A stretch of DNA of 64,000 nt from Rhodanobacter sp. DHG33. Lineage in GTDB: Bacteria > Pseudomonadota > Gammaproteobacteria > Xanthomonadales > Rhodanobacteraceae. The notes under the pieces were generated by a model. It saw only the letters and a list, made by a program, of their open reading frames with translations. It was not told where the DNA came from and did not search any database. Below, piece after piece: positions 1-64,000 of the stretch. How positions within the stretch are numbered: position 1 is the stretch's first letter; each line of letters starts with the position of its first letter. The stretch covers positions 380,757 through 444,756 of the forward strand of contig NZ_JACYXM010000006.1 in assembly GCF_014843005.1 (NCBI RefSeq), read 5' to 3'. A program made the position numbers and the translations under genes.

Positions 1-47
1 GCAGTTCACGCGTTTAGCGTGACAGGCAGCGGTTTCTTCAGTCTTTC

Positions 48-61
48 GGGGGGGGGGGGGG
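48..61. repeat. Poly-G tract (14 G)
   Basis: An uninterrupted run of 14 G lies in the non-coding stretch left of dnaE. Such a run is prone to slippage in replication and sequencing. No gene that I can support reads through it, and the remaining 267 bases left of dnaE hold only small hairpins (for example arms at 6-11 and 17-22). Confidence 0.8.
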
Positions 62-252
62 CTTGCAGCTGACGCAAAATGAGGGCGAGAAGGGTTTTTG
101 CTCCGGCATCGTGAGTGACAGAGCGGTTTCGTCGGCTGGCGGGTGGCCGACGCCGTTCTGGAGCCCGCCGGAGAAAACACTCAAGCCCTTATCGCTGATC
201 CGTAGAGTGACTGGCATTAGGCACACGCAGCGAAGCAGCAAGCCGCCACCCG

Positions 253-271
253 GTAGCCGATACCCGGCTAC
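253..271 (-). terminator. Hairpin over the dnaE stop codon
   Basis: Perfect 7-bp arms (253-259 and 265-271) with a 5-base loop overlap the dnaE stop codon. There is no T tract, so it may only slow transcription or protect the 3' end. Confidence 0.35.
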
Positions 272-3200
272 TCGCCCTTGACCATCCGCAACCGTGCCGC
301 TGCCACCCCCGGCAGCGCACGCACCGCACGCAGCAGGTCGGGAATCGCCTCCACGCGCCATTCCTCGCCTAGCTCAAGATCGGCCTGGGCGTTGGCGTTG
401 TGATAGCCATGCAAGGTGACGCTGGCGCGGCCGCCGCGGAAGCCGGCCAGCGTCTGGCGCAGCTGTGCGGCGAAGCCGGCGTCGATGCCGTTCAACTTCA
501 GCTGCAGCAGGCGCGCGTGCCGGCGGCAGGCATCGGCCAGGGTCATGGCGCTGCGGGCACGGATCTGGAAACCGCCGCCGGAGAATTCGTCGATGCGCAG
601 GCCGCCCTCGACGATCAGCATTTCGTCGCGCACCAGCAGCGGCGCGACCTGCTGGTACAGCTCGCCGAAGAAACTCAGCTCGATCGCGCCGGTGCCGTCT
701 TCCAGCCGCACAAAGGCATCGCTGTCGCCGCGCTTGCGCACGGCCACCACCATGCCGGCGGCCGTCCACGGCGTGTCGGGACCGCGGCGGAAGCGGTTGC
801 CGTCGTCGCCGTCGTTCTTGCGCGGTCTGGGCGGCTGGTAGCGGTCGACGATCTCGCCCAGCGGGCAGGTGGCGAGCTGGGCTAGTTCCTCGCGCCAGGG
901 ATCGACGGGATGGCCGGAGAGGTAGTGGCCCAGCGTGTCGCGCTCGCCCTGCAGCTTCTGCTCCAGCGGCCAGTCGGGTGCGGTGGGCAGGTCGATCTGC
1001 ACAACCGGCGTGGGTGCTCCCATCGCCGCGCCGAACATGTCGTTCTGGCCGGACTGGCGGTCGCGCAGGTGCTGCTCGGCGGCCTTGATGGCGTCCGGCA
1101 GCTGCAGCATCAGGCTGGCGCGGTTGGGCGCCAGCGCATCGAGCGAACCGGAGAGGATCAGCGCTTCGAGCACGCGCCGGTTGAGTTTGGTGGGATCGAC
1201 GCGGCGGCAGAAGTCGGCGAGATCTTTGTAGGCGCCACCACGCTGGCGTTCCGCAACGATGGACTCGCACGCGCCCTGGCCCACGCCCTTGATCGCGCCC
1301 AGCCCGTAGCGGATCACCTTCGGCTCCACCGCAACGAACATGAAGTCCGAGGCGTTCGCGTCCGGCGGCAGCACGGTGAGACCGATCGCCTTGGACTCGT
1401 CGATGAAGGTCACCGCCTTGTCGGTGTTGTCCATGTCCGACGAGATCGTCGCGGCCATGAACTCGGCGGGGTAGTGCGCCTTCAGCCACGCAGTCTGGTA
1501 GGAGACCAGCGCATAGGCGGCGGCGTGCGACTTGTTGAAGCCGTAGCCGGCGAACTTCTCCATGAGATCGAAGATTTCGTCGGACTTGTTGCTGCTCAGC
1601 CCGTCCTTGGCCGTGCCCTCGCGGAACTTGGCGCGCTCCTTCGCCATCTCCTCGACTTTCTTCTTGCCCATCGCGCGGCGCAGCAGATCGGCGCCGCCGA
1701 GCGTGTAACCGCCCACGATCTGCGCCATCTGCATCACCTGCTCCTGGTAGACCATGATGCCGTAGGTCTCTTTCAGGATGGGCTCGACGCGCGGATCGGG
1801 GTAGACCACTTCTTCGCGGCCGTGCTTGCGCGCCACGAAGTTGGGAATCAGGTCCATCGGGCCCGGGCGGTACAGCGCGCCCAGCGCGATGAGGTCGTCG
1901 AAGCGGTCGGGCTTGGCGTCCTTCAGCATGCGCTGCATGCCCGACGATTCGAACTGGAAGATCGCGACCGTCTTCGCCTTCGCGAAGATCTCGGCATAGG
2001 TGGCCGCGTCGTCCAGCGGCAACTTGGCGATGTCCAGCGGTTCCTCGCCGCTCTGCGCGCGGCGCACGTTGATCGCCTTCACGGCCCAGTCGATGATGGT
2101 CAGCGTGCGCAGGCCGAGGAAGTCGAACTTCACCAGGCCGACGGTTTCCACGTCGTCCTTGTCGTACTGGGTGACCACGCCGCCGCCGCCGGCTTCGCAG
2201 TACATCGGCGCGAATTCGGTGAGCGGCTTGGGGCCGATCACCACGCCGCCGGCGTGCTTGCCGACGTTGCGGGTGAGGCTTTCCAGTTTCAGCGCGAGAT
2301 CGATCAGCGGGCGCGCCTCGTCCTCGTCCTGCTCGTACAGCTCGCAGAATTCCTTGACGACGCGCTCGGGTTCCTTCTTCGACTTTTCCGTGCGGCCCAG
2401 CGCGTCGGACAGCGTGAGGTCGAGCGGCCGCGGCGGGATCAGCTTGGCGATCTTGTCCACCGCGCCGTAGCCCATGCCCAGCACGCGGCCGGAATCGCGC
2501 AGCACCGCCTTCGCCGCCATCGAGCCGTAGGTGATGATCTGGCTGACGTGGTCGCGGCCGTACTTGCGCGCCACGTAGTCGATCACCTCGTCGCGGCGAT
2601 CCATGCAGAAGTCGATGTCGAAGTCGGGCATCGACACGCGTTCGGGGTTGAGGAAGCGCTCGAACAGCAGGTTGAACTGCAGCGGGTCGAGGTCGGTGAT
2701 CTTCAGCACCCAGGCCACCAGCGAGCCTGCGCCCGAGCCGCGACCCGGGCCCACCGGAATGCCGTTCTGTTTGCCCCAGTTGATGAAGTCCGCCACGATC
2801 AGGAAGTAGCCGGGGAAGCCCATCTTGATGATGACGTCCAGCTCGCGCTCCAGCCGCGCCTCGTAGTCGGCGAGGCTGTAGCCCTCGGCCAGCGGCGCGG
2901 CGGCGAGCCGTTCCTTCAAGCCCTGCCGCGACAGTTCGCGGATGTGGCTGTCGAGGTCGTAGCCTTCGGGCACCGGGAAATCGGGCAGGTAGTAGGTGCC
3001 GAACTTCAACTCGAGGTTGCAGCGCCTGGCCAGCTCGACGGTGTTTTCCAGCGCCTCGGGAAGGTCCGCGAACAGCTCGGCCATTTCCTCGGGGGATTTC
3101 AGGTACTGCTGGTCGCTGTAGTCGCGCGGCCGTTTGGGATCGGCCAGCACGCGGCCCTGGTGGATGCACACGCGCGCCTCGTGCGCCTCGAAGTCGTCGC

Positions 3201-3813
3201 GCTTGAGGAAACGCACGTCGTTGCTGGCGACGACCGGCAGTTCCAGTTCGGCGGCCAGCGCCAGCGCGGCCGAATTCCAGGCCTCCTCGCCTTCGCGGCC
3301 GCAGCGGGTGAGTTCGAGGTACAGGCGGTCAGGAAAAAGTTTTGCCAGGGGCCGCAGCTTCGCCAGCGCGGCGTCGTGGCCCTGCGAGAGCGCCACGCGC
3401 GCCGTTTCGCTTTCCCGGCCGAGCAGGGCGATCAGGCCGTCCGTCGCGGCGGCGGTAAGCCAGCCTGCATCCACCAGCGCGCGGCCACCGTGCTGCCCTT
3501 CCTGCCATGCCCGGGAGACCAGGCGCGACAGGTTGAGGTAACCCTCGCGATGCTGGCACAGCAGGCTGAGGCGCCAGGGACGCGGGTCGTCCGGCGCGCT
3601 GATCCACAGGTCGCTGCCGCAGATCGGCTTGATGCCCGCCGCGTTGCATGCTTTGTAGAACTTCACCAGCGCGAACATGTTGCTTTCGTCGGTGAGTGCC
3701 ACGGCCGGCATGCCGGCCTGCGCGCACGCAGCAACCATCGCCTTGATGCGAATGGTCGAATCGACCAGCGAGTATTCGCTGTGCAGGTGGGTATGGACGA
3801 AACGTGCAGGCAT
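268..3813 (-). CDS. dnaE: DNA polymerase III alpha subunit DnaE
   Basis: This is the replicative polymerase catalytic subunit, of 1181 residues, the usual length for proteobacterial DnaE. An N-terminal PHP domain begins almost at once (HTHLHSEYS, residues 8-16). The C-family polymerase core carries the motif PDFDIDFC, with D399 and D401 matching the E. coli metal-binding aspartates D401 and D403. A helix-hairpin-helix segment and an OB-fold C-terminus follow. The ATG start puts the PHP motif in its normal place. In many gammaproteobacteria rnhB precedes dnaE, and rnhB is just upstream here, separated by a 65-codon ORF. accA, often the next gene, is not seen before the window ends. Confidence 0.98.
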   Translation of the reverse strand: MPARFVHTHLHSEYSLVDSTIRIKAMVAACAQAGMPAVALTDESNMFALVKFYKACNAAGIKPICGSDLWISAPDDPRPWRLSLLCQHREGYLNLSRLVSRAWQEGQHGGRALVDAGWLTAAATDGLIALLGRESETARVALSQGHDAALAKLRPLAKLFPDRLYLELTRCGREGEEAWNSAALALAAELELPVVASNDVRFLKRDDFEAHEARVCIHQGRVLADPKRPRDYSDQQYLKSPEEMAELFADLPEALENTVELARRCNLELKFGTYYLPDFPVPEGYDLDSHIRELSRQGLKERLAAAPLAEGYSLADYEARLERELDVIIKMGFPGYFLIVADFINWGKQNGIPVGPGRGSGAGSLVAWVLKITDLDPLQFNLLFERFLNPERVSMPDFDIDFCMDRRDEVIDYVARKYGRDHVSQIITYGSMAAKAVLRDSGRVLGMGYGAVDKIAKLIPPRPLDLTLSDALGRTEKSKKEPERVVKEFCELYEQDEDEARPLIDLALKLESLTRNVGKHAGGVVIGPKPLTEFAPMYCEAGGGGVVTQYDKDDVETVGLVKFDFLGLRTLTIIDWAVKAINVRRAQSGEEPLDIAKLPLDDAATYAEIFAKAKTVAIFQFESSGMQRMLKDAKPDRFDDLIALGALYRPGPMDLIPNFVARKHGREEVVYPDPRVEPILKETYGIMVYQEQVMQMAQIVGGYTLGGADLLRRAMGKKKVEEMAKERAKFREGTAKDGLSSNKSDEIFDLMEKFAGYGFNKSHAAAYALVSYQTAWLKAHYPAEFMAATISSDMDNTDKAVTFIDESKAIGLTVLPPDANASDFMFVAVEPKVIRYGLGAIKGVGQGACESIVAERQRGGAYKDLADFCRRVDPTKLNRRVLEALILSGSLDALAPNRASLMLQLPDAIKAAEQHLRDRQSGQNDMFGAAMGAPTPVVQIDLPTAPDWPLEQKLQGERDTLGHYLSGHPVDPWREELAQLATCPLGEIVDRYQPPRPRKNDGDDGNRFRRGPDTPWTAAGMVVAVRKRGDSDAFVRLEDGTGAIELSFFGELYQQVAPLLVRDEMLIVEGGLRIDEFSGGGFQIRARSAMTLADACRRHARLLQLKLNGIDAGFAAQLRQTLAGFRGGRASVTLHGYHNANAQADLELGEEWRVEAIPDLLRAVRALPGVAAARLRMVKGE

Positions 3814-3918
3814 GCGGACTCACCGGGTGAGTCCGGGAAGGCTAACCGTGGCGAAGCCGGCTCACAAGCTTGACAGAACGGCGATCAGGGCACGTTGCCG
3901 GCAGCCAAGGTCGGCGGT

Positions 3919-4116
3919 TCAGCGCACGTGGAAGCATTCGTCCGGTTCGGCCGCCACGTAATGCGCAAGGCCGTCTACCAGCAGCGGTTGGAGATCGTAG
4001 TCGACGTGCGGCGGATTCGGCGCGGCTCTCGCCGCGGCTGCAGCCGGGCTGGCGGGCAACGGGGCATCGACGGGCGGCTGATCGATGGAAGGTCGGCGGT
4101 TCGATGGAAGCATCAT
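3919..4116 (-). CDS. Small hypothetical protein (65 aa) between rnhB and dnaE
   Basis: I do not recognise this protein. It starts with a double ATG (4116 and 4113). A good Shine-Dalgarno AGGAG lies 7 bases before the first ATG, which favours a real gene over chance. The N-terminal half is rich in Pro and Ala and looks disordered. The C-terminal half is ordered and acidic (VDYDLQPLLVDGLAHYVAAE) and ends DECFHVR. No signal peptide or membrane segment is seen. It lies in the same direction as rnhB and dnaE, about 100 bases before dnaE, so it is probably co-transcribed with them. No function is proposed. Confidence 0.6.
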   Translation of the reverse strand: MMLPSNRRPSIDQPPVDAPLPASPAAAAARAAPNPPHVDYDLQPLLVDGLAHYVAAEPDECFHVR

Positions 4117-4315
4117 GGCACGGCTCCTGCGGTTCGTTGCGGTGGACGGCCATGCAGCAGCGACAGGTTCTTCCGCATGGCCGGTGCGTCCGTGCGGGCG
4201 ATGGTCCCGGTGACTATGATGCGCCCGGCCGGTGAAGGGTTGCATGCGATTTTTGCGCACCGTTCCACTTTTCCGCGCGACGTTGCGCCTGCGCGACAGG
4301 GCTGCCGGCGGCTCG

Positions 4316-4924
4316 TCAGAACAGCACGCCCTGGTCGAGCAACACACGTACCGGCGCGAAGCTGCGCCGGTGCTCCGCGCAGGGCCCGAGCTGCTGCAGC
4401 GCGGCGAGGTGGGCAGGTGTGGGGTAGCCCTTGTGCACGGCGAAACCGTAGCCGGGGTGGACCGCTTCCAGCGCCACCATCAGCCGGTCGCGGGTGACCT
4501 TGGCGAGAATGGAGGCGGCGCTGATCGCCGGTTCCAGCGCGTCGCCGCCCACGATGGCGCGGCCAGGGCAGGGCAGATCCTTCGGCAGCTTATTACCGTC
4601 CACCAGGGCTTCATGCGCGGCCGGTACGAGGCCGGCCACCGCGCGGCTCATGCCGGCCATGGTGGCCTGGAAGATGTTGAGGCGATCGATCTCTTCCGCT
4701 TCCACCAGCACGATGCAATGCGCCAGCGCGCGTTCGACGATCTGCGGGTACAGCGCCTCGCGCTTCTTTTCGCTGAGCTTCTTTGAATCGTCGAGGCCGG
4801 CGATGGGGCGGTCGGGATCGAGGATCACCGCGGCCACCACCACCGGACCGGCCAACGGGCCACGCCCGGCCTCGTCCACGCCCGCTTTTAAAAAACGTTG
4901 GTTTGATGGAGCTTCGACGTTCAT
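4316..4924 (-). CDS. rnhB: Ribonuclease HII
   Basis: RNase HII removes RNA primers and misincorporated ribonucleotides from RNA-DNA hybrids. The 202-residue product has the family signature [11 protein letters not shown] near residue 16, with the first catalytic Asp-Glu pair, then GLDDSKKLS and a later region with [13 protein letters not shown]. The ATG at 4924 was chosen because the longer upstream reading runs into the REP-like repeat; its SD is weak (AGGA about 14 bases upstream). In relatives lpxB usually precedes rnhB. Here the upstream neighbour is HMG-CoA lyase, which suggests a rearrangement at this edge. Confidence 0.95.
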
Positions 4925-4971
4925 GGATACAGATGTGTTCCTGAGTTCGAAATCGCACGGCACGTTGGCCT

Positions 4972-5103
4972 CCTCTCCCCTGCGGGGAGAGGATTGAGGT
5001 GAGGGGCGGGTGCTCGCGACGGTGTTGATCGAAATGCGCTTTGATGCGGAGTCTGCGCAAGCGTGACCTCTCACCCCAGCCTTCTCCCCACAGGGGAGAG
5101 GGA
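4972..5103. repeat. REP-like inverted pair (copy 1)
   Basis: Two palindromic elements face each other. The left has arms CCTCTCCCC/GGGGAGAGG (4972-4992), followed by GAGGTGAGGGGCGGG. The right begins with CCTCTCACCCCAGCC (5067-5081) and continues into TTCTCCCC ACA GGGGAGAG (to 5101). The flanks are complementary, so the whole can fold as one large inverted pair, as in BIME/REP elements. It fills the gap between HMG-CoA lyase and rnhB. A near-identical pair is at 23471-23605. Confidence 0.8.
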
Positions 5104-5104
5104 G

Positions 5105-6025
5105 TCAAGCCGCCGTACGCGCCCGCGTCACGCGGCTGGCGGTGTCCTTGTGCAGCTGCGCGGACAGCCAGGCGCCGGTGGCGATCAGCAGGTCGAGATC
5201 GACGCCGGTTTCCATGCCCATGCCATGCAGCATGTAAACCACGTCCTCGCTGGCCACGTTGCCCGTCGCCCCCTTGGCGTAGGGGCAGCCGCCGGTGCCG
5301 GAGACGGCGCTGTCCACCACGCGTACGCCCTCTTCGAGGCAGGCGAGGATGTTCGCCAGCGCCTGTCCGTAGGTGTCGTGGAAATGCACGGCCAGCGCCT
5401 CCATGGGCACGGCTTGCGCCACGGCATGCAGCATCGCGCGCGCCTTGGCCGGCGTGCCGACGCCGATGGTGTCGCCCAGCGAGATTTCATGGCAGCCGAG
5501 TTCGTGCAGCCGCTGCGCTACGCGCACCACATCGCGTACCGGCACCTCGCCCTGGTAGGGGCAGCCGAGCACGGTGGAGACGTACCCGCGCACGGCCACG
5601 CCATCGGCTTTCGCGCGCTCCAGCACCGGCACGAAACGCTCGATCGATTCGTCGATGGAGGCGTTGACGTTCTTGCGGTTGAATGCCTCGCTGGCGGCGG
5701 TGAACACGGCGACCTCGTTGGCGCCGACTTCGCGCGCACGCTCGTAGCCCTGCAGGTTCGGCACCAGCACGGGATAGCTCACGCCAGGCGCCTTGCGGAT
5801 GCCGCAGAATACTTCCGCCGCGTCGGCCAGCTGCGGCACCCACTTCGGGCTGACGAAGCTGGTGGCCTCGATGGTTTTCAGGCCGGTGGACGAAAGCCGG
5901 TCGATCAGCGCGATCTTCACCTCGGCCGGCAGCAGGGTCTTCTCGTTCTGCAAGCCGTCGCGGGCGCCGACTTCGACGATGCGGACCGTATTTGCGGCAT
6001 TGCGTGTGGTGGCGACGTTAGACAT
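5105..6025 (-). CDS. liuE: Hydroxymethylglutaryl-CoA lyase
   Basis: It cleaves 3-hydroxy-3-methylglutaryl-CoA to acetoacetate and acetyl-CoA, the last step of leucine degradation. The 306 residues form a DRE-TIM barrel. VEVGARDGLQNE near the N-terminus gives the catalytic Arg-Asp. The metal-binding HFHDTYG and the signature loop GTGGCPYAKGATGN with the active-site Cys come near the C-terminal end. The ATG at 6025 was preferred over an upstream in-frame start because it has an AAAGG 8 bases upstream and gives the usual N-terminus. It is the last gene of the leftward liuC-VOC-liuD-ABM-liuE run. Confidence 0.95.
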   Translation of the reverse strand: MSNVATTRNAANTVRIVEVGARDGLQNEKTLLPAEVKIALIDRLSSTGLKTIEATSFVSPKWVPQLADAAEVFCGIRKAPGVSYPVLVPNLQGYERAREVGANEVAVFTAASEAFNRKNVNASIDESIERFVPVLERAKADGVAVRGYVSTVLGCPYQGEVPVRDVVRVAQRLHELGCHEISLGDTIGVGTPAKARAMLHAVAQAVPMEALAVHFHDTYGQALANILACLEEGVRVVDSAVSGTGGCPYAKGATGNVASEDVVYMLHGMGMETGVDLDLLIATGAWLSAQLHKDTASRVTRARTAA

Positions 6026-6041
6026 CGATTGGCCTTTAGCT

Positions 6042-6344
6042 TTAGGAGGCGTGGACAAAATGGCCAACCAGGGTTTCTTCGCTGGTCAATACATCGCAGC
6101 GTCGATCCAGTTCGGCATAGGCCGAGGCATGGTACTGGCGGAACCCCGCATAGGCTTCCTGCGTCGCCCATTGGTCTATGGTGAGATAAACGTCCGCCTG
6201 ATCGGCGTCGTGCAACAGTTGGGTGGCAAGCCACGCCGGATCCTTTCGGAACAGCGCAGCCCAACTGCCCTCGTCGGCATAGTGCTTCTCGAACTCGGCT
6301 TCTTGCCCGGCAACAACACGGAAGCGCCAGATGATAGTGAACAT
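6042..6344 (-). CDS. ABM-fold (antibiotic biosynthesis monooxygenase-like) small protein
   Basis: This 100-residue protein begins MFTIIWRFRVVAGQEAEFE, the typical start of a dimeric alpha/beta ferredoxin-like ABM domain. It continues with a YLTIDQWATQEAY strand-helix unit. Its direct role is unknown; members include monooxygenases and structural homologues without activity. It lies between liuD and liuE with gaps of 34 and 16 bases, so it is almost surely in the same transcript. The start has a G-rich SD-like stretch. Its presence in the leucine catabolic operon is the main clue to its job. Confidence 0.75.
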   Translation of the reverse strand: MFTIIWRFRVVAGQEAEFEKHYADEGSWAALFRKDPAWLATQLLHDADQADVYLTIDQWATQEAYAGFRQYHASAYAELDRRCDVLTSEETLVGHFVHAS

Positions 6345-6378
6345 GGAGCCCCCGGGATCAAGAGGGAAGCGGTATTCG

Positions 6379-8367
6379 TCAGGAGACGAACCGTACAAGT
6401 ACGCTGTCGGCCTCGACGAAGTCGCCCTGAGTCGCGTTCATACTCTCGATGGTGCCGGCGCGCGGTGCCTTCAAGGCCAGTTCCATCTTCATGGCTTCCA
6501 TCACCAGCAGCTCCTGGCCTTCCTCGACACTGTCGCCCGGCTTGGCTTTCACCAGCACGATGCGGCCAGGCATGGGCGCGACGACCTGGTTGCCGCCGGC
6601 GCTGTCCTTCGATGCCCAGGCGTAGGCGGCGGCGCGGTCTAGGCGCCAGCGACGGCCGTCGGCATCGTGCAGCAGCACGCGATGCGCATTGCTGCGCAGG
6701 GCATGGCGTTCGGCCTCGTTGCCGAAGCGGGCGCCGAGCGCGTCGCCGTCGAAGCGCGCGCCGTGCACTTCGCAGGCATCGTCGCCGTGGCGCAGCCGGT
6801 AGTCGCCGGCGTGACCGTGCGCTTCGATTTCGTAGCGCGCCTCGCCGCGCGCCAGCGCGACGACGCGCTTGCCGGCATGGCCCACACGCCAGGCATCGGC
6901 GCTGGCCCAGGGGGAATGCGGGTCGGCGCGATCGGCCGCGACGTGCGCTTCGTCATGCAGCAGCGCAGCGGTAGCGGCCGCGAACAGCGTGCGCGCGTCG
7001 GGCTCGCCATGGCCGGTCACGAATTCGTCGAGGTGACGGTCGAGGTAGCCAGTGTCGATGCTCGCCTCAGTGATCGCCGGGTGGCGCGCCAGCCGCTCGA
7101 GGAAGGCGATGTTGGATTTCGGACCTTCGATCTCGCATTCGGCCAGCGCCTCGCGCAGGCGCTGTAGGGCCTGCGGGCGGTCCACGTCCCACACGATCAG
7201 CTTGGCGATCATCGGGTCGTAGAAGATCGTCACCGTGTCGCCCTGCGCCACGCCGCCGTCGATGCGCACATGATGCGAAGGTTCGGGCAGGCGCAGCGTA
7301 TGCAGCTTGCCGGAGCCGGGCAGGAAATTCTGCTCGGGGTCTTCCGCGTACAGGCGTACCTCGATGGCATGGCCGTGCGAGGCGACCTGCTCCTGGGTGA
7401 GCGGCAGCGCCTCGCCGTGCGCGATGCGCAGCTGCCATTCGACGAGGTCGATGCCGTGGGTGAGCTCGGTGACCGGGTGCTCCACCTGCAGGCGCGTGTT
7501 CATTTCCATGAAATGGAAATCGCCCTGCGGACCCACGATGAATTCCACCGTGCCCGCGCCCACGTAGTTCACCGCCTTGGCCGCGGCTACCGCGGCGGCG
7601 CCCATCGCCGCACGCGTCTCGGGGGTGAGGAAGGGCGACGGCGTTTCTTCCAGCACCTTCTGGTAGCGGCGCTGCGCCGAGCACTCGCGCTCGTCGAGGT
7701 GGATCACGTGGCCATGGCGGTCGCCGAAAACCTGGAATTCGATGTGGCGCGGATGCTCGACATAGCGCTCCAGCAGCATGCTGGCGTCGCCGAACGCCGC
7801 CTGCGCCACGCGCTGCGCCGTGGCCAGCGCTTCGGGGAATGCCGCATCGCTGCGCACGATCTGCATGCCCTTGCCGCCGCCGCCCGCCGAGGGCTTGATG
7901 ATCAGCGGATAGCCGATGGCGTGCGCCTGCTCGGCGAGGAAGGCGTTGTCCTGGTTGTCGCCGTTGTAGCCGGGCACCAGCGGCACGGCGTGCTTCGCCA
8001 TCAGCACCTTGGCGGCGGACTTGGAGCCCATCGCCTCGATGCTTTCGGGGTCGGGGCCGATGAACACGATGCCCGCATCGGCGCAGGCCCGCGAGAACGC
8101 GGTGTTCTCGGACAGAAAGCCGTAGCCGGGATGGATGGCCTGTGCGCCGCTCTTCTTCGCAGCGTCGAGGATCGTGTCGATGCGCAGGTAGGATTCCGCC
8201 GGACGCGGGCCGCCGATGGGCCACGCCTCGTCGGCGAGGCGCACGTGCTGCGCGTCGCGGTCCGCTTCCGAATACACCGCGATGCTGCGGATGCCGAGCC
8301 GCCGGCAGGTGCGGATCACGCGGCAGGCGATCTCGCCGCGGTTGGCGATCAGTACGCGTTCGAACAT
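6379..8367 (-). CDS. liuD: Methylcrotonyl-CoA carboxylase, biotin-containing alpha subunit
   Basis: This subunit carboxylates biotin with ATP and bicarbonate and carries it to the beta subunit, which converts 3-methylcrotonyl-CoA to 3-methylglutaconyl-CoA. The 662 residues hold an N-terminal biotin carboxylase domain (FERVLIANRGEIACRVIRT), the ATP-grasp Gly-rich loop PSAGGGGKGMQIV, and a C-terminal biotinyl domain with VMEAMKMEL, whose Lys is the biotin site. The start has AAGGA at good spacing. Its partner liuB lies about 5.4 kb away at 13769-15376 rather than next door, which is unusual. A pyruvate or acetyl-CoA carboxylase is unlikely given the neighbours. Confidence 0.93.
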   Translation of the reverse strand: MFERVLIANRGEIACRVIRTCRRLGIRSIAVYSEADRDAQHVRLADEAWPIGGPRPAESYLRIDTILDAAKKSGAQAIHPGYGFLSENTAFSRACADAGIVFIGPDPESIEAMGSKSAAKVLMAKHAVPLVPGYNGDNQDNAFLAEQAHAIGYPLIIKPSAGGGGKGMQIVRSDAAFPEALATAQRVAQAAFGDASMLLERYVEHPRHIEFQVFGDRHGHVIHLDERECSAQRRYQKVLEETPSPFLTPETRAAMGAAAVAAAKAVNYVGAGTVEFIVGPQGDFHFMEMNTRLQVEHPVTELTHGIDLVEWQLRIAHGEALPLTQEQVASHGHAIEVRLYAEDPEQNFLPGSGKLHTLRLPEPSHHVRIDGGVAQGDTVTIFYDPMIAKLIVWDVDRPQALQRLREALAECEIEGPKSNIAFLERLARHPAITEASIDTGYLDRHLDEFVTGHGEPDARTLFAAATAALLHDEAHVAADRADPHSPWASADAWRVGHAGKRVVALARGEARYEIEAHGHAGDYRLRHGDDACEVHGARFDGDALGARFGNEAERHALRSNAHRVLLHDADGRRWRLDRAAAYAWASKDSAGGNQVVAPMPGRIVLVKAKPGDSVEEGQELLVMEAMKMELALKAPRAGTIESMNATQGDFVEADSVLVRFVS

Positions 8368-8505
8368 GCGGGTTCCTTGCGGTCGTGCGTGGGTTGCCAA
8401 GCACGCAAAAATAGCAGACGGCGCCCTGCAAACTGAGGCGCGGCGCAGCATGGCCTGCGCCACGGCATTTCCGGGCGCGAAGGCGAATGCCGCCTGCGGA
8501 CTGCG

Positions 8506-8889
8506 TCAGCCGGGACGATGGCAGACGGCCTCGATGTTGTGGCCGTCCGGATCGAGCACGAAGGCGGCGTAGTAGTCGGGGTGGTAGTGCGGGCGCAGTC
8601 CGGGAGTGCCGTTGTCGGTGCCGCCGGCCGCCAGCGCGGCGCGATGGAAGGCGTCCACCATGGCGCGGTCGTCCGCGACGAGGGCGACATGCATTTTCGC
8701 GCCCACCGGCGCCTGGCTGATCCACACCGAGGGTTTGCCGTCGCGGCCGAAGCCGGCATGGGCGCGGTCGCCGGTCTGCTCCGCACCGACCTCCAATGCC
8801 AGGCCCGCGCCGAGCGGGGCCAATGCCTGCAGGTAGAACGCCTTGCTGCGTGCGTAGTCGGAAACGGGCAGGCCGAGGTGATCGATCAT
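8506..8889 (-). CDS. VOC-family (glyoxalase/bleomycin-resistance fold) protein
   Basis: The 127-residue protein opens MIDHLGLPVSDYARSKAFY, the classic first beta-alpha-beta unit of the vicinal oxygen chelate fold. It ends with AFVLDPDGHNIEAVCH, which carries the usual C-terminal metal-ligand Glu. An AAGGAGG Shine-Dalgarno lies five bases before the ATG. It sits 22 bases after liuC, so it is co-transcribed with the leucine genes. The substrate is unknown; dioxygenase, lyase and binding-protein members all look alike at this level. Confidence 0.85.
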   Translation of the reverse strand: MIDHLGLPVSDYARSKAFYLQALAPLGAGLALEVGAEQTGDRAHAGFGRDGKPSVWISQAPVGAKMHVALVADDRAMVDAFHRAALAAGGTDNGTPGLRPHYHPDYYAAFVLDPDGHNIEAVCHRPG

Positions 8890-8911
8890 GAAGGCCTCCT
8901 TGGGCGAGGCG

Positions 8912-9703
8912 TCAGCGTGCGGCCCATGCCGGGGCGCGTTTGTCGAGGAAGGCGGTGAGACCCTCCTGGCCTTCCGGCGATACGCGCAGGCGGGCGATCA
9001 GCGCGGCGTTGTCGCGGTCGATGCGTTCGGCGGCGGTTTCGTCGAGCTCCCCCATGCGGTAGACGAGCCGCTTGGCCTCGCGCTGGGCTTCCGGCCCGGC
9101 CTTGGCCAGCAGCTTCAGCGCGAAGGCCACGGCTTCGTCCAGCGCCGCGGGCGCGACGACCTGGTGCAGCAGGCCGATGCGTTGCGCCTCGGCGGCGTCG
9201 AACACCTCGCCGGTGAGGAACAGCTTGCGGGTGTGACGCAGCCCGATGGCGGCAAGGACGTAAGGCGAGATCACCGCCGGCACCAGGCCCAGCTTCACTT
9301 CGGTGAGCCCGAACTTGGCATCCTCCGCGCCGATGGCGATGTCGCAGCAGGCGACCAGGCCCACACCGCCGCCATAGGCCGCGCCATTGACGCGGGCGAC
9401 GGTGGGTTTGGGGCAGAACTGCAGGCTGCGCATCAGGCGTGCAAGACGCAGCGAGTCGTCGCGGTTTTCCGCTTCGCTGGATTTCGCCATGCCGCGCATC
9501 CAGTTGAGGTCCGCGCCGGCCGAGAAACTGGCGCCGCTGCCGGTGAGGACCACGGCGCGCACCGCCGGGTCGCGGCCAGCATCCTCGATGGCGGCGGTGA
9601 GCTCGGCGATCAGCGCGTCGTCGAACGCGTTGTGCACTTCGGGGCGGTGCATGGCCAGCGTGCGTACGCCGGCGTGGTCGGTGATCTGTACGGAGGAAGC
9701 CAT
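8912..9703 (-). CDS. liuC: Enoyl-CoA hydratase family, probable methylglutaconyl-CoA hydratase
   Basis: This 263-residue crotonase-fold enzyme would hydrate 3-methylglutaconyl-CoA to HMG-CoA. The oxyanion-hole segment SGASFSAGADLNWMRGMA and the second loop GAAYGGGVGLVACCDIAIG are present, and a Glu in FGLTEVKLG is a candidate catalytic base. The name rests on context: it heads the liuC-VOC-liuD-ABM-liuE run. The start has AGGA seven bases upstream. The promoter must lie in the 120-base gap shared with the divergent feo operon. Confidence 0.88.
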   Translation of the reverse strand: MASSVQITDHAGVRTLAMHRPEVHNAFDDALIAELTAAIEDAGRDPAVRAVVLTGSGASFSAGADLNWMRGMAKSSEAENRDDSLRLARLMRSLQFCPKPTVARVNGAAYGGGVGLVACCDIAIGAEDAKFGLTEVKLGLVPAVISPYVLAAIGLRHTRKLFLTGEVFDAAEAQRIGLLHQVVAPAALDEAVAFALKLLAKAGPEAQREAKRLVYRMGELDETAAERIDRDNAALIARLRVSPEGQEGLTAFLDKRAPAWAAR

Positions 9704-9767
9704 CGGAGGATCCTGCGGAGATAAAGCGCCATTTTAAATCGTTGCGCGACCCGTGCCCTGGCGGTCC

Positions 9768-9795
9768 TGCAATACGCGCGTAATATGGCTACAAT
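9768..9795 (+). promoter_or_regulatory. Putative feo promoter
   Basis: TACAAT at 9790-9795 fits a -10 box. A poor -35 (around TGCAAT at 9768-9773) lies 16 bases upstream. The adjoining Fur box begins inside the -10, as expected for iron repression. Confidence 0.4.
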
Positions 9796-9811
9796 GCGAA
9801 CCATTCTTATT
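9793..9811 (+). promoter_or_regulatory. Fur box upstream of feoA
   Basis: AATGCGAACCATTCTTATT is a close match to the inverted-repeat Fur consensus (AATGATAAT-C-ATTATCATT type). It lies just before feoA and overlaps the proposed -10. Known Fur biology predicts repression of feoAB when iron is plentiful. Confidence 0.7.
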
Positions 9812-9827
9812 TGTACTCGGATTGACC

Positions 9828-10070
9828 GTGCGCTTGTCCGACTTGCCGAAGGGTGTCGCCGCCGTGGTGGACCGCGTGGATGACGCGCACGCCAACGACA
9901 CGGTGGCGCAGCGCCTGCGCGACCTCGGCTTCGTCGATGGCGAGCCGGTGCGCGTGGTGGCGCGGGCGCCGCTGGGTGCCGATCCGCTGCTGATCCAGAT
10001 CGGCTTCACCCGCTTCGCGCTGCGCCGCGTCGAGGCCGCGCGCGTGAACGTGCGCCCGGAGGCGGCATGA
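9828..10070 (+). CDS. feoA: Ferrous iron transport accessory protein FeoA
   Basis: FeoA is a small SH3-like cytoplasmic partner of the FeoB ferrous iron channel. The 80 residues from the GTG start read VRLSDLPKGVAAVVDRV, then QRLRDLGFVDGEPVRVVARAP, the usual FeoA pattern. An in-frame TTG six bases upstream is an alternative; the longer reading back to 9753 would run through the Fur box and is rejected. The stop overlaps the feoB start by four bases (ATGA), so the two are translationally coupled. Confidence 0.92.
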   Translation: MRLSDLPKGVAAVVDRVDDAHANDTVAQRLRDLGFVDGEPVRVVARAPLGADPLLIQIGFTRFALRRVEAARVNVRPEAA

Positions 10071-11902
10071 GCGCCGACGCCCTGCGCATTGCCCTGGTGG
10101 GCAATCCCAACTGCGGCAAGACCGCGCTGTTCAACCTGCTCACCGGCGGCCGGCAGAAGGTGGCCAATTACGCGGGCGTCACCATCGAGCGCAAGGAAGG
10201 GCGTTTCGCGGCGCCGTCCGGGCGCATGCTGCAGATACTCGACCTGCCGGGTGCGTACAGCTTCGATGCGGTCAGCCCCGACGAGCAGATCACCCGCGAC
10301 GTGCTGGAAGGCAACTATCCCGGCGAGGCGCCGCCGGATCTGATCGTCTGCGTGGCCGACGCCACCAACCTGCGCCTGCACCTGCGCTTCGTGCTGGAAG
10401 TGCGGCGGCTGGGCCGCCCGGTGGTGCTGGCCCTGAACATGATGGATGCGGCGCGCCGGCGCGGCATCGAGATCGACGTGCCGGAGCTGTCGCGCCGCCT
10501 GGGCCTGCCGGTGGTGGAGACCATCGCGGTGAAGCGCGGCGGCGCGCAGGCGCTGGTGGAGCGCGTGGACGGCGAACTGCCGCAGGCCGCACCGGCGCAG
10601 GCCGACGACGCGGCCAGCCGCAGCGGCCTGCATGCGCAGGTGCGCGAGCTGCTCGCTGCCACCGTCCGCATGCCGCGCCAGACCGCGGAGCTGGACGACG
10701 CGCTGGACCATTGGGCGCTGCATCCGGTGTTCGGTCTCGCCATCCTCGCGGTGGTGATGTTCCTGGTGTTCCAGGCGGTGTATGCCGCCGGCAAGCCGAT
10801 GACCGACCTGATCGGCGACGGTTTCGCCTGGCTCGGCGCGCATGTTGCCGCATGGTTGCCGGCAGGGCCGCTGCAGGGGCTGATCACCGACGGCATCTTC
10901 ACCGGCCTGGGCACGGTACTGGGCTTCATGCCCGAGATCCTGGTGCTGTTCTTCTTCATCCTCGTACTGGAGGAGTCAGGCTACCTGCCGCGCGCGGCCT
11001 TCCTGCTGGACCGGCTGATGCTGTCGGTGGGGCTGACCGGGCGTTCGTTCATTCCGCTGCTCTCCAGTTTCGCCTGCGCCATTCCCGGCATCATGGGCAC
11101 GCGCTCGATCACCGATCCGCGCGACCGCATCGCTACCATCCTGGTGGCGCCGTTGATGACCTGTTCGGCGCGCCTGCCGGTGTATGCGCTGCTGATCGGC
11201 GCCTTCATCCCGGCGCATCGCGTGTTCGGCCTGTTCAACCTGCAAGGGCTGGTGTTGTTCGCGCTGTATCTCGCGGGCATCCTCGGCGCGATGCTGGTGG
11301 GCTGGGTGATGAAGCGCATCCGTCGCGACCAGGGTGACCATGCGCTGCTGATGGAGCTGCCCTCGTATCGCCTGCCCAAGGTGCGCGATGTGACGATCGG
11401 TCTGTACGAGCGCGGCATGGTCTTCCTGAAGCGGCTGACCGGCGTGATCCTCGCGCTCACCGTGCTGATGTGGGCGCTGTCCACGTTCCCCGCGCCGCCG
11501 GCGGGAGCCACCGGGCCGGCCATCGACTACAGCTTCGCGGGCCACCTGGGCCATTGGCTGGCGTATCCGTTCGCGCCGATCGGCTTCAACTGGCAGATGA
11601 GCCTGGCATTGATTCCAGCCTTCGCCGCGCGCGAAACGGCGGTGGCCGCGCTGGCCACGGTGTACGCGGTGGGCGGCGATGCGGGCCAGCTCGCGCCGGC
11701 GCTGGCGTCGCACGTGTCGCTGGCCTCCGCACTGTCGCTGCTGGTGTGGTTCGCCTATGCGCCGCAGTGCATGTCGACGCTGGCCGTCATCAGGCGCGAG
11801 ACCGGCGAGTGGCGCAACGTGGCCATCTCGTTCGGCTATCAGTTCGTGATGGCTTATGCGGCGTCTTTCCTGGTGTACCAGGTCGCGAGCGTGCTGGCAT
11901 GA
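10067..11902 (+). CDS. feoB: Ferrous iron transporter FeoB
   Basis: FeoB is the inner-membrane Fe(II) transporter with a cytosolic G-protein domain. The 611 residues start with G1 GNPNCGKT (residues 13-20), then G3 DLPG and a G4-like ALNMMD. Two gate regions with many membrane helices follow, including the conserved SCxxPVY-like segment TCSARLPVYALL. It is shorter than the 773-residue E. coli protein because the spacer domain and C-terminal tail are reduced. It overlaps feoA by four bases and the next gene by four bases, forming one operon under the Fur box. Confidence 0.96.
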   Translation: MSADALRIALVGNPNCGKTALFNLLTGGRQKVANYAGVTIERKEGRFAAPSGRMLQILDLPGAYSFDAVSPDEQITRDVLEGNYPGEAPPDLIVCVADATNLRLHLRFVLEVRRLGRPVVLALNMMDAARRRGIEIDVPELSRRLGLPVVETIAVKRGGAQALVERVDGELPQAAPAQADDAASRSGLHAQVRELLAATVRMPRQTAELDDALDHWALHPVFGLAILAVVMFLVFQAVYAAGKPMTDLIGDGFAWLGAHVAAWLPAGPLQGLITDGIFTGLGTVLGFMPEILVLFFFILVLEESGYLPRAAFLLDRLMLSVGLTGRSFIPLLSSFACAIPGIMGTRSITDPRDRIATILVAPLMTCSARLPVYALLIGAFIPAHRVFGLFNLQGLVLFALYLAGILGAMLVGWVMKRIRRDQGDHALLMELPSYRLPKVRDVTIGLYERGMVFLKRLTGVILALTVLMWALSTFPAPPAGATGPAIDYSFAGHLGHWLAYPFAPIGFNWQMSLALIPAFAARETAVAALATVYAVGGDAGQLAPALASHVSLASALSLLVWFAYAPQCMSTLAVIRRETGEWRNVAISFGYQFVMAYAASFLVYQVASVLA

Positions 11903-12198
11903 GCAACGGCCTGCTGATCCAGTACATCGTCATCGGCCTGGTGGTGGCGGCCAGTGCGCTGGTGGCGTTCCGCAAGCTGGCACCGCAGCTGACCAGCCGT
12001 TGGTTGGCTGCCGCTGCGATACGCCTGTCGCGCAGCGATTCGCGCCTGATGAAAGAGCTGGGGCGCCGCCTGCAGCCCAGTCAGGGCACGGGCGATTGCA
12101 GCGATGGCTGCAGTACCTGCGGCGCCTGCGGACCGAAGCCCCCTGCGGCTGCGAAGGGCGACGCGATGCCGCTGCATTTCCGGCCACGCGATCGCTGA
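11899..12198 (+). CDS. Small Cys-rich membrane protein of the feo operon (DUF6587-like)
   Basis: The 99-residue product overlaps the feoB stop (ATGA). It has one membrane helix near the N-terminus (QYIVIGLVVAASALVAFRKL) and a cytoplasmic tail with a Cys cluster CSDGCSTCGACG near residues 75-86. It fills the slot of FeoC, and the Cys cluster could bind iron or an Fe-S cluster. That role is inferred from position and composition. No winged-helix FeoC domain is seen. Confidence 0.8.
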   Translation: MSNGLLIQYIVIGLVVAASALVAFRKLAPQLTSRWLAAAAIRLSRSDSRLMKELGRRLQPSQGTGDCSDGCSTCGACGPKPPAAAKGDAMPLHFRPRDR

Positions 12199-12199
12199 G

Positions 12200-12226
12200 G
12201 CAGGTTGGGGTGTGCCCCCAACCTGC
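12200..12226 (+). terminator. Hairpin terminator after the feo operon
   Basis: Eleven-base-pair perfect arms GCAGGTTGGGG/CCCCAACCTGC with a five-base loop start two bases after the last feo stop. A second 9-bp hairpin (12245-12265) follows. Neither has a strong T tract. They separate the convergent feo operon and phospholipase D-like gene. Confidence 0.6.
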
Positions 12227-12285
12227 ATTCGTACCGTTCCAGCCTCCTCCTGCATGGCAGGAGGAAGCGTTGCCCGGAACTGCCC

Positions 12286-13311
12286 TCAGTTCGACCAGGG
12301 CGTACCGCCCGAATAGTCGCTGCTCATGGTGCTTTCCAGCTTCGAAATGATGCTGGAGTTGGTGGTGGTCAGGCCCAGCTCGCGGTTTTCGGTCAGCGAG
12401 GCGTTGGAGAAATTCTCCGAGCCCACGAACGCCAGCTGGCTGGCCGTGCCGTAGTCCGCCACGATCGCCTTGGCGTGGATGTACAGCGAAGTGCTGTTGT
12501 CTGGATAGGTGCTGATGTTCGCGCCGGCACTGGTCAGCTCGTCGAATTCGCTGGCGTAGTCGTTGTCGTCGTTGGTCATCACGATGGTGACGCTCACGCC
12601 GCTCGCGGCGGCATTTTCCAAGGCGCTGACGATGGCGCTGTCGCTCATTTCTTCGTTCTCGACCAGCAGGCTGGTGGTCGCGTTGTTGATGATGCTGAGC
12701 AGCGAAGACTCGGAATTGGTCGGGCTCCACACGAGGTCGTCGCCATCGGGCGGCGTCACCGTGGAGTGCGCATAGTCCTTGGCGAAGGTGGCCTCGATGG
12801 CGGCGATGTCGTTGGCGTCGTTCTCGATCACCGCGAAGTCGCGGGTGGTGCTGTAGTAACGGCTGGTGAGGTTGGCCGTCATGATCGCGGTCTGTGCGCT
12901 GGACGTTGCGGCGTCGATGGTGATCGTCTTCTGGTGGGTCGCCTGGTACTTGGTGTAGGCCCACTTCACCTTCACGCCGCAGCTGTTGAGCTGATTGTAG
13001 GCGGCGGTGTTGTTGCTCTTCTCCAGGTTCACGTCGAGGATCACGCGAACGGTCACGCCGCGGGAAACGGCATTGCACAGGTCGGTCTGCGCGGTGGTGT
13101 CCTGCAATTCGTACATCGTCATGTCGATGGTCGACTTCGCCGAATTGATCAGGTTGTAGATCGAGGTGTAGCCCTGGTCGGGGAAGACCACCAGCGTCTG
13201 CGAGGCGGTCTGCGCTGCGGCAGGCAGGGCCGCGCCGAGTGTGCCGGCCATGGCCAGCATCGCGGACAGGGCGGTCTTTGCGAAAACGGAACGCTTGCAA
13301 CGGCTTTTCAT
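12286..13311 (-). CDS. Secreted phospholipase D-like protein
   Basis: The 341-residue protein has a signal peptide (Lys/Arg-rich start, hydrophobic core, cleavage near ALPAAAQ at about residue 34). It has two HKD-type motifs: HQKTITID (H126) and HAKAIVAD (H279), each followed by an Asn in ANLTSR or SENFSN, as in PLD-superfamily phosphodiesterases. It would act in the periplasm or outside on phospholipid or nucleic acid; which is not clear. The region between the motifs is rich in Asn, Ser, Thr and Asp. It is monocistronic and faces the feo operon. Confidence 0.88.
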   Translation of the reverse strand: MKSRCKRSVFAKTALSAMLAMAGTLGAALPAAAQTASQTLVVFPDQGYTSIYNLINSAKSTIDMTMYELQDTTAQTDLCNAVSRGVTVRVILDVNLEKSNNTAAYNQLNSCGVKVKWAYTKYQATHQKTITIDAATSSAQTAIMTANLTSRYYSTTRDFAVIENDANDIAAIEATFAKDYAHSTVTPPDGDDLVWSPTNSESSLLSIINNATTSLLVENEEMSDSAIVSALENAAASGVSVTIVMTNDDNDYASEFDELTSAGANISTYPDNSTSLYIHAKAIVADYGTASQLAFVGSENFSNASLTENRELGLTTTNSSIISKLESTMSSDYSGGTPWSN

Positions 13312-13768
13312 GTCTGGATCCTTGTCGTCGAGTTGAGTGGACGCATTTCCTTGCGTGATCGACTGCCGCTCTCCCTGCGCGGCTTCGGCCGACCGGACTC
13401 CGGTCATCCCCCAATGTCGGCACTGTGCGTGCCGCAGCCGAAGCGGCAATGACAACTGCCATGCGTGACATGAATTTTTCTGCTGGATTGCAGGCATCCC
13501 TCTAGCACAGCGAAGTGCGAGGCCTGTCACGTTCGAATGAACGTAGGCAAAGGGCGTGACCCGAGCGGGGAGTTCTACGCCAATCAGTGGACGGCGCTCT
13601 CGCCCGCCAGCGAATGCTCTTCGCCGATATGGCCACGAAGGGTGCGCGTTGGTGCACCTGGTGTGCTGCGGGAAAGCAGCAACCTATGCAGCCCGACAAT
13701 AATCGGCCAGCGAGAGGTGCTTCGTGCGGCGCGAAGTCGGAATGCCCCCGACTTCGTTCACCCAAAGG
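13312..13768. other. 457-base gap between the PLD gene and liuB
   Basis: No convincing gene. It holds the upstream region of the PLD gene, a palindrome ACGTTC-GAAT-GAACGT at 13529-13544 that could be an operator, and a hairpin at its right end. Short reading frames here have Arg/Pro-skewed composition typical of chance frames. Confidence 0.5.
13732..13756 (-). terminator. Hairpin after liuB
   Basis: Nine-base-pair arms CGAAGTCGG/CCGACTTCG with a 7-base loop lie 12 bases past the liuB stop. No T tract. Confidence 0.5.
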
Positions 13769-15376
13769 CTACATGCGGAACACGCCGTAACGCTGCGGCT
13801 CGATCGGCGCGTTCATCGACGCGGAGATCGCCAGGCCCAGCACGCGGCGCGTGTCGGCCGGGTCGATGATGCCGTCGTCCCACAGGCGGGCACTCGCGTA
13901 GTAGGGATGACCCTGGCGCTCGTACTGCTCGCGGATCGGCGCCTTGAAGGTTTCCTCTTCTTCCGCGCTCCACGACTTGCCGCTGGCTTCGAGGCCATCG
14001 CGCTTCACCGTGGCGAGCACCGAGGCGGCCTGTTCGCCGCCCATCACGCTGATGCGCGAATTCGGCCACATCCACAGGAAGCGGGCGCCATAAGCGCGGC
14101 CGCACATGGCGTAGTTGCCGGCGCCGAAGCTGCCGCCGATCACCACGGTGAACTTCGGTACATGCGAGCAGGCCACCGCCGTCACCATCTTGGCACCATC
14201 CTTCGCGATGCCGGCCTGTTCGTATTTCTTGCCCACCATGAAGCCGGTGATGTTCTGCAGGAACACTAGCGGCACATTGCGCTGGTTGCACAGTTCGATG
14301 AAGTGCGCGCCCTTGAGCGCGCTCTCGGCGAACAGGATGCCGTTGTTGGCGACGATGCCCACCGGGTAGCCGTGGATGTGTGCGAAGCCGCACACTAGGG
14401 TCTTGCCGTAGCGTGCCTTGAATTCATGGAATTCCGAGCCGTCCACGATGCGCGCGATCACCTCGCGGATGTCGAACGGGCGGCGGGTGTCCTCGGGGAT
14501 CACGCCGTACAGCTCGTTGGCCGGATATTTCGGCTCCGCGGGTTCGCGCAGCGCCAGCGGCATGGCCTTCTTACGGTTGAGGCTGGCCACGATGTCGCGG
14601 GCGATGGAGAGGGCGTGCGCGTCGTTTTCGGCATAGTGGTCGGCCACGCCGGAGACGGCGGTGTGGACGTCCGCGCCTCCCAGCGTTTCCGCATCGACTA
14701 CCTCGCCGGTGGCGGCTTTCACCAGCGGCGGACCGCCGAGGAAGATCGTGCCCTGTTCGCGCACGATGACGGTCTCGTCGCTCATCGCCGGCACGTAGGC
14801 GCCGCCGGCGGTGCAGCTGCCCATCACCACCGCGATCTGCGGAATGCCCAGGCCCGACATGCGTGCCTGGTTGTAGAAGATGCGGCCGAAGTGTTCCTTG
14901 TCCGGAAACACCTCGTCCTGCAGTGGCAGGAAGGCGCCGCCGGAATCGACCAGGTACACGCAGGGCAGGCGGTTTTCCAGCGCCACTTCCTGCGCGCGCA
15001 GATGCTTTTTCACCGTCATCGGGAAGTAGGTGCCGCCCTTCACCGTGGCGTCGTTGGCGACCACCAGCACTTCGTTGCCATGGATGCGGCCGATGCCGGT
15101 GATGAGGCCGGCGCCCGGCGCCGCGTCGTCGTACATGCCGTGCGCGGCCAGCGGCGAGAGTTCCAGGAAGGGCGAACCGGGATCGAGCAGGGCACGGATG
15201 CGTTCGCGTGGCAGCAGCTTGCCGCGCGCGGTGTGCTTTTCGCGGGCCTTGGCCCCGCCGCCTTCGGCATTGCGCGCCAGTTCACCGTGCAATTCGTGGG
15301 TGAGCGCGCGCAGCCGTTCGCTGCTGGCCTGGAATTCGGGACTACGCGGATCGATCTGCGAAACGATGACACTCAT
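13769..15376 (-). CDS. liuB: Methylcrotonyl-CoA carboxylase, carboxyltransferase beta subunit
   Basis: This subunit transfers the carboxyl group from biotin to 3-methylcrotonyl-CoA. The 535-residue protein has the acyl-CoA carboxyltransferase fold in two crotonase-like halves. The N-terminal half has [18 protein letters not shown] and [18 protein letters not shown]; the C-terminal half has [21 protein letters not shown] and a Gly-rich [14 protein letters not shown] oxyanion region. The ATG at 15376 was taken over a TTG nine bases upstream. It is alone here, away from its partner liuD, with the feo operon and PLD gene between them. Confidence 0.94.
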
Positions 15377-15525
15377 GCGCGGCAACCGTCGGGGTAAACA
15401 TACGGATCATACCGGCTGCGCGATGGTCGCGAATGATGTTCACGAGGGCGGCCGCAGAAATTGCGGAGGTGCGTCCGGGTGGCTCTTTTGATTATGCGTT
15501 CATGGAGCAACGCCCAAATCAGCCC

Positions 15526-15556
15526 AAAAAAACGGCCGCACAGGGCGGCCGTTTTT
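15526..15556 (-). terminator. Rho-independent terminator after the Ala-rich lipoprotein gene
   Basis: Twelve-base-pair arms AAAAACGGCCGC/GCGGCCGTTTTT flank a 5-base loop. On the minus strand a run of seven T follows, 19 bases beyond the lipoprotein stop. It is a textbook intrinsic terminator and nearly symmetric, so it may work both ways. Confidence 0.9.
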
Positions 15557-15575
15557 CCGAACTGCGAAACGCGGA

Positions 15576-15944
15576 TCAGTGACCCTGCATCGCGTCCTTC
15601 GCCTTGGCGGCAGCGTCCTTCGCGGCGCCGGCGGCGTCCTTCGCAGCGTCGGCAGCCTTGCCGGCAGCAGCAGCGGCGTTGCCGGCGGCGCTGGCAGCAG
15701 CGGCAGGCGTGGTAGCAGCCGGGGCGGCAGCGGTGGAGGCCGGAGCAGCAGCCGGGGCGGCGGCAGGAGCAGCAGCCGGAGCGGCAGCGGTGGCAGCCGA
15801 GGCGGCCTTTTGGGCCTGGTCGGCGGACTGCTGAGCCTGGTCAGCAGACTGCTGGGCGTTCTGCGCGGAGTCCTGCGCGCCGTTGCTGCAAGCCGCCAGC
15901 AGCGCGACGAGCGCGGAGGCGAGAAGGGTACGCGTAAACTTCAT
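15576..15944 (-). CDS. Ala-rich small lipoprotein
   Basis: The 122-residue product starts MKFTRTLLASALVALLAACSN, a lipoprotein signal with lipobox LAAC (Cys19). The mature part is nearly all Ala, Gln, Ser, Asp and Lys, in two styles: SADQAQ-type repeats (residues 25-45), then Pro-Ala and Ala-Lys-Asp repeats to the end. The last third would form a long helix, like Lpp-type or LEA-like coiled proteins. The start has a clear GGAG just upstream. A strong terminator follows, so it is probably a highly expressed single gene. Function unknown. Confidence 0.8.
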   Translation of the reverse strand: MKFTRTLLASALVALLAACSNGAQDSAQNAQQSADQAQQSADQAQKAASAATAAAPAAAPAAAPAAAPASTAAAPAATTPAAAASAAGNAAAAAGKAADAAKDAAGAAKDAAAKAKDAMQGH

Positions 15945-16076
15945 GGTGAATCTCCTTAGCCGTGGAATGCCGAATGGCGGATTATTAATAGCGCTTTCCA
16001 GCGCCCGGCGCCATAACTTTCGCAGAGCCGCTTCAGACTCCGTTGAAGGCCGGTATGGCGCGTTTCCGGGGGGATT

Positions 16077-17261
16077 TCAGTCGATGCGCTCCACCGCGAT
16101 CGCGGTGGCCTCGCCGCCGCCGATGCACAGGCTGGCAACGCCGCGCTTGAGACCCCGGGTTTTCAGCGCATTGAGCAGGGTCACCACCAGGCGGGCGCCG
16201 CTGGCGCCGATCGGGTGGCCCAGCGCGCAGGCGCCGCCGTTGACGTTGACCTTCTCGTGCGGGATGCCGAGTTCCTTGATCGGTGCCATGGCCACCACGG
16301 CGAAAGCCTCGTTGATCTCAAACAGGTCGACGTCGGCCACCTTCCAGCCGGCCTTGTCCAGCACCTTCTGGATGGCGCTGACCGGGGCCGTGGTGAACCA
16401 TTCCGGCTCCTGCGAATGGGTGGCGTGGGCGACGATGCGCGCCAGCGGCTGCAGACCGCGCTTGTGCGCGTCGTCGGCCGACAGCAGCACCACGGCGGCG
16501 GCGCCGTCGGAAATGCTGGAGGAGCTGGCCGCGGTGATGCTGCCGTTTTCCTTGCGGAAGGCCGGCTTCAGCGAGGGGATCTTGGCGATGTCGGAGCGGC
16601 CGGGCTGCTCGTCGGTGTCCACCACCACGTCGCCCTTGCGGCCGGCCACGGTCACCGGGGCGATCTCGCCGGCGAAGGCGCCGGACTGCTGCGCGGCCTG
16701 CGAGCGCTTCACCGATTCGATCGCGAACGCATCCTGGTCTTCGCGGCTGAAGTGGTACTTGTCGGCGCACAGTTCGCCAAACACGCCCATCGCCTTGCCG
16801 TCGTAGGGATTGGTGAGGCCGTCCCAGGCCATGTGGTCGACCAGCTTGCCGTCGCCGTAGCGGATGCCCGTGCGGGCGTTGACCAGGTGCGGCGCGTTGG
16901 TCATCGACTCCATGCCGCCGGCCACCACCACGCCGGCCGAACCGGCCTTGATCAGGTCGTGGCCCAGCATGATCGCCTTCATGCCCGAGCCGCAGACCTT
17001 GTTGATGGTGGTGCAGCCGGCGGACTTCGGCAGGTCGGCTTCCAGCGAAGCCTGGCGCGCCGGCGCCTGGCCGAGGCCGGCCGGCAGCACACAACCCATG
17101 ATGACCTCGCCGACATCGGCAGGCGCTACGCCGGACTGCTCCAGCGCGGCACGGATCGCCGTGGCGCCCAGCTTCTGGGTGGGCACGCCGGTGAACTGGC
17201 CAAGGAAGGAGCCGATGGCGGTGCGCTTGGCACCGACGATGACAACACTGACGTCGGACAT
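16077..17261 (-). CDS. Acetyl-CoA C-acetyltransferase (thiolase)
   Basis: The enzyme condenses or cleaves acetoacetyl-CoA and acetyl-CoA, and would process the acetoacetate made by HMG-CoA lyase. The 394 residues include the nucleophile Cys90 in NKVCGSGMKA, the His motif NVNGGACALGHPIGASGAR and the second Cys in SLCIGGGEATA. The ATG at 17261 gives the normal N-terminus SVVIVGAKRTAIGSF; the longer upstream reading has no homology-like content. It stands divergent from the autotransporter gene, across 238 bases that must hold both promoters. Confidence 0.95.
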   Translation of the reverse strand: MSDVSVVIVGAKRTAIGSFLGQFTGVPTQKLGATAIRAALEQSGVAPADVGEVIMGCVLPAGLGQAPARQASLEADLPKSAGCTTINKVCGSGMKAIMLGHDLIKAGSAGVVVAGGMESMTNAPHLVNARTGIRYGDGKLVDHMAWDGLTNPYDGKAMGVFGELCADKYHFSREDQDAFAIESVKRSQAAQQSGAFAGEIAPVTVAGRKGDVVVDTDEQPGRSDIAKIPSLKPAFRKENGSITAASSSSISDGAAAVVLLSADDAHKRGLQPLARIVAHATHSQEPEWFTTAPVSAIQKVLDKAGWKVADVDLFEINEAFAVVAMAPIKELGIPHEKVNVNGGACALGHPIGASGARLVVTLLNALKTRGLKRGVASLCIGGGEATAIAVERID

Positions 17262-17499
17262 GGGGATCTCCGCAGAATCTCGAATGGCGCATGGCACCGG
17301 GGGAAACAACCGCACGATTATCGCAGTCGGCGGTGCGTCAGACCACCATCCGTCTTCCGGACAGCAGCCGCGGGCGCAGCATGTTGCGCCGACTTGTTGC
17401 GCCAGCGTTGTGCCAAACTCAAGCGAGAGGGTGGAGGGTGCTACCGATTCCGGGGTTCGGGGCAGCTCCGCACGGCAACTGACATGGGTGGGGAAGGCC

Positions 17500-20331
17500 A
17501 TGAATGCGTCTGCGAATACGGATGCGCGCAACTTGCGTTGCCGCGAACTCGCGTGTCTGATCGGCATGGCGTTGAGCCTTGCGGCCTGCGGCGGCGGCGG
17601 TGGCGGCGGCAACGTCAAACCATCGACCACTTCAGGCGGCTCGTCCTCCTCGTCTCCGACATTGCCGCAGCCGCCGGTGGACGCCCAGCTGTCGATCACC
17701 GACACCTATGCTGCCCATAACCAGGGTTACACCGGTACTGGCGTGACCATCGGCGTCGTAGACAGCGGCATCATGCGGAGCAACCCCACGGTGTCCGGGC
17801 GTGTGCTGCAAGAGCAGATCTACGTCGATTCCAGCACCAACAACACCAGCGTGGACGACGTAGTGGGGCATGGCACCTGGGTTTCGGAGATTGCGGCAGG
17901 TACGCCGTTCGCCCAGTTTCCCGGCGGCATCGCGCCGGGCGCCGATCTGGTGTCGGCGCGCATCATTGCGGACAACGCGCCGGACGACAACGGCTCCACC
18001 GCGCCTTCGCAGGTCACCACCAGCGATGCGCAGTTCTTCGGTCAGGTCAATGCGAACCTGATGAGCGCCGGCGTCAAGGTGATGAACAATTCCTGGGGCG
18101 GCATCACCTGGGACACCACCAGCGCCAGCATCAATCAGGCGTTCGATCAGGCCTACAGCCCATTCGTGAACCAGCAGGGCGGCCTTGTGGTGTTCGCCGC
18201 CGGCAACGACTCGCAAGCCAACCCGAGCACCATCGCGATGTTGCCCAACGTGGCGCCGGATCTGGCCAAAGGCTGGCTGGTCGCCGTGGCGGTCAACAGC
18301 AACAATCCCACCCAGCTGGAGAGCTATTCCAACCAGTGCGGCGCAGCGATGAACTACTGCCTGGCCGCGCCCGGCGATGTGATCGTGCTGGACAAGGGCA
18401 CCACGGCCAGCACCACCAATCCCAACTACTACATCGTGGAAGGCACTTCGTTTGCGGCCCCGGAGGTATCTGGTGCGGCGGCGCTGGTGTGGCAGGCGTA
18501 TCCGTATTTCACCAACGACTTGGTGCGGCAGACCCTGCTGGGCACCGCCGATCCGCTGGGTGGCTCGCAGCCCAACCCGACGTATGGCTACGGTGAGCTG
18601 GACGTGGGCCGTGCGGTCAATGGCCCGATGCAGTTCAACTGGGGCGATGTCACCGTCAGCTTCAGCGGCAACTCCAACTGGAACAATCCGATCTCCGGTG
18701 CTGGCGGCCTAATCAAGCAGGGCAGCGGCACGCTCAACCTCACCCAGCCGTCCAGCTACACCGGCGAGACGCAGGTGCAGGGCGGCGTGCTGACCGCGGT
18801 GTCGCTGGCCGGTACGGCAGCCATCAGCAGCGGCGCCACATTGAGCGGCATGTCGGCCGTCGGCGGCAACGTAAGCAATGCCGGCACGCTGGCCATTGCG
18901 AATACCAACGTCAACGTGGGCGGCAACTATACGCAGCAGAGCGGCGGCCAGTTGGCGGTATCGCTCGGTTCCACCCTCAACGTGGCCGGCACGGCCAGCA
19001 TCGCCGGCAACCTGCTGGTGACGGGCACCAATTCGGGCTACGTTGCGAACTCGCAGACCAACGTGCTCGTGGCCAAGGGCGGGCTCACCGGCACCTTCGC
19101 CCAGCTGGCGACGGCATCGAACGTGCTGCTCACCGCCTCGCTCAACTACAACACGACCACGGCGTGGCTCAACGTACAGCAGGTGCAGGTGAGCGCGGTG
19201 CAGGGCACTAGCTACACCACCGCGTCGTACAGCGCAGCGCAGCGTGTGGATGCGGCCTTCAACCAGATCAACATGCAACTGGCCAGCGCCACGGCATCAG
19301 GTTCGCCGGCAGCCAGCGGCCTCATCTCCGGTGCGGCCACCCTGCAGCAGACGGCGACCCTGGGCAATCTGCAGCAGTCGCTGGAAAGCCTTTCCGGCCA
19401 GTTGCATGCGGCCAGTGCGGCGATGACGTTCGAAGCCATCGATGCCGGTACGCGCGCCTTGGCCAACCACTTCGATCAGCTGCTGTCCGCGCCGCCGACG
19501 CAGCAACTCGGTGCGTGGGTGCAGAACCTGGGTTACCAGGGCTCCATGTCGCGCAGCGGTTACAACAACGTGGCCTACGATCTCAACGGCTGGATGGTGG
19601 GGCAGGACTTCCGCGTGGATGGCAGCGGCGTGGCCGGTTTCGCATTGAGCGGCACGCAGGGTCTGGGACGCCTTACCGAAAGCGCAGACCAGGGCTACAG
19701 CCGTGCCGTGGAAGGCATGCTCTACGGCGGCACGATGCGCGGCAACTGGTATGCGCTGGGGCGCTTCGGCTTCGGCGACTACCAGGAAACCATGCAGCGC
19801 CAGGTGCAACTGGGCGGCCAGGCCACCGGTGCGGGCAGCGACAGCAGCGGCCGGTATGGCGTGGCCTATGGCGAGAGCGGCTACCGCATGATGCTGGGCG
19901 ACACCCGCGTCATGCCGTATGCGAGCCTGGAATACGCGCAGATCCAGCGCGACGGCTTCGACGAGGTGGGCGGTGACGGTTTCGGCCTGAAAGCGGATGC
20001 GCTCACCACCGCGCGCTGGCAGGCCGGCCTGGGCGTGCGCGCCACCCGCAACTGGCAACTCGGTCGTGCCGGCAGCCTGAGCCTGCAGGGGCAGCTAGCG
20101 TGGCAACAGTCCTTCGGTCTGCGCGGCGAGGTGTTCGACGCCAGCTTCACCGGCGTGAACCAATGGGCGCCGCTGGGCGGCATCGGCCTGGCGCGCTACG
20201 GCGGCCTGGCCGGCGCCACGTTGAACTGGACCATGAATCCGCGTAGCAGCCTGGCGCTCGACTACGAGTCGTACTTCGGCCAGGGCCAAGAGGCCACGAT
20301 GGCGATGCTGAACTATCGTTGGTCGTTCTGA
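17500..20331 (+). CDS. Subtilisin-type autotransporter serine protease
   Basis: The 943-residue protein has an export signal with a lipobox-like LAAC before a run of Gly. An S8 protease domain follows with triad Asp88 (VVDSGI), His124 (GHGTWVSE) and Ser317 (GTSFAAPEVSG). Next come a beta-helical stalk with an autotransporter-associated strand repeat (LIKQGSGTLNLTQ...TGETQVQGGVL, around residues 405-435) and a C-terminal beta-barrel ending LNYRWSF, which carries the expected final aromatic. It would reach the surface by type Va secretion. The start has GGGGAAGG two bases upstream. The target is unknown. Confidence 0.93.
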   Translation: MNASANTDARNLRCRELACLIGMALSLAACGGGGGGGNVKPSTTSGGSSSSSPTLPQPPVDAQLSITDTYAAHNQGYTGTGVTIGVVDSGIMRSNPTVSGRVLQEQIYVDSSTNNTSVDDVVGHGTWVSEIAAGTPFAQFPGGIAPGADLVSARIIADNAPDDNGSTAPSQVTTSDAQFFGQVNANLMSAGVKVMNNSWGGITWDTTSASINQAFDQAYSPFVNQQGGLVVFAAGNDSQANPSTIAMLPNVAPDLAKGWLVAVAVNSNNPTQLESYSNQCGAAMNYCLAAPGDVIVLDKGTTASTTNPNYYIVEGTSFAAPEVSGAAALVWQAYPYFTNDLVRQTLLGTADPLGGSQPNPTYGYGELDVGRAVNGPMQFNWGDVTVSFSGNSNWNNPISGAGGLIKQGSGTLNLTQPSSYTGETQVQGGVLTAVSLAGTAAISSGATLSGMSAVGGNVSNAGTLAIANTNVNVGGNYTQQSGGQLAVSLGSTLNVAGTASIAGNLLVTGTNSGYVANSQTNVLVAKGGLTGTFAQLATASNVLLTASLNYNTTTAWLNVQQVQVSAVQGTSYTTASYSAAQRVDAAFNQINMQLASATASGSPAASGLISGAATLQQTATLGNLQQSLESLSGQLHAASAAMTFEAIDAGTRALANHFDQLLSAPPTQQLGAWVQNLGYQGSMSRSGYNNVAYDLNGWMVGQDFRVDGSGVAGFALSGTQGLGRLTESADQGYSRAVEGMLYGGTMRGNWYALGRFGFGDYQETMQRQVQLGGQATGAGSDSSGRYGVAYGESGYRMMLGDTRVMPYASLEYAQIQRDGFDEVGGDGFGLKADALTTARWQAGLGVRATRNWQLGRAGSLSLQGQLAWQQSFGLRGEVFDASFTGVNQWAPLGGIGLARYGGLAGATLNWTMNPRSSLALDYESYFGQGQEATMAMLNYRWSF

Positions 20332-20341
20332 TCGGGCCTCA

Positions 20342-20369
20342 GATGGCGGCGCCGCAAGGCGTCGCCATC
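20342..20369. terminator. Bidirectional hairpin terminator
   Basis: Ten-base-pair arms GATGGCGGCG/CGTCGCCATC (one G-T pair) with an 8-base loop lie between the convergent autotransporter and DoxX-like genes. Confidence 0.55.
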
Positions 20370-20398
20370 CATGCCCGCTTGGGCCACTCCTGACCGGC

Positions 20399-21262
20399 TC
20401 AGGCCACCGGGCCTCGGGCAGTCCATCCGATGCCGCGATAGGAATCTGCGACGGCCGCCGCCCCGGCGGTGATCGCGCTGGACATCAGGAAGGCCGACCA
20501 CGCATCGCTGTCGTGCGCATGCGCGAGCAGCGGCGGCAGCCAGACCAGCAATGTGATAACGCCCAGCATCGCCGCCTCCAGCGTCGTGGCCAGGCGCGGC
20601 CACAGTGCGAACAGGATGCCCAGCGCCGTGGCCAGGCTGCCTGCGCCGGTCAGGTAGGCCCAGCCGTGCCGCCACGGCAACCATGCCGGCACGAAGCCGG
20701 CCGTGATGTCCGCATAGAAGTAGTGCGACAGGCCGATGGTCGGCAGCGCCAGCACCAACAGCAGCCGCGCATTGCGAATGCCGTTGCGGCCTGCAAGAAA
20801 CCGTCCGTCCGGTTTCGCCAGCGAGGCGAAGACGGCCCACGCGCCGGTGAGGATCACCGCGATCTCGGCCGCCCCCAGCCAGGTCGCCTCCATGGCGGGT
20901 GCATACAGGATGGCCGGGAATTTAAGCAGCACCATCCACAGCAGCGCGAACACCGACATCGCGCCGGCCGCAACCTTCGCGACGCGCGGGATCAGGATGC
21001 CGATGCCGGTCGCCAGTTCGACCAGCGCGGTGAGGTAGACAAAGACATCGTGTGCCGGGAGGTGTGCGATCGGAATGCGTTGCCAGGTGCCGGCGAAATC
21101 GCCGAACGCCAGCCCGCGCACGCCCAGCGCCATCATGACCAGCGCCAGCAGCGCATGGCCCGGACCGCGGGCGACCCGATGGCCGGCACCTGCGGCCAGG
21201 CAGCCCGCCAGCCACGCGGCCGCACCTGCACGTTTGCCATCCACACCGGATGCTGCGTCCAT
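20399..21262 (-). CDS. DoxX-like polytopic membrane protein
   Basis: The 287-residue product has about seven or eight membrane helices in two similar halves, each with the DoxX pattern of a Gly-rich first helix, a LxELxxGxGxL-like second helix (ALVELATGIGILIP) and two further helices. DoxX proteins are linked to quinol or thiosulfate oxidation and to redox stress; no such partner is visible here. The ATG at 21262 has a G-rich SD (GAGGGTGG) upstream. It is the first leftward gene past the autotransporter and lies next to the sugar regulator, but nothing ties it to sugar use. Confidence 0.6.
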   Translation of the reverse strand: MDAASGVDGKRAGAAAWLAGCLAAGAGHRVARGPGHALLALVMMALGVRGLAFGDFAGTWQRIPIAHLPAHDVFVYLTALVELATGIGILIPRVAKVAAGAMSVFALLWMVLLKFPAILYAPAMEATWLGAAEIAVILTGAWAVFASLAKPDGRFLAGRNGIRNARLLLVLALPTIGLSHYFYADITAGFVPAWLPWRHGWAYLTGAGSLATALGILFALWPRLATTLEAAMLGVITLLVWLPPLLAHAHDSDAWSAFLMSSAITAGAAAVADSYRGIGWTARGPVA

Positions 21263-21400
21263 CACCCACCCTCCAGCGAAGCTGCGTGAACACAAGGCGC
21301 CGAGCGTAATCAGGCGGGTTCGTACGGACAATAGGCCGTAGTGCGGGAACAGTTTTCGGGCGGGATGCTGCGGTTGCCCGCTAGACATTGCCGCCGACGG

Positions 21401-22216
21401 TCAAACCAGTTCGACCTGCACCCCGGCGGCGCGCAGCGTCTCCACGAGTTCGGCCGGCGCGCTGTTGTCGCTGATCACCTTGTGCAGCTGGCGCACGGGG
21501 GCGATCACCGACAGGCTGCGCTGGCCGAGCTTGCTGGCGTCCAGCACGGCCACGGTCTGCCGCGACACCCGGATCATCAGCGCATTGAGCGCGGATTCCA
21601 GCGGGTCGGGCGTGGTCACGCCTACCTCGGGGTCGAGGCCGTCCACGCCGAGGAACAGGCGGTCGGCCGACAGCTTGGCCAGCGCCTGCTCCGCATCGGG
21701 GCCGACCAGGGAGTAGGAGGTCTGGCGCAGCAGGCCGCCCAGCATCATCACGCGGATGTGCGGCAGGCCCGACAGCTCCAGCGCGATGTTCAGCGCATTG
21801 GTGATCACGGTCAGCGACTCGAACCGGCGCTGGCGGATCTGCCGCGCGATCTCCACCGTGGTGGAGCCGGAGTCGAGGATGATGGTTTCGCCGTCGCGGA
21901 TCATCGCCGCTGCCGCCTGGCCGATGCGCAGTTTCTGCGCGTGGTGGCGGGTTTCCTTGATGTTGAGCGGGATGTCGCTGCTCACCGGCACCACCGGCAG
22001 TGCGCCGCCGTGCGAGCGCACGATGGCCGAGGCATTCGCCAGCGCCTCGAGGTCGGCACGGATGGTGACGGCGGAGGTGTCGAATTTCTTCGCCAGTTCC
22101 TCCACCGTGGCGCGGCCGTGCTCCTCCACGTACTCCACGATCAGGCGGCGGCGCTCGCCGAGCAGCAGGCGATGGCGGGGTTTGGCGGCGGTCTTGGCGG
22201 TCTGGGCTTTGCTCAT
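21401..22216 (-). CDS. agaR: DeoR-family transcriptional regulator, AgaR-like
   Basis: The 271-residue repressor has an N-terminal winged helix (LLLGERRRLIVEYVEEHGRA, TVEELAKKFDTSAVTIRADL, residues about 17-56) and a C-terminal phosphosugar-sensing domain with DSGSTTVEIARQI and DGLDPEVGVTTPD. It overlaps the amidohydrolase gene by four bases and belongs to the leftward half of the amino-sugar block. The most likely ligand is a hexosamine or tagatose phosphate. CGAAA-rich sites at 24481-24622 fit the known AgaR operator style. GlpR or FruR-type regulators of the same family cannot be excluded. Confidence 0.8.
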   Translation of the reverse strand: MSKAQTAKTAAKPRHRLLLGERRRLIVEYVEEHGRATVEELAKKFDTSAVTIRADLEALANASAIVRSHGGALPVVPVSSDIPLNIKETRHHAQKLRIGQAAAAMIRDGETIILDSGSTTVEIARQIRQRRFESLTVITNALNIALELSGLPHIRVMMLGGLLRQTSYSLVGPDAEQALAKLSADRLFLGVDGLDPEVGVTTPDPLESALNALMIRVSRQTVAVLDASKLGQRSLSVIAPVRQLHKVISDNSAPAELVETLRAAGVQVELV

Positions 22217-23430
22217 GCGGTAGGAATATGCAGGAGTCGGGCGGCGTTGTCATGATAGACCTTGCGCAGCACCGTGTCCGGCAGCTTCAAACCGTAGATC
22301 GACCAGCGGCCCTGGGGCGGTACGTCCGAAGGGGCGTAGTCGAAGTACTCGTCCTCGGTTTCGAGGAAGCGGTAGTAGATCTCGTAAAGGGCGTCGCCGA
22401 ACAATTGCTGCGGCACGTCGTCGCCCCAGGGCGAGGGGACCGCGTCGGTGCCGAACAGGATGCGGTCCTGGTAGCGGTCGAAGAAGCGCTGCGCGATACG
22501 CGGTTGGCGGCCCAGTTCGCCGATGCGCGCGCTGATGTCCACCAGGGTGTTGGGGAAACGCGCCAGGCAGGATTCGACGGCGGCCAGGTTCTCGGCGTTG
22601 TTGCCCACGTGCAGCAGCACGAAGGTGGTGTTCGGGTGGCGCGCGATCATGCGGTCGCGCGCGGCGATCAGCTCCGCATGGCTGGGGAACTCGGGACCGT
22701 AGAACGACCAGTCCGGGTGGTTGGCCAGCTCCTCGTAGCGTTCGTTCTCGCCGTCGGTGGGCAGGAAGAACGCTTCCGGATCGGAAACATGCAGGAACAC
22801 CGGCATGTCGTGCGCGGCGCAGGCCTCCCACATCGGGTCGAAGCGGTGGTCATCCACGCCCACCAGCGGGCCTTCGTCGATGCGTTCGCGCAGGTACAGG
22901 CCCAGCGTCTTCAGCAGCTTCAGGCCGCGCGCGCCGGCGCGGTGCGCATGCGCGATCGCGTCGGCCTGGCGCTGCGGGTAATCCGCTTCGGGGAACAGCG
23001 CGAACGAGGGTTCCGTGAGGGTGAGGAAGCGCCCCGGCGCGGCCTGATCGAACAGCCGGATACTTTCCTCCAGCCCCTTGCCGACGCCGCCGGTGAGGTT
23101 CACCAGGGTGCGCACGCCTTTGCGGTCCATCACCGGCAGCAGTTCTTCCGGCGTGGTGAAGACGGTGATTTCGTCGCCTACCGACACGCCGTTGCGCACG
23201 TTCTTCGACCAGGTCAGGTGCGCGTGCACGTCGATCACCGGGAAGCGCGGGCGCTCGATATGCGTCTGCGGCACGCGCAGCATGCTGCGCGGCTTGAAAT
23301 CCTTGAGGCGCAATTCGCCCTTGCTGTCGTCGCGCGCGGTCTGCAGCGGGTTCTTGCCGTTGCCTTCGATGCGCACGGTGCCGGCGCCGGTGGGCGGTGC
23401 GCAGCAGAGGCAGGATTTCTGGTGGGTCAT
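22213..23430 (-). CDS. Amidohydrolase (type 2) of the amino-sugar block
   Basis: The 405-residue protein has a metal-dependent TIM barrel starting near residue 65 (VIDVHAHL gives the HxH ligands). A Lys-rich GLKLLKTLGL strand, a His in FLHVSDPEAF, and a final metal-site Asp in RILFGTDAVPS follow. The first 60 residues hold a CLCCAPP Cys cluster and a basic stretch before the barrel, an unusual extension. It is not the NagA/AgaA type of deacetylase, yet it sits between the regulator and aldolase genes with translational coupling to the regulator. A lactonase, deacetylase or hydratase-like role is possible. Substrate unknown. Confidence 0.72.
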   Translation of the reverse strand: MTHQKSCLCCAPPTGAGTVRIEGNGKNPLQTARDDSKGELRLKDFKPRSMLRVPQTHIERPRFPVIDVHAHLTWSKNVRNGVSVGDEITVFTTPEELLPVMDRKGVRTLVNLTGGVGKGLEESIRLFDQAAPGRFLTLTEPSFALFPEADYPQRQADAIAHAHRAGARGLKLLKTLGLYLRERIDEGPLVGVDDHRFDPMWEACAAHDMPVFLHVSDPEAFFLPTDGENERYEELANHPDWSFYGPEFPSHAELIAARDRMIARHPNTTFVLLHVGNNAENLAAVESCLARFPNTLVDISARIGELGRQPRIAQRFFDRYQDRILFGTDAVPSPWGDDVPQQLFGDALYEIYYRFLETEDEYFDYAPSDVPPQGRWSIYGLKLPDTVLRKVYHDNAARLLHIPTA

Positions 23431-23470
23431 GGTCCGCTTCAATCCGATAACGCGCTTCTTGCGCTCGCCT

Positions 23471-23605
23471 CCTCTCCCCGCCGGGGAGAGCATTGAGGTG
23501 AGGGGCGGGTGCTTGCAGGAGGGATGCTAGTGCAAGCCGCTTCATAGGGAGCGCACCGCAAGATTGGCCCCTCACCCCAGCCCTCTCCCCGGAGGGGAGA
23601 GGGAG
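23471..23605. repeat. REP-like inverted pair (copy 2)
   Basis: The left element (arms CTCTCCCCG/CGGGGAGAG at 23472-23490, then ATTGAGGTGAGGGGCGGGT) and the right element (GCCCCTCACCCCAGCC, then CCTCTCCCC/GGGGAGAGG arms to 23603) face each other about 50 bases apart. Layout, spacing and sequence match 4972-5103. Both pairs lie between two genes that run the same way. Confidence 0.8.
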
Positions 23606-23612
23606 ACAAGCC

Positions 23613-24530
23613 TCAACGCGGATACTTCGCCATGATGTCGTGCACCTGGCGCACCAGGCTCACCGCCTGGTCGAACGGGCGCAGCCACATGTTGCGGCCG
23701 AACATCACGCCGGTGGCGCCGCTCTGCATGTAGTGCTCCACCTTGCGCAGCACCGCCGCGTCGTCATCGTTCTTCTCGCCGCCAGAGAACAGCACCATGG
23801 TGCGGCCGGCCGAACGCACCACGCGGGCGCAGCGGGCGGCGGAGTCTTCCTGCAGCTTGTCGTACGGCGCCGGCACGTTGGCCACGCTGTCATTCGGCTC
23901 GTGCAGCTTCACCAGGTCGGCGCCCATTTCCAGCGCGACGCGCGCGGCATAGTCCTGCGCATACAGCGTATTGGTGCCGCCCTTGGCGTTGACCGCGCTG
24001 CCGCGCGGGTACGACCACACCACCAGCGGCATGCCGTAGCGTTCGCAGTCCTGGCGTACCTTCTCGAACTGGCGGAACTCGTCGCCCTGGCGCGGCGAGC
24101 CCACGTACATGGTGTAACCCACGGCATCGGCGCCCAGGCGCACGGCGTCCTCCACCGAAGCGAACAGCGGCGAAGTGGCCTCGGCATCGCTGGGGATGTT
24201 GGTCTTGCCGTTGAGCTTGAGGATCAGCGGCACGCGGCCGCAGTACTCGGTCATGTACTTCTCGGCCAGGCCGATGCCCAGCGCGATAGCAGAAAAACCG
24301 CCCGCCGCGGCCATCTCGAATTGGTAGCTGGGATCCACGGCAGGCGGGTGGGGAAAGAAATCGGTGGGGCCATGCTCGAGGCCCTGGTCCAGCGGCAGTA
24401 CCAGCAGGCTGCCGTTCTTCGGGCCGTAGCCGTACAGAAGGCGCCACAGGCGCGTGCGCTTGCCGTGCGAGAGCGGCAGCTTCGAAAACTTTTCGGAAGC
24501 TTGCGAAGGTACTTGTAAGTTCTGATTCAT
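23613..24530 (-). CDS. Class I (DhnA-type) fructose/tagatose-bisphosphate aldolase
   Basis: The 305-residue protein is a DeoC/DhnA TIM-barrel aldolase: LPLDQGLEHGP is the family's N-terminal phosphate/Asp region, LILKLNGKTN a core strand, and DLVKLHEPND holds the likely Schiff-base Lys. It would cleave tagatose- or fructose-1,6-bisphosphate to triose phosphates, the final step for GalN-6-phosphate made into tagatose-6-phosphate and phosphorylated. AgaY/KbaY in E. coli are class II enzymes, so this is a class swap. The ATG at 24530 faces the AgaS gene; a TTGACA hexamer (24588-24593 reversed) can serve as its -35. Confidence 0.85.
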   Translation of the reverse strand: MNQNLQVPSQASEKFSKLPLSHGKRTRLWRLLYGYGPKNGSLLVLPLDQGLEHGPTDFFPHPPAVDPSYQFEMAAAGGFSAIALGIGLAEKYMTEYCGRVPLILKLNGKTNIPSDAEATSPLFASVEDAVRLGADAVGYTMYVGSPRQGDEFRQFEKVRQDCERYGMPLVVWSYPRGSAVNAKGGTNTLYAQDYAARVALEMGADLVKLHEPNDSVANVPAPYDKLQEDSAARCARVVRSAGRTMVLFSGGEKNDDDAAVLRKVEHYMQSGATGVMFGRNMWLRPFDQAVSLVRQVHDIMAKYPR

Positions 24531-24622
24531 TTCGAATACGCTGGGCTGGTGGACGAATGGCTTCACATTCGGACGAAACGAGCCAAATGTCAATACTCGA
24601 AAATAAAACGAAAGAAAACGAC
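24481..24622. promoter_or_regulatory. Divergent promoter region with CGAAA boxes (AgaR-like operators)
   Basis: CGAAA or its complement recurs at least seven times: CGAAAACTTTTCG at 24483-24495, TTCGAA near 24531, ACGAAACGAG near 24578, and three copies at about 9-base spacing in 24597-24620. E. coli AgaR sites are known to repeat TTTCRTTT at such spacing, and the rightmost cluster read on the minus strand fits that. The boxes overlap the leftward -35 TTGACA (24588-24593). Some lie inside the first codons of agaS or the end of the aldolase N-terminus. Confidence 0.6.
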
Positions 24623-25789
24623 AGTCTTGCCGCGCTGAAAGCGGCTGCACCGGCGATGCAGCGCGAACGCGGCTACGTCGACACCTTGCGGGAAATCCTG
24701 CAGCAGCCGGCGACCTGGCAAGCCACCGCGGAACTGCTGCGCGAGCCTTCGGTGCGTGCGCAACTGCAAGCCGTGCTGACTCCGCGGCCTGCGCACGTCG
24801 TGCTGACCGGTTCGGGCAGCTCGATCTATGTGGGCGAGTGCATTGCGCCGGATCTGCAGCAGACGTTGGGCGTACCGGTACTGGCGATTCCTGCGGGCAC
24901 CTTGCTCACGCATCGCAAGGCGCTGCCGCCGGGCGGCGGTTTGCTGATTTCGATCGCGCGTTCGGGCGACAGTCCCGAAAGCGCAGGCGTGGTGGATCAG
25001 CTGCTGGCGCACGAGCCTGGCTGGAGCCACCTCGCCATCACCTGCAACGCCAACGGCAAGCTCGCCACGCAGTACAAGAGTGCGCCGCGCTATGCCGCAC
25101 TGGTGCTGGACGAGCGCACCAACGACCGCAGCCTGGTGATGACCAGCAGCTTCACCAACCTGGTGCTGGCCGGCAGCGGGCTGGGCGGCCGTGCCGCCGA
25201 AGTCGAATGGCAGCAAGGCGTGCAGCGCCTCGCCGGTTGCGTGCAGCACGTGTTCGATCACCAGGCCGATGCGCTGGCGGCCATTGCCTATCGCGATATC
25301 GACCAGGTCGTCTACCTCGGCAGTGGCGGCGCACTGGGCGCCGCGCACGAGGCCGCGCTGAAGATGCTGGAGATGACCGCCGGCCGCGTGACCACGATGG
25401 CCGAAACCTTCCTCGGCCTGCGCCACGGTCCAATGTCCAGTCTCGACGAGGACACCTTGGTGGTGGCCTATCTCTCGCCCGATCCGGCCGTGCGTGCCTA
25501 CGAATACGATCTGCTGCGCGAACTCACCCGCAAGCAGTTGGGCATGGTGCGCGTGCTGGTGGGCGAGGGTATCGCCGAAGATGTGATCGGCCCGCAGGAC
25601 GTGGCAGTGGATCTGCAGGGCCTGCAGGCCAGCGACGATGCGCTGCCGTTGCTGGCCGACGTGGCCGTGGGCCAGTTGCTGGCGTTCTTCCGTTGCCTGG
25701 CACTGGGTGGCAAGCCGGACGCGCCTGCACAGGGCGTGCTCACTCGCGTGGTGGAAGCCTTTGCACTGCATTCGGGGAGCGCCGCGTGA
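24587..25789 (+). CDS. agaS: SIS-domain sugar-phosphate deaminase/isomerase, AgaS-like
   Basis: The roughly 400-residue protein has two SIS domains. The first begins VVLTGSGSSIYVGECIA near residue 68 and has SIARSGDSPESAG. The second begins VVYLGSGGALGAAHEAALK and has a GLRHGPMS loop. E. coli AgaS converts galactosamine-6-phosphate to tagatose-6-phosphate and ammonia; the same is likely here. The start is uncertain: ATG 24587 is taken because ATG 24557 leaves only 26 bases to the divergent gene, though 24557 has a better SD. It heads the rightward agaS-kinase-kinase operon. Confidence 0.85.
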   Translation: MSILENKTKENDSLAALKAAAPAMQRERGYVDTLREILQQPATWQATAELLREPSVRAQLQAVLTPRPAHVVLTGSGSSIYVGECIAPDLQQTLGVPVLAIPAGTLLTHRKALPPGGGLLISIARSGDSPESAGVVDQLLAHEPGWSHLAITCNANGKLATQYKSAPRYAALVLDERTNDRSLVMTSSFTNLVLAGSGLGGRAAEVEWQQGVQRLAGCVQHVFDHQADALAAIAYRDIDQVVYLGSGGALGAAHEAALKMLEMTAGRVTTMAETFLGLRHGPMSSLDEDTLVVAYLSPDPAVRAYEYDLLRELTRKQLGMVRVLVGEGIAEDVIGPQDVAVDLQGLQASDDALPLLADVAVGQLLAFFRCLALGGKPDAPAQGVLTRVVEAFALHSGSAA

Positions 25790-26712
25790 AGCGCATCCTC
25801 GTCGCCGGCGAGTTGAACGTCGACCTGGTGTTCCGGGATTGCCAGTCGTTTCCCACGCCGGGCCACGAGGTGCTGGCCGAGGACGCCCTGGTGGTGCCGG
25901 GCAGCTCCTCGATGATCTGTGCGATGGGGCTGGCACGCCTCGGCAACCCGGTGAGCTTCGCCGGCAAGGCGGGTGCGGACGGCTGGGGCGATTTCTGCGT
26001 ATCGGCGCTGCAGGGCGCCGGCATCGACGTCGGTGCGGTGCGGCGCGATGCGGCGTTGCGCACGGGCATCACCGCGTCGTTCTCCACGCGCAGCGACCGT
26101 GCGCTGGTCACCTTCGCCGGAGCGATCGGCGCGCTGCGCGCGGACGACATAGGCGACGAACTGCTGGGCGCCGCCGATCACCTGCACGTGTCGTCCTACT
26201 ATCTGCAAACCGCGTTGCGGCCTCAGCTCAAATCACTGTTCGCGCGTGCGCGAGCGCAAGGCCTGAGTACTTCGCTCGATCCCGGTTTCGACCCTGAGCG
26301 ACGCTGGGGCGACGAATGGCGCGAACTGCTTGCGGAAGTCGATCTGTTCCTGCCCAACGACGTGGAACTGGCCGGCATCAGCGGCTGCGAGTCCGCGGTC
26401 GACGGTCTGCGCGCACTGGACAACGGTCACACCCGCATCGTGGTGAAGCGCGGTCGTGACGGCTGCGCCGCGCTGGACCGCGACGGCAAGCTGTTCGAAT
26501 CGCCGGCCTTTGCGCTGGATGCGGTGGACAGTACCGGCGCCGGCGATTCCTTCGACGCCGGTTTCCTGCATGCGTGGCTGCGCGACTTACCACTGACGGA
26601 AGCCATGCGCTGGGGCAACGCCTGCGGTGCGCTTTCCACGCGTGGCGTGGGCGGCACGGCGCGGCAGGCCGACCTTGGCGAGGCGAAGGCCTTGGTGGAG
26701 TCCGCGCCGTGA
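25786..26712 (+). CDS. PfkB-family carbohydrate kinase
   Basis: The 308-residue ribokinase-like protein starts GTG in a GTGA overlap with agaS. It has the N-terminal GELNVDLVF strand, the first PfkB signature region around FAGKAGADGWG, and the C-terminal signature DSTGAGDSFDAGFL with the catalytic Asp. Context suggests phosphorylation of GalNAc, galactosamine or a related sugar to feed AgaS, because no other hexosamine kinase is seen. That assignment is inference; Shewanella AgaK is of a different family. Confidence 0.82.
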   Translation: MKRILVAGELNVDLVFRDCQSFPTPGHEVLAEDALVVPGSSSMICAMGLARLGNPVSFAGKAGADGWGDFCVSALQGAGIDVGAVRRDAALRTGITASFSTRSDRALVTFAGAIGALRADDIGDELLGAADHLHVSSYYLQTALRPQLKSLFARARAQGLSTSLDPGFDPERRWGDEWRELLAEVDLFLPNDVELAGISGCESAVDGLRALDNGHTRIVVKRGRDGCAALDRDGKLFESPAFALDAVDSTGAGDSFDAGFLHAWLRDLPLTEAMRWGNACGALSTRGVGGTARQADLGEAKALVESAP

Positions 26713-27641
26713 TCACCGTGCTCGGCATCAACACCGCCATCGACCACCTGATGCAGGTGGGCGAATTGCACCTGGGCGAGGTCAATCGCACGGTGCACGA
26801 ACAGGTGTTGCCGGGCGGCAAGGGCTTGCACGTGGCGCAGACCGTCGCTGCGCTCGGCGAGCCGGTGCAGTTGATCGGCCTGATCGATGCGGCGCACCGC
26901 AACCTCACGGCGCGGCGCATGAGCGAGCGCGGCGTGCTGTTCCACGGCGTGGAAATCGATGCGCCGCTGCGCCATTGCATTGCGCTGCAGGATGCGCAGG
27001 GGCAGATCACCGAAGTGCTGGGGCAGGGGCCGGAGCTGGGCGAACGCGATCGCGCGGCCATGCAACGCGCCTTCCGTCTTGCGCTGGCGGAAAGCGATCT
27101 GGTGGTGCTCTCCGGCAGCCTTCCGCGCGGCCTCGCTGCCAATACCTACGCCGAACTGGCGGAGCAGGTGCGCGCTGCCGGCAAGCGTTGCCTGGTCGAC
27201 GCCAGCGGGGAAGTGCTGAAACAGGCGGTGACGGCGCAGCCTTTCCTGCTGAAGCCGAATCGCGACGAAGCGGAAGCCTTGCTCGGCCGCAGCATCGACA
27301 GCATCGACGTCGCCGTAGTCGCGCTGCGCGAACTCCATGCGCGCGGTGTGGCGATGCCGGTGCTCAGCCTCGGTGCGCTGGGTGCCGTGGGCATGGACGA
27401 CAGCGGTGCATGGCATGCCGCGGTGGAGCTGGAACAAGTGCGCAACACCGTCGGCTCGGGCGATTGCTTCCTGGCCGGCATGGCCGTGGCGGTCGCGCGT
27501 GGGGAGATGCTGCGCGAGGCGTTGCGGCTGGCGGTGGCCTGCGGGGCCGCCAACGCGATGGATGTGGAAACAGGTTATGTGCGCCCGGACCAGGTCGAGT
27601 CGTTGCTCGGCCGGGTGCGGGTGCGCGAATGGAAGCACTGA
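26709..27641 (+). CDS. 1-phosphofructokinase/tagatose-6-phosphate kinase family protein
   Basis: The 310-residue PfkB-family protein is of the FruK/LacC subgroup: ITVLGINTAIDHLM replaces the usual TLNPAID start, LPGGKGLHVAQTVAALG is the sugar-binding Gly-rich loop, SGSLPRGL the central motif, and NTVGSGDCFLAGMAVA holds the catalytic Asp. It would make tagatose-1,6-bisphosphate for the aldolase across the divergent promoter. The GTG start overlaps the previous stop (GTGA). With AgaS and the aldolase the downstream pathway is complete from GalN-6-phosphate to triose phosphates. Confidence 0.82.
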   Translation: MITVLGINTAIDHLMQVGELHLGEVNRTVHEQVLPGGKGLHVAQTVAALGEPVQLIGLIDAAHRNLTARRMSERGVLFHGVEIDAPLRHCIALQDAQGQITEVLGQGPELGERDRAAMQRAFRLALAESDLVVLSGSLPRGLAANTYAELAEQVRAAGKRCLVDASGEVLKQAVTAQPFLLKPNRDEAEALLGRSIDSIDVAVVALRELHARGVAMPVLSLGALGAVGMDDSGAWHAAVELEQVRNTVGSGDCFLAGMAVAVARGEMLREALRLAVACGAANAMDVETGYVRPDQVESLLGRVRVREWKH

Positions 27642-27664
27642 ACATCGGCGGAGTACGCCAATAG

Positions 27665-27687
27665 GCCGATGAGGATGAGCCATCGGC
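27665..27687 (+). terminator. Hairpin after the kinase operon
   Basis: Arms GCCGATG/CATCGGC (7 bp) around a 9-base loop lie 24 bases after the last kinase stop and before the first TonB receptor. No T tract. Confidence 0.35.
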
Positions 27688-27766
27688 GTCAAGAACATCC
27701 GCAGGCTGCGAGGGCGCAGGTGCCCGCGGATATCCAGAAGCGGTTCATTCCTTGAGAGGGGAGATC

Positions 27767-30700
27767 ATGAAATCGGGCACCAACATTCCATTGCGAAGAA
27801 CAGGTTTGGCCGCAACGCTGGGCCTGCTGCTCGCATCTACGGCGGCCTATGGCCAGTCCACCACCAGCAGCATCTTTGGCCACGTGCCGGTGCAGGCGGG
27901 CGAAAGCATCACGGTAAGTAACGGCTCGGGCCTGACCCGCACGGTCGGCATCGACAGCCAGGGCCGTTACGCGGCCAACCAACTGCCCATCGGTACCTAC
28001 ACCGTCAGCCTGATGCTCAACGGCCAGGTCATCCAGCAGCGCAACAACGTCTTGCTGCAGGTGGGCATCGGTTCGGACGTTTCATTCACCGAACAGGGCG
28101 CCTCCGCGGCCAGCGAGACGAACGCGAAGCAGCTTTCCGGCGTGAGCGTATCGGCTAATGCGATACCGCCCATCGACGTAAGCTCGGTGGATTCGCGCAC
28201 GGTGCTCACCGCAGACCAGTTGGCCAAGCTGCCGTTGGCGCACACGGCGGAAGCGGTAGCGTTGCTGGCGCCGGCGACCAACCTTGGTGCGGGCGGCGCG
28301 GCCAGCACCACGGGCGAGCCGCTGATCAGCTTCGGCGGCTCGTCGTCCACCGAGAACGCGTATTACCTCAACGGTTTCAATACCACTGATCCCAACATCG
28401 CCGAAGGCGGCATCACTCTGCCGTACGGTTCGATCGACCAGGAAGAGGTCTACACCGGCGGCTACAGCGCACAGTACGGCCGCAGCGACGGCGGTGTACT
28501 CAACATGATCGGCAAGAGCGGCACCAACGACTGGCACTTCGGCGGCCAGTTCCTCTACGAGCCGTCGTCGATGGTGGCGAGCCAGGACAGTACCTACTAC
28601 GCCAACGGCCTGCCGCCGTCGCCCGTGGCCGGTCGCCTGTACGACCCGAGGAACCAGAACAGCACCTGGTCGTCCGTCTACGATCTGTACGTGGGCGGCC
28701 CGATCATCCAGGACAAGCTGTTCTTCTTCGCTTCGGCGGAAATGACCCACACCGAAGGAAACTCGGTCAACAGCGTCGAGTCCGGCACCGATTCGCACTA
28801 CAAGGACACGCTGCCCAAGTGGTACGCCAAGGTGAACTGGAACATCACCGACAACAATCTGCTCGAACTGACGGGCGCGTCGGAAAAGAGCCTGACCAGC
28901 GGCACGGTCTACAACTACGACTACAACAGCTTGAGCGACAATGGCTTCAAGGCCTACGCCAACGACACCAAACATGGTGGTGACCTGTGGCTGGCGAAGT
29001 TCACCAGCTACATCACGGACAAGCTGACCCTGACTGCCATGTACGGCAGCATGAAAACGCGCAGCTACAGCGAGAATCCGGCCTACGATCCGGATGTGAC
29101 CTACGTTGGCACCTACACGCAGCAGAACCCGGCGTTGAACGGCGGCACGCCGATCACCAACAACCAGACGGTCACCGAGATCAACAACCCGGGCCAGAAC
29201 TTCGTGACCACCAACCTGCGTGTGGCGCTGACCTACACCTTGGGTGACCACACGATCACGGCGGGTATCGACAATCTGCGCACGGCGGCCAGGGAACAGG
29301 ACGAGCTGACCTCGGGGCCGGGCGGTTACCAGTGGATCTACGGTTATACGAAGACCCCGACCCAGCCGCTGTATCCCTCGCTTGGCGTGGGCCCCACGGC
29401 CGATTACCCGAACGGCGCGACCGGCTACTACGCGTTCAAGTACATCTTCAACCAGGGCGGCAACCTGTTCTCCACGGAGAACGCCGAGTACATCGAGGAC
29501 AACTGGCAGGTCAACGACCGCTTCCTGCTGTCCATGGGTCTGCGCGACGACGACTTCACCAACACCAATGCCAGCGCGCTTGCCTACATGCGGCAGACCA
29601 AGCCGCAATGGGCGCCGCGCCTGGGCTTCAGCTGGGACGTGTTCGGCGACAGCTCGTTCAAGGTGTACGGCAATGCCGGCCGCTACTTCCTCGGTTCGCC
29701 GATCGCCCCGGGCGATCCGGCCAACGGGTATGTGGCCACCTCGCAGTACTACACGTACAGCGGCATCGCGGCCGACGGCACGCCTACCGGCCTGACGCAG
29801 ATGTCGCAGCCGGTGTCGCCCAACGGCGCCTATGGGCAGACGCCCGATCCGCGCACCATGACGGCGACCAGCCTGAAGGCCGAGGACCAGGACGAGTTCA
29901 TGCTCGGCTTCCAGAAGACGGCCGGTCCGAACTGGGTCTATGGCGCCAAGATCACTCGGCGCATCCTGCGGCACGTGATCGACGACTGGTGCGATGTCGG
30001 GGCGCTGGTGAACAAGGCGGCTTCGGAAGGCATCACCGACGTCAACACCGACACCTGCTACTACGTCAACCCGGGCGAGGCCAACACCTTCGCGGTGCAG
30101 GACCCGAGCGGCGCCTTCCACAGCGTGACGATGTCCCAGGCCGACTTCAACTTCCCGCATGCCGTGCGTCGCTACTACGGACTGGAGACCTTCCTGGAGC
30201 ATCCGTTCGACGGCAAGTGGTATGGCAGGGTCAGCTACACCTTCTCGCGCAGCTACGGCAACAGCGAGGGCGAGGGCCAATCCGACATCCGCGCCATCGG
30301 CGGCACGCAGAACGAGGACTGGGATTTCCCGGAGCTGATGGTCTACGCCAACGGTCCGCAGGGCAACGATCACACTCACGTGCTCAAGGCCTACGGCTAC
30401 TACGCGATCACGCCCGAGTGGATGGTGTCGGCCAACCTCAACCTGACCTCGGGTGGCCCGAAGTACTGCCTGGGCTATTACGGGCCGCAGCAGAGCGACC
30501 CGGACGGCTACGGTTCCAACTACCACTGGTGCAACGGCCAGCCGTCGCCGCCGGGGGCAACCGGACGCCTGCCGTGGATGAAGGAGCTTGATCTGGGCCT
30601 CCACTATCGCCCGGCATTCGCCGACCACAAGCTGTCCCTGAACGTGGACGTGTTCAACGTGTTCAACGGCCAGGCTCCGCTCAATCTCGATGCCGATTAC

Positions 30701-30799
30701 AACGGCAACAGCGGCGGCACGCCGAACCCGCTCTACGGCACGCCGATGGTGCTGCAGCAGCCGCGCTACGTGCGATTCGGTGTGACTTACGACTACTGA
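27767..30799 (+). CDS. TonB-dependent receptor with N-terminal carboxypeptidase-regulatory-like domain (copy 1)
   Basis: The 1010-residue outer-membrane transporter imports a ligand, probably an oligosaccharide, with energy from TonB-ExbBD. A signal peptide ends near AAYGQ (residue 29). A CarboxypepD_reg-like beta-sandwich follows (residues about 30-110), then a plug domain (GGSSSTENAYYLNGFNTTDP, GYSAQYGRSDGGVLNMIGKS) and a 22-strand-type barrel ending VRFGVTYDY with the terminal aromatic. The start has a GAGAGGGGAG SD. A paralogue follows. No SusD-like lipoprotein is present, as usual for this lineage. Confidence 0.93.
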   Translation: MKSGTNIPLRRTGLAATLGLLLASTAAYGQSTTSSIFGHVPVQAGESITVSNGSGLTRTVGIDSQGRYAANQLPIGTYTVSLMLNGQVIQQRNNVLLQVGIGSDVSFTEQGASAASETNAKQLSGVSVSANAIPPIDVSSVDSRTVLTADQLAKLPLAHTAEAVALLAPATNLGAGGAASTTGEPLISFGGSSSTENAYYLNGFNTTDPNIAEGGITLPYGSIDQEEVYTGGYSAQYGRSDGGVLNMIGKSGTNDWHFGGQFLYEPSSMVASQDSTYYANGLPPSPVAGRLYDPRNQNSTWSSVYDLYVGGPIIQDKLFFFASAEMTHTEGNSVNSVESGTDSHYKDTLPKWYAKVNWNITDNNLLELTGASEKSLTSGTVYNYDYNSLSDNGFKAYANDTKHGGDLWLAKFTSYITDKLTLTAMYGSMKTRSYSENPAYDPDVTYVGTYTQQNPALNGGTPITNNQTVTEINNPGQNFVTTNLRVALTYTLGDHTITAGIDNLRTAAREQDELTSGPGGYQWIYGYTKTPTQPLYPSLGVGPTADYPNGATGYYAFKYIFNQGGNLFSTENAEYIEDNWQVNDRFLLSMGLRDDDFTNTNASALAYMRQTKPQWAPRLGFSWDVFGDSSFKVYGNAGRYFLGSPIAPGDPANGYVATSQYYTYSGIAADGTPTGLTQMSQPVSPNGAYGQTPDPRTMTATSLKAEDQDEFMLGFQKTAGPNWVYGAKITRRILRHVIDDWCDVGALVNKAASEGITDVNTDTCYYVNPGEANTFAVQDPSGAFHSVTMSQADFNFPHAVRRYYGLETFLEHPFDGKWYGRVSYTFSRSYGNSEGEGQSDIRAIGGTQNEDWDFPELMVYANGPQGNDHTHVLKAYGYYAITPEWMVSANLNLTSGGPKYCLGYYGPQQSDPDGYGSNYHWCNGQPSPPGATGRLPWMKELDLGLHYRPAFADHKLSLNVDVFNVFNGQAPLNLDADYNGNSGGTPNPLYGTPMVLQQPRYVRFGVTYDY

Positions 30800-30839
30800 T
30801 CGCGGCAACTTGCGACCCTGATGAGGGAAACGGCGTATT

Positions 30840-30867
30840 CGCGCCGTCCGGACATCCGGACGGCGCG
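30840..30867 (+). terminator. Strong hairpin between the two TonB receptors
   Basis: Thirteen-base-pair perfect arms CGCGCCGTCCGGA/TCCGGACGGCGCG with a minimal 2-base loop lie 40 bases after the first receptor stop. The rest of the 282-base gap holds repeated CGAAT/CGGAAT words that could be regulatory. Confidence 0.6.
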
Positions 30868-31081
30868 GGTATGCAATCGATCTGAAAGAAGTTGCGAATT
30901 TCCGAATCGGGCCGTTACGCGACGAATCGATTTCGGAATCCGAACGGAATCACCTGACAACGGCGGGATGGCCAACTGGCCGACGGCATGCACTGTCGAT
31001 CGGTGCTCGGACGATTCGTGGAATGCCAGCGCAAACGCCTGTGCATATCCGTTGAGATTCATTTCCTGGGAGGGATGCTTG

Positions 31082-34000
31082 ATGACGATCGACACGAACA
31101 TCTTGTTGCGGAAGACCGGCCTGGCCACGGCGCTCGGCTTGCTGCTTGCGTCCACGGCGGCGTACGGCCAATCCACCACCAGCAGCATCTATGGCCATGT
31201 GCCGGCGCAGGCTGGCGAAACCGTTGTACTGAACAATGGTGCAGGCCTGACGCGTACCGTCAACGTCGATAACCAAGGTCGTTACAACGCCGCGCAGTTG
31301 CCGGTCGGCACGTATTCGGTAGCGCTGATGCGCGACGGCCAGGTCATTCAGCGCCGCGACAACGTAATGCTCAAAGTAGGCGTGGGTGTCGAGATCTCTT
31401 TCGCCGAGGCTGCTGCTGCGAGCTCGGCGAATGCGAAGCAGTTGTCAGGCGTGAACGTGTCGGCCAATGCCGTGCCGCCCATCGACGTGAGCTCGGTGGA
31501 CTCGCGCACGGTCATCACGTCGCAGGAGCTGGCCAGGCTGCCGCTGGGGCGCACTGCGGAGGCCGCGGCCCTGCTGGCGCCGGGCGCAGTCACGGCCGCC
31601 GGCGGCGCAAGCAGCCAGACCGGCGAGCCGCTGGTCAGCTTCGGCGGTTCCTCGTCGACGGAGAACGCGTATTACATCAACGGCTTCAATACCACCGATC
31701 CGTATGGCGCCAAGGGCGGTATTTCCCTGCCGTACGGCTCCATCGACCAAGAGGAAGCCTATACCGGCGGCTACAGCGCGCAGTACGGCCGCAGCGATGG
31801 CGGTGTGATCAACATGATCGGCAAGAGCGGCACCAACGATTGGCATTTCGGTGCCCAAGTGGTGTACGCGCCCGAGGACTGGCGCTCCAGCCAGGACGAT
31901 GCCTACTACATGAATGGCTTGCCGCCGAAGCCCGTGGCAGGGCGGCTGTACAACCCCAACAACCAGGACAACTACTGGAATTCCACCTACGACGTATACA
32001 TAGGCGGCCCGCTCGTCAGGGACAAGCTGTTCGTCTTTGCATCGATGGAGGCCAACGACACCGGCGGCTACACGGTCAATCCCGTGACCTCGGGTACTTC
32101 GCTGCACTACAAAACCAACAACCCGAAGTGGTACGCCAAGATCAACTGGAACATCAACGACAGCAACTTGCTTGAGCTGACGGGCGCGTCCGAGAAGACC
32201 GAAACCACCGGCGCGTACTACTACTACGACTACAACGCCCTGAGCGACAAGAATTTCAAGAGCTTCGCCAACACCACCAAGCTGGGCGGCGACATGTGGT
32301 CGGCCAAGTACACCAGCTACATCACCGACAGCCTCACGTTCAATGCCACGTACGGCAAGATGACCACGGTGAACTACAGCGAGCAGCCGGGTTACAGCCC
32401 GGAATACACCTACATCGCCGACTACACGAACCAGAACCCGACGCTCAACGGCGGCACGCCGATCGCCAATTCGCAGACCAATTCCACCATCGCCAACCCC
32501 GGCAAGAACTACAAGACCAGCAACCTGCGTCTGAGCCTGACCTACACGCTGGGTAGCCACACCATTACGGCCGGTATCGACAACCTGCGTTCCGCGGCCA
32601 ACAACCAGGCCAGCATCACCACCGGCCCGGGCTATTGGTGGGACTACGGCTACACCAACCAGCCGACATCGCCCATCACAGCCATTTCGGCGACGGGGCC
32701 GGTGACCGTGGGCCCCGTGGCCAACTACCCGGGCGGTGCCCCGGTCAATGGCACGAGCTACTACGTCACCAAGAACGTCAGCATCTCGGGCGCCAACCTG
32801 CTCACCACGCAGCGTGCCGAATACATCGAGGACAACTGGCAGGTGAGCGACCGCTGGCTGCTGTCGCTGGGCCTGCGCAACGACGCCTTCACCAACTACA
32901 ACGGCTCGGGCCAGCCCTACATGCGGCAGACTTCGCCACAATGGGCGCCGCGCCTCGGCTTCAGCTGGGATGTGTACGGCGACGGTACGTTCAAGGTATA
33001 CGGCAACGCGGGCCGCTACTACCTGGGTCAGCCGCTCGCGCCCGGCGGCGTCGCCAACGGCATCCTGAGCACCACTCAGTACTTCACCTACACCGGCATC
33101 GCGGCCAACGGCACGCCCACCGGGCTGACGCAGATTTCGCCGCTGACTTCGGCGAACAGCTTCTTCGGACAAACGCCCGATCCGCGCACGCTCACGGCGC
33201 AGAACATCAAGGCGCAGGACCAGGACGAGTTCATCCTCGGCTTCACCAAGACGGCCGGCGACAAATGGGTCTACGGCTCCAAGTTCACCCGTCGCCTGAT
33301 CCGCCATGTCCTGGACGATTACTGTGACGGTACGACCGTAGCGGCTTATGCGGCCGCGGAGGGCATCACCGACGTCAACAGCACCGCCTGCTATTACATC
33401 AATCCGGGGCAGGCCAACACGTTTGCCGTGGAAGATCCGAACGGCGTGTTCCACGACGTGACGCTCTCCAACGCCGACATGCAGTTCCCGCACGCGGTAC
33501 GCCGCTACTACGCACTGGAAAATTTTCTGGAGCATCCGTTCGACGGCAAGTGGTACGCCAAGATCAGCTACACCTTCTCGCGCAGCTACGGCAACAGCGA
33601 AGGGCAAGGGCAGTCCGACATCCGCGCCATCGGCGGCATCCAGAACGAGGACTGGGATTACCCGTCGCTGATGGTCTACGCCGGCGGTCCGCAGGGTAAC
33701 GACCATACCCATCAGATCAAGGCGTTCGGCTACTACCAGCTCACGCCGGAATGGCTGGTCTCGGGCAACCTGAGCCTCATTTCGGGTGGCCCGAAGTACT
33801 GCCTCGGCATGTACGGCACCGATCCGTACAACACGGCCATCAACCCGGCCACTGGTGCGGCCTACAACGATCCGGCCGGTTACGGCTCCAACTACCACTG
33901 GTGCAACGGCCAGCCGTCGCCGCCGGGCGCGAACGGGCGTCTGCCGTGGATGAAGCAGGTGGATTTGGGCGTGCAATACCGGCCGGCGTTCGCGGACCAC

Positions 34001-34171
34001 AAGCTGGGCTTCCACCTGGACGTGTTCAACGTGTTCAATGGTCAGGCGCCGCTCAACGTGTGGGCGCAGATGTACCAGGGCCACGACGGCACGCTGAATC
34101 CGCTCTACGGTACGCCGATGGTCTTCCAGCAGCCGCGCTACGTGCGCATGAGCGTCACCTACGACTATTGA
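31082..34171 (+). CDS. TonB-dependent receptor, paralogue of the preceding gene (copy 2)
   Basis: The 1029-residue receptor repeats the architecture of copy 1: the same signal (LGLLLASTAAYGQSTTSSI), regulatory-like domain, plug (GGSSSTENAYYINGFNTTDP) and a barrel ending VRMSVTYDY. Long blocks are identical (SAQYGRSDGGV, TFSRSYGNSEG, YGSNYHWCNGQPSPPGA), so it is a tandem duplicate. The two differ mainly in barrel loops such as residues 430-470 and 530-560, the parts that bind ligand. The ATG at 31082 has GGGAGGG upstream. The two probably take related but different oligosaccharides. Confidence 0.93.
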   Translation: MTIDTNILLRKTGLATALGLLLASTAAYGQSTTSSIYGHVPAQAGETVVLNNGAGLTRTVNVDNQGRYNAAQLPVGTYSVALMRDGQVIQRRDNVMLKVGVGVEISFAEAAAASSANAKQLSGVNVSANAVPPIDVSSVDSRTVITSQELARLPLGRTAEAAALLAPGAVTAAGGASSQTGEPLVSFGGSSSTENAYYINGFNTTDPYGAKGGISLPYGSIDQEEAYTGGYSAQYGRSDGGVINMIGKSGTNDWHFGAQVVYAPEDWRSSQDDAYYMNGLPPKPVAGRLYNPNNQDNYWNSTYDVYIGGPLVRDKLFVFASMEANDTGGYTVNPVTSGTSLHYKTNNPKWYAKINWNINDSNLLELTGASEKTETTGAYYYYDYNALSDKNFKSFANTTKLGGDMWSAKYTSYITDSLTFNATYGKMTTVNYSEQPGYSPEYTYIADYTNQNPTLNGGTPIANSQTNSTIANPGKNYKTSNLRLSLTYTLGSHTITAGIDNLRSAANNQASITTGPGYWWDYGYTNQPTSPITAISATGPVTVGPVANYPGGAPVNGTSYYVTKNVSISGANLLTTQRAEYIEDNWQVSDRWLLSLGLRNDAFTNYNGSGQPYMRQTSPQWAPRLGFSWDVYGDGTFKVYGNAGRYYLGQPLAPGGVANGILSTTQYFTYTGIAANGTPTGLTQISPLTSANSFFGQTPDPRTLTAQNIKAQDQDEFILGFTKTAGDKWVYGSKFTRRLIRHVLDDYCDGTTVAAYAAAEGITDVNSTACYYINPGQANTFAVEDPNGVFHDVTLSNADMQFPHAVRRYYALENFLEHPFDGKWYAKISYTFSRSYGNSEGQGQSDIRAIGGIQNEDWDYPSLMVYAGGPQGNDHTHQIKAFGYYQLTPEWLVSGNLSLISGGPKYCLGMYGTDPYNTAINPATGAAYNDPAGYGSNYHWCNGQPSPPGANGRLPWMKQVDLGVQYRPAFADHKLGFHLDVFNVFNGQAPLNVWAQMYQGHDGTLNPLYGTPMVFQQPRYVRMSVTYDY

Positions 34172-34188
34172 AGCATCTTCACCCACCC

Positions 34189-34215
34189 GTCGCCCGGTCA
34201 TGCCGGGCGGCGTTT
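34189..34215 (+). terminator. Terminator-like hairpin after the second TonB receptor
   Basis: GCCCGG/CCGGGC arms with flanking pairs, extending to GTCGCCCGG-TCATG-CCGGGCGGC, are followed by TTTCACTTC. It lies 18 bases after the stop and could set receptor and enzyme transcript levels apart. Confidence 0.5.
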
Positions 34216-34289
34216 CACTTCAAGTGGCATCGACGAGCCTGTCCACGCGCCAGCCGAGCGAAGCCAACCGATCGATACGAGAGGCAACC

Positions 34290-36353
34290 ATGGCAGCATC
34301 GCACCCGCATACCCTTTGTTCGTCGCGCATGAGCGTGTTGGCTTCTTGCCTGCTCGCCGTGCTGGCGGGTTTCGGCACTGCTCATGCCGAGGACAGCGTG
34401 ACCACCGGCAAGCTGGTGCTTGAGCCTGGCAGCGCGGTGTTCGCCGACCAGCAGGGTGCGGAGAGTTTCGGCAATGCCGCGATCGAGGCGAGCTGGAAGC
34501 TGGACGGCAAGCATCTCGTCGACATGACGGTGACCGACCGCGTGCACAGCCGTACGTTCGCGGTGTCCGCACCGTTCGCGCTGGCGATGGCCGACGGCAG
34601 CACGATCAAGGCTTCCGACATGAACCTGCAGACGGCGCCGCACGTGGTGGCGTTGCCGGTGGATGCGCAGGCTTCGCGCTACTCCTCGCGTATCCCCGGC
34701 AAGGCGGTGGAGGCCAGTTTCGCCGACGCGGACGGCCGCTTCCGCGTGGACTGGCGGCTCGTGCAGCGCGACGGCTCGCCCTACCTGCGCGAGGAGGTGA
34801 GCATCACCGCGCTGAAGCAGGACGAGAAGATCGCCAAGGTGTCGCTGCTGCAATCGAAGGTGGATGCCCCTGAGGTAGTAGGCACGGTGAACGGCTCGCC
34901 CATCGTCGACGGCGACGTCTACCTCGGCTTCGAGAATCCGCTGTCCGACAGCACGGCGTACCACAACCTGGCGAAGCTCACGCTGTCGCGCACGCTGCCG
35001 CTGGAGCAGGGCAAGACGGTGGATTATTCGGCGGTGGTGGGCGTGGTGCGCGACGGCCAGCTGCGCCGCGATTTCAACAACTACGTCGAGCGCGAGCGCG
35101 CGCATCCGTACCGCACCTTCCTGCACTACAACTCCTGGTACGACATCGGCTACTTCACGCCGTACACCGAGGCGGAGGCGCTGGACCGCATCAACACCTT
35201 CGGCGAGGAGCTGCACGTCAAGCGTGGCGTGACCTTGGATTCGTTCCTGTTCGACGACGGCTGGGATGACCGCAGCGGCGCATGGAACTTCAGCAAGGAT
35301 TTCCCGCGCGGCTTCGTGCCCCTGCGCGATGCGGCCGCGAAGTACGGCGCCGCGCCGGGCATCTGGCTGTCGCCATGGGGCGGCTACGGCAAGCCGCACG
35401 ACGAGCGCATCAAGAACGGCAAGGCGGCCGGCTACGAGATCATCGACGACGGCCTCGCGCTGTCCGGTCCGAAGTACTACCCGCGCTTCCATCAGGTCGT
35501 GATGGACATGATCGACAAGCAGGGCATCAACCAGTTCAAGTTCGACGGCACCGGCAACGTCAGCAGCGTGTTCCCCGGCAGCCGCTTCGACAGCGACTTC
35601 GCCGCGGCGATCCAGCTGATCAGCGACATCCGCAAGGACAAGCCCAACACCTTCATCAACCTCACCACCGGCACCTGGGCCTCGCCGTTCTGGCTGCGCT
35701 ACGCCGACACGATCTGGCGCGACGGCGAAGACGACTGGTACACCGGCGTGGGCACGATGCGCGAGCAGTGGATCACCTACCGCGACCAGCAGACCTACCA
35801 GAACATCGTGCTGAAGGGGCCGCTGTTCCCGATCGACTCGCTGATGCTCCACGGCATCATCTACGCGCAGAAGAACCCGCGCCTCAACACCGACCCGGGC
35901 CACGACTTCGCCAACGAAGTGCGCTCCTACTTCGCCACCGGCACCGAGCTGCAGGAGATGTACATCACGCCGTCGCTGCTCACGCCGCAAGACTGGGACA
36001 CGCTGGCCGAGGGCGCGAAGTGGTCGCGCGCCAACGCCGACGTGCTGCGCGACTCGCACTGGATCGGCGGTGATCCCGGCCGCCTGGACGTCTACGGCTG
36101 GGCTGCCTGGTCGCCGAAGAAGGCCATCGTCACCTTCCGCAATCCGGACGACAAGCCGCAGCTTGCGGTGGTCGACCTGCAGCGCCAGCTGCAGCTCCCG
36201 CCGGGTGTTGCGCGTCGTTTCAGCGTGCACGACGTGTGGAAGAACGGCGGCGCCGATGTGCCGAAGGCGCTGGATGCCGACCACACAAGCACGATCACGC
36301 TGGCGCCCTTCGAGGTGCTGACGCTGGAGCTGACGCCGGCGAGTGGAGGCTAA
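34290..36353 (+). CDS. Exported clan GH-D-like glycosidase (GH36/GH27-like; alpha-galactosidase or alpha-N-acetylgalactosaminidase candidate)
   Basis: The 687-residue protein has a signal peptide (cleavage near TAHAED, about residue 34) and an N-terminal beta-sandwich. A TIM barrel follows with NSWYDIGYF, DSFLFDDGWDD and GIWLSPWGGYG, and FKFDGTGN, whose Asp419 is the likely nucleophile by comparison with GH27/36 K-x-D motifs. An acid/base Asp is probably in TIWRDGEDDW (478-482). A C-terminal sandwich ends APFEVLTLEL. The exact family is not certain. An alpha-Gal or alpha-GalNAc substrate would suit the neighbouring aga-type genes. GAGAGG precedes the ATG. Confidence 0.7.
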   Translation: MAASHPHTLCSSRMSVLASCLLAVLAGFGTAHAEDSVTTGKLVLEPGSAVFADQQGAESFGNAAIEASWKLDGKHLVDMTVTDRVHSRTFAVSAPFALAMADGSTIKASDMNLQTAPHVVALPVDAQASRYSSRIPGKAVEASFADADGRFRVDWRLVQRDGSPYLREEVSITALKQDEKIAKVSLLQSKVDAPEVVGTVNGSPIVDGDVYLGFENPLSDSTAYHNLAKLTLSRTLPLEQGKTVDYSAVVGVVRDGQLRRDFNNYVERERAHPYRTFLHYNSWYDIGYFTPYTEAEALDRINTFGEELHVKRGVTLDSFLFDDGWDDRSGAWNFSKDFPRGFVPLRDAAAKYGAAPGIWLSPWGGYGKPHDERIKNGKAAGYEIIDDGLALSGPKYYPRFHQVVMDMIDKQGINQFKFDGTGNVSSVFPGSRFDSDFAAAIQLISDIRKDKPNTFINLTTGTWASPFWLRYADTIWRDGEDDWYTGVGTMREQWITYRDQQTYQNIVLKGPLFPIDSLMLHGIIYAQKNPRLNTDPGHDFANEVRSYFATGTELQEMYITPSLLTPQDWDTLAEGAKWSRANADVLRDSHWIGGDPGRLDVYGWAAWSPKKAIVTFRNPDDKPQLAVVDLQRQLQLPPGVARRFSVHDVWKNGGADVPKALDADHTSTITLAPFEVLTLELTPASGG

Positions 36354-36793
36354 ACATGACCGAAACAACGTGCGGGTACACGTCGCATGACCCGGCGGCG
36401 TGCGCGCGGGGCATTTGGTGAATCCCTTTGTCGTACTCGATGCGTTCGGGCATGGCGCGCACCGAATCAGTGCGCTCGGTTTTGCACGCAATCGCCCTAT
36501 GCACGCGCCGGGATGTAGCGAAATTTGGATCGAATGAACGACATTTGCAGAAGGGGAAATGATTGTGGGCAGATGTTGAGCAAGCTAATGCAATCCTTCA
36601 GCAGCTGTGCTGAGTGATGTCCGGTTCGTGGTCGTCCGTAACTGCTGACTGCCACGAAATGGCGAGTCGAAGGCAAACGTTCTTGCGTATATTTTAATTT
36701 TCCATCATTCGGAAGTGGCTCTTCCGCTTGCTTATTGATGGGGAGTGGTGGTTCGGCTGTTTTCATTTTCTTCAAGCAGAGAGGAGAGTGGCT
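36354..36793. other. 440-base gap with falling G+C
   Basis: No gene found. A possible terminator for the glycosidase (GCGCAC-CGAATCA-GTGCGC at 36457-36475, then GGTTTT) is near the left end. From about 36500 the sequence becomes AT-richer, including ATATTTTAATTTT near 36690, which may supply a promoter for the next gene. It looks like the left border of an acquired segment. Confidence 0.5.
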
Positions 36794-37666
36794 ATGAAAT
36801 GCTTTGCAAGAAATACCAGGGTCGAGCGCAAAATGAGTTTTCACATCGGTCTTCTTTTGCTGGCGCTCTGCGTCTTCTATTTTCCCGGGACTCGTGTTCG
36901 TGCTGAAACCTGGTGCAGTTCGTCTTCGTCTACGAATTGCGCGATCGGTGGAATTGTGAGCGTGAACTACGCTGTCTCCAATGCGCCGCCGCAAGGACTT
37001 ACCTCCATCACTTTTCCGTTCACGGTGTTCAGCATTCCCGCGGCGAACGGTTATTTCTTTGCGCAGCAGTTCTATTTCATCAACACGAATAATGAATCGG
37101 GTCAAGGGGCCTACATCGGAATCCAGCCTGCAGGCAACGGCACGAACAATGCGCACTTCAGCTTCTTTGGGACGGGTTCCAGTTCCGTCAACATGGCCAA
37201 CTGCTCCACGGGAGCCGACGGCGGCAACGGAACGACATGCCAGTTGACCGTGCAGTTTGCGGTGGGGCACCAATACAACTTGACGGTTTATCGGGATGCC
37301 AAGAAAACCTCCGTGTGGCACGGAGAAATTGTCGATAACACGGCATGCCAAGTGACTACCGCTCGGGGCGAACGGGACGCCTCCACGGTCTGCACGCCCA
37401 CGGAAATCGGCGCGTGGAATATTGGCTATACAACAGCCCTGGCCAGCAATGGTGTTGGGTTCGTTGAATACTTCCCGTCTTCGGTACCCACGGGATGCAG
37501 TGGCCTTCCGTACGCTGACGTTGAATTTGGGGCGCCTTCCACCCCTGACGGACTGACCTCGACCGTCAATGGCGAATCTTCGTACGGTGGGTGCCTGGGT
37601 TCGGTGAATTACTCCGGATCCCAGAGTACCCACAATTTGTGGGTGCGTGCGGAAACGGGCTGGTAA
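36794..37666 (+). CDS. Exported low-G+C protein, possibly DUF3472-like
   Basis: The 290-residue product has a signal peptide (long hydrophobic stretch around residues 16-33, cleavage near RVRAE). The rest is an all-beta, Asn/Ser/Thr/Gly-rich extracellular domain with an AYIGIQPAG strand and six to eight Cys suited to disulfides. The spacing of AYIGIQ, a W-H-G-E segment and later Gly-Cys pairs recalls DUF3472 proteins, but I am not sure. Codon use is clearly more AT-rich than its neighbours, a sign of transfer. GAGGAGAG precedes the ATG. It lies between intact and broken glycosidase genes. Confidence 0.7.
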   Translation: MKCFARNTRVERKMSFHIGLLLLALCVFYFPGTRVRAETWCSSSSSTNCAIGGIVSVNYAVSNAPPQGLTSITFPFTVFSIPAANGYFFAQQFYFINTNNESGQGAYIGIQPAGNGTNNAHFSFFGTGSSSVNMANCSTGADGGNGTTCQLTVQFAVGHQYNLTVYRDAKKTSVWHGEIVDNTACQVTTARGERDASTVCTPTEIGAWNIGYTTALASNGVGFVEYFPSSVPTGCSGLPYADVEFGAPSTPDGLTSTVNGESSYGGCLGSVNYSGSQSTHNLWVRAETGW

Positions 37667-37723
37667 TGGTTGCATTTCGTTGATCGACGGCATGCCGGGT
37701 CACCATTGGCGATGGCCCGGCAT

Positions 37724-37783
37724 GCGACTTCCTTCAAGCTGGTGCCGTTCGAAGTCCTGACGCTGAATCTGATGCCAGATTGA
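37724..37783 (+). pseudogene. Relic of a glycosidase C-terminus (like the 34290-36353 gene)
   Basis: Translation gives TSFKLVPFEVLTLNLMPD and then a stop. This matches the end of the intact upstream glycosidase (STITLAPFEVLTLELTPA) at nearly every position. The upstream frame stays open but soon loses similarity. It looks like the last 20 codons of a second copy whose body has been deleted. Confidence 0.65.
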
Positions 37784-37817
37784 TGGCGACGCATCCGATA
37801 TGACGATGCGTCGCCAT
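37783..37817 (+). repeat. Perfect 13-bp inverted repeat
   Basis: ATGGCGACGCATC and GATGCGTCGCCAT flank a 9-base loop directly after the relic stop codon. It is probably the former terminator of the deleted glycosidase gene. There is no T tract. Confidence 0.6.
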
Positions 37818-37859
37818 GGGAATCGCGGCTTCCCTGCGGCATCAGTGCATTCGCACCGA

Positions 37860-38051
37860 CGCCGACACCGTTGCCGAGGCCGGAATTTCCAGTCGCAGCC
37901 GTTGCGGCGACCACCGGGCATGGGCACGAACCGCTGGCGCATCGTCGCCGGCCGCTATACGGTCGAGTTAGGCCATGCGTCGCGTGATTTCTCCTTGCGT
38001 GACGGCACCGATGCCGAGACGGCAGGCCATGAGTACAACCGCTTTCAATGA
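37860..38051 (+). pseudogene. Relic resembling the C-terminal Fn3-like domain of a GH3 glucosidase
   Basis: The frame ending at 38051 reads NRWRIVAGRYTVELGHASRD before FSLRDGTDAE. This is like the end of GH3 beta-glucosidases (W-x-V-x-P-G-x-Y-x-V-x-V-G-x-S-S-R-D). No start, signal or catalytic part precedes it, and the piece before residue N is Arg-rich and not homologous. It ends 25 bases before the GH79 gene. I read it as the leftover tail of a deleted GH3 gene that once preceded GH79. Confidence 0.6.
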
Positions 38052-38075
38052 ACGTGAAGAAGGAGTGTGCAGATC

Positions 38076-39527
38076 ATGGTGAACAAGTCACGCCGCAACC
38101 TGCTCAAGGCCGCCGCGCTGCTGCCGCTGGCCGCTGCCTGCGATGGCCTGGCCTGGGGGGCTGACGCATCCGCGACGCAGGCGAGCTTCGCGCTGGATAT
38201 GACCAGCCCGGGGCGGCGCGTCGACACCAGCCTCGCCAGCCTCAGCTACGAGACGCTGGAGCTTTCCGATCCCACCTTCTTCGCCGCGGACAACCACGGC
38301 CTGGTACGCCTGTTCCGCGAAATGAATCCGCACGGCGTGCTGCGCATCGGCGGCAACACCAGCGACGACACCGTGTGGGGCGGCTACAAGGGCAGCATGC
38401 CGACCTACGTCCCGCGCAGACACGGCAAGCTGCTGCAGCCGCACGTGCTGCAGCTGGAGGGTCTGCAGGCACTGGCCGGTTTCGTGCGCGCCACGGGCTG
38501 GAAGCTGGTGTTCGGCGTGAACCTGCGCATCGGTTCGCCGGAGATGGCATTGGATCTGGCGCAGACCGTGCAACGCCTCGTGGGCGACCAGCTGCTGGCG
38601 ATCCAGATCGGCAACGAGGCGAACAACTACGAGCACGACTACGCCGAGTTCGATGCGGCATGGGTACCTTATGCCAAGGTGCTGCACGCCGCCGGCCTGC
38701 CCATCGCCGGGCCGGACACCGGTGCGAACACCGACTGGGTGATCGAGTACGCCAAGCGCCACGCCAAGGAGAACGTCTTCCTCAGCCGGCACTATTACCG
38801 CGAGGCGGCGGAGAACGGTTCGATCCCGGACATGCTCGCCGGCGATCCCGGCTTCTTCGGCGAGGTCGAACAGATCATGCAGGTAGCGGATCAGTACGCG
38901 CTGCCGTTCCGCATCTCCGAAGGCAATTCCTATTACAACGGCGGCCGCGACGGCACTAGCAACGTGTTCGCCTCCGCGCTGTGGGGCGCCGATTTCATGC
39001 TGGCGCTGGCGCAGCGCGGCGTGGCCGGCATGCATTTCCACGGCGGCACGTTGACTTCGGTGGAGACTTCGCTGGGGCGCGTGGCGAAGGCGCCCGCGGG
39101 CGGCGACATCGTGGCGCAGCGGGACGCGATGGCCTCGCGCTATTCCGCCATCGCCGGCAGCCGCGAACTGGGCTACCAGCCGCGTCCGCTGTTCCACGGC
39201 ATCGCGCTGGCGCAGCGCTTCGCCGGGGCGCAGATGCTGCCGGGTCGGCTCGATGCAGGCGGCGTCAACCTTACGGCCTATGCGGCGAATCAGGGTCATG
39301 CCGTGTTGGTGGCGCTGATCAACAAGGATGCGCAGCGCGATGCCGCGGTCGCGCTGAGCGGCCTGCCGCACGGTGCCAAGGGCGAACTGATGCGCCTGCG
39401 TGCGCCGGCGCTGGACAGCCGGCGCGACGTGAGCTTCGCGGCGGATGGCCATGTGTCCGCCGACACCGGCGGCGCTTGCCGCATCACGGTTTCGAAGGGC
39501 AGTGCCGTCTGGCTGCGATGGGCGTGA
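38076..39527 (+). CDS. GH79-family beta-glucuronidase-like enzyme
   Basis: The 483-residue protein has a twin-arginine start (KSRRNLLK), a hydrophobic core and a lipobox-like LAAAC, so it may be a Tat-exported lipoprotein. A (beta/alpha)8 barrel follows with acid/base Glu181 in QIGNEANNYE and nucleophile Glu282 in RISEGNSYYNGG, then a C-terminal beta-domain, the heparanase/GH79 layout. It probably removes terminal beta-glucuronate or 4-O-methyl-glucuronate from a glycan side chain. ATG 38076 has AAGGAG ten bases upstream. It is the first gene of a tight run of enzymes. Confidence 0.85.
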   Translation: MVNKSRRNLLKAAALLPLAAACDGLAWGADASATQASFALDMTSPGRRVDTSLASLSYETLELSDPTFFAADNHGLVRLFREMNPHGVLRIGGNTSDDTVWGGYKGSMPTYVPRRHGKLLQPHVLQLEGLQALAGFVRATGWKLVFGVNLRIGSPEMALDLAQTVQRLVGDQLLAIQIGNEANNYEHDYAEFDAAWVPYAKVLHAAGLPIAGPDTGANTDWVIEYAKRHAKENVFLSRHYYREAAENGSIPDMLAGDPGFFGEVEQIMQVADQYALPFRISEGNSYYNGGRDGTSNVFASALWGADFMLALAQRGVAGMHFHGGTLTSVETSLGRVAKAPAGGDIVAQRDAMASRYSAIAGSRELGYQPRPLFHGIALAQRFAGAQMLPGRLDAGGVNLTAYAANQGHAVLVALINKDAQRDAAVALSGLPHGAKGELMRLRAPALDSRRDVSFAADGHVSADTGGACRITVSKGSAVWLRWA

Positions 39528-39553
39528 GCGTGACTATGGAAAGGGGAGGACGA

Positions 39554-41305
39554 ATGAACATCATCGCGCGAACCGCCTTGGCCTTGGCCTGCCTGCTTCC
39601 GGCCACCCTGCTGGCTGCCCCGGATGCCGTCACCGATCGGCCGTTGGCCCTGGCGGGGCCGCGTCCCAGCACCGCCACCGTGCAGGCCTGGCAGGCGCGC
39701 AAGTTCGGCTTGTTCATCCACTTCGGGCTGTACTCGGAGCTAGGCGGCGTGTGGGACGGCAAGCGCATCACGCAGGGCTACAGCGAGCAGATCCAGTCCT
39801 TCGCGCCGGTGCCCATCGACCAGTACGAGGCGCTGGCCAAGCGCTTCGATCCGGAGAAATTCGACCCGGATGCCATCGTGGCGCTGGCCAAGGCCGCGGG
39901 CATGAAGTTCATCGTGATCACCGCCAAGCACCACGACGGCTTCGCGATGTTCCACACCGCACAGGACAAGTACGACATCGTGGACGCCACGCCGTACAAG
40001 CGCGACGTGGTGAAAGAACTGGCTGATGCCTGCGCGCGGGCGCACATGCCGTTCGGCGTGTACTACTCCACCATCGACTGGCACTGGATGCACGGCCAGT
40101 ACCTTCCCGACAACGACAACCCGATCACGCCCGCGCAGGCCGATTTCAACGTGGCGCAGATCCGCGAGCTGATGAGCCATTACGGCCCGATCAGCGAGGT
40201 GTGGTTCGACATGGGCAAGCCCACGCCGGCGCAGAGCGCGCGCTTCGCCCGCACCGTGCACGAGCTGCAGCCGCAGACCATGGTGTCGGGCCGGGTGTGG
40301 AACCACCAGGGCGATTTCAGCGTGATGGGCGACAACAGCGAGCCGGGCGAGGGCATGGAGAAGCCCTGGCAGTCGCCCGCGTCGATGTTCCCCGAGACCT
40401 GGGGCTACCGCTCCTGGCAGGTGCGCGACGACCTGCCCGGCAAGGTGCGCGAGAACATCGCGCGGCTGGTGCGCGTGGTGAGCGCGGGGGGCAACTACAT
40501 CCTCAACATCGGCCCGGAAGGCGACGGCTCGGTGGTGCCTTACGAGGCCGATGTGCTGCGCGGCATCGGTGCGTGGCTCAAGCCGCGTGGCGAGGCGATC
40601 TACGGCACGCATGCCTCGCCGTTCGAGAAGCTCGATTTCGGCTACGCCACGCTGGGCGCTAGCACGCTGTATCTGTTCGTCGAGAAACCGCCGGCGGATG
40701 GAGTGCTGCATCTGCCCGGGGTGGTCGAGACCCGCTTCGGTCGCGGGCATGTGCTGGGCGATGCGCAGGCGAGTGTCGGCAGCGTCATGATCGACGCGTC
40801 GGGTGCGAGCGTGAAAGTGGATGGCCTGGCGCACGCGGGCTACATGCCGGTGGTGGCGATTCCGCTCGATGGCGCCTTGCACGTCCGCCCGGATGCCGTG
40901 GCGCCGGATGCGAACGGTCGCGTGAACCTTGCGGTCGCCCAGGCCGAGCACTTCCTCAACTACAACGGCTACGGTTACGACGATCCGTCCACCCTCTACA
41001 AACTGCGCTGGCATGCGCAGGCCGGCGCAGGCGACTACGCGCTGACCGTGCAGTACCACGATGCGCAAGCGTCGGCGAAGCTGGATGTCTGGGTGGATGG
41101 CCATCCGCACACGCTGGTGCTGCCGGCGGGCAAGGGCACGGCCAGCCTGCGCGTGAGCCGCGACCTGCGTGCCTTCCCGTATGCGATGCAGGTGGAGCTG
41201 ACGCCCGTCGCGCCGTTCCACAAAGGCGACCGCCTGCCGGCCACCGTCGAATCGGTACAGCTTGCACCGCTTGCGAACCCGTCCGTTCCATCCCAGGGAG
41301 GATGA
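39554..41305 (+). CDS. GH29 alpha-L-fucosidase
   Basis: The 583-residue exported enzyme removes terminal alpha-L-fucose. After a signal peptide (to about ALLAAP, residue 22) the GH29 barrel runs from WQARKFGLFIHFGLYS, through KFIVITAKHHDGFAMF, to EVWFDMGKP with nucleophile Asp219. C-terminal beta-domains follow, the last a carbohydrate-binding-like sandwich (residues about 440-575, FLNYNGYGYDD). GGGGAGGA precedes the ATG by three bases. The gap to GH79 is 26 bases, so they share a transcript. Confidence 0.94.
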   Translation: MNIIARTALALACLLPATLLAAPDAVTDRPLALAGPRPSTATVQAWQARKFGLFIHFGLYSELGGVWDGKRITQGYSEQIQSFAPVPIDQYEALAKRFDPEKFDPDAIVALAKAAGMKFIVITAKHHDGFAMFHTAQDKYDIVDATPYKRDVVKELADACARAHMPFGVYYSTIDWHWMHGQYLPDNDNPITPAQADFNVAQIRELMSHYGPISEVWFDMGKPTPAQSARFARTVHELQPQTMVSGRVWNHQGDFSVMGDNSEPGEGMEKPWQSPASMFPETWGYRSWQVRDDLPGKVRENIARLVRVVSAGGNYILNIGPEGDGSVVPYEADVLRGIGAWLKPRGEAIYGTHASPFEKLDFGYATLGASTLYLFVEKPPADGVLHLPGVVETRFGRGHVLGDAQASVGSVMIDASGASVKVDGLAHAGYMPVVAIPLDGALHVRPDAVAPDANGRVNLAVAQAEHFLNYNGYGYDDPSTLYKLRWHAQAGAGDYALTVQYHDAQASAKLDVWVDGHPHTLVLPAGKGTASLRVSRDLRAFPYAMQVELTPVAPFHKGDRLPATVESVQLAPLANPSVPSQGG

Positions 41306-41311
41306 AGATCG

Positions 41312-42532
41312 ATGCGTGACACCCGTCTGCCGAGTTCTTCCCGCTGGCCGTACCTCGGCTTCGCCCTGGTCGGCTTGCTGCTGGCATGGCCCGCACTGGC
41401 CGACACCAAGCAGGCGCAGCCTTTCCACGACGACGATGCGGATGCGCCGTACAAAGTGTGGAACACCACGCCGGCGATCACCATGCCGCCGTTGCTGCTC
41501 GACGTGTCCGGCACCTCGGTGATGGTGGAGTGGATGACCGATGGCGACGCCGATGGCAGCGTGCGCTATGGCGAGCACGCGCTCGATCACACGGCGGTGG
41601 CCGCGCACGACGGGCTGCTCGACGTCGGCACTTTCCACCGCGTGGTGATCGACGGTCTCGAGCCGGGCCACACCTATCAGTACCAGGTAGCCTCCCGCCG
41701 CGTGGTGGCGCTCAGGCCATACTGGCCGGAACGCGGCAACACGGTGCAGGGCGAAACCTTGCGCTTCACCACGCTGGATGCCGCGCGGCCAGCCGCGCAC
41801 TTCGCCGTGATCACCGATACCCACGAAAAGGTCTCGCGCATCCACACCCTGCTGGACGAGATCCGCAAGACGCCCGAGGACTTCGTGGCGCACCTGGGCG
41901 ACACGGTGAACTGGGCGGCGAGCGAACAGCAGCTCAAGGACGTGTTTCTGGCGCCGACCGCCGAAGACCTGGGCGGCACCGTGCCGCTGCTCTACGTGCA
42001 CGGCAATCACGAATACCGCGGCCCGTTCGCGCGCGAGCTGGGCTCGTACCTGCATACACAGGACGGCCGTTACGACTACGCGCGCGACGACGGCCCGCTG
42101 CACCTGGTCGCGGTCGACACCGGCGAAGACAAGCCCGACGACACCAATGTCTACGCCGGCCTCAACGACCTGCGCGACTACCGCCGCGAAGGACTGGCGC
42201 GCTTCGGCCAGGCGTTGGCCGCGCCGCGTACCCGCAGCGCGCCGTTCACCGTGGTGCTCGGCCACCAGCCGGACTGGGGCTGGACCGGCGGCGACAACGC
42301 GAAGTGGACCGAGCTGGCCAACCAGGCGCACGTCGACCTGTTCATCGCCGGCCACGAGCACCGCTTCATGCACATCAGGCCCGGCGAGCGCGGCAACGAC
42401 TTCCCGATCCTGGTGGTAGGGCAGGACCAGGTGGCCTGGGTCGAAGCCACCGACACCACGCTGAAGGTCAAGGTGACCGACAGCAACGGCAAGCTGGTCG
42501 ACGCGTTCACGCTGACGCGCAAGGCCAAATAA
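41312..42532 (+). CDS. Exported purple-acid-phosphatase-like metallophosphoesterase
   Basis: The 406-residue protein has a signal peptide (to about residue 30, PALADTK), an N-terminal Fn3-like domain (residues 60-160, MVEWMTDGDADGSVRYG) and a calcineurin-like domain. The metal ligands are in order: ITDTHE, HLGDTVNW, VHGNHEY, LGHQPD and AGHEHRF. This is the layout of bacterial PAP-like enzymes. Being seven bases after the fucosidase, it is co-expressed with the glycosidases, so it may strip phosphate (phosphomonoester or diester) from the glycan. That link is inferred from position. Confidence 0.88.
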   Translation: MRDTRLPSSSRWPYLGFALVGLLLAWPALADTKQAQPFHDDDADAPYKVWNTTPAITMPPLLLDVSGTSVMVEWMTDGDADGSVRYGEHALDHTAVAAHDGLLDVGTFHRVVIDGLEPGHTYQYQVASRRVVALRPYWPERGNTVQGETLRFTTLDAARPAAHFAVITDTHEKVSRIHTLLDEIRKTPEDFVAHLGDTVNWAASEQQLKDVFLAPTAEDLGGTVPLLYVHGNHEYRGPFARELGSYLHTQDGRYDYARDDGPLHLVAVDTGEDKPDDTNVYAGLNDLRDYRREGLARFGQALAAPRTRSAPFTVVLGHQPDWGWTGGDNAKWTELANQAHVDLFIAGHEHRFMHIRPGERGNDFPILVVGQDQVAWVEATDTTLKVKVTDSNGKLVDAFTLTRKAK

Positions 42533-42559
42533 ACGCAGCGGCTCCCTGGAGGCTTTCGC

Positions 42560-44023
42560 ATGAATCTTTTCCTGTCGCGCCGGCAATTCACCAAGGCTGT
42601 CGGCGGACTCGTGGCGGCATGCGCCGTTCCGCTGGCGCCGAAAACGGCAGCTGCGGCCGTAGGTTCGCCGGGCGCCGCGACGGCACGGCGCGCTTTTTCC
42701 AAGGGTTTCGTATGGGGTACCGCCACCGCGGCCTACCAGGTGGAAGGCGCGGTCAGGGCCGACGGACGCGGCGAGTCGATCTGGGACGCGTATGTGCATG
42801 CGCCAGGACGGATCGCCGATGGCAGCAACGCCGACGTGGCCGACGACGACTACCACCGCTATCCCGAAGACATCGCGCTGATGCGCGGTCTGGGCGTGGG
42901 TGCGTACCGCTTCTCGGTGGCGTGGCCGCGCATTTTTCCCGACGGCACGGGCAAGCCGAACGCCAAGGGCGTGGATTTCTACAAGCGGCTGGTCGATGCC
43001 CTGCATGCAGCGAACATCGAGCCGTATTGCACGCTGTACCACTGGGATCTCCCCGAGGCGCTGCAGCGCAAGGGCGGCTGGCAGTACCGCGACACCGCCA
43101 AGGCTTTCGCCGACTACGCCGGCTACATGGCCGGCCAGCTGGACGGTCGCGTGCGGCACTTCATGACGATGAACGAAATCAGCACCTTCATCGGCAACGG
43201 CTACGGCAGCACGGCGATGGCGCCGGGACTGGGACTGAAAGGGCAGCCCTTGCAGCAGGCGCGGCACCACGCCTTGCTGGGCCACGGACTGGCCGTGCAG
43301 GCGATACGCGCGACGACCAGTGCGAAGACGCGGGTGGGTTCGGCCGAAGGCATCGACGCGCCGATGCCGGCCTTCGACGCGCCCGAGCACGTGGCTGCCG
43401 CGCGCAAGGCCGCGGTGGAGGAGAACGCCGGCTACCTCACCGCCATGCACACCGGCCGCTACACCGACCTGTACCTCAAGACGCTGGGCGCGGACGCGCC
43501 GAAGTTCACGCCCGAGGACATGCGCATCATCGGCAGCAAGACCGACTTCCAGGGCCTCAACATCTACACCGGCAACTACTACATCGCCGCCGACAACGAG
43601 CGCGGCTACGAAGCCGTGCCATATCCCGGGTCGTACCCGCGCATGCAGAGCAGCTGGATCCAGTTCGCGCCGGATGCGCTGTACTGGGGGCCCAAGCTGA
43701 TGGCCGAAGCGCTGGGCATCGGCGACATCTACATCACCGAGAACGGCACCTCCAGCACGGCGGCGCCGGATGCCGAAGGGCGCGTGCTGGACGTCGACCG
43801 CGTGATGTTCCTGCGGCAATACCTCGGCGAGCTGCAGTGCGGGATCGCCGATGGCGCGCCGGTGCGCGGGTACTTCCTGTGGAGCCTGCTCGACAACTTC
43901 GAATGGAGCCGCGGCTATTCCGAGCGCTTCGGCATCACCTGGGTCGATTTCGCTACGCAGAAGCGCACGCCCAAGCTCAGCTCGCAGTTCTACCGCGAGG
44001 TGATCGCGCGCAACGCCCTATGA
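42560..44023 (+). CDS. GH1 beta-glucosidase/beta-galactosidase family enzyme
   Basis: The 487-residue enzyme has a twin-arginine signal (SRRQFTKAVGG) and a GH1 barrel. FVWGTATAAYQVEG is the N-terminal signature, acid/base Glu206 is in MTMNEIST, and nucleophile Glu394 is in YITENGTSS. It would act in the periplasm on beta-linked glucosyl, galactosyl or fucosyl ends; the sequence does not decide which. It follows the phosphoesterase by 27 bases and its stop overlaps the upstream extension of the GH89 gene. Confidence 0.94.
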   Translation: MNLFLSRRQFTKAVGGLVAACAVPLAPKTAAAAVGSPGAATARRAFSKGFVWGTATAAYQVEGAVRADGRGESIWDAYVHAPGRIADGSNADVADDDYHRYPEDIALMRGLGVGAYRFSVAWPRIFPDGTGKPNAKGVDFYKRLVDALHAANIEPYCTLYHWDLPEALQRKGGWQYRDTAKAFADYAGYMAGQLDGRVRHFMTMNEISTFIGNGYGSTAMAPGLGLKGQPLQQARHHALLGHGLAVQAIRATTSAKTRVGSAEGIDAPMPAFDAPEHVAAARKAAVEENAGYLTAMHTGRYTDLYLKTLGADAPKFTPEDMRIIGSKTDFQGLNIYTGNYYIAADNERGYEAVPYPGSYPRMQSSWIQFAPDALYWGPKLMAEALGIGDIYITENGTSSTAAPDAEGRVLDVDRVMFLRQYLGELQCGIADGAPVRGYFLWSLLDNFEWSRGYSERFGITWVDFATQKRTPKLSSQFYREVIARNAL

Positions 44024-44040
44024 AGATATGGAGTGCAGGC

Positions 44041-46263
44041 ATGTTTGAAAACGCAGCGACAAAGGGCGTGCGGTCGCGTCGCCGCATAGCGGCGATGCTG
44101 GTGTGCGGATGGCTGGGCGCGTGGTCCTGCGGTGCGTTCGCCGCCGCACCGCCGCCGGCCTTCGACACGTCGCCCGCGCGTGCGGCCCTGCAGCGCCTGC
44201 TGCCGCGGGCGCAGACGCAGTTCGAACTCGTCGCCCTGGAGCGGGGGCAGGGCGCGGACCGTTTCGAGGTCCATGGCACGCCGGGGCACATCGTGGTGGC
44301 GGGCACCTCGCCCGCGGTCATCCTGACCGGCGTGGAGACGTACCTGGAGCGGGTGGCGCATGTCGGCATCGGCTGGCCCGGCGACAGCCTCTCCCGTTTG
44401 CCGGCCGCGTTGCCGGCCCCGGCGGCACCGATCGCCAGCCGCGCCGTGGTGCCGGACCGCTACGCGCTGAACGATACCGACGACGGCTACTCGAATGCCT
44501 ACCTCGACTGGCCGGCATGGGAGCACAAGATCGACCTGCTCGCGCTGCACGGCATCGACGAAGTGTTCATGCCGGTCGGCACGGAAGAGGTGTATCGCCG
44601 CACTTTCCGGGACTTCGGCTACAGCGATGCGCAGATCCGCGCGTGGATCCCCGCCACCGCGCATCAGCCCTGGTGGCTGCTGCAGAACATGTCGGGTTTC
44701 GGCGCGCCGGTGTCGCCGCAGCAGTACGCGCGGCGCGTGGCGCTGGCGCAGAAGATCGTGGCGCGCCTGCACGCGCTGGGCATGGCGCCGGTGTTCCCCG
44801 GCTACTTCGGCACGGTACCCGATGGTTTCGCAGCGAAGCATCCCGGTGCGGACGTGGTGCCGCAGGGCATGTGGGTGGGCTTCAAACGGCCGGACTGGCT
44901 GGACCCGCGCGACCCGCTCTACGCCAAGGTCGCCGCGGATTTCTACCGCCAGCAGCAGGCGCTGTTCGGCGACGGCACGATGTACAAGATGGACCTGCTG
45001 CACGAAGGCGGCCACGCCGGCAAGGTGCCGGTGGCCGACGCCGCGCGCGGCGTGATGGATGCGCTGCAGGCTGCGCATCCGGATGCGCGCTGGGTGATGC
45101 TCGGCTGGCAGCACAATCCGTTGCCGGCGGTGCTCGATGCGGTGGATCACGAGCATCTGCTGATCGTCGACGGCCTGTCGGACCGCTACGACGGGCTGGA
45201 CCGCGAGAAGGACTGGCACGGCGTGCCGTATACCTTCGGCAGCATCCCCAACTTCGGCGGCCACAGCACGCTGGGCGCGAATGCGGGCGTGTGGCTGAAG
45301 CGTTTCACTGCATGGCGCGACAAACCCGGCAGCAAGCTGCGCGGCATCGCCTGGATGCCCGAGGCCAGCGGCATCGACCCGGCGGCGTTCGCCCTATTCA
45401 CCGCACTGGCGTGGGAGCCCGTGCCACACGACGAGGCCGCCTGGTTCAAGGCCTATGCCGACAGCCGCTACGGCGGCATCGACGCGCATGCCGAGGCCGC
45501 ATGGCGCATTCTCGGCGAGACCGCCTATGCCATGCCGTCCAATGGTGATTCGGAGCCACAGGACAGCCTGTTCGGGGCGCGCCCTGAGCAGGACGTGTCC
45601 ACGGCGGCGAGCTGGTCGCCGAGGGTGATGCGTTACGACGCTGGGCATTTCGAGCAGGCCATCTGCGAACTGTTGCAGGTGGCGCCGGCCTTGCGCGGCA
45701 CCAGCGCCTATCGCCACGACGTCGTGGACGTAGCGCGGCAGACGCTGGCCAACCGCGCCCGCCTGCTGATGCCGCAGATCAAGGCGGCCTACGATGCGAA
45801 AGATACCGCGCGCCTGCATGCCCTCGATACCGCATGGTTGGACGACATGGCGCTGCTCGACCGCCTGCTCGCCAGCGATCCGGATTTCCTGCTCGGCAAC
45901 TGGCTCGCGCCGGCACAGGCGGCAGCGACCGACGATGCCGAAGCGGCGCAATTCGAATACGACCAGCGCACGCTCATCACCACCTGGGGCGGACGCCAGG
46001 GCGCCGACGAAGGCGGCTTGCACGACTACGCCAACCGCGAGCTGTCCGGTCTGGTGAGCGGCCTGTACGCGCCGCGCTGGCGGCGTTTCTTCGCATCGCT
46101 GGAACAGTCGCTGGCGACACGTAAGCCGCCAGCGAAGATCGACTGGTACGCGATGGAACACGCGTGGACGGTCTCGCGCACGAAGCAGCCGACCGCGCCG
46201 CAGGGTGATCCGTGGCAACTGGCCTCCGACGTGGCGCAACGACTCGGAGTCTGCAAGCCGTGA
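44041..46263 (+). CDS. GH89 alpha-N-acetylglucosaminidase
   Basis: The 740-residue protein resembles human NAGLU and Clostridium perfringens GH89. It has a signal peptide (to about residue 35), a small N-terminal domain, a barrel with LNDTDDGYSNAYLDW and a WLLQNMSGFG loop, catalytic Glu322 (MDLLHEGGH) and Glu441 (WMPEASGID), and an all-helical C-terminal domain. It removes terminal alpha-GlcNAc, known from heparan sulfate and gastric mucin. ATG 44041 is preferred for its GGAG; an ATG overlapping the GH1 stop at 44020 is the alternative. Confidence 0.93.
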   Translation: MFENAATKGVRSRRRIAAMLVCGWLGAWSCGAFAAAPPPAFDTSPARAALQRLLPRAQTQFELVALERGQGADRFEVHGTPGHIVVAGTSPAVILTGVETYLERVAHVGIGWPGDSLSRLPAALPAPAAPIASRAVVPDRYALNDTDDGYSNAYLDWPAWEHKIDLLALHGIDEVFMPVGTEEVYRRTFRDFGYSDAQIRAWIPATAHQPWWLLQNMSGFGAPVSPQQYARRVALAQKIVARLHALGMAPVFPGYFGTVPDGFAAKHPGADVVPQGMWVGFKRPDWLDPRDPLYAKVAADFYRQQQALFGDGTMYKMDLLHEGGHAGKVPVADAARGVMDALQAAHPDARWVMLGWQHNPLPAVLDAVDHEHLLIVDGLSDRYDGLDREKDWHGVPYTFGSIPNFGGHSTLGANAGVWLKRFTAWRDKPGSKLRGIAWMPEASGIDPAAFALFTALAWEPVPHDEAAWFKAYADSRYGGIDAHAEAAWRILGETAYAMPSNGDSEPQDSLFGARPEQDVSTAASWSPRVMRYDAGHFEQAICELLQVAPALRGTSAYRHDVVDVARQTLANRARLLMPQIKAAYDAKDTARLHALDTAWLDDMALLDRLLASDPDFLLGNWLAPAQAAATDDAEAAQFEYDQRTLITTWGGRQGADEGGLHDYANRELSGLVSGLYAPRWRRFFASLEQSLATRKPPAKIDWYAMEHAWTVSRTKQPTAPQGDPWQLASDVAQRLGVCKP

Positions 46264-46288
46264 AGCGGATGTCGAAAGAGGACATGTC

Positions 46289-48145
46289 ATGAATGCGTTT
46301 GTGTCATCCACCCGCTTGCTCTGGACGCTCGCGGCGTTGCTGCTGTTGCCCTTCGCATCCTCTGCGCAAACCCTGCATGTCGCGCCCACGGGTTCGGCCA
46401 GTGGCGCATGCGACGCGTCGTCGCCCTGCACGTTGCAGTCCGCACAGGCGAAGGTTCGTACATTGCGTACCCAGCGGGGCCACGACGACATCACCGTGCA
46501 ATTGCAGGACGGCACCTACCGTCTGCAGCAACCGCTGCAGTTCGACGCAGCGGACAGCGGCACGAAAGGCCACCCCGTGCGCTGGCAGGCTGCGCCTGGA
46601 GCGCATCCGGTGCTGTCCGGTGCCCAACTCGTGCAGGGCACGCGCGAGGGCGCCTTGTGGCGTTTCGCCTTACCGGCGGGAGATGCTCCGTCTAGCGCCT
46701 ATGTCGACGGCCAGCGCCGCTGGCCGACACGCACCGCCGCTTGCCCGCACTGCGTGGTGGATGCCAAGGGCCTGTCGAACGTGCCGCCTCCGATCCTGCA
46801 CGCATTGCAGGTGGGCTCGCTGGCGGTGATGCACGAACGCTGGCGCGACTTCCGCTGCAGCGTGGTCGCATTGGGTCGGGATCGCGTCGACCTTGCGCAG
46901 CCGTGCTGGCACAACGTCACGCTGGACTCCGCCAAGAACGGTTGGTCGGTGGCCAGCCCGGTGGGCAAGTACTACGCCGGCGTGGACTGGTTCGAGAACC
47001 TTGCCGGCGATCCTTCCACGCCTGGCAGCTATACGGTGGACACGGCGCAACGCCTACTGCGCTATCGGCCATCGCCCGAAGAGGCTGCGCGCGCACCGTC
47101 CATCGAACTGCCCGTGCTCGAACAGCTCCTGGTATTGAAAGGCACCCTCAAGGCGCCGGTGCACGACCTGGTGTTCAGCGGCATCGCCTTCGCCGGCACC
47201 GAATGGCGCAAGCCGGAGTCCGGCGATGGCTACGTGCCCCTGCAGGCCGGCTACCTGGTGGACGGCCACAGCCGTATTGCGCTGCCCGACAATGGCGAGG
47301 GCATGACGCGCATAGGCAGCGCCGTCGACGTGGAGGCGGGACGCGACATCGTGTTCGACCGCGACAGCTTCCGGCAGCTCGCGGCAGCGGGCATCGCCCT
47401 GGCGGGCGGTACGCACGGTACGGCGGTGACGAACTCGCGCTTCACCGACATCGGCGGCGGCGCGGTGTTCGCCGGGGATACGGAAGGGCATCCCGCCGAT
47501 CCGGCCAGCAAGTCGTCGGACATGGTGATCGACGACAACCGCATCGACCACGTGGCGCTGGCCTACCGCGACAACGTGGCGATCATGGCCGGCTTCGTGA
47601 ACGGCCTGGAGATCGCGCACAACACCATCGGCGACCTGCCGTACAGCGGCATCTCGGTGGGCTGGGGCTGGGATTACGAAGGCGATGCGCCGGTGGAATC
47701 GGCCATCCACATCGTGGCGAACCGCATCGAGCGGGTGATGCTGCAGCTGGCCGACGGCGGCGCGATCTACACGCAGGCGCAGTCGACCCCCGACACTTCA
47801 TGCGTGCTGCGCAACGCCATCGACATGCGCCGCAGCGGCGAAGGCAATGGCGTCTACCTCGACGAACACAGCACGTATTTCGACGTGGAGCACAACGTGG
47901 TGCTGGGCTCCTGGGTGAGCGCGTGGGCATCGTGGAGCGGCCACCTGCGCATCGTGGACAACTGGACCGACGATACGGGCAAGCCGCACAACGCGGGGCC
48001 GACCAAGGTGTGGGCGCCCAATTTCACGGGTCTGAAAACCTTGCCTGCCGCCGCCCTGGCCGTGCAGCGGGCTGCCGGCGTGCGGGATGGCCAGCCCGAA
48101 CCGGGGTTGCCCATCCGCGTGCCGACAGCCTGTCCGAAGCAGTAG
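46289..48145 (+). CDS. Exported right-handed beta-helix protein, candidate GH141-like
   Basis: The 618-residue product has a signal peptide ending near SSAQ (residue 27). Next is the typical opening of polysaccharide-acting beta-helix proteins, LHVAPTGSASGAC, LQSAQAKVRTLR and QLQDGTYRLQQPLQF. Parallel-helix rungs occupy the second half (NSRFTDIGGGAVF, IAHNTIGDLPYSGISVG). GH141 (fucosidase/xylanase) members share this domain order; GH110 and lyase-type helices are alternatives. No family catalytic residue can be fixed by eye. It is in the GH79-GH35 run, 25 bases after GH89. Confidence 0.75.
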   Translation: MNAFVSSTRLLWTLAALLLLPFASSAQTLHVAPTGSASGACDASSPCTLQSAQAKVRTLRTQRGHDDITVQLQDGTYRLQQPLQFDAADSGTKGHPVRWQAAPGAHPVLSGAQLVQGTREGALWRFALPAGDAPSSAYVDGQRRWPTRTAACPHCVVDAKGLSNVPPPILHALQVGSLAVMHERWRDFRCSVVALGRDRVDLAQPCWHNVTLDSAKNGWSVASPVGKYYAGVDWFENLAGDPSTPGSYTVDTAQRLLRYRPSPEEAARAPSIELPVLEQLLVLKGTLKAPVHDLVFSGIAFAGTEWRKPESGDGYVPLQAGYLVDGHSRIALPDNGEGMTRIGSAVDVEAGRDIVFDRDSFRQLAAAGIALAGGTHGTAVTNSRFTDIGGGAVFAGDTEGHPADPASKSSDMVIDDNRIDHVALAYRDNVAIMAGFVNGLEIAHNTIGDLPYSGISVGWGWDYEGDAPVESAIHIVANRIERVMLQLADGGAIYTQAQSTPDTSCVLRNAIDMRRSGEGNGVYLDEHSTYFDVEHNVVLGSWVSAWASWSGHLRIVDNWTDDTGKPHNAGPTKVWAPNFTGLKTLPAAALAVQRAAGVRDGQPEPGLPIRVPTACPKQ

Positions 48146-48155
48146 GAGAAGATCG

Positions 48156-50024
48156 ATGCAACGCAGGCAGTTCCTGAAACTCGGCGCGCTGGGTGTGGCC
48201 GGCTCCTTGGCCGCGGATTTCCGCCTGCATGCCGACGGCCTGCCGTTGCAAGGCGAGCCCGTGCCGCGACCCGACGGCAAGGCGCACCGTTTCAGTTTCG
48301 GCAGGCGGCAGTTCCTGCTCGACGGAAAACCCTTCCAGATCATGAGCGGCGAGATGCACCCGATCCGCATCCCGCCGGAGTACTGGCGGCAGCGCATCCG
48401 CATGGCGAAGGCGATGGGCCTCAACACCGTCAGCCTGTACCTGATGTGGAACGCCTACGAATCCGAGCCCGGCGTGTTCGACATGACGAGCGGCGCGCGC
48501 GACTTCGTGCGCTTCATCCGCCTGTGCGCGGAGGAGGGCATGTGGGTATACCTGCGCCCCGGCCCCTTCGTCGCCGCCGAATGGGATTTCGGCGGATTGC
48601 CGCCGTATCTGCTGCGCGATCCGAGCATCGTTGTGCGCACCAAGGACGACGCGCGCTACATGGCGGCGGTGCGCCGCTATTTCGACCACGTCGCGCCGCG
48701 CATCGCGCCGTTGATGGTGGCGAACGGCGGCCCGATCCTGATGCTGCAGATCGAGAACGAGTACGCCTCGTACGGACGCGACCTGGGCTATCTCGAAGCG
48801 CTGCGCCAGCTGTGGCTGGAGCGCGGCATCGAAGGACCGTTCTCGATTTCCGATGGACTCAGCCAGATCCAGTCCACGCACACCTATCTGCCGGGCGCGG
48901 CCTTGGGTCTGGACGGCGACACCGATTTCGACGCGGCGCAGGCGATCGCCGGCGATCATCCGGTGTGGATGGGCGAGGGCTATCCCGGTTGGCTTTCCGA
49001 CTGGGGCGATGCGGATTTCCAGAAGGACACCTTCGAGCCGACGTTGAAGCAACTGCTGGCCACGGGACGATCGTTCAACCTCTACGTGGTGCATGGCGGC
49101 ACCAACTTCGGCCTCACCTCCAGCGGCGGCTCGCGCATGGACGGCAGCGATTTCTCGTCGGTGACGACGAGCTACGACTACGCGGCGCCGATCAACGAGC
49201 ACGGTGCACCCACGCCGGCCTATCACCGCTTTCGTGGACTGATCGCGCAACACCTGCACCGCAGCCTGCCCGAAGTACCCGCAACGCCACCCATCGCGGG
49301 CTTCGATACTGCGGTGGCGGAGCCGGTGGCCTCGTTGTGGGATCTGCTGCCGTCGCCACGGAAAGTGCGCGAGCCGCGTTCCAACGAAGAGCTGTTCGGC
49401 CAGAACCAGGGCATGGTGCTCTATCGCAAACGCGTGCGCGGTCGTGAGCTGCAACTCGCCGGCGTGCACGACTACGCCACGGTGTTCGCCGACGGACACT
49501 ACGTGGACTATGTCTCGCGGATCGATAAGCCTAGCCTGCACACCTCGGGCAGATTCGCGCTGGACGATGGCAACGAGCGCACGCTCGACGTGCTGATCGA
49601 CAGCTTCGGCCACATCGGCTTCGCGCAGCAGCGCGGCGACCGCAAAGGACTGGTCGGCAGCGCACAGTTGGACGGCCATGCATTGCTGGACTGGGACGTA
49701 TACAGCCTGCCGGTGGACGACGCGTTGCTGCAGCGCGCGCGCAATGCACCGGCCCCCTCGGCGCCCGATCGGCCCGGCCTGTTCTTCCGCGCCGAAGTCG
49801 TGCGCGACGTCGAAGCCGATGCATATGTAGATATGAGCGCGTGGTGCAAGGGCTACCTGTGGGTCAACGGCCACCTGCTCGGGCGCTACTGGAACCTCGG
49901 TCCGCAGCAGCGGCTGTATTGCCCGGCGCCATGGTGGCGCAAGGGCGTCAACGAGATCCTGGTACTGGATTTCCATCGCACGCACGGTGCGCCGATCGCC
50001 GGCGCCACCAGTCTGCATGCTTGA
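48156..50024 (+). CDS. GH35 beta-galactosidase (copy 1)
   Basis: The 622-residue enzyme has a Tat-type start (QRRQFLKLG). The GH35 barrel carries MSGEMHPIRIPPEYW, acid/base Glu202 in QIENEYASYG and nucleophile Glu274 in WMGEGYPGW. C-terminal beta-domains end in a jelly-roll with YLWVNGHLLGRYW. It would release terminal beta-galactose. TAGGAGA precedes the ATG at good spacing. It ends the long rightward run, 15 bases before the convergent DUF5703 gene. A paralogue is at 57267-59129. Confidence 0.95.
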   Translation: MQRRQFLKLGALGVAGSLAADFRLHADGLPLQGEPVPRPDGKAHRFSFGRRQFLLDGKPFQIMSGEMHPIRIPPEYWRQRIRMAKAMGLNTVSLYLMWNAYESEPGVFDMTSGARDFVRFIRLCAEEGMWVYLRPGPFVAAEWDFGGLPPYLLRDPSIVVRTKDDARYMAAVRRYFDHVAPRIAPLMVANGGPILMLQIENEYASYGRDLGYLEALRQLWLERGIEGPFSISDGLSQIQSTHTYLPGAALGLDGDTDFDAAQAIAGDHPVWMGEGYPGWLSDWGDADFQKDTFEPTLKQLLATGRSFNLYVVHGGTNFGLTSSGGSRMDGSDFSSVTTSYDYAAPINEHGAPTPAYHRFRGLIAQHLHRSLPEVPATPPIAGFDTAVAEPVASLWDLLPSPRKVREPRSNEELFGQNQGMVLYRKRVRGRELQLAGVHDYATVFADGHYVDYVSRIDKPSLHTSGRFALDDGNERTLDVLIDSFGHIGFAQQRGDRKGLVGSAQLDGHALLDWDVYSLPVDDALLQRARNAPAPSAPDRPGLFFRAEVVRDVEADAYVDMSAWCKGYLWVNGHLLGRYWNLGPQQRLYCPAPWWRKGVNEILVLDFHRTHGAPIAGATSLHA

Positions 50025-50039
50025 AGCGCACATAGGACC

Positions 50040-52376
50040 TCAGGGCAGGCCGATATGCCGCGTGTCCAAGGTTTTCGGCTGGCTGGCGGCCGTTCCGTCG
50101 ATGACTGCATAGCGCAGTTTCGCACTGGGTTGGGCGACGCGCTGGACCAGATAGGCCTTGCCAGCCTGCATGTCGAAGCGGAGCACATCGTGGCCATCGG
50201 CAAGGGCAATGCGGTTGCCGCTGCCTGAGGCGACAGCCTCCACGGCTTGTCCGGGCCACGGATTGCGCACCGCGATGTTGCCGTCGGCGCCGGCCTCGAT
50301 CACCACGGTGTCTGGCACGCCATCACGGATCTGTACATCGACCTTGCCGCGATGCTGGATGTGGACCGTGGCGTCCGCATTCCAGCCCTTCGGCCACGCG
50401 GGCGCGATGCTGAGCAGGCCGTGATGCTCCTGCACCAGTGCATCCTGCAGCGTGGCGGCGACCACGCCGATCTGTTCGACGTAGAACTCGTCTCCGGTGA
50501 ATTTGGCGAATCCGGAGGGGTATTGCTGGTATTTGCCGGTGAGCGTGAGCAAGGCGTTTTTCATCTCGTCGGCCAAGCCGAGGTGCGCGGCCTGCAGCGG
50601 GTCGTAGCTCCAGTCGTTCTCGAACTTGTTCGGACGCTGCATATACGTCCGCACGCCGAGCGCGTGCTGCGGCCCGCTGTCGCCGATCAGCGCGTAGGGC
50701 CAGACGGGTTCGAGGCCGATGTTCTCGGTGTTCTGGATTTCCGCGCCGGCGTCGTAGGAGGGAGCGATCACGTCGCTGCCGCCGGATTTCTGCAGCGGCA
50801 ATGCAGGGATCTTTGGCAGCGCTTTCTGCAGCTCGGCGACCAGTGCGGCATCGGTATGCAGGAGGTTTGCCGCCTCGATGATGACGGGGAACACCGCCTT
50901 CATTGCCGCGATGTCCGTGGTGGGGTCGTGCACGTCCCACTGGGTCTCGTGCGCGTTGGAGGGGAAGGTATGCAGCAGGCCGTCCGCGCCCGGTTTGGCA
51001 TAGGCGAGCAGGAAGCGCGCCGAGGCGGCCATCACCGGATAGTTGGCGGCGAGGAAGGTGCGGTCCTGCGTGGCGAGGTACTGCCGCCAAATCCACAGCG
51101 ACACTTCGGCGCCGGTGCTCAGCGTGCGCGCGTTGTAGTACGGCGGCGACTTGGCGCTGCAGTTCACGCCGGGCTGCTTCAGCCAGTTCGCGTTCTCGTA
51201 GCCGCGGCCGTTGAAGCGCATGGTCTCCGGCACGCAGGCGCCGGGACGCCCGTCCATCTGCGCGCGCGTCCACGCTTCGATGTTGGCGAGGTTGCTGCGA
51301 TAGAGGTTGAAGTAGGGCGCGTTCAACTCGTACAGCCCGGCGCCGAGGTTGGCCGCGACCTGCATGCGCAGGTTCCAGTGCCAATAGGCGGAAGGCGCCC
51401 AGCGGTGCTGGTCGCGCGAGGAGGCGAACAGGTCGGCGATGCCGGCCTGCGATCCGGGCAGCGGGCCGCGGCTTTCGGCCGCGGTGGCATAGAGGTCGAT
51501 GGCGCGCAGGTTTTCCATGTACTCGGCGCTGCCGTCGGGAGAGCCCAGCTTCATCAGGCCGGCGCGTTGCCAGAACGCATGCCACCAGTCGCGATGCACG
51601 GCGTCGGGGATCTTCTCGGCGGAGGCGAGGAGTCGTTGCGCGCGCTGCATGGCGTCGCCGCCTTTCCACTCCGGTGCCCCCACAAGTATGCGGAACGAAC
51701 CATCCGCCGCGGGTTTGAACGACAGCGTCACTGCTTGCGGTCCTTGCACCTGTACGTGCACGTCACGGGCCTGTGCCGTGATGGCGGCCAGCGAGCCGAA
51801 GGTCTGGCCTGAAGCGCCGGCTTCGCCTTCGTCCCGCCACGTTTCGGCAAGCGCGGCTACGTTCTGCTGCGCGATGGCCTGCGGCTTGCGCGGTTGCCAC
51901 AGGTGTAACAGCACAGACTGCCGTACATCCGGATCGGCGCCGCGCACCTCGATCACCGCGACATCCGTATCGGGTTGCACGTAGACCGTGGCCTGCATGC
52001 CTGCGCCGCTTTCGTGGAATTCGCCATCGTGGAGGTCGAACCGCCCTGCGTAGTCGGGAGCTTCGACCAGGCGCTTGAGACCGGGCACGACCAACTGACC
52101 CGGCGACAGGCGTCCCGGCAACGTGTCCGCGCGGTTGAGCTGCAGGGTCAGGCCATCCTCCGACCACGCGGCGAGGCCCAGGCGACCATTGCCCAGCGGC
52201 ATCGACTCATCGGCGCGCAGGTTCGCGTGTTTGAGCACGATGTCGGAGCGGCTCACCACTCCGCCGACATCCGCGTTGAAGCGCTGGTCATGCCACGCGG
52301 TCGTGGTGTCGGCGGCCTGGCATACGGAGCCGAGGCTGGCGGCGAGAGCAAGTGCGGCGAGTGCGATGCGGGTCAT
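50040..52376 (-). CDS. Exported DUF5703/GH95-like glycosidase
   Basis: The 778-residue protein has a signal peptide (to about VCQA, residue 21). An N-terminal beta-domain follows (FNADVGGVVSRSDIVL, ADESMPLGNGRLGLAAWSEDG, typical of DUF5703 and GH95 sandwiches), then an (alpha/alpha)6 barrel with YWHWNLRMQVAANLGAGLYE, HETQWDVHDPTTDI and NTENIGLEPVWPY, and a C-terminal beta-sheet. GH95 enzymes are alpha-L-fucosidases or alpha-L-galactosidases, so a deoxy- or L-sugar cap is a fair guess. It is the last gene of the leftward GH105 group, 14 bases past the FtsX permease. Confidence 0.78.
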   Translation of the reverse strand: MTRIALAALALAASLGSVCQAADTTTAWHDQRFNADVGGVVSRSDIVLKHANLRADESMPLGNGRLGLAAWSEDGLTLQLNRADTLPGRLSPGQLVVPGLKRLVEAPDYAGRFDLHDGEFHESGAGMQATVYVQPDTDVAVIEVRGADPDVRQSVLLHLWQPRKPQAIAQQNVAALAETWRDEGEAGASGQTFGSLAAITAQARDVHVQVQGPQAVTLSFKPAADGSFRILVGAPEWKGGDAMQRAQRLLASAEKIPDAVHRDWWHAFWQRAGLMKLGSPDGSAEYMENLRAIDLYATAAESRGPLPGSQAGIADLFASSRDQHRWAPSAYWHWNLRMQVAANLGAGLYELNAPYFNLYRSNLANIEAWTRAQMDGRPGACVPETMRFNGRGYENANWLKQPGVNCSAKSPPYYNARTLSTGAEVSLWIWRQYLATQDRTFLAANYPVMAASARFLLAYAKPGADGLLHTFPSNAHETQWDVHDPTTDIAAMKAVFPVIIEAANLLHTDAALVAELQKALPKIPALPLQKSGGSDVIAPSYDAGAEIQNTENIGLEPVWPYALIGDSGPQHALGVRTYMQRPNKFENDWSYDPLQAAHLGLADEMKNALLTLTGKYQQYPSGFAKFTGDEFYVEQIGVVAATLQDALVQEHHGLLSIAPAWPKGWNADATVHIQHRGKVDVQIRDGVPDTVVIEAGADGNIAVRNPWPGQAVEAVASGSGNRIALADGHDVLRFDMQAGKAYLVQRVAQPSAKLRYAVIDGTAASQPKTLDTRHIGLP

Positions 52377-52390
52377 CACGGGTTCCGGTT

Positions 52391-53641
52391 TCAGGCCGCG
52401 CGCGTTGCCACCACAGGCGGCACGTTCGAGGCGCGACGGGCAGGAATGAATACGGCGCATTGGCTCAACAGGAGAACGAGCACGGCACCGGCCGCCACGT
52501 AGGCCACCGGCGTGCGGCCCATTTCGTAGTGCTTCATCAACAGCAGGTTGAGGCCGATGGCGAGCACCACGCCCGCGGTGGTGCCGATGCCGGCGATCAG
52601 CAGGTTCTCCAACTGGAAGTAGCGCAGGATGTCCACCTTGCGTGCGCCCAGCGCGCGGCGCACGCCGATCTGCCGGTGGCGCTGGCCCACCCAGAAGCTG
52701 GTGAGGCCCACGATGCCCGCGGCGGTGACGCAAAGCAGGATCAGGCAGATCGCGCCCATCAACGCCGCCATGCCCAGGTCGGCGCGATAGGCCTCGCCGC
52801 GAATGTCGGCGAACGACTTGACGCTGTCGTCGTCGAGCACGCGCAGGGGATCGACCTTGTACAGCGCAGGCGCGGTGGCCTTCATCGCTGCGAGCAGGCG
52901 TCCTGGCTTGGCGCGCACCGCGTAGTGGGAGAGATTGGCGTCGATGCGCATGGGTTCGATCGCCGAATACTGCTTGAAGGAGCCGACCCAGGCATCGCTG
53001 GAGGCGGTCTGCAGGTTTTCGACCACGCCGACGATGGTGCTGGGCGTGCTGCGGCCGTTGAGGTACACGATTTTCCCGATGGCATCGCCCCTGGGGAACA
53101 GCAAGTCGGCCAGTGCTTTGTTCACCATGGCCGTGCTGGCCTGGATGTGGCTGCTGGAACCCTTGTTGCCGACGTCGCCCGCATCGAAATTGCGCCCGGC
53201 GATCAGGTGCAGGCCAAGCGTGGGTACGAACTTTTCGTCGCCGAAATAGAAGATGCCGCGGGCATTGCTGTCCATCACGTTGCTGCCGGGTTTGAGCGAT
53301 ATCGAGCCCACCCAGGTCGAGGCGGACAAGGGCAGCGAGTTGACGGGCGACACCGAGGCCACGTCGGGCAGTGCACGCAGCGCCGCAAGGTCTTCGCGCT
53401 GCATGGCATCGAGCCGCTGGATGCTGGCCGCGTCGTCGCCCGCGGAAGTCACCCATTGCTGGGTGACGAGGTACAGGTCGCGCCCGTCGAGGCCGGTGGG
53501 GCGGGTCACACGCTGGATGCGCTGGCCGATGATGAACATGGCGTTGCAGACGATGGCTAGGGTCAGCGCGATCTGCAGCGCGATCAGCACCACGCCCGCC
53601 TTGTGCTTGCGCAACGCCGAGATCATGGGAGGAAAATGCAT
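52391..53641 (-). CDS. FtsX/MacB-type ABC transporter permease
   Basis: The 416-residue protein has one N-terminal membrane helix (residues about 17-40), a periplasmic MacB-like core domain (50-280) and three C-terminal FtsX helices, with VGQRHRQIGVRRALGARK in the cytoplasmic coupling loop. Such subunits work in mechanotransmission or export with a MacB-like ATPase. Neither ATPase nor membrane-fusion partner is in the window, so it must borrow one or be a partial transporter. Its place inside a glycan operon is odd. Confidence 0.88.
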   Translation of the reverse strand: MHFPPMISALRKHKAGVVLIALQIALTLAIVCNAMFIIGQRIQRVTRPTGLDGRDLYLVTQQWVTSAGDDAASIQRLDAMQREDLAALRALPDVASVSPVNSLPLSASTWVGSISLKPGSNVMDSNARGIFYFGDEKFVPTLGLHLIAGRNFDAGDVGNKGSSSHIQASTAMVNKALADLLFPRGDAIGKIVYLNGRSTPSTIVGVVENLQTASSDAWVGSFKQYSAIEPMRIDANLSHYAVRAKPGRLLAAMKATAPALYKVDPLRVLDDDSVKSFADIRGEAYRADLGMAALMGAICLILLCVTAAGIVGLTSFWVGQRHRQIGVRRALGARKVDILRYFQLENLLIAGIGTTAGVVLAIGLNLLLMKHYEMGRTPVAYVAAGAVLVLLLSQCAVFIPARRASNVPPVVATRAA

Positions 53642-53687
53642 GGGGACAAAATCCGGACCTGGTCAGGACGCATTTTCCCCGATGTGA

Positions 53688-54749
53688 TCACTTGGTGGGC
53701 ACACTCGGCGCGCAGGCCTGCAGTACCGGCGGCACGTGACCCAGCCGCTCGGCCAGCGCGCGGTATTTCGGCATCGATACCGCCGCCTGCGCGTACAGTG
53801 CGGCGCTGTTGTACGGATCCCACGTGCCGCCGTAACCCTTCAGCCCGGCCTTTTGCCGCTCGATGTCGAAAGGCTCGCTGGTATGCACGAACTCCTGGTG
53901 CGTGCGCCGGCCTTCGGCATAGGGTTCCAGCCAGTCCAGCGCGGCGGCGATCGAACTCCCGGTGGCCGAGCGCGCTTCGAGCAGGTTGTCCTTGCCGTAG
54001 GGCGAGAGCGCCAGCGCGGCCTGCACCAGCGGTTCGAGGTCGTAGGTGACGTAGTGCAGGGCGTCGCGCTGCGCGAAGTCCACCGTGCTGCCGTCGGGGC
54101 GGATGTTGGCGGCGACCTGGATCATCAGCCGCTCGCGCGCGGCGGCGACCAGGTGCGGATCGCCCAGCGCGGCGGCGCTGGTGGCTAGCAGCTTGATGCG
54201 ATGGCTCTGCCAGTTGTTGATGTCGTTGATGTAGGTGGAGCCAGCCTTGGCCTGCAGGCGGGCGAGGTAGCCCTCGGCGATGCGGCGGATCAGCGTGGCC
54301 ATCGCGTTGCGGGTGGCGGCAGGCAGCGCGTCGCGGGCGAGTGCGTAGGCCTGGAACAGGTTGGCGAGGTTGGTTTCGTCGATGGGATTGAAGTCGGGCT
54401 GGTAGGTGTTGGCCCAGGCGTCGAGGTAGCGCGCCGTCTGCTGCAACAGTTCGGGCTTGCCGCTCAACCGCCATGCCACGGCGGCGCGCAGCGCCAGCGG
54501 CCAGTCGTGCTCGGCCTCGTCGCTGGCGTCGTGGATGCCCTGGTGCGGTAAGAGGCCCTGGGTGTGCACATGGGCCATGGGGTGCGGCTGCGCATCCAGG
54601 TGCGCAAGTGCCTCGGTCACTACGGCGTCGTTCGCATGCGCGGGCGATGGTGTGGCCAGCGGGCACCACCAGCGGGGCGTGTCGTCGGCATGGGCCGCCA
54701 CGCACGCGAGGGCGAGCAGGGCGGCAGTCATGAAGTGGCGCGTGTTCAT
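53688..54749 (-). CDS. Alginate-lyase-family exported protein
   Basis: The 353-residue protein has a signal peptide (to AAHADD, about residue 21) and an all-helical toroid. The segment NNWQSHRIKLLATSAAALG recalls the catalytic Asn-His region of alginate-lyase-superfamily (PL5-type, PF05426) proteins, and DALHYVTYDLEPL a downstream Tyr site. It would cleave a uronic-acid-containing chain by beta-elimination; mannuronate is not implied. It overlaps GH105 by four bases, so lyase and unsaturated-uronide hydrolase are made together. Its own AAGGAG lies nine bases upstream. Confidence 0.78.
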   Translation of the reverse strand: MNTRHFMTAALLALACVAAHADDTPRWWCPLATPSPAHANDAVVTEALAHLDAQPHPMAHVHTQGLLPHQGIHDASDEAEHDWPLALRAAVAWRLSGKPELLQQTARYLDAWANTYQPDFNPIDETNLANLFQAYALARDALPAATRNAMATLIRRIAEGYLARLQAKAGSTYINDINNWQSHRIKLLATSAAALGDPHLVAAARERLMIQVAANIRPDGSTVDFAQRDALHYVTYDLEPLVQAALALSPYGKDNLLEARSATGSSIAAALDWLEPYAEGRRTHQEFVHTSEPFDIERQKAGLKGYGGTWDPYNSAALYAQAAVSMPKYRALAERLGHVPPVLQACAPSVPTK

Positions 54750-55921
54750 CGCGTTGTCTCCTTGTCCAGCGCTTCGACTTCGCCGGCGGCGAGCAGGAAG
54801 GCGCCCACGCCGTACACGTAGCTGGCGCCGGGCGGATAGTCGCCAGGCGCGGCGCCGATGGGCTGGATGTCGCCGAGGCGGCCATCGGCGTAGATCTCGC
54901 CGACCAGGCCGCGCCAACCGCGCGCTATCACCGGGCGGTAGCCGGCGTCGTCGAGCACGCCGTGGTGCACGCCCCAGGCCAGTGCGTAGACGATGAAGGC
55001 GGAGCCGGAGGTCTCGGGGCGCGGGTAATCGACCGCATCGAGCAGGCCCGCACGCCACAGGCCGTCATGGCTCTGCAGCTGCGCCAGGCGTGCTGCCATC
55101 TCGCGGAACTGCTGCACGTAGCGCGGGCGCTGCGGATAGTCGGCCGGCATCAGCGTCAGCACGCGGGCGAGGCCGGCCATCACCCAGCCGTTGCCGCGGC
55201 TCCAGAACAGCTTGCTGCCGTTGCGCTCGCGCTTGTGCAGATAGGAAGCGTCACGGCTGTAGAGGTGTTCCACCGGGTCGTACAGCAGTGTGCTGGTGAT
55301 CCACCACTGGCGATCCATGTAGTCGAGGTAGGCCTTGTCGTGCGTGGCGCTGGCGAGGCCAGCCCAGGTGGCGGGCGCCATGAACAGCGCGTCGCACCAC
55401 CACCACAGCGGATGTTGCGCATCGTCGGGTATGCGCATCTGCATGTCGTAGCGTTCGCGCAGCGGCGCGAGCATCGCAGGGTCAGGCGTGCGCGCGTACA
55501 GCGCCAGCCAGGCCTGCGCCACCGCCTGGTCGTCGGCGTGATGCACGCGCGGGCCGAGCCCCCAGTGCGTGTGTTCGCCCACGCTGCGCACGTAGCCCGC
55601 GTAGCGCGGATCGTGCAACTGGTCGCTGGCGCTGAGGAAACCGAGGTAGAGCGGAGCGAAGGTCCAGTCCAGGCTGTCGTAGCCCTCTACCCGTGCGTAT
55701 TGCCATGCGGCGACCTTGGCCGCGGCGCGGCGGATGTCGGCTGGGCGCATCGCACCGGAGAGTTGCGCATGCGGGCCCGGGTTGGCCGGCGCATCGCCCG
55801 ACCTGGAGTCGTCTGCATGCGCCGGACGCGGCAGCGCAAGCAGTGTGGCGGCCAGCAGGCACAGCGCGCACGCCAGCAGGCGCGACGAAAACGGGAGCAG
55901 GGCAGGGCGTGCAGGGGACAT
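54746..55921 (-). CDS. GH105 (GH88-like) unsaturated glucuronyl/galacturonyl hydrolase
   Basis: The 391-residue exported (alpha/alpha)6 enzyme has a signal peptide to about AHADD (residue 37). WWWCDALFMAP, with the candidate catalytic Asp177, FWSRGNGWVMAGL and RPETSGSAFIVYALAWG are the usual GH105 motifs. It hydrolyses the 4,5-unsaturated uronic acid left by lyases, fitting the alginate-lyase-like gene that overlaps it. It is the first gene of the leftward operon and faces DUF4861 across the operator region. Confidence 0.92.
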   Translation of the reverse strand: MSPARPALLPFSSRLLACALCLLAATLLALPRPAHADDSRSGDAPANPGPHAQLSGAMRPADIRRAAAKVAAWQYARVEGYDSLDWTFAPLYLGFLSASDQLHDPRYAGYVRSVGEHTHWGLGPRVHHADDQAVAQAWLALYARTPDPAMLAPLRERYDMQMRIPDDAQHPLWWWCDALFMAPATWAGLASATHDKAYLDYMDRQWWITSTLLYDPVEHLYSRDASYLHKRERNGSKLFWSRGNGWVMAGLARVLTLMPADYPQRPRYVQQFREMAARLAQLQSHDGLWRAGLLDAVDYPRPETSGSAFIVYALAWGVHHGVLDDAGYRPVIARGWRGLVGEIYADGRLGDIQPIGAAPGDYPPGASYVYGVGAFLLAAGEVEALDKETTR

Positions 55922-55973
55922 GTCGGTTCCGGCGCGGACTGGCGTGTTGTGACCGGAACCGAGCTTAGGCTAG

Positions 55974-56011
55974 AGTTTCAAAAAGTTTCAATAACTTTTG
56001 AAACTTTCGAA
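55974..56011. promoter_or_regulatory. Operator-like GTTTCAA/TTGAAAC sites between GH105 and DUF4861
   Basis: AGTTTCAA occurs twice in direct orientation (55974-55981 and 55984-55991) and once inverted (TTGAAACT, 55998-56005), giving a 22-base inverted repeat with a 6-base spacer, then TTCGAA. It is centrally placed in the 114-base divergent gap. The words resemble KdgR/UxuR-type uronate operators (TGAAAC...GTTTCA), which would suit GH105 and a lyase. The regulator is not in the window. Confidence 0.65.
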
Positions 56012-56035
56012 TTCTTTCTGTCCAGCGAGGCGGGC

Positions 56036-57244
56036 ATGGCGGCAGCGGCACGTGGCATCGGTTGGGGCATCGTGATGCTGGCCGCGCTGTGGATGGTGGC
56101 GGCCAACGCCGTGCCGGCGGCTTCGGCGCCGCTGGAGCTGACGGTGAACAATCCGCTGCCGCTGGCCAGATATGGCGAGGTGTTGGCGCTGCCCCTGGCC
56201 GAGGTGCTGCAACGCCGGCCGCAGTGGCGCACGCGCACGCTGGCTGTGCGCGTGGCGGGGAGTTCCAGCTGGTTGCCCACGCAGGCGTATGCCAGCGATG
56301 GCGGCAAGACGCCGGATCAGTTGCTGGTGCAACTGGACATCGCGCCGAAGGCGACCGAGCCACTGGAAATCCTTCCCGCGCCCGCGTCGATGCCGGCACT
56401 CGCGAACCCGCTGTATGCGCGCCTCGTGCCCGAACGCGACGACGACTTCGCGTGGGAAAACGAACAGGTGGCGTACCGCATCTACGGTACCGCGCTGGAA
56501 AAGACCGGCCAGGTGTTTCCGGGCATCGACGTGTGGTCGAAGCGGCCGCCGCGGCACGTGGTGGATGCCTGGTACAAGCGCGACGCCGAAGGCCAGCGAC
56601 TCAACGATCCCTCGCTGTCGTACCACATCGATCACGGCGACGGCCTGGACAGCTACGACGTGGGCCACACGCCCGGCGACGGCGGCACGGCGGGATGGCT
56701 GGACGGCGCGCCGGTGGCTACGCGCAACGCCTCGCAGGTGCGCATCACCGCACAAGGGCCGGTGCGGCTGCGCTTCGAGGTGGACTATCCGCCGTGGCGC
56801 GTCGGCAAGGCACTGCTGCATCAGCACAAGGTCATCACGCTGGATGCCGGCTCGCACCTCAACCGCCAGGTAGTGACCTGGCGCATCGAAGGCGCGCCGC
56901 GCGCCACCGTGGCCGCGGGTGTGGCGGTGCATGCCGGCGCCGATCTCGTACACGATGGCGCTGCACGGATTGCCGTGTGGGACACGCCGCAGAAGGCCAG
57001 CGCGGGCCATATCGCCACCGCGCTGCTGCTGGCGCCGGATGAAACCGCGCGCTACGCAAGCACGCATGATGCATCGTGGGCATTGTTCGACGTGACCGAC
57101 GGCAGCGTCATCCGCTTCGCCTCCGGCTCCGGCTGGTCACAGGGTGACATGCCGGACTTCCACGCATGGCAGTCATATTTGTATGATTATTCGATGCGCT
57201 GGTCGAACCCCTTGCAGGTGCACTGGCCGCACAGCCGTCCTTGA
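56036..57244 (+). CDS. DUF4861-family exported protein
   Basis: The 402-residue product has a signal peptide (to about AASAPLE, residue 31) and a large beta-sandwich. LELTVNNPLPLARYGEVLAL is the usual DUF4861 start, YDVGHTPGDGGTAGWLDG a Gly-rich loop, and LHQHKVITLDAGSHLNRQV a core strand. DUF4861 genes often lie with GH105 and uronate-lyase genes, as here. No enzyme activity is assigned. It starts the rightward pair with the second GH35 and shares the operator gap with GH105. Confidence 0.8.
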   Translation: MAAAARGIGWGIVMLAALWMVAANAVPAASAPLELTVNNPLPLARYGEVLALPLAEVLQRRPQWRTRTLAVRVAGSSSWLPTQAYASDGGKTPDQLLVQLDIAPKATEPLEILPAPASMPALANPLYARLVPERDDDFAWENEQVAYRIYGTALEKTGQVFPGIDVWSKRPPRHVVDAWYKRDAEGQRLNDPSLSYHIDHGDGLDSYDVGHTPGDGGTAGWLDGAPVATRNASQVRITAQGPVRLRFEVDYPPWRVGKALLHQHKVITLDAGSHLNRQVVTWRIEGAPRATVAAGVAVHAGADLVHDGAARIAVWDTPQKASAGHIATALLLAPDETARYASTHDASWALFDVTDGSVIRFASGSGWSQGDMPDFHAWQSYLYDYSMRWSNPLQVHWPHSRP

Positions 57245-57266
57245 CGACATCCACGAGGAGTACGCC

Positions 57267-59129
57267 ATGCAACGTCGAACCTTCCTGCGCCTGAGCGTGC
57301 TGACCCCATTGGCGCTGGGCGCGGGGTGGCGCATCGACAGTGCGGACGCCGCCGCGGCCGCGATCGGCATCAGGCCGGATGGCAAGCCGCATCGCTTCGA
57401 GCTTTCCGCGCAACGCTTCCTGCTCGACGGCAAACCGTTCCAGATCATGAGCGGCGAGATGCACCCGGTCCGCATCCCGGCCGAGTACTGGCGCCAGCGC
57501 ATCCGGATGGCGAAGGCGATGGGGCTCAACACCATCGCGGTCTACCTGATGTGGAACGCCATGGAATCCGAGCCTGGCGTGTTCGACCTGCACGGCGGCA
57601 ATCGCGACTTCGCGAAATTCATCCGCCTCTGCCAGGAAGAGGGCATGTGGGTCTACCTGCGTCCCGGCCCCTACGTCTGCGGCGAATGGGACTTCGGCGG
57701 GCTGCCGGCGTACCTGCTGCGCCATCCGCACATTCGCGTGCGCGACAAGGACGATGCCGACTACATGGCAGCGGTGCGCCGCTACATCGCCACTGTCGCG
57801 CCAGTGGTGAAGCCGCTGCTGGCGGAGAACGGCGGCCCGATACTGATGGTGCAGGTGGAGAACGAATACGCGTCGTTCGGCCACGACCTCGCCTATCTCG
57901 AAACGATCCGCACGCTGTGGCAGGCGAACGGCGTGCACGGGCCGTTCTCGATCTCCGACGGACTCAGCCAGGTGCGTGAGGCGAAGACCTATCTGCCTGG
58001 CGCCGCGCTGGGCATCGATGGCGACACCGACTTCGCGGGCGCGCAGGCCATCGCAGGTGAACTTCCGGTGTGGATGGGCGAGGGTTATCCCGGCTGGATC
58101 ACCCACTGGGGCGACAAGGATTTCGCGCGCGGCGATTTCGCCGGCACGCTGGCCAAGCTGCTGGCCGAAGGCCGCTCGTTCAACATGTACGTGGTGCACG
58201 GCGGCACCAACTTCGGTTTCGGCGCGGGCGCCAATGCGGACAACGACTATTCGAACTTCCAGCCGGTCATCACCAGCTACGACTACGGCTCGCCCATCGA
58301 CGAACACGGCGCGCCCACGGCGGACTATCACACCTTCCGCAAACTGATCGCCGCGCATTCGGCACAGCCGCTGCCCGAACTGCCGGCGGTGCCGCCGATG
58401 GCGAGCTTCGCCACCGTGACGCCGCAGCCGCACGCTTCGCTGTGGGACAACCTGCCGGCTGCACGGCAAGTGCAGCGGCCGCAGCCCAACGAGCTGCTGT
58501 TCGCGCAGGACCACGGCATGGTGCTGTATCGCCGCGCCGTGAAGGGCGGCGGCGAACTGGCGCTGGACGGCGTGCGCGATTACGCCACGGTGTCCCATGG
58601 CGGCCGCTATGTGGATTACGTCTCGCGCGTGAAACACGCCGGACTGCACACGGACAACAAGCTGCGGCTGCCGGCGAGCCAGGGCGACGCATCGCTGGAA
58701 ATCCTCATCGACAGTTTCGGCCACGTGAACTTCGGCCAAGCCATGGCGGACCGCAAGGGGCTGGTCGGTGGCGCGCAGCTCGACGGCAAGCCGCTGGAAG
58801 ATTGGGAAGCGGTGAGCCTGCCGCTGGACGATACGTGGCTGGCCTCCCTGAGGCCGCTGGGCAGCAAACCCGCGCGCCCCGGCGTGTTCTTCAAGGGCGT
58901 GCTGTCGCTCGCGCAAACTGGAGATTGCTACATCGACATGGCGGACTGGGCCAAGGGCTACCTGTGGATCAACGGCCACCTGCTGGGCCGCTACTGGAGC
59001 ATCGGTCCGCAGCAGCGGCTGTATTGCCCTGCGCCGTGGCTGCGCGCAGGCGACAACGAAGTGCTGGTGTTCGACATGCACCGCACCGAGGCTGCCGCGA
59101 TCCGCAGCGCGGCTTCGTTGAGCGGTTGA
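57267..59129 (+). CDS. GH35 beta-galactosidase (copy 2)
   Basis: The 620-residue paralogue of the 48156-50024 gene has a Tat-like start (QRRTFLRLS). The barrel carries MSGEMHPVRIPAEYW, acid/base Glu200 in QVENEYASFG and nucleophile Glu272 in WMGEGYPGW. The same C-terminal domains end YLWINGHLLGRYW. Long blocks match copy 1, but loop residues differ (GAGANADNDYSNF against SSGGSRMDGSDFSS), suggesting a different linkage preference. CGAGGAG lies seven bases upstream of the ATG, 22 bases after DUF4861. Confidence 0.95.
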   Translation: MQRRTFLRLSVLTPLALGAGWRIDSADAAAAAIGIRPDGKPHRFELSAQRFLLDGKPFQIMSGEMHPVRIPAEYWRQRIRMAKAMGLNTIAVYLMWNAMESEPGVFDLHGGNRDFAKFIRLCQEEGMWVYLRPGPYVCGEWDFGGLPAYLLRHPHIRVRDKDDADYMAAVRRYIATVAPVVKPLLAENGGPILMVQVENEYASFGHDLAYLETIRTLWQANGVHGPFSISDGLSQVREAKTYLPGAALGIDGDTDFAGAQAIAGELPVWMGEGYPGWITHWGDKDFARGDFAGTLAKLLAEGRSFNMYVVHGGTNFGFGAGANADNDYSNFQPVITSYDYGSPIDEHGAPTADYHTFRKLIAAHSAQPLPELPAVPPMASFATVTPQPHASLWDNLPAARQVQRPQPNELLFAQDHGMVLYRRAVKGGGELALDGVRDYATVSHGGRYVDYVSRVKHAGLHTDNKLRLPASQGDASLEILIDSFGHVNFGQAMADRKGLVGGAQLDGKPLEDWEAVSLPLDDTWLASLRPLGSKPARPGVFFKGVLSLAQTGDCYIDMADWAKGYLWINGHLLGRYWSIGPQQRLYCPAPWLRAGDNEVLVFDMHRTEAAAIRSAASLSG

Positions 59130-59141
59130 CCTTCATCCGCG

Positions 59142-59173
59142 TTCGCGGGAGCGCACGAGTGCGCTCCCGCGAA
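59142..59173. terminator. Perfect 15-bp hairpin, bidirectional terminator
   Basis: TTCGCGGGAGCGCAC and its exact complement flank a 2-base loop between the convergent GH35 and isovaleryl-CoA dehydrogenase genes. No T tract on either side. Confidence 0.65.
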
Positions 59174-59182
59174 GAGTGTGCC

Positions 59183-60340
59183 TCAGGCCTTGCCGTGGAA
59201 CAGCTCGCGTCCGATCAGCATGCGGCGGATCTCGTTGGTGCCTGCGCCGATCTCGTACAGCTTGGCGTCGCGCAGCAGGCGACCCGCGGGGAACTCGTTG
59301 ATGTAGCCGTTGCCGCCCAGCGACTGGATCGCCTCCAGCGCCACCTTCACCGCATTGGTGGAGGCGTTGAGCAGGCAGGCGGCAGGATCGATGCGCGACT
59401 TCACGCCGCCGTCGAACTGCTGCGCCACCATGTAGGCGAAGCCGCGCGAGGACTGCAGTGCGGTGTACATGTCGGCCACCTTGGCCTGCATGATCTCGAA
59501 GGTGCCGATCGGCGCATTGAACTGCTTGCGCTCGCGCACGTAGGGCAGGGTGAGGTCCATCGCTGCCTGCATCAGGCCGATCGGGCCGCCGGAGAGCACC
59601 AGGCGTTCGGTGTCCAGGCCGCTCATCAGCACGCGCACGCCTTCGTTCACCTCGCCCACGATGTTCTCGGCGGGGATTTCGCAATCCTCGAACACCAGCT
59701 CGCAGGTGTTGGAGCCGCGCATGCCGAGCTTGTCCAGCTTCTGCGCGGTGGAGAAACCCTTCATGCCCTTCTCGACGATGAAGGCGGTCATGCAGCGGCT
59801 GCCGGCGGGACGCGGCGCGGTGCGCATGTAGACCAGCAGCACGTCGGCGTCGGGGCCGTTGGTGATCCACATCTTCGAGCCGTTGGCGACCCACACGTCG
59901 CCCTTCAGCTCGGCCTTGCAGCTCATCGAACCCACCACGTCGGAGCCGGCGCCCGGCTCGCTCATCGCCAGCGCGCCCACGTATTCGCCCGAGCACAGCT
60001 TGGGAATGTACTTCTGCCGCTGCGCCTCGTTGCCGTTGTGGAAGATGTTGTTGACGCACAGGTTGGAGTGCGCGCCGTAGGACAGGCCCACCGAACCCGA
60101 CGCGCGCGAGATCTCCTCCATCGCCACCATGTGCGCGAGGTAGCCCATGCCGGTACCGCCGTACTCGGTCGGAATGGTCATGCCGAGCAGACCCAGATCG
60201 CCGAACTTGCGCCACAGGTCGGCGGGGAACAGGTTGTCGTGGTCGATCTGGGTGGCGCGCGGTGCGATCTCCTTCTCGGCGAAGGCATGCACGGTGTCGC
60301 GCAGAAGGTCGATTTCCTCGCCGAGCGGGAAGGGGCGCAT
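59183..60340 (-). CDS. liuA: Isovaleryl-CoA dehydrogenase
   Basis: The flavoprotein oxidises isovaleryl-CoA to 3-methylcrotonyl-CoA, the step before the carboxylase encoded at the other end of the window. The 385 residues follow the acyl-CoA dehydrogenase order: [45 protein letters not shown], and [13 protein letters not shown] with Glu245 at the catalytic base position typical of isovaleryl enzymes rather than the C-terminal Glu. GGAG precedes the ATG. It is separated from the rest of the liu genes by the sugar island. Confidence 0.94.
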
Positions 60341-60678
60341 CGCAGGCTCCTGATCAAAGGATTCAAACCGCAAGATGGTAGCGCAGCGCGGCGGATTTAC
60401 CCTGACGCGACGCACCAGCGGCGCGCCCGGCCGGCTGCCGCCCAGGCATGGCGAGGCCTGGGCATCGCATTGAGGGCCATCGATATGCAAGCCGCGGGAA
60501 AAGGAGCCGCCGTCCGAGCGCGATGCGCCTCCGGTTCTGCAAAATGACGAAAATGGCCGCGTACCTTGGCCAAGAGCCCTGGCACGAAGGCCTTCGGCAG
60601 CAGCATTATTGGAACAATTGGAATCCGCTGGATCGGCTGCTCGGTCCACTCCGCCAACATTCAAAAGGATGGTCGATC
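60341..60678. other. 338-base divergent gap
   Basis: It must hold the promoters of liuA (leftward) and the peroxidase (rightward). Reading frames that extend the peroxidase leftward are Arg-rich and unlike a Dyp N-terminus. No clear -35/-10 pair or operator stands out. Confidence 0.5.
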
Positions 60679-61620
60679 GTGTCTTCTGCCAATGCCCAGC
60701 CCGTGACCGCCAAGCTGACCCAATCCGCCATCTTCCTGACGGTGACCATCAAGCCAGGGGCCGAGAACGATGCAACGGTGCGTGATCTGTGCGCCGACTT
60801 GTCATCGCTGCTGCGCGGGGTGGGGTTCCGCAGTCCGGAAGGCCGCCTGTCCTGCATCATGGGATTCGGGTCGGATGCCTGGGACCGCCTGTTCGGTCAG
60901 CCCAGGCCGGCGGAACTGCATCCGTTCCGCGAAATCCGCGGCGTGCACCATGCCGTATCCACGCCGGGCGACCTGTTGTTCCACATCCGCGCCATGCGGA
61001 TGGACCTGTGCTTCGAGATGGCCGGCGCCCTCATGGACCGGATCGGCGACATCGTGACCGTGGTCGACGAGGTGCAGGGCTTCAAGTATTTCGACGAGCG
61101 CGACCTGCTGGGTTTCGTCGACGGCACGGAAAACCCGGTTGACCAGGCTGCCGTCGATGCGGCCGTCATCGGCGACGAAGATCCCGCCTTCGTGGGCGGC
61201 AGCTACGTGATCACGCAGAAGTACCTGCACGACCTGCGCAAATGGAACGCGATGCCGGTGGAATACCAGGAAGGCGTGATCGGCCGCAAGAAGCTTTCCG
61301 ACATCGAGTTCGCCGACGCGGCCAAGCCTGCCTACGCCCACAACGTGCTGACCAACATCGAGGAAAACGGGAAGCAGCTGCAGATCGTGCGGGCCAACAT
61401 GCCGTTCGGCGAATTCGGCAAGGGCGAGTTCGGCACGTATTTCATCGGCTATGCCCGTTCGCCGCGCCGTATCGAACAGATGCTCGACAACATGTTCGTG
61501 GGCTTGCCGCCCGGAAACTACGACCGCCTGCTCGACGTGAGCACACCGGTCACCGGCAACCTGTTTTTCGTTCCTTCCGCGGATTTCCTGGATGACGTGG
61601 CGGAAGGCGCTGCGACGTAA
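60679..61620 (+). CDS. Dyp-type haem peroxidase
   Basis: The 313-residue dye-decolourising-type peroxidase has the GxxDG motif (GFVDGTENP, Asp148), the proximal haem ligand His221 (AYAHNV), and a distal-side Arg in [23 protein letters not shown] is the usual end region. No signal peptide is seen from the GTG start (AAAGGA ten bases upstream), so it is probably cytoplasmic or loaded into an encapsulin shell, but no encapsulin gene is nearby. An upstream ATG start at 60544 is less likely. Confidence 0.92.
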
Positions 61621-62081
61621 CTCGCGCGGATTGCCGGCACTAAAGTTACCTGTGTCGGGAAGGGCGTTGGTTTGAGGCGCAGTCGCAGTGCGCGAGGCAC
61701 ACCACGATATGTCGAGTGCTCTGGGTTCTCTCTCGGGCGGTTAAGCGCCTTTACGATCAGCGTGACGCGCGGCGATTTGACGAGGGGAGGCCCTCCTCGC
61801 ACTGATTGCCACCCTGATAGCAGACAGGGTGGTAAATGATATTTCGTCGATTGATCTGGATCGGGAAGCCGTCATTGCGGTTTCCCACCGGTGATTTTCC
61901 AATCGCGCTTCCAAGACGGAGTTCACACCGCTCCGATACTGCAGTTCTTGCCGCATAGCCTCGCTGTGTCGGTCATTCAACTTCATGCATACGATGCGAT
62001 GTGTATACAGGTGCGGGCAGAAGGCCTGCCCGGTGTGCAATGGGATAACGCGGCCCTGGCAGCGCCCGATAACCCTAATGC
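61621..62081. other. 461-base gap before the effector gene
   Basis: No gene that I can support. A perfect 8-bp hairpin CCACCCTG-ATAGCAGA-CAGGGTGG (61809-61832) is present. A leftward 99-codon frame (61741-62040) lacks an SD and family features. The gap does not hold an obvious immunity lipoprotein for the neighbouring effector. Confidence 0.5.
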
Positions 62082-64000
62082 CTACTGCCCCAATGGCATG
62101 CCCTGGGCAGGGGCCTGGGCATGGATGTAAGACGGCAGTTGATTGGCTTGCTGGATCTGATGGATGGAATGCTGCGGGTCGGGCGAGGGCGTCTTCACGT
62201 CCACGGCGACCGGAGGCCGGGGCTCGGTTGTGGTCATGAAGTGCATGATGCCGCGCTGCTCGTCGTAGGCAATGGGGCCGATGTTGGCGTGGGTGATGCC
62301 GCCGGTGTGGCAGGCTGCGGTGAATTGCAGCAGGCGTTGTTCGCTGGCGTCCGGGATGCGCTCGTGCAGTTCCCGGTAAAGCGCGTGATTGGGACTTGCC
62401 GCATGGCGCGGATCGTCATGCGTATAGGGCGATCCCGTCGCAGGGCGGGAAGGCGGGTGCTGCGGTTGCGAGACGGTCGCAGGCGCCGCGTCGTGCCCGA
62501 ACCACTGCCCCGGATGTGTCAGCTTGTCGTAAGCGTGGCCGACCGCGTGCTCGGCAACATCGGCGCCGTGTGACACCGCTTGTTTGGTGTTGTTGTAGGC
62601 CTGCGAGGCCGCGTGCTCGGCGGTGACGATGCCTTGCGAGACGGCTTGCCGGGTATGGTCGTAAGCCTTCGCGGCGGTGTGCTCGGCAGCCTGCACGCCA
62701 TGGGTCACGGCTTGTCGGGTGTCGTCATAGGCCGTGGTGGCCGTGTGTTTGGCTACATCGATGCCGTGCGACACGGCCTGTTTGGCATGGTCGTAGGTCT
62801 GTTCGGCAGCATGGCCGGCGTTTTCGACTGCCCGATACGTACCGACGGCGCCGTTGACGAGATGGATGACACCTGCCTGGACCTCGGGGCTGTGGATGGC
62901 TGCGTCGATGGTTCGTGCGGCACCGTGTGTTCCGCGTTCGATCGCCTGCTGGGCCGTGTGCAGGCTGTTCGCGGCGAGGTCGCCTACGGCATGTGCCACT
63001 TGTCCCTGCAAATGCGCGGCCTCACCGGCGATGGCGCCTGCCAGCGGTGCGATAGGATTGACGGGCGCCATCGCGTCGCCAGCCTTATGCGCTGTCGTCG
63101 CCATATGCTCGAACTGCGACTGCACATATTGGCCACCCGCGTGCGCGACGTTGGTGCCTGTTTGCAGCCCATGTTCCGCACCCAGTACGACACCGTTCTG
63201 CTCGACCTTCTTCTGGATGAGTGGATCCACGTTCACCGTCAGGTATTCGTCCAGCTGCTTGCGGATGTCCGGTGGAAGTTGCGCACGGGCGTCATGGCCT
63301 TGGGCTTGGCGCAACGCTTCGGACAACTCGCCGCGCTCGCGATAGACATCGTTGCGATAGGCGTCGATGGCGGCCTTGTTGTCGGTGTAGTTTTTCTCGT
63401 ATTGCGTTATGAGCTTCGGATCCAGCACGCTTGTCTGGTTGCTGTGCGGAGGCGGTGCGAAATGGGTGACGCTGTGATCGCCCAGGCTCATGGCGAGGAA
63501 AGGATTGGGCGGCTGCGCGCCGGCCGGTGCATCCAGATAGCGGCCGGCTTGCATGCTCTTGAGATCGTCTGGACTGGCGAGCGTTACTACCGATCCAACA
63601 TGATGATTGGCAGCGCTGACTACATCGCCGGCCATCACATAATCGGTGAGCTGACATCCTGGGGCGGGAGGCCCATCGGTCAGGCCTGCTGCGCCATAGG
63701 CGTTATAGGTCGAACCCCGCAGGCCGAATTTTGCGGCTTCGATTTCCGCCAACGTGCCGCCGAGCGAATGACCGGCAACCGTGATTTGATCCTTGGATAT
63801 CCCGTGTCTGGCTGCCTTATCAATCATTTCGGCAGTGAATTTGTCAGCCGCCGATTTTTGTGGGTTGACTGCATCTCGCACCATCGTGGCGTCTACGGCA
63901 ATATCTTGAATTGAAGTAAGGGTGTGACCCGTGATGTCTTTAATAGCAGGATCGGTACCTCGATAAGCGATGATTATTTCGCCTGTATCCCTGCTGCGGT
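62082..64000 (-). CDS. Lipase-domain effector with XVIPCD-like C-terminus (partial, right end missing)
   Basis: The frame runs off the window edge, so the true start is not seen; 639 codons are visible. The N-terminal part is a class 3 lipase: IIIAYRGTDP, then VAGHSLGGTLAE with the nucleophile Ser at 63765-63767. A long helical middle with four 22-residue repeats and a Pro-rich linker follow. The last about 110 residues (DPRHAASPNHALYRELHERI to the Gln-rich tail) look like an XVIPCD, the signal read by VirD4 of the Xanthomonas-type T4SS. It would be injected into rival bacteria to hydrolyse phospholipid. A partner immunity protein is expected beyond the edge. Confidence 0.82.
   Translation of the reverse strand, partial: RSRDTGEIIIAYRGTDPAIKDITGHTLTSIQDIAVDATMVRDAVNPQKSAADKFTAEMIDKAARHGISKDQITVAGHSLGGTLAEIEAAKFGLRGSTYNAYGAAGLTDGPPAPGCQLTDYVMAGDVVSAANHHVGSVVTLASPDDLKSMQAGRYLDAPAGAQPPNPFLAMSLGDHSVTHFAPPPHSNQTSVLDPKLITQYEKNYTDNKAAIDAYRNDVYRERGELSEALRQAQGHDARAQLPPDIRKQLDEYLTVNVDPLIQKKVEQNGVVLGAEHGLQTGTNVAHAGGQYVQSQFEHMATTAHKAGDAMAPVNPIAPLAGAIAGEAAHLQGQVAHAVGDLAANSLHTAQQAIERGTHGAARTIDAAIHSPEVQAGVIHLVNGAVGTYRAVENAGHAAEQTYDHAKQAVSHGIDVAKHTATTAYDDTRQAVTHGVQAAEHTAAKAYDHTRQAVSQGIVTAEHAASQAYNNTKQAVSHGADVAEHAVGHAYDKLTHPGQWFGHDAAPATVSQPQHPPSRPATGSPYTHDDPRHAASPNHALYRELHERIPDASEQRLLQFTAACHTGGITHANIGPIAYDEQRGIMHFMTTTEPRPPVAVDVKTPSPDPQHSIHQIQQANQLPSYIHAQAPAQGMPLGQ
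62532..62795 (-). repeat. Four 66-base repeats (22 aa each) in the effector
   Basis: The units, in protein order, start YDHAKQAVSHG, YDDTRQAVTHG, YDHTRQAVSQG and YNNTKQAVSHG, each 22 residues with a later EH or KH and Ala pairs; a fifth begins YDKL and breaks. They form an amphipathic helical rod between lipase and XVIPCD parts. The 66-base period makes copy-number change by slippage or recombination likely. Confidence 0.9.

What the first reader, a model, noticed from the sequence alone, without database searches (positions are those of the whole stretch)
62082..64000. Lipase effector of a Xanthomonas-type T4SS with a repeat rod
The sequence shows a GHSLGG lipase, four 22-residue helical repeats and a C-terminus in the style of the XVIPCD delivery domain. 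Known X-T4SS effectors include lipases with XVIPCDs, but a regular amphipathic repeat rod between the two parts is not something I know from described members. The rod may be membrane-active or a spacer. The matching immunity protein is not on the downstream side, so it should be upstream, just past the window.
Basis: partly seen in the sequence, partly recalled or inferred. Interest (0 to 1): 0.8.

Follow-up and report, generated by a model that had tools for sequence, protein, structure and literature searches.

The report
Lipase weapon with divergent delivery tail
A soil bacterium of the Rhodanobacter kind carries, next to a type IV secretion machine of the sort used to kill rival bacteria, a lipase toxin gene with a likely protective lipoprotein gene; the toxin ends in a divergent version of the known delivery tag, which across relatives tends to travel with its own divergent version of the machine's loading protein.

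Summary
In detail: GHSLGG lipase, four 22-residue repeats, XVIPCD-like Q-rich tail. Past the window edge lie a lipoprotein gene overlapping the lipase start by 4 bp, then virD4 and a virB cluster; the own genome shows no T6SS TssC. So this is very likely an X-T4SS effector with upstream immunity, as guessed. Two corrections. Repeat linkers are not unique to it: strong in 3 of 22 XVIPCD-tailed lipases tested, with other periods. And PF20410 misses the tail, though deep profiles show homology to XVIPCD (97%; 60 shuffles at most 4%). This 'tail-2' caps several toxin types and is linked to a divergent VirD4 clade: present in 25 of 28 such VirD4 stretches, 2 of 33 others I chose. In 23 of the 28 no VirB was found nearby; one such cassette is in Variovorax. 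VirD4-2 reading tail-2 is inferred. Against strict specificity: eight genomes where VirD4-2 is the only VirD4 found also hold canonical XVIPCD effectors. A new variant of a known kind.

The parts
62082..64000 (-). Whole effector gene as far as it lies in the window (full length 694 aa; start at L002:4923, 166 bases past the window end)
63321..64000 (-). Lipase domain (residues 1-282, its first 166 bases past the window); Ser134 (63765-63767), Asp181 (63624-63626), His231 (63474-63476)
   Evidence: Lipase_3 PF01764 20.5 bits (cut-off 22) and Mbeg1-like PF11187 15.9 bits (cut-off 21.1), both below cut-off; residues invariant in 6 of 6 sequences; relative L085 passes PF01764 at 29.1 bits
62544..62807 (-). 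Rod: four 22-residue amphipathic repeats, residues 454-541
62085..62444 (-). Tail-2: divergent XVIPCD-class C-terminal domain, residues 575-694

Best explanation
The gene encodes an antibacterial X-T4SS effector: a phospholipase-type toxin, a long amphipathic helical linker, and a C-terminal secretion tag of a divergent XVIPCD class (tail-2). The upstream lipoprotein is its immunity protein. The tag is bound by the neighbouring divergent coupling protein (VirD4-2), which feeds the toxin into an otherwise ordinary X-T4SS machine; in the prey envelope the lipase attacks membrane lipid, perhaps with the amphipathic rod lying on the membrane or acting as a thin passable spacer. Shown by sequence: gene order, domain layout, homology of tail-2 with XVIPCD, linkage of tail-2 with VirD4-2. 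Inferred: secretion, binding by VirD4-2, enzymatic activity, toxicity, immunity, role of the rod.
For: Same-strand order virD4, lipoprotein (one broken and one intact copy), lipase with 4-bp overlap; VirB1, 2, 3, 4, 6, 8, 9, 10, 11 by Pfam in the adjoining cluster. VirB4 is 83-96% identical to that of most relatives while VirD4 is 42-47% identical to their canonical VirD4. 21 of 22 genomes with strong tail-2 hold a VirD4 at 54% or more; 27 of 34 strong tail-2 genes lie within 10 kb of a virD4, 25 of them of this kind. Tail-2 proteins carry lipase, Tle1-like, glucosaminidase, GH19, muramidase and PG-binding domains (20 of 23 scanned). Homology to XVIPCD: 97.1% probability, 92% with Q-rich ends removed; 60 column shuffles at most 4.1%. 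VirD4-2 and tail-2 distances correlate: r 0.58 in 25 loci (0 of 5000 permutations as high); 0.40 in 12 same-genus loci without near copies (10 of 5000). Between-clade VirD4 difference, relative to within-clade, is large at residues 201-440, which I take, from recall, to include the all-alpha domain.
Against: PF20410 does not match the tail (1 of 23 members at E 0.049), and smaller alignments gave only 43% (tail-2) and 60% (tail-3). A PDB sequence search with tail-2 finds no XVIPCD structure while the XVIPCD profile finds 7mu9, 7r6s, 9p3h. VirD4-2 is the only VirD4 found in genomes that also hold PF20410 effectors (G000 1, G022 2, G095 3, G117 1, G147 1, G052 9, G188 5, G163 1), and in L002 and L095-L097 such an effector sits beside it, so VirD4-2 may read both. 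Two tail-2 genes lie beside a VirD4 outside the clade (L122, L124); two clade loci have no tail found (L106, L112) and one has tail-3 (L119). 7 of 34 strong tail-2 genes are not within 10 kb of a virD4. G038 and G049 have no VirB4 at E 1e-100; Variovorax has none above 38%. VirD4 divergence is not confined to one domain (residues 521-560 give 0.53, against 0.42-0.54 in 201-440).
Confidence: 0.75

Rival explanations
1. Tail-2 is simply a drifted XVIPCD read by every X-type VirD4; its link to VirD4-2 reflects lineage history and local gene clustering only.
For: It is homologous to XVIPCD; genomes in which only VirD4-2 was found hold PF20410 effectors; two tail-2 genes sit with other VirD4s.
Against: In ten genomes holding both VirD4 kinds (G047, G076, G081, G089, G101, G123, G133, G161, G178, G185) the 11 canonical-VirD4 stretches fetched carry XVIPCD proteins and no tail-2, while their VirD4-2 stretches carry tail-2 (L112 of G161 excepted). 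A whole cassette sits in Variovorax.
Confidence: 0.35
2. Tail-2 is not a secretion tag but an extra module (chaperone site, second toxin or target-binding part) added after the delivery domain.
For: In 7 of the 25 VirD4-2/tail-2 loci, and in L122, the tail-2 protein also has an internal XVIPCD before tail-2 (five named loci).
Against: In the other 18 of the 25 loci, this one included, no XVIPCD match over 25 bits was found in the tail-2 protein; tail-2 is homologous to XVIPCD and lies at the C-terminal end.
Confidence: 0.1
3. A T6SS lipase effector (Tle type).
For: Tle1-like catalytic domains occur on other tail-2 proteins; 13 of 22 strong tail-2 genomes have TssC.
Against: Own genome has no TssC at E 0.001, nor have 8 others of the 22; the upstream neighbours scanned are T4SS parts or unmatched. 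VgrG, Hcp and PAAR were not searched for.
Confidence: 0.03
4. Housekeeping or secreted lipase unrelated to antagonism.
For: Only sub-threshold Pfam lipase scores.
Against: No signal peptide by reading the N-terminus (no tool run); lipoprotein partner overlapping by 4 bp, virD4 neighbour, effector-type relatives.
Confidence: 0.04

Closest known systems
X-Tfe lipases (Lipase3/DUF2974 type with XVIPCD; S. maltophilia TfcA is a predicted lipase, passage of PMC11253643)
   Same: Lipase N-domain of the same family (39-47% identity to the 24 XVIPCD-tailed relatives whose tails were read), lipoprotein gene upstream of those in the fetched virD4 stretches where one was detected, linker between lipase and C-terminal delivery domain
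   Different: Tail is a divergent class missed by PF20410; neighbouring VirD4 is of another clade
XVIPCD, PF20410 (structures 7mu9, 7r6s)
   Same: Homologous over about 100 columns, same order of motifs, Q-rich end
   Different: Shorter first part (no LDAxxxRxPD stretch), own motif RIPDASExRLLQFTAACHxxxIT, below detection by the family model
X-T4SS VirD4
   Same: T4SS-DNA_transf 312.6 bits; P-loop and two N-terminal hydrophobic stretches by reading
   Different: 42-47% identity; separate group, SH-aLRT 98; often without VirB nearby and leading an ORF-effector pair
Atypical T4E proteins (PMC10989847, outline and passages)
   Same: T4E homologues in X-T4SS bacteria
   Different: Those are described as lacking XVIPCD; here a divergent homologue of it is present. 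Whether any of theirs carries tail-2 was not checked

Membership tests
X-T4SS (criteria of PMC6536674, passage) | located in the chromosome | tested here: met
   571-kb contig; ORFs of 968 and 360 aa resembling methionine synthase follow (name recalled from sequence)
X-T4SS | VirB7 with C-terminal N0 domain | tested here: inconclusive
   245-aa ORF with lipobox-like LAAC and a TcpQ match of 19.7 bits, below cut-off 27; that TcpQ resembles N0 is recalled
X-T4SS | all twelve VirB1-11/VirD4 genes | tested here: inconclusive
   10 of 12 by Pfam (VirB1, 2, 3, 4, 6, 8, 9, 10, 11, VirD4); VirB5 and VirB7 by position only
X-T4SS | effectors with C-terminal XVIPCD in the genome | tested here: met
   420-aa PG-binding protein in the same cluster, PF20410 93.6 bits; the only one above cut-off in the genome
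XVIPCD effector (X-Tfe) | C-terminal domain matched by PF20410 | tested here: not met
   No match at E 10 in the own-genome search; no hmmscan hit at E 1
XVIPCD effector (X-Tfe) | C-terminal domain homologous to XVIPCD, Q-rich end | tested here: met
   Profile comparison 97.1%, controls; weaker with small alignments
XVIPCD effector (X-Tfe) | binds VirD4 and is secreted by the T4SS | not testable with these tools
   needs two-hybrid and secretion assays
X-Tfi immunity lipoprotein | gene upstream, lipobox, overlaps or abuts effector | tested here: met
   199-aa ORF with ITGC lipobox, 4-bp overlap; 27-61% identical ORFs in other lipase loci. Neutralisation not tested
T6SS Tle | T6SS present | tested here: not met
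   PF05943 absent from own genome at E 0.001
Lipase class 3 | PF01764 above cut-off | tested here: not met
   20.5 bits against 22 for the window part (the full-length protein was not scanned); relatives L085 29.1 and L090 25.9 pass

The most novel reading that the evidence does not exclude
X-type antibacterial T4SSs have interchangeable coupling proteins: portable cassettes of virD4, immunity and effector, each with a matching tag class (tail-2, tail-3), plug into a resident VirB machine and give it a second, partly separate loading code; the cassettes move between genomes, even into Burkholderiales, and tags are exchanged or added in tandem on toxins.
Probability: 0.45. Interest if true: 0.85.

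Novelty: new variant of a known kind. Interest (0 to 1): 0.68.

Why it matters
XVIPCD searches are how X-T4SS effectors are found; effectors with this tail are missed by the PF20410 model. If VirD4-2 reads tail-2, the naturally occurring pairs give a ready set for working out how a coupling protein chooses its cargo, and would show that one killing machine can be served by several loaders.

Tried and rejected
T6SS delivery was considered and set aside. Uniqueness of the rod was considered and weakened. The first profile comparison (43%) was too weak alone; deeper alignments were needed. A PDB search with tail-2 found only two chance matches at E 10. NCBIfam gave only SA1320_fam and PueAB, far below cut-off. 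The repeat finder missed the diverged DNA repeat. Weaker tail-2/3 relatives: of 12 stretches fetched from the sister family a VirD4 was found in 4 (L173, L174, L175, L181) and not in 8, some of them cut by contig ends; of 4 further stretches of the own family (L184-L187) none had one. Paper searches for orphan, multiple, two or paralogous VirD4, seen as listings, showed nothing on this pairing.

Full report
WHAT IS THERE. The finding is a minus-strand gene running off the window; in the own genome it is complete, 694 aa, GTG start. Its layout is lipase (1-282), a long linker with four 22-residue repeats (454-541), and a C-terminal domain (575-694). The repeat is far beyond chance and amphipathic at the 11-residue/3-turn angle. 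The lipase scores just below the Pfam cut-off for class 3 lipases; Ser134, Asp181 and His231 are invariant in the window and five relatives, and relatives L085 and L090 pass the cut-off.

SURROUNDINGS. Past the window end, on the same strand: a 199-aa lipoprotein whose gene overlaps the lipase start by 4 bp; a second, frameshifted copy of that lipoprotein; virD4; a 420-aa effector with a canonical XVIPCD; then virB6, 5, 4, 3, 2, 1, 11, 10, 9, 8 and a VirB7-like ORF. VirB5 and VirB7 are assigned by position. The own genome shows no TssC.

THE TAIL. PF20410 misses it. A six-row alignment searched in 197 genomes of the family found it in 29 (44 places, 34 at 81 bits or more). PF20410 was found in 59 of 197; 26 of the 29 are among them, the exceptions being G049, G125 and G104, the last a 21-bit match. 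Of 23 members scanned alone, 1 touched PF20410 (E 0.049). Profile comparison with XVIPCD gave 43% with small alignments and 97.1% with 56 tail-2/tail-3 and 89 XVIPCD sequences. Controls: 60 column-shuffled profiles at most 4.1%, reversed 0.4%, 11 VirD4 segments at most 0.2%; with the Q-rich ends cut, 92%. A related class, here tail-3, matches tail-2 at 99.5% and XVIPCD at 60%. With one strict peptide pattern, 23 loci were found in the collection of 84,980 species: 22 in records named Rhodanobacter, Dyella or Luteibacter, one Variovorax. Of these 23 proteins 20 were scanned with Pfam (L073, L075, L080 not): N-domains include lipase, Tle1-like, glucosaminidase, GH19 and VgrG3-like muramidase, and peptidoglycan-binding domains; L078 and L072 had no hit at E 0.001.

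THE COUPLING PROTEIN. VirD4 of this locus as query in the same 197 genomes gave 28 loci at 54% identity or more in 22 genomes, and others at 47% or less. 22 genomes hold strong tail-2; 21 are in both sets. The genome searches score a limited number of candidates per genome, so counts are lower bounds. I fetched up to 8 kb either side of 60 VirD4 places, the 27 other loci of the first kind and 33 chosen from the rest, some because a weak tail lay near; with the own locus 61. Tail-2 (over 100 bits) is in 25 of the 28 (L119 has tail-3; L106 and L112 neither) and in 2 of the 33, L122 and L124. In the tree of 60 VirD4s (L151 left out) the 28 form one group, SH-aLRT 98, short search without bootstrap. 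In the 25 loci the effector is on the same strand as virD4, in 24 downstream; L108 lies before virD4 and L105 overlaps it. An ORF just upstream of the effector is the candidate immunity gene; a loose lipobox pattern in its first 60 residues was met in 9 of the 25, so lipoprotein immunity is not shown for most. Blastp with VirB1, 4, 6 and 11 found none in 23 of the 28 stretches; L002 and L095-L097 lie in the virB cluster and L105 has a 117-aa VirB4 piece. Tail-3 genes overlap virD4 by 4 bp in L153 and L154 and by 31 in L127, and follow it after 16 bp in L122.

MACHINE AGAINST LOADER. VirB4 is 83-96% identical between this locus and most relatives with such a VirB4 (73-78% in four copies; some at 37-42% belong to other systems), while VirD4 is 42-47% identical to their canonical VirD4. 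So the machine is ordinary and the loader is not. Of the 22 strong tail-2 genomes, 20 have a VirB4 at 75% or more; G038 and G049 have none at E 1e-100. Variovorax holds a cassette (VirD4 57%, lipoprotein-like ORF, Tle1-like with tail-2) among genes that read like core genes, with no VirB1, 4, 6 or 11 match in the 18-kb locus; its best VirB4 is 38%. Nine genomes have such a VirB4 and, as far as found, only VirD4-2 (G000, G022, G095, G117, G147, G052, G188, G125, G163); eight of these also hold PF20410 matches, nine in G052. This argues that VirD4-2 can also load canonical effectors, if those are delivered.

TAIL EXCHANGE. In a tree of 42 lipase N-domains, six tail-2 lipases form one group, and with tail-2 L011 and the XVIPCD-tailed L012 and L013 a wider one, both SH-aLRT 99; L111, a remote lipase with tail-2, is placed unsurely. 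So a tail was exchanged within a lipase lineage. Proteins with XVIPCD followed by tail-2 occur in L101, L102, L104, L114, L116, L117 and L118 of the clade and in L122; the same was seen in five named Luteibacter loci (L081, L083, L091, L092, L094), some of them the same genes.

ROD. Of 22 XVIPCD-tailed lipase linkers tested (two more were too short), 3 had a best lag with z over 5: L017 and L018 at 29, L022 at 33; the rest were weaker. Of five tail-2 lipases tested, L006 and L007 had lag 22 at z over 7, L008 lag 11 at 4.1, L009 and L011 nothing clear. 11, 18 and 29 residues are whole numbers of helix turns (recalled). Read from the alignment, the window and L072 have four repeats, L073 fewer, and L075, L080 and L085 about one.

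LITERATURE. Of PMC6536674 I saw passages and section 13; of PMC10989847 the outline and passages; of PMC6759196, PMC10933484, PMC11253643 and PMC10432156 passages. [quoted passage not shown] In the searches named and these passages I saw no account of a second tail class or of orphan VirD4 cassettes; subscription papers, figures and supplements were not seen.

LIMITS. No structure was obtained. Linkage is not binding. Related genomes are not independent, so the hypergeometric and Fisher values overstate, and the 33 comparison loci were chosen, not drawn. The distance correlation within one genus falls from 0.67 (14 loci) to 0.40 (12 loci) when two near copies are dropped.

Noticed in passing
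L002:5598-6218 (G000:C40:445597-446217), past the window: A second lipoprotein copy lies between virD4 and the intact copy as two ORF pieces in different frames (51% and 74% identical to it); more than one such ORF also occurs in L100, L134 and L141.
   Followed up: partly
L093:5144-9369: Variovorax cassette of VirD4-2, lipoprotein-like ORF and Tle1-like tail-2 protein, no VirB1, 4, 6 or 11 match nearby.
   Followed up: partly
L153, L154, L127, L122, L175: Tail-3-type effector genes that overlap or closely follow a divergent virD4, suggesting translational coupling of loader and cargo.
   Followed up: partly
L177:6208-8679: 823-aa protein of the sister family with an XVIPCD match followed by a tail-3 match at the C-terminus.
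   Followed up: no
G038, G049, G066: VirD4-2 with tail-2 or tail-3 proteins but no VirB4 at E 1e-100 (G049 has a 117-aa VirB4 piece): remnants, or loaders using another machine.
   Followed up: no
window 27752-34171: Two adjacent large TonB-receptor-like ORFs with similar sequences, followed by a glycoside-hydrolase-like ORF; names from reading the sequence only.
   Followed up: no
window 36001-38000: GC drops to 0.584 against 0.65-0.67 on either side.
   Followed up: no
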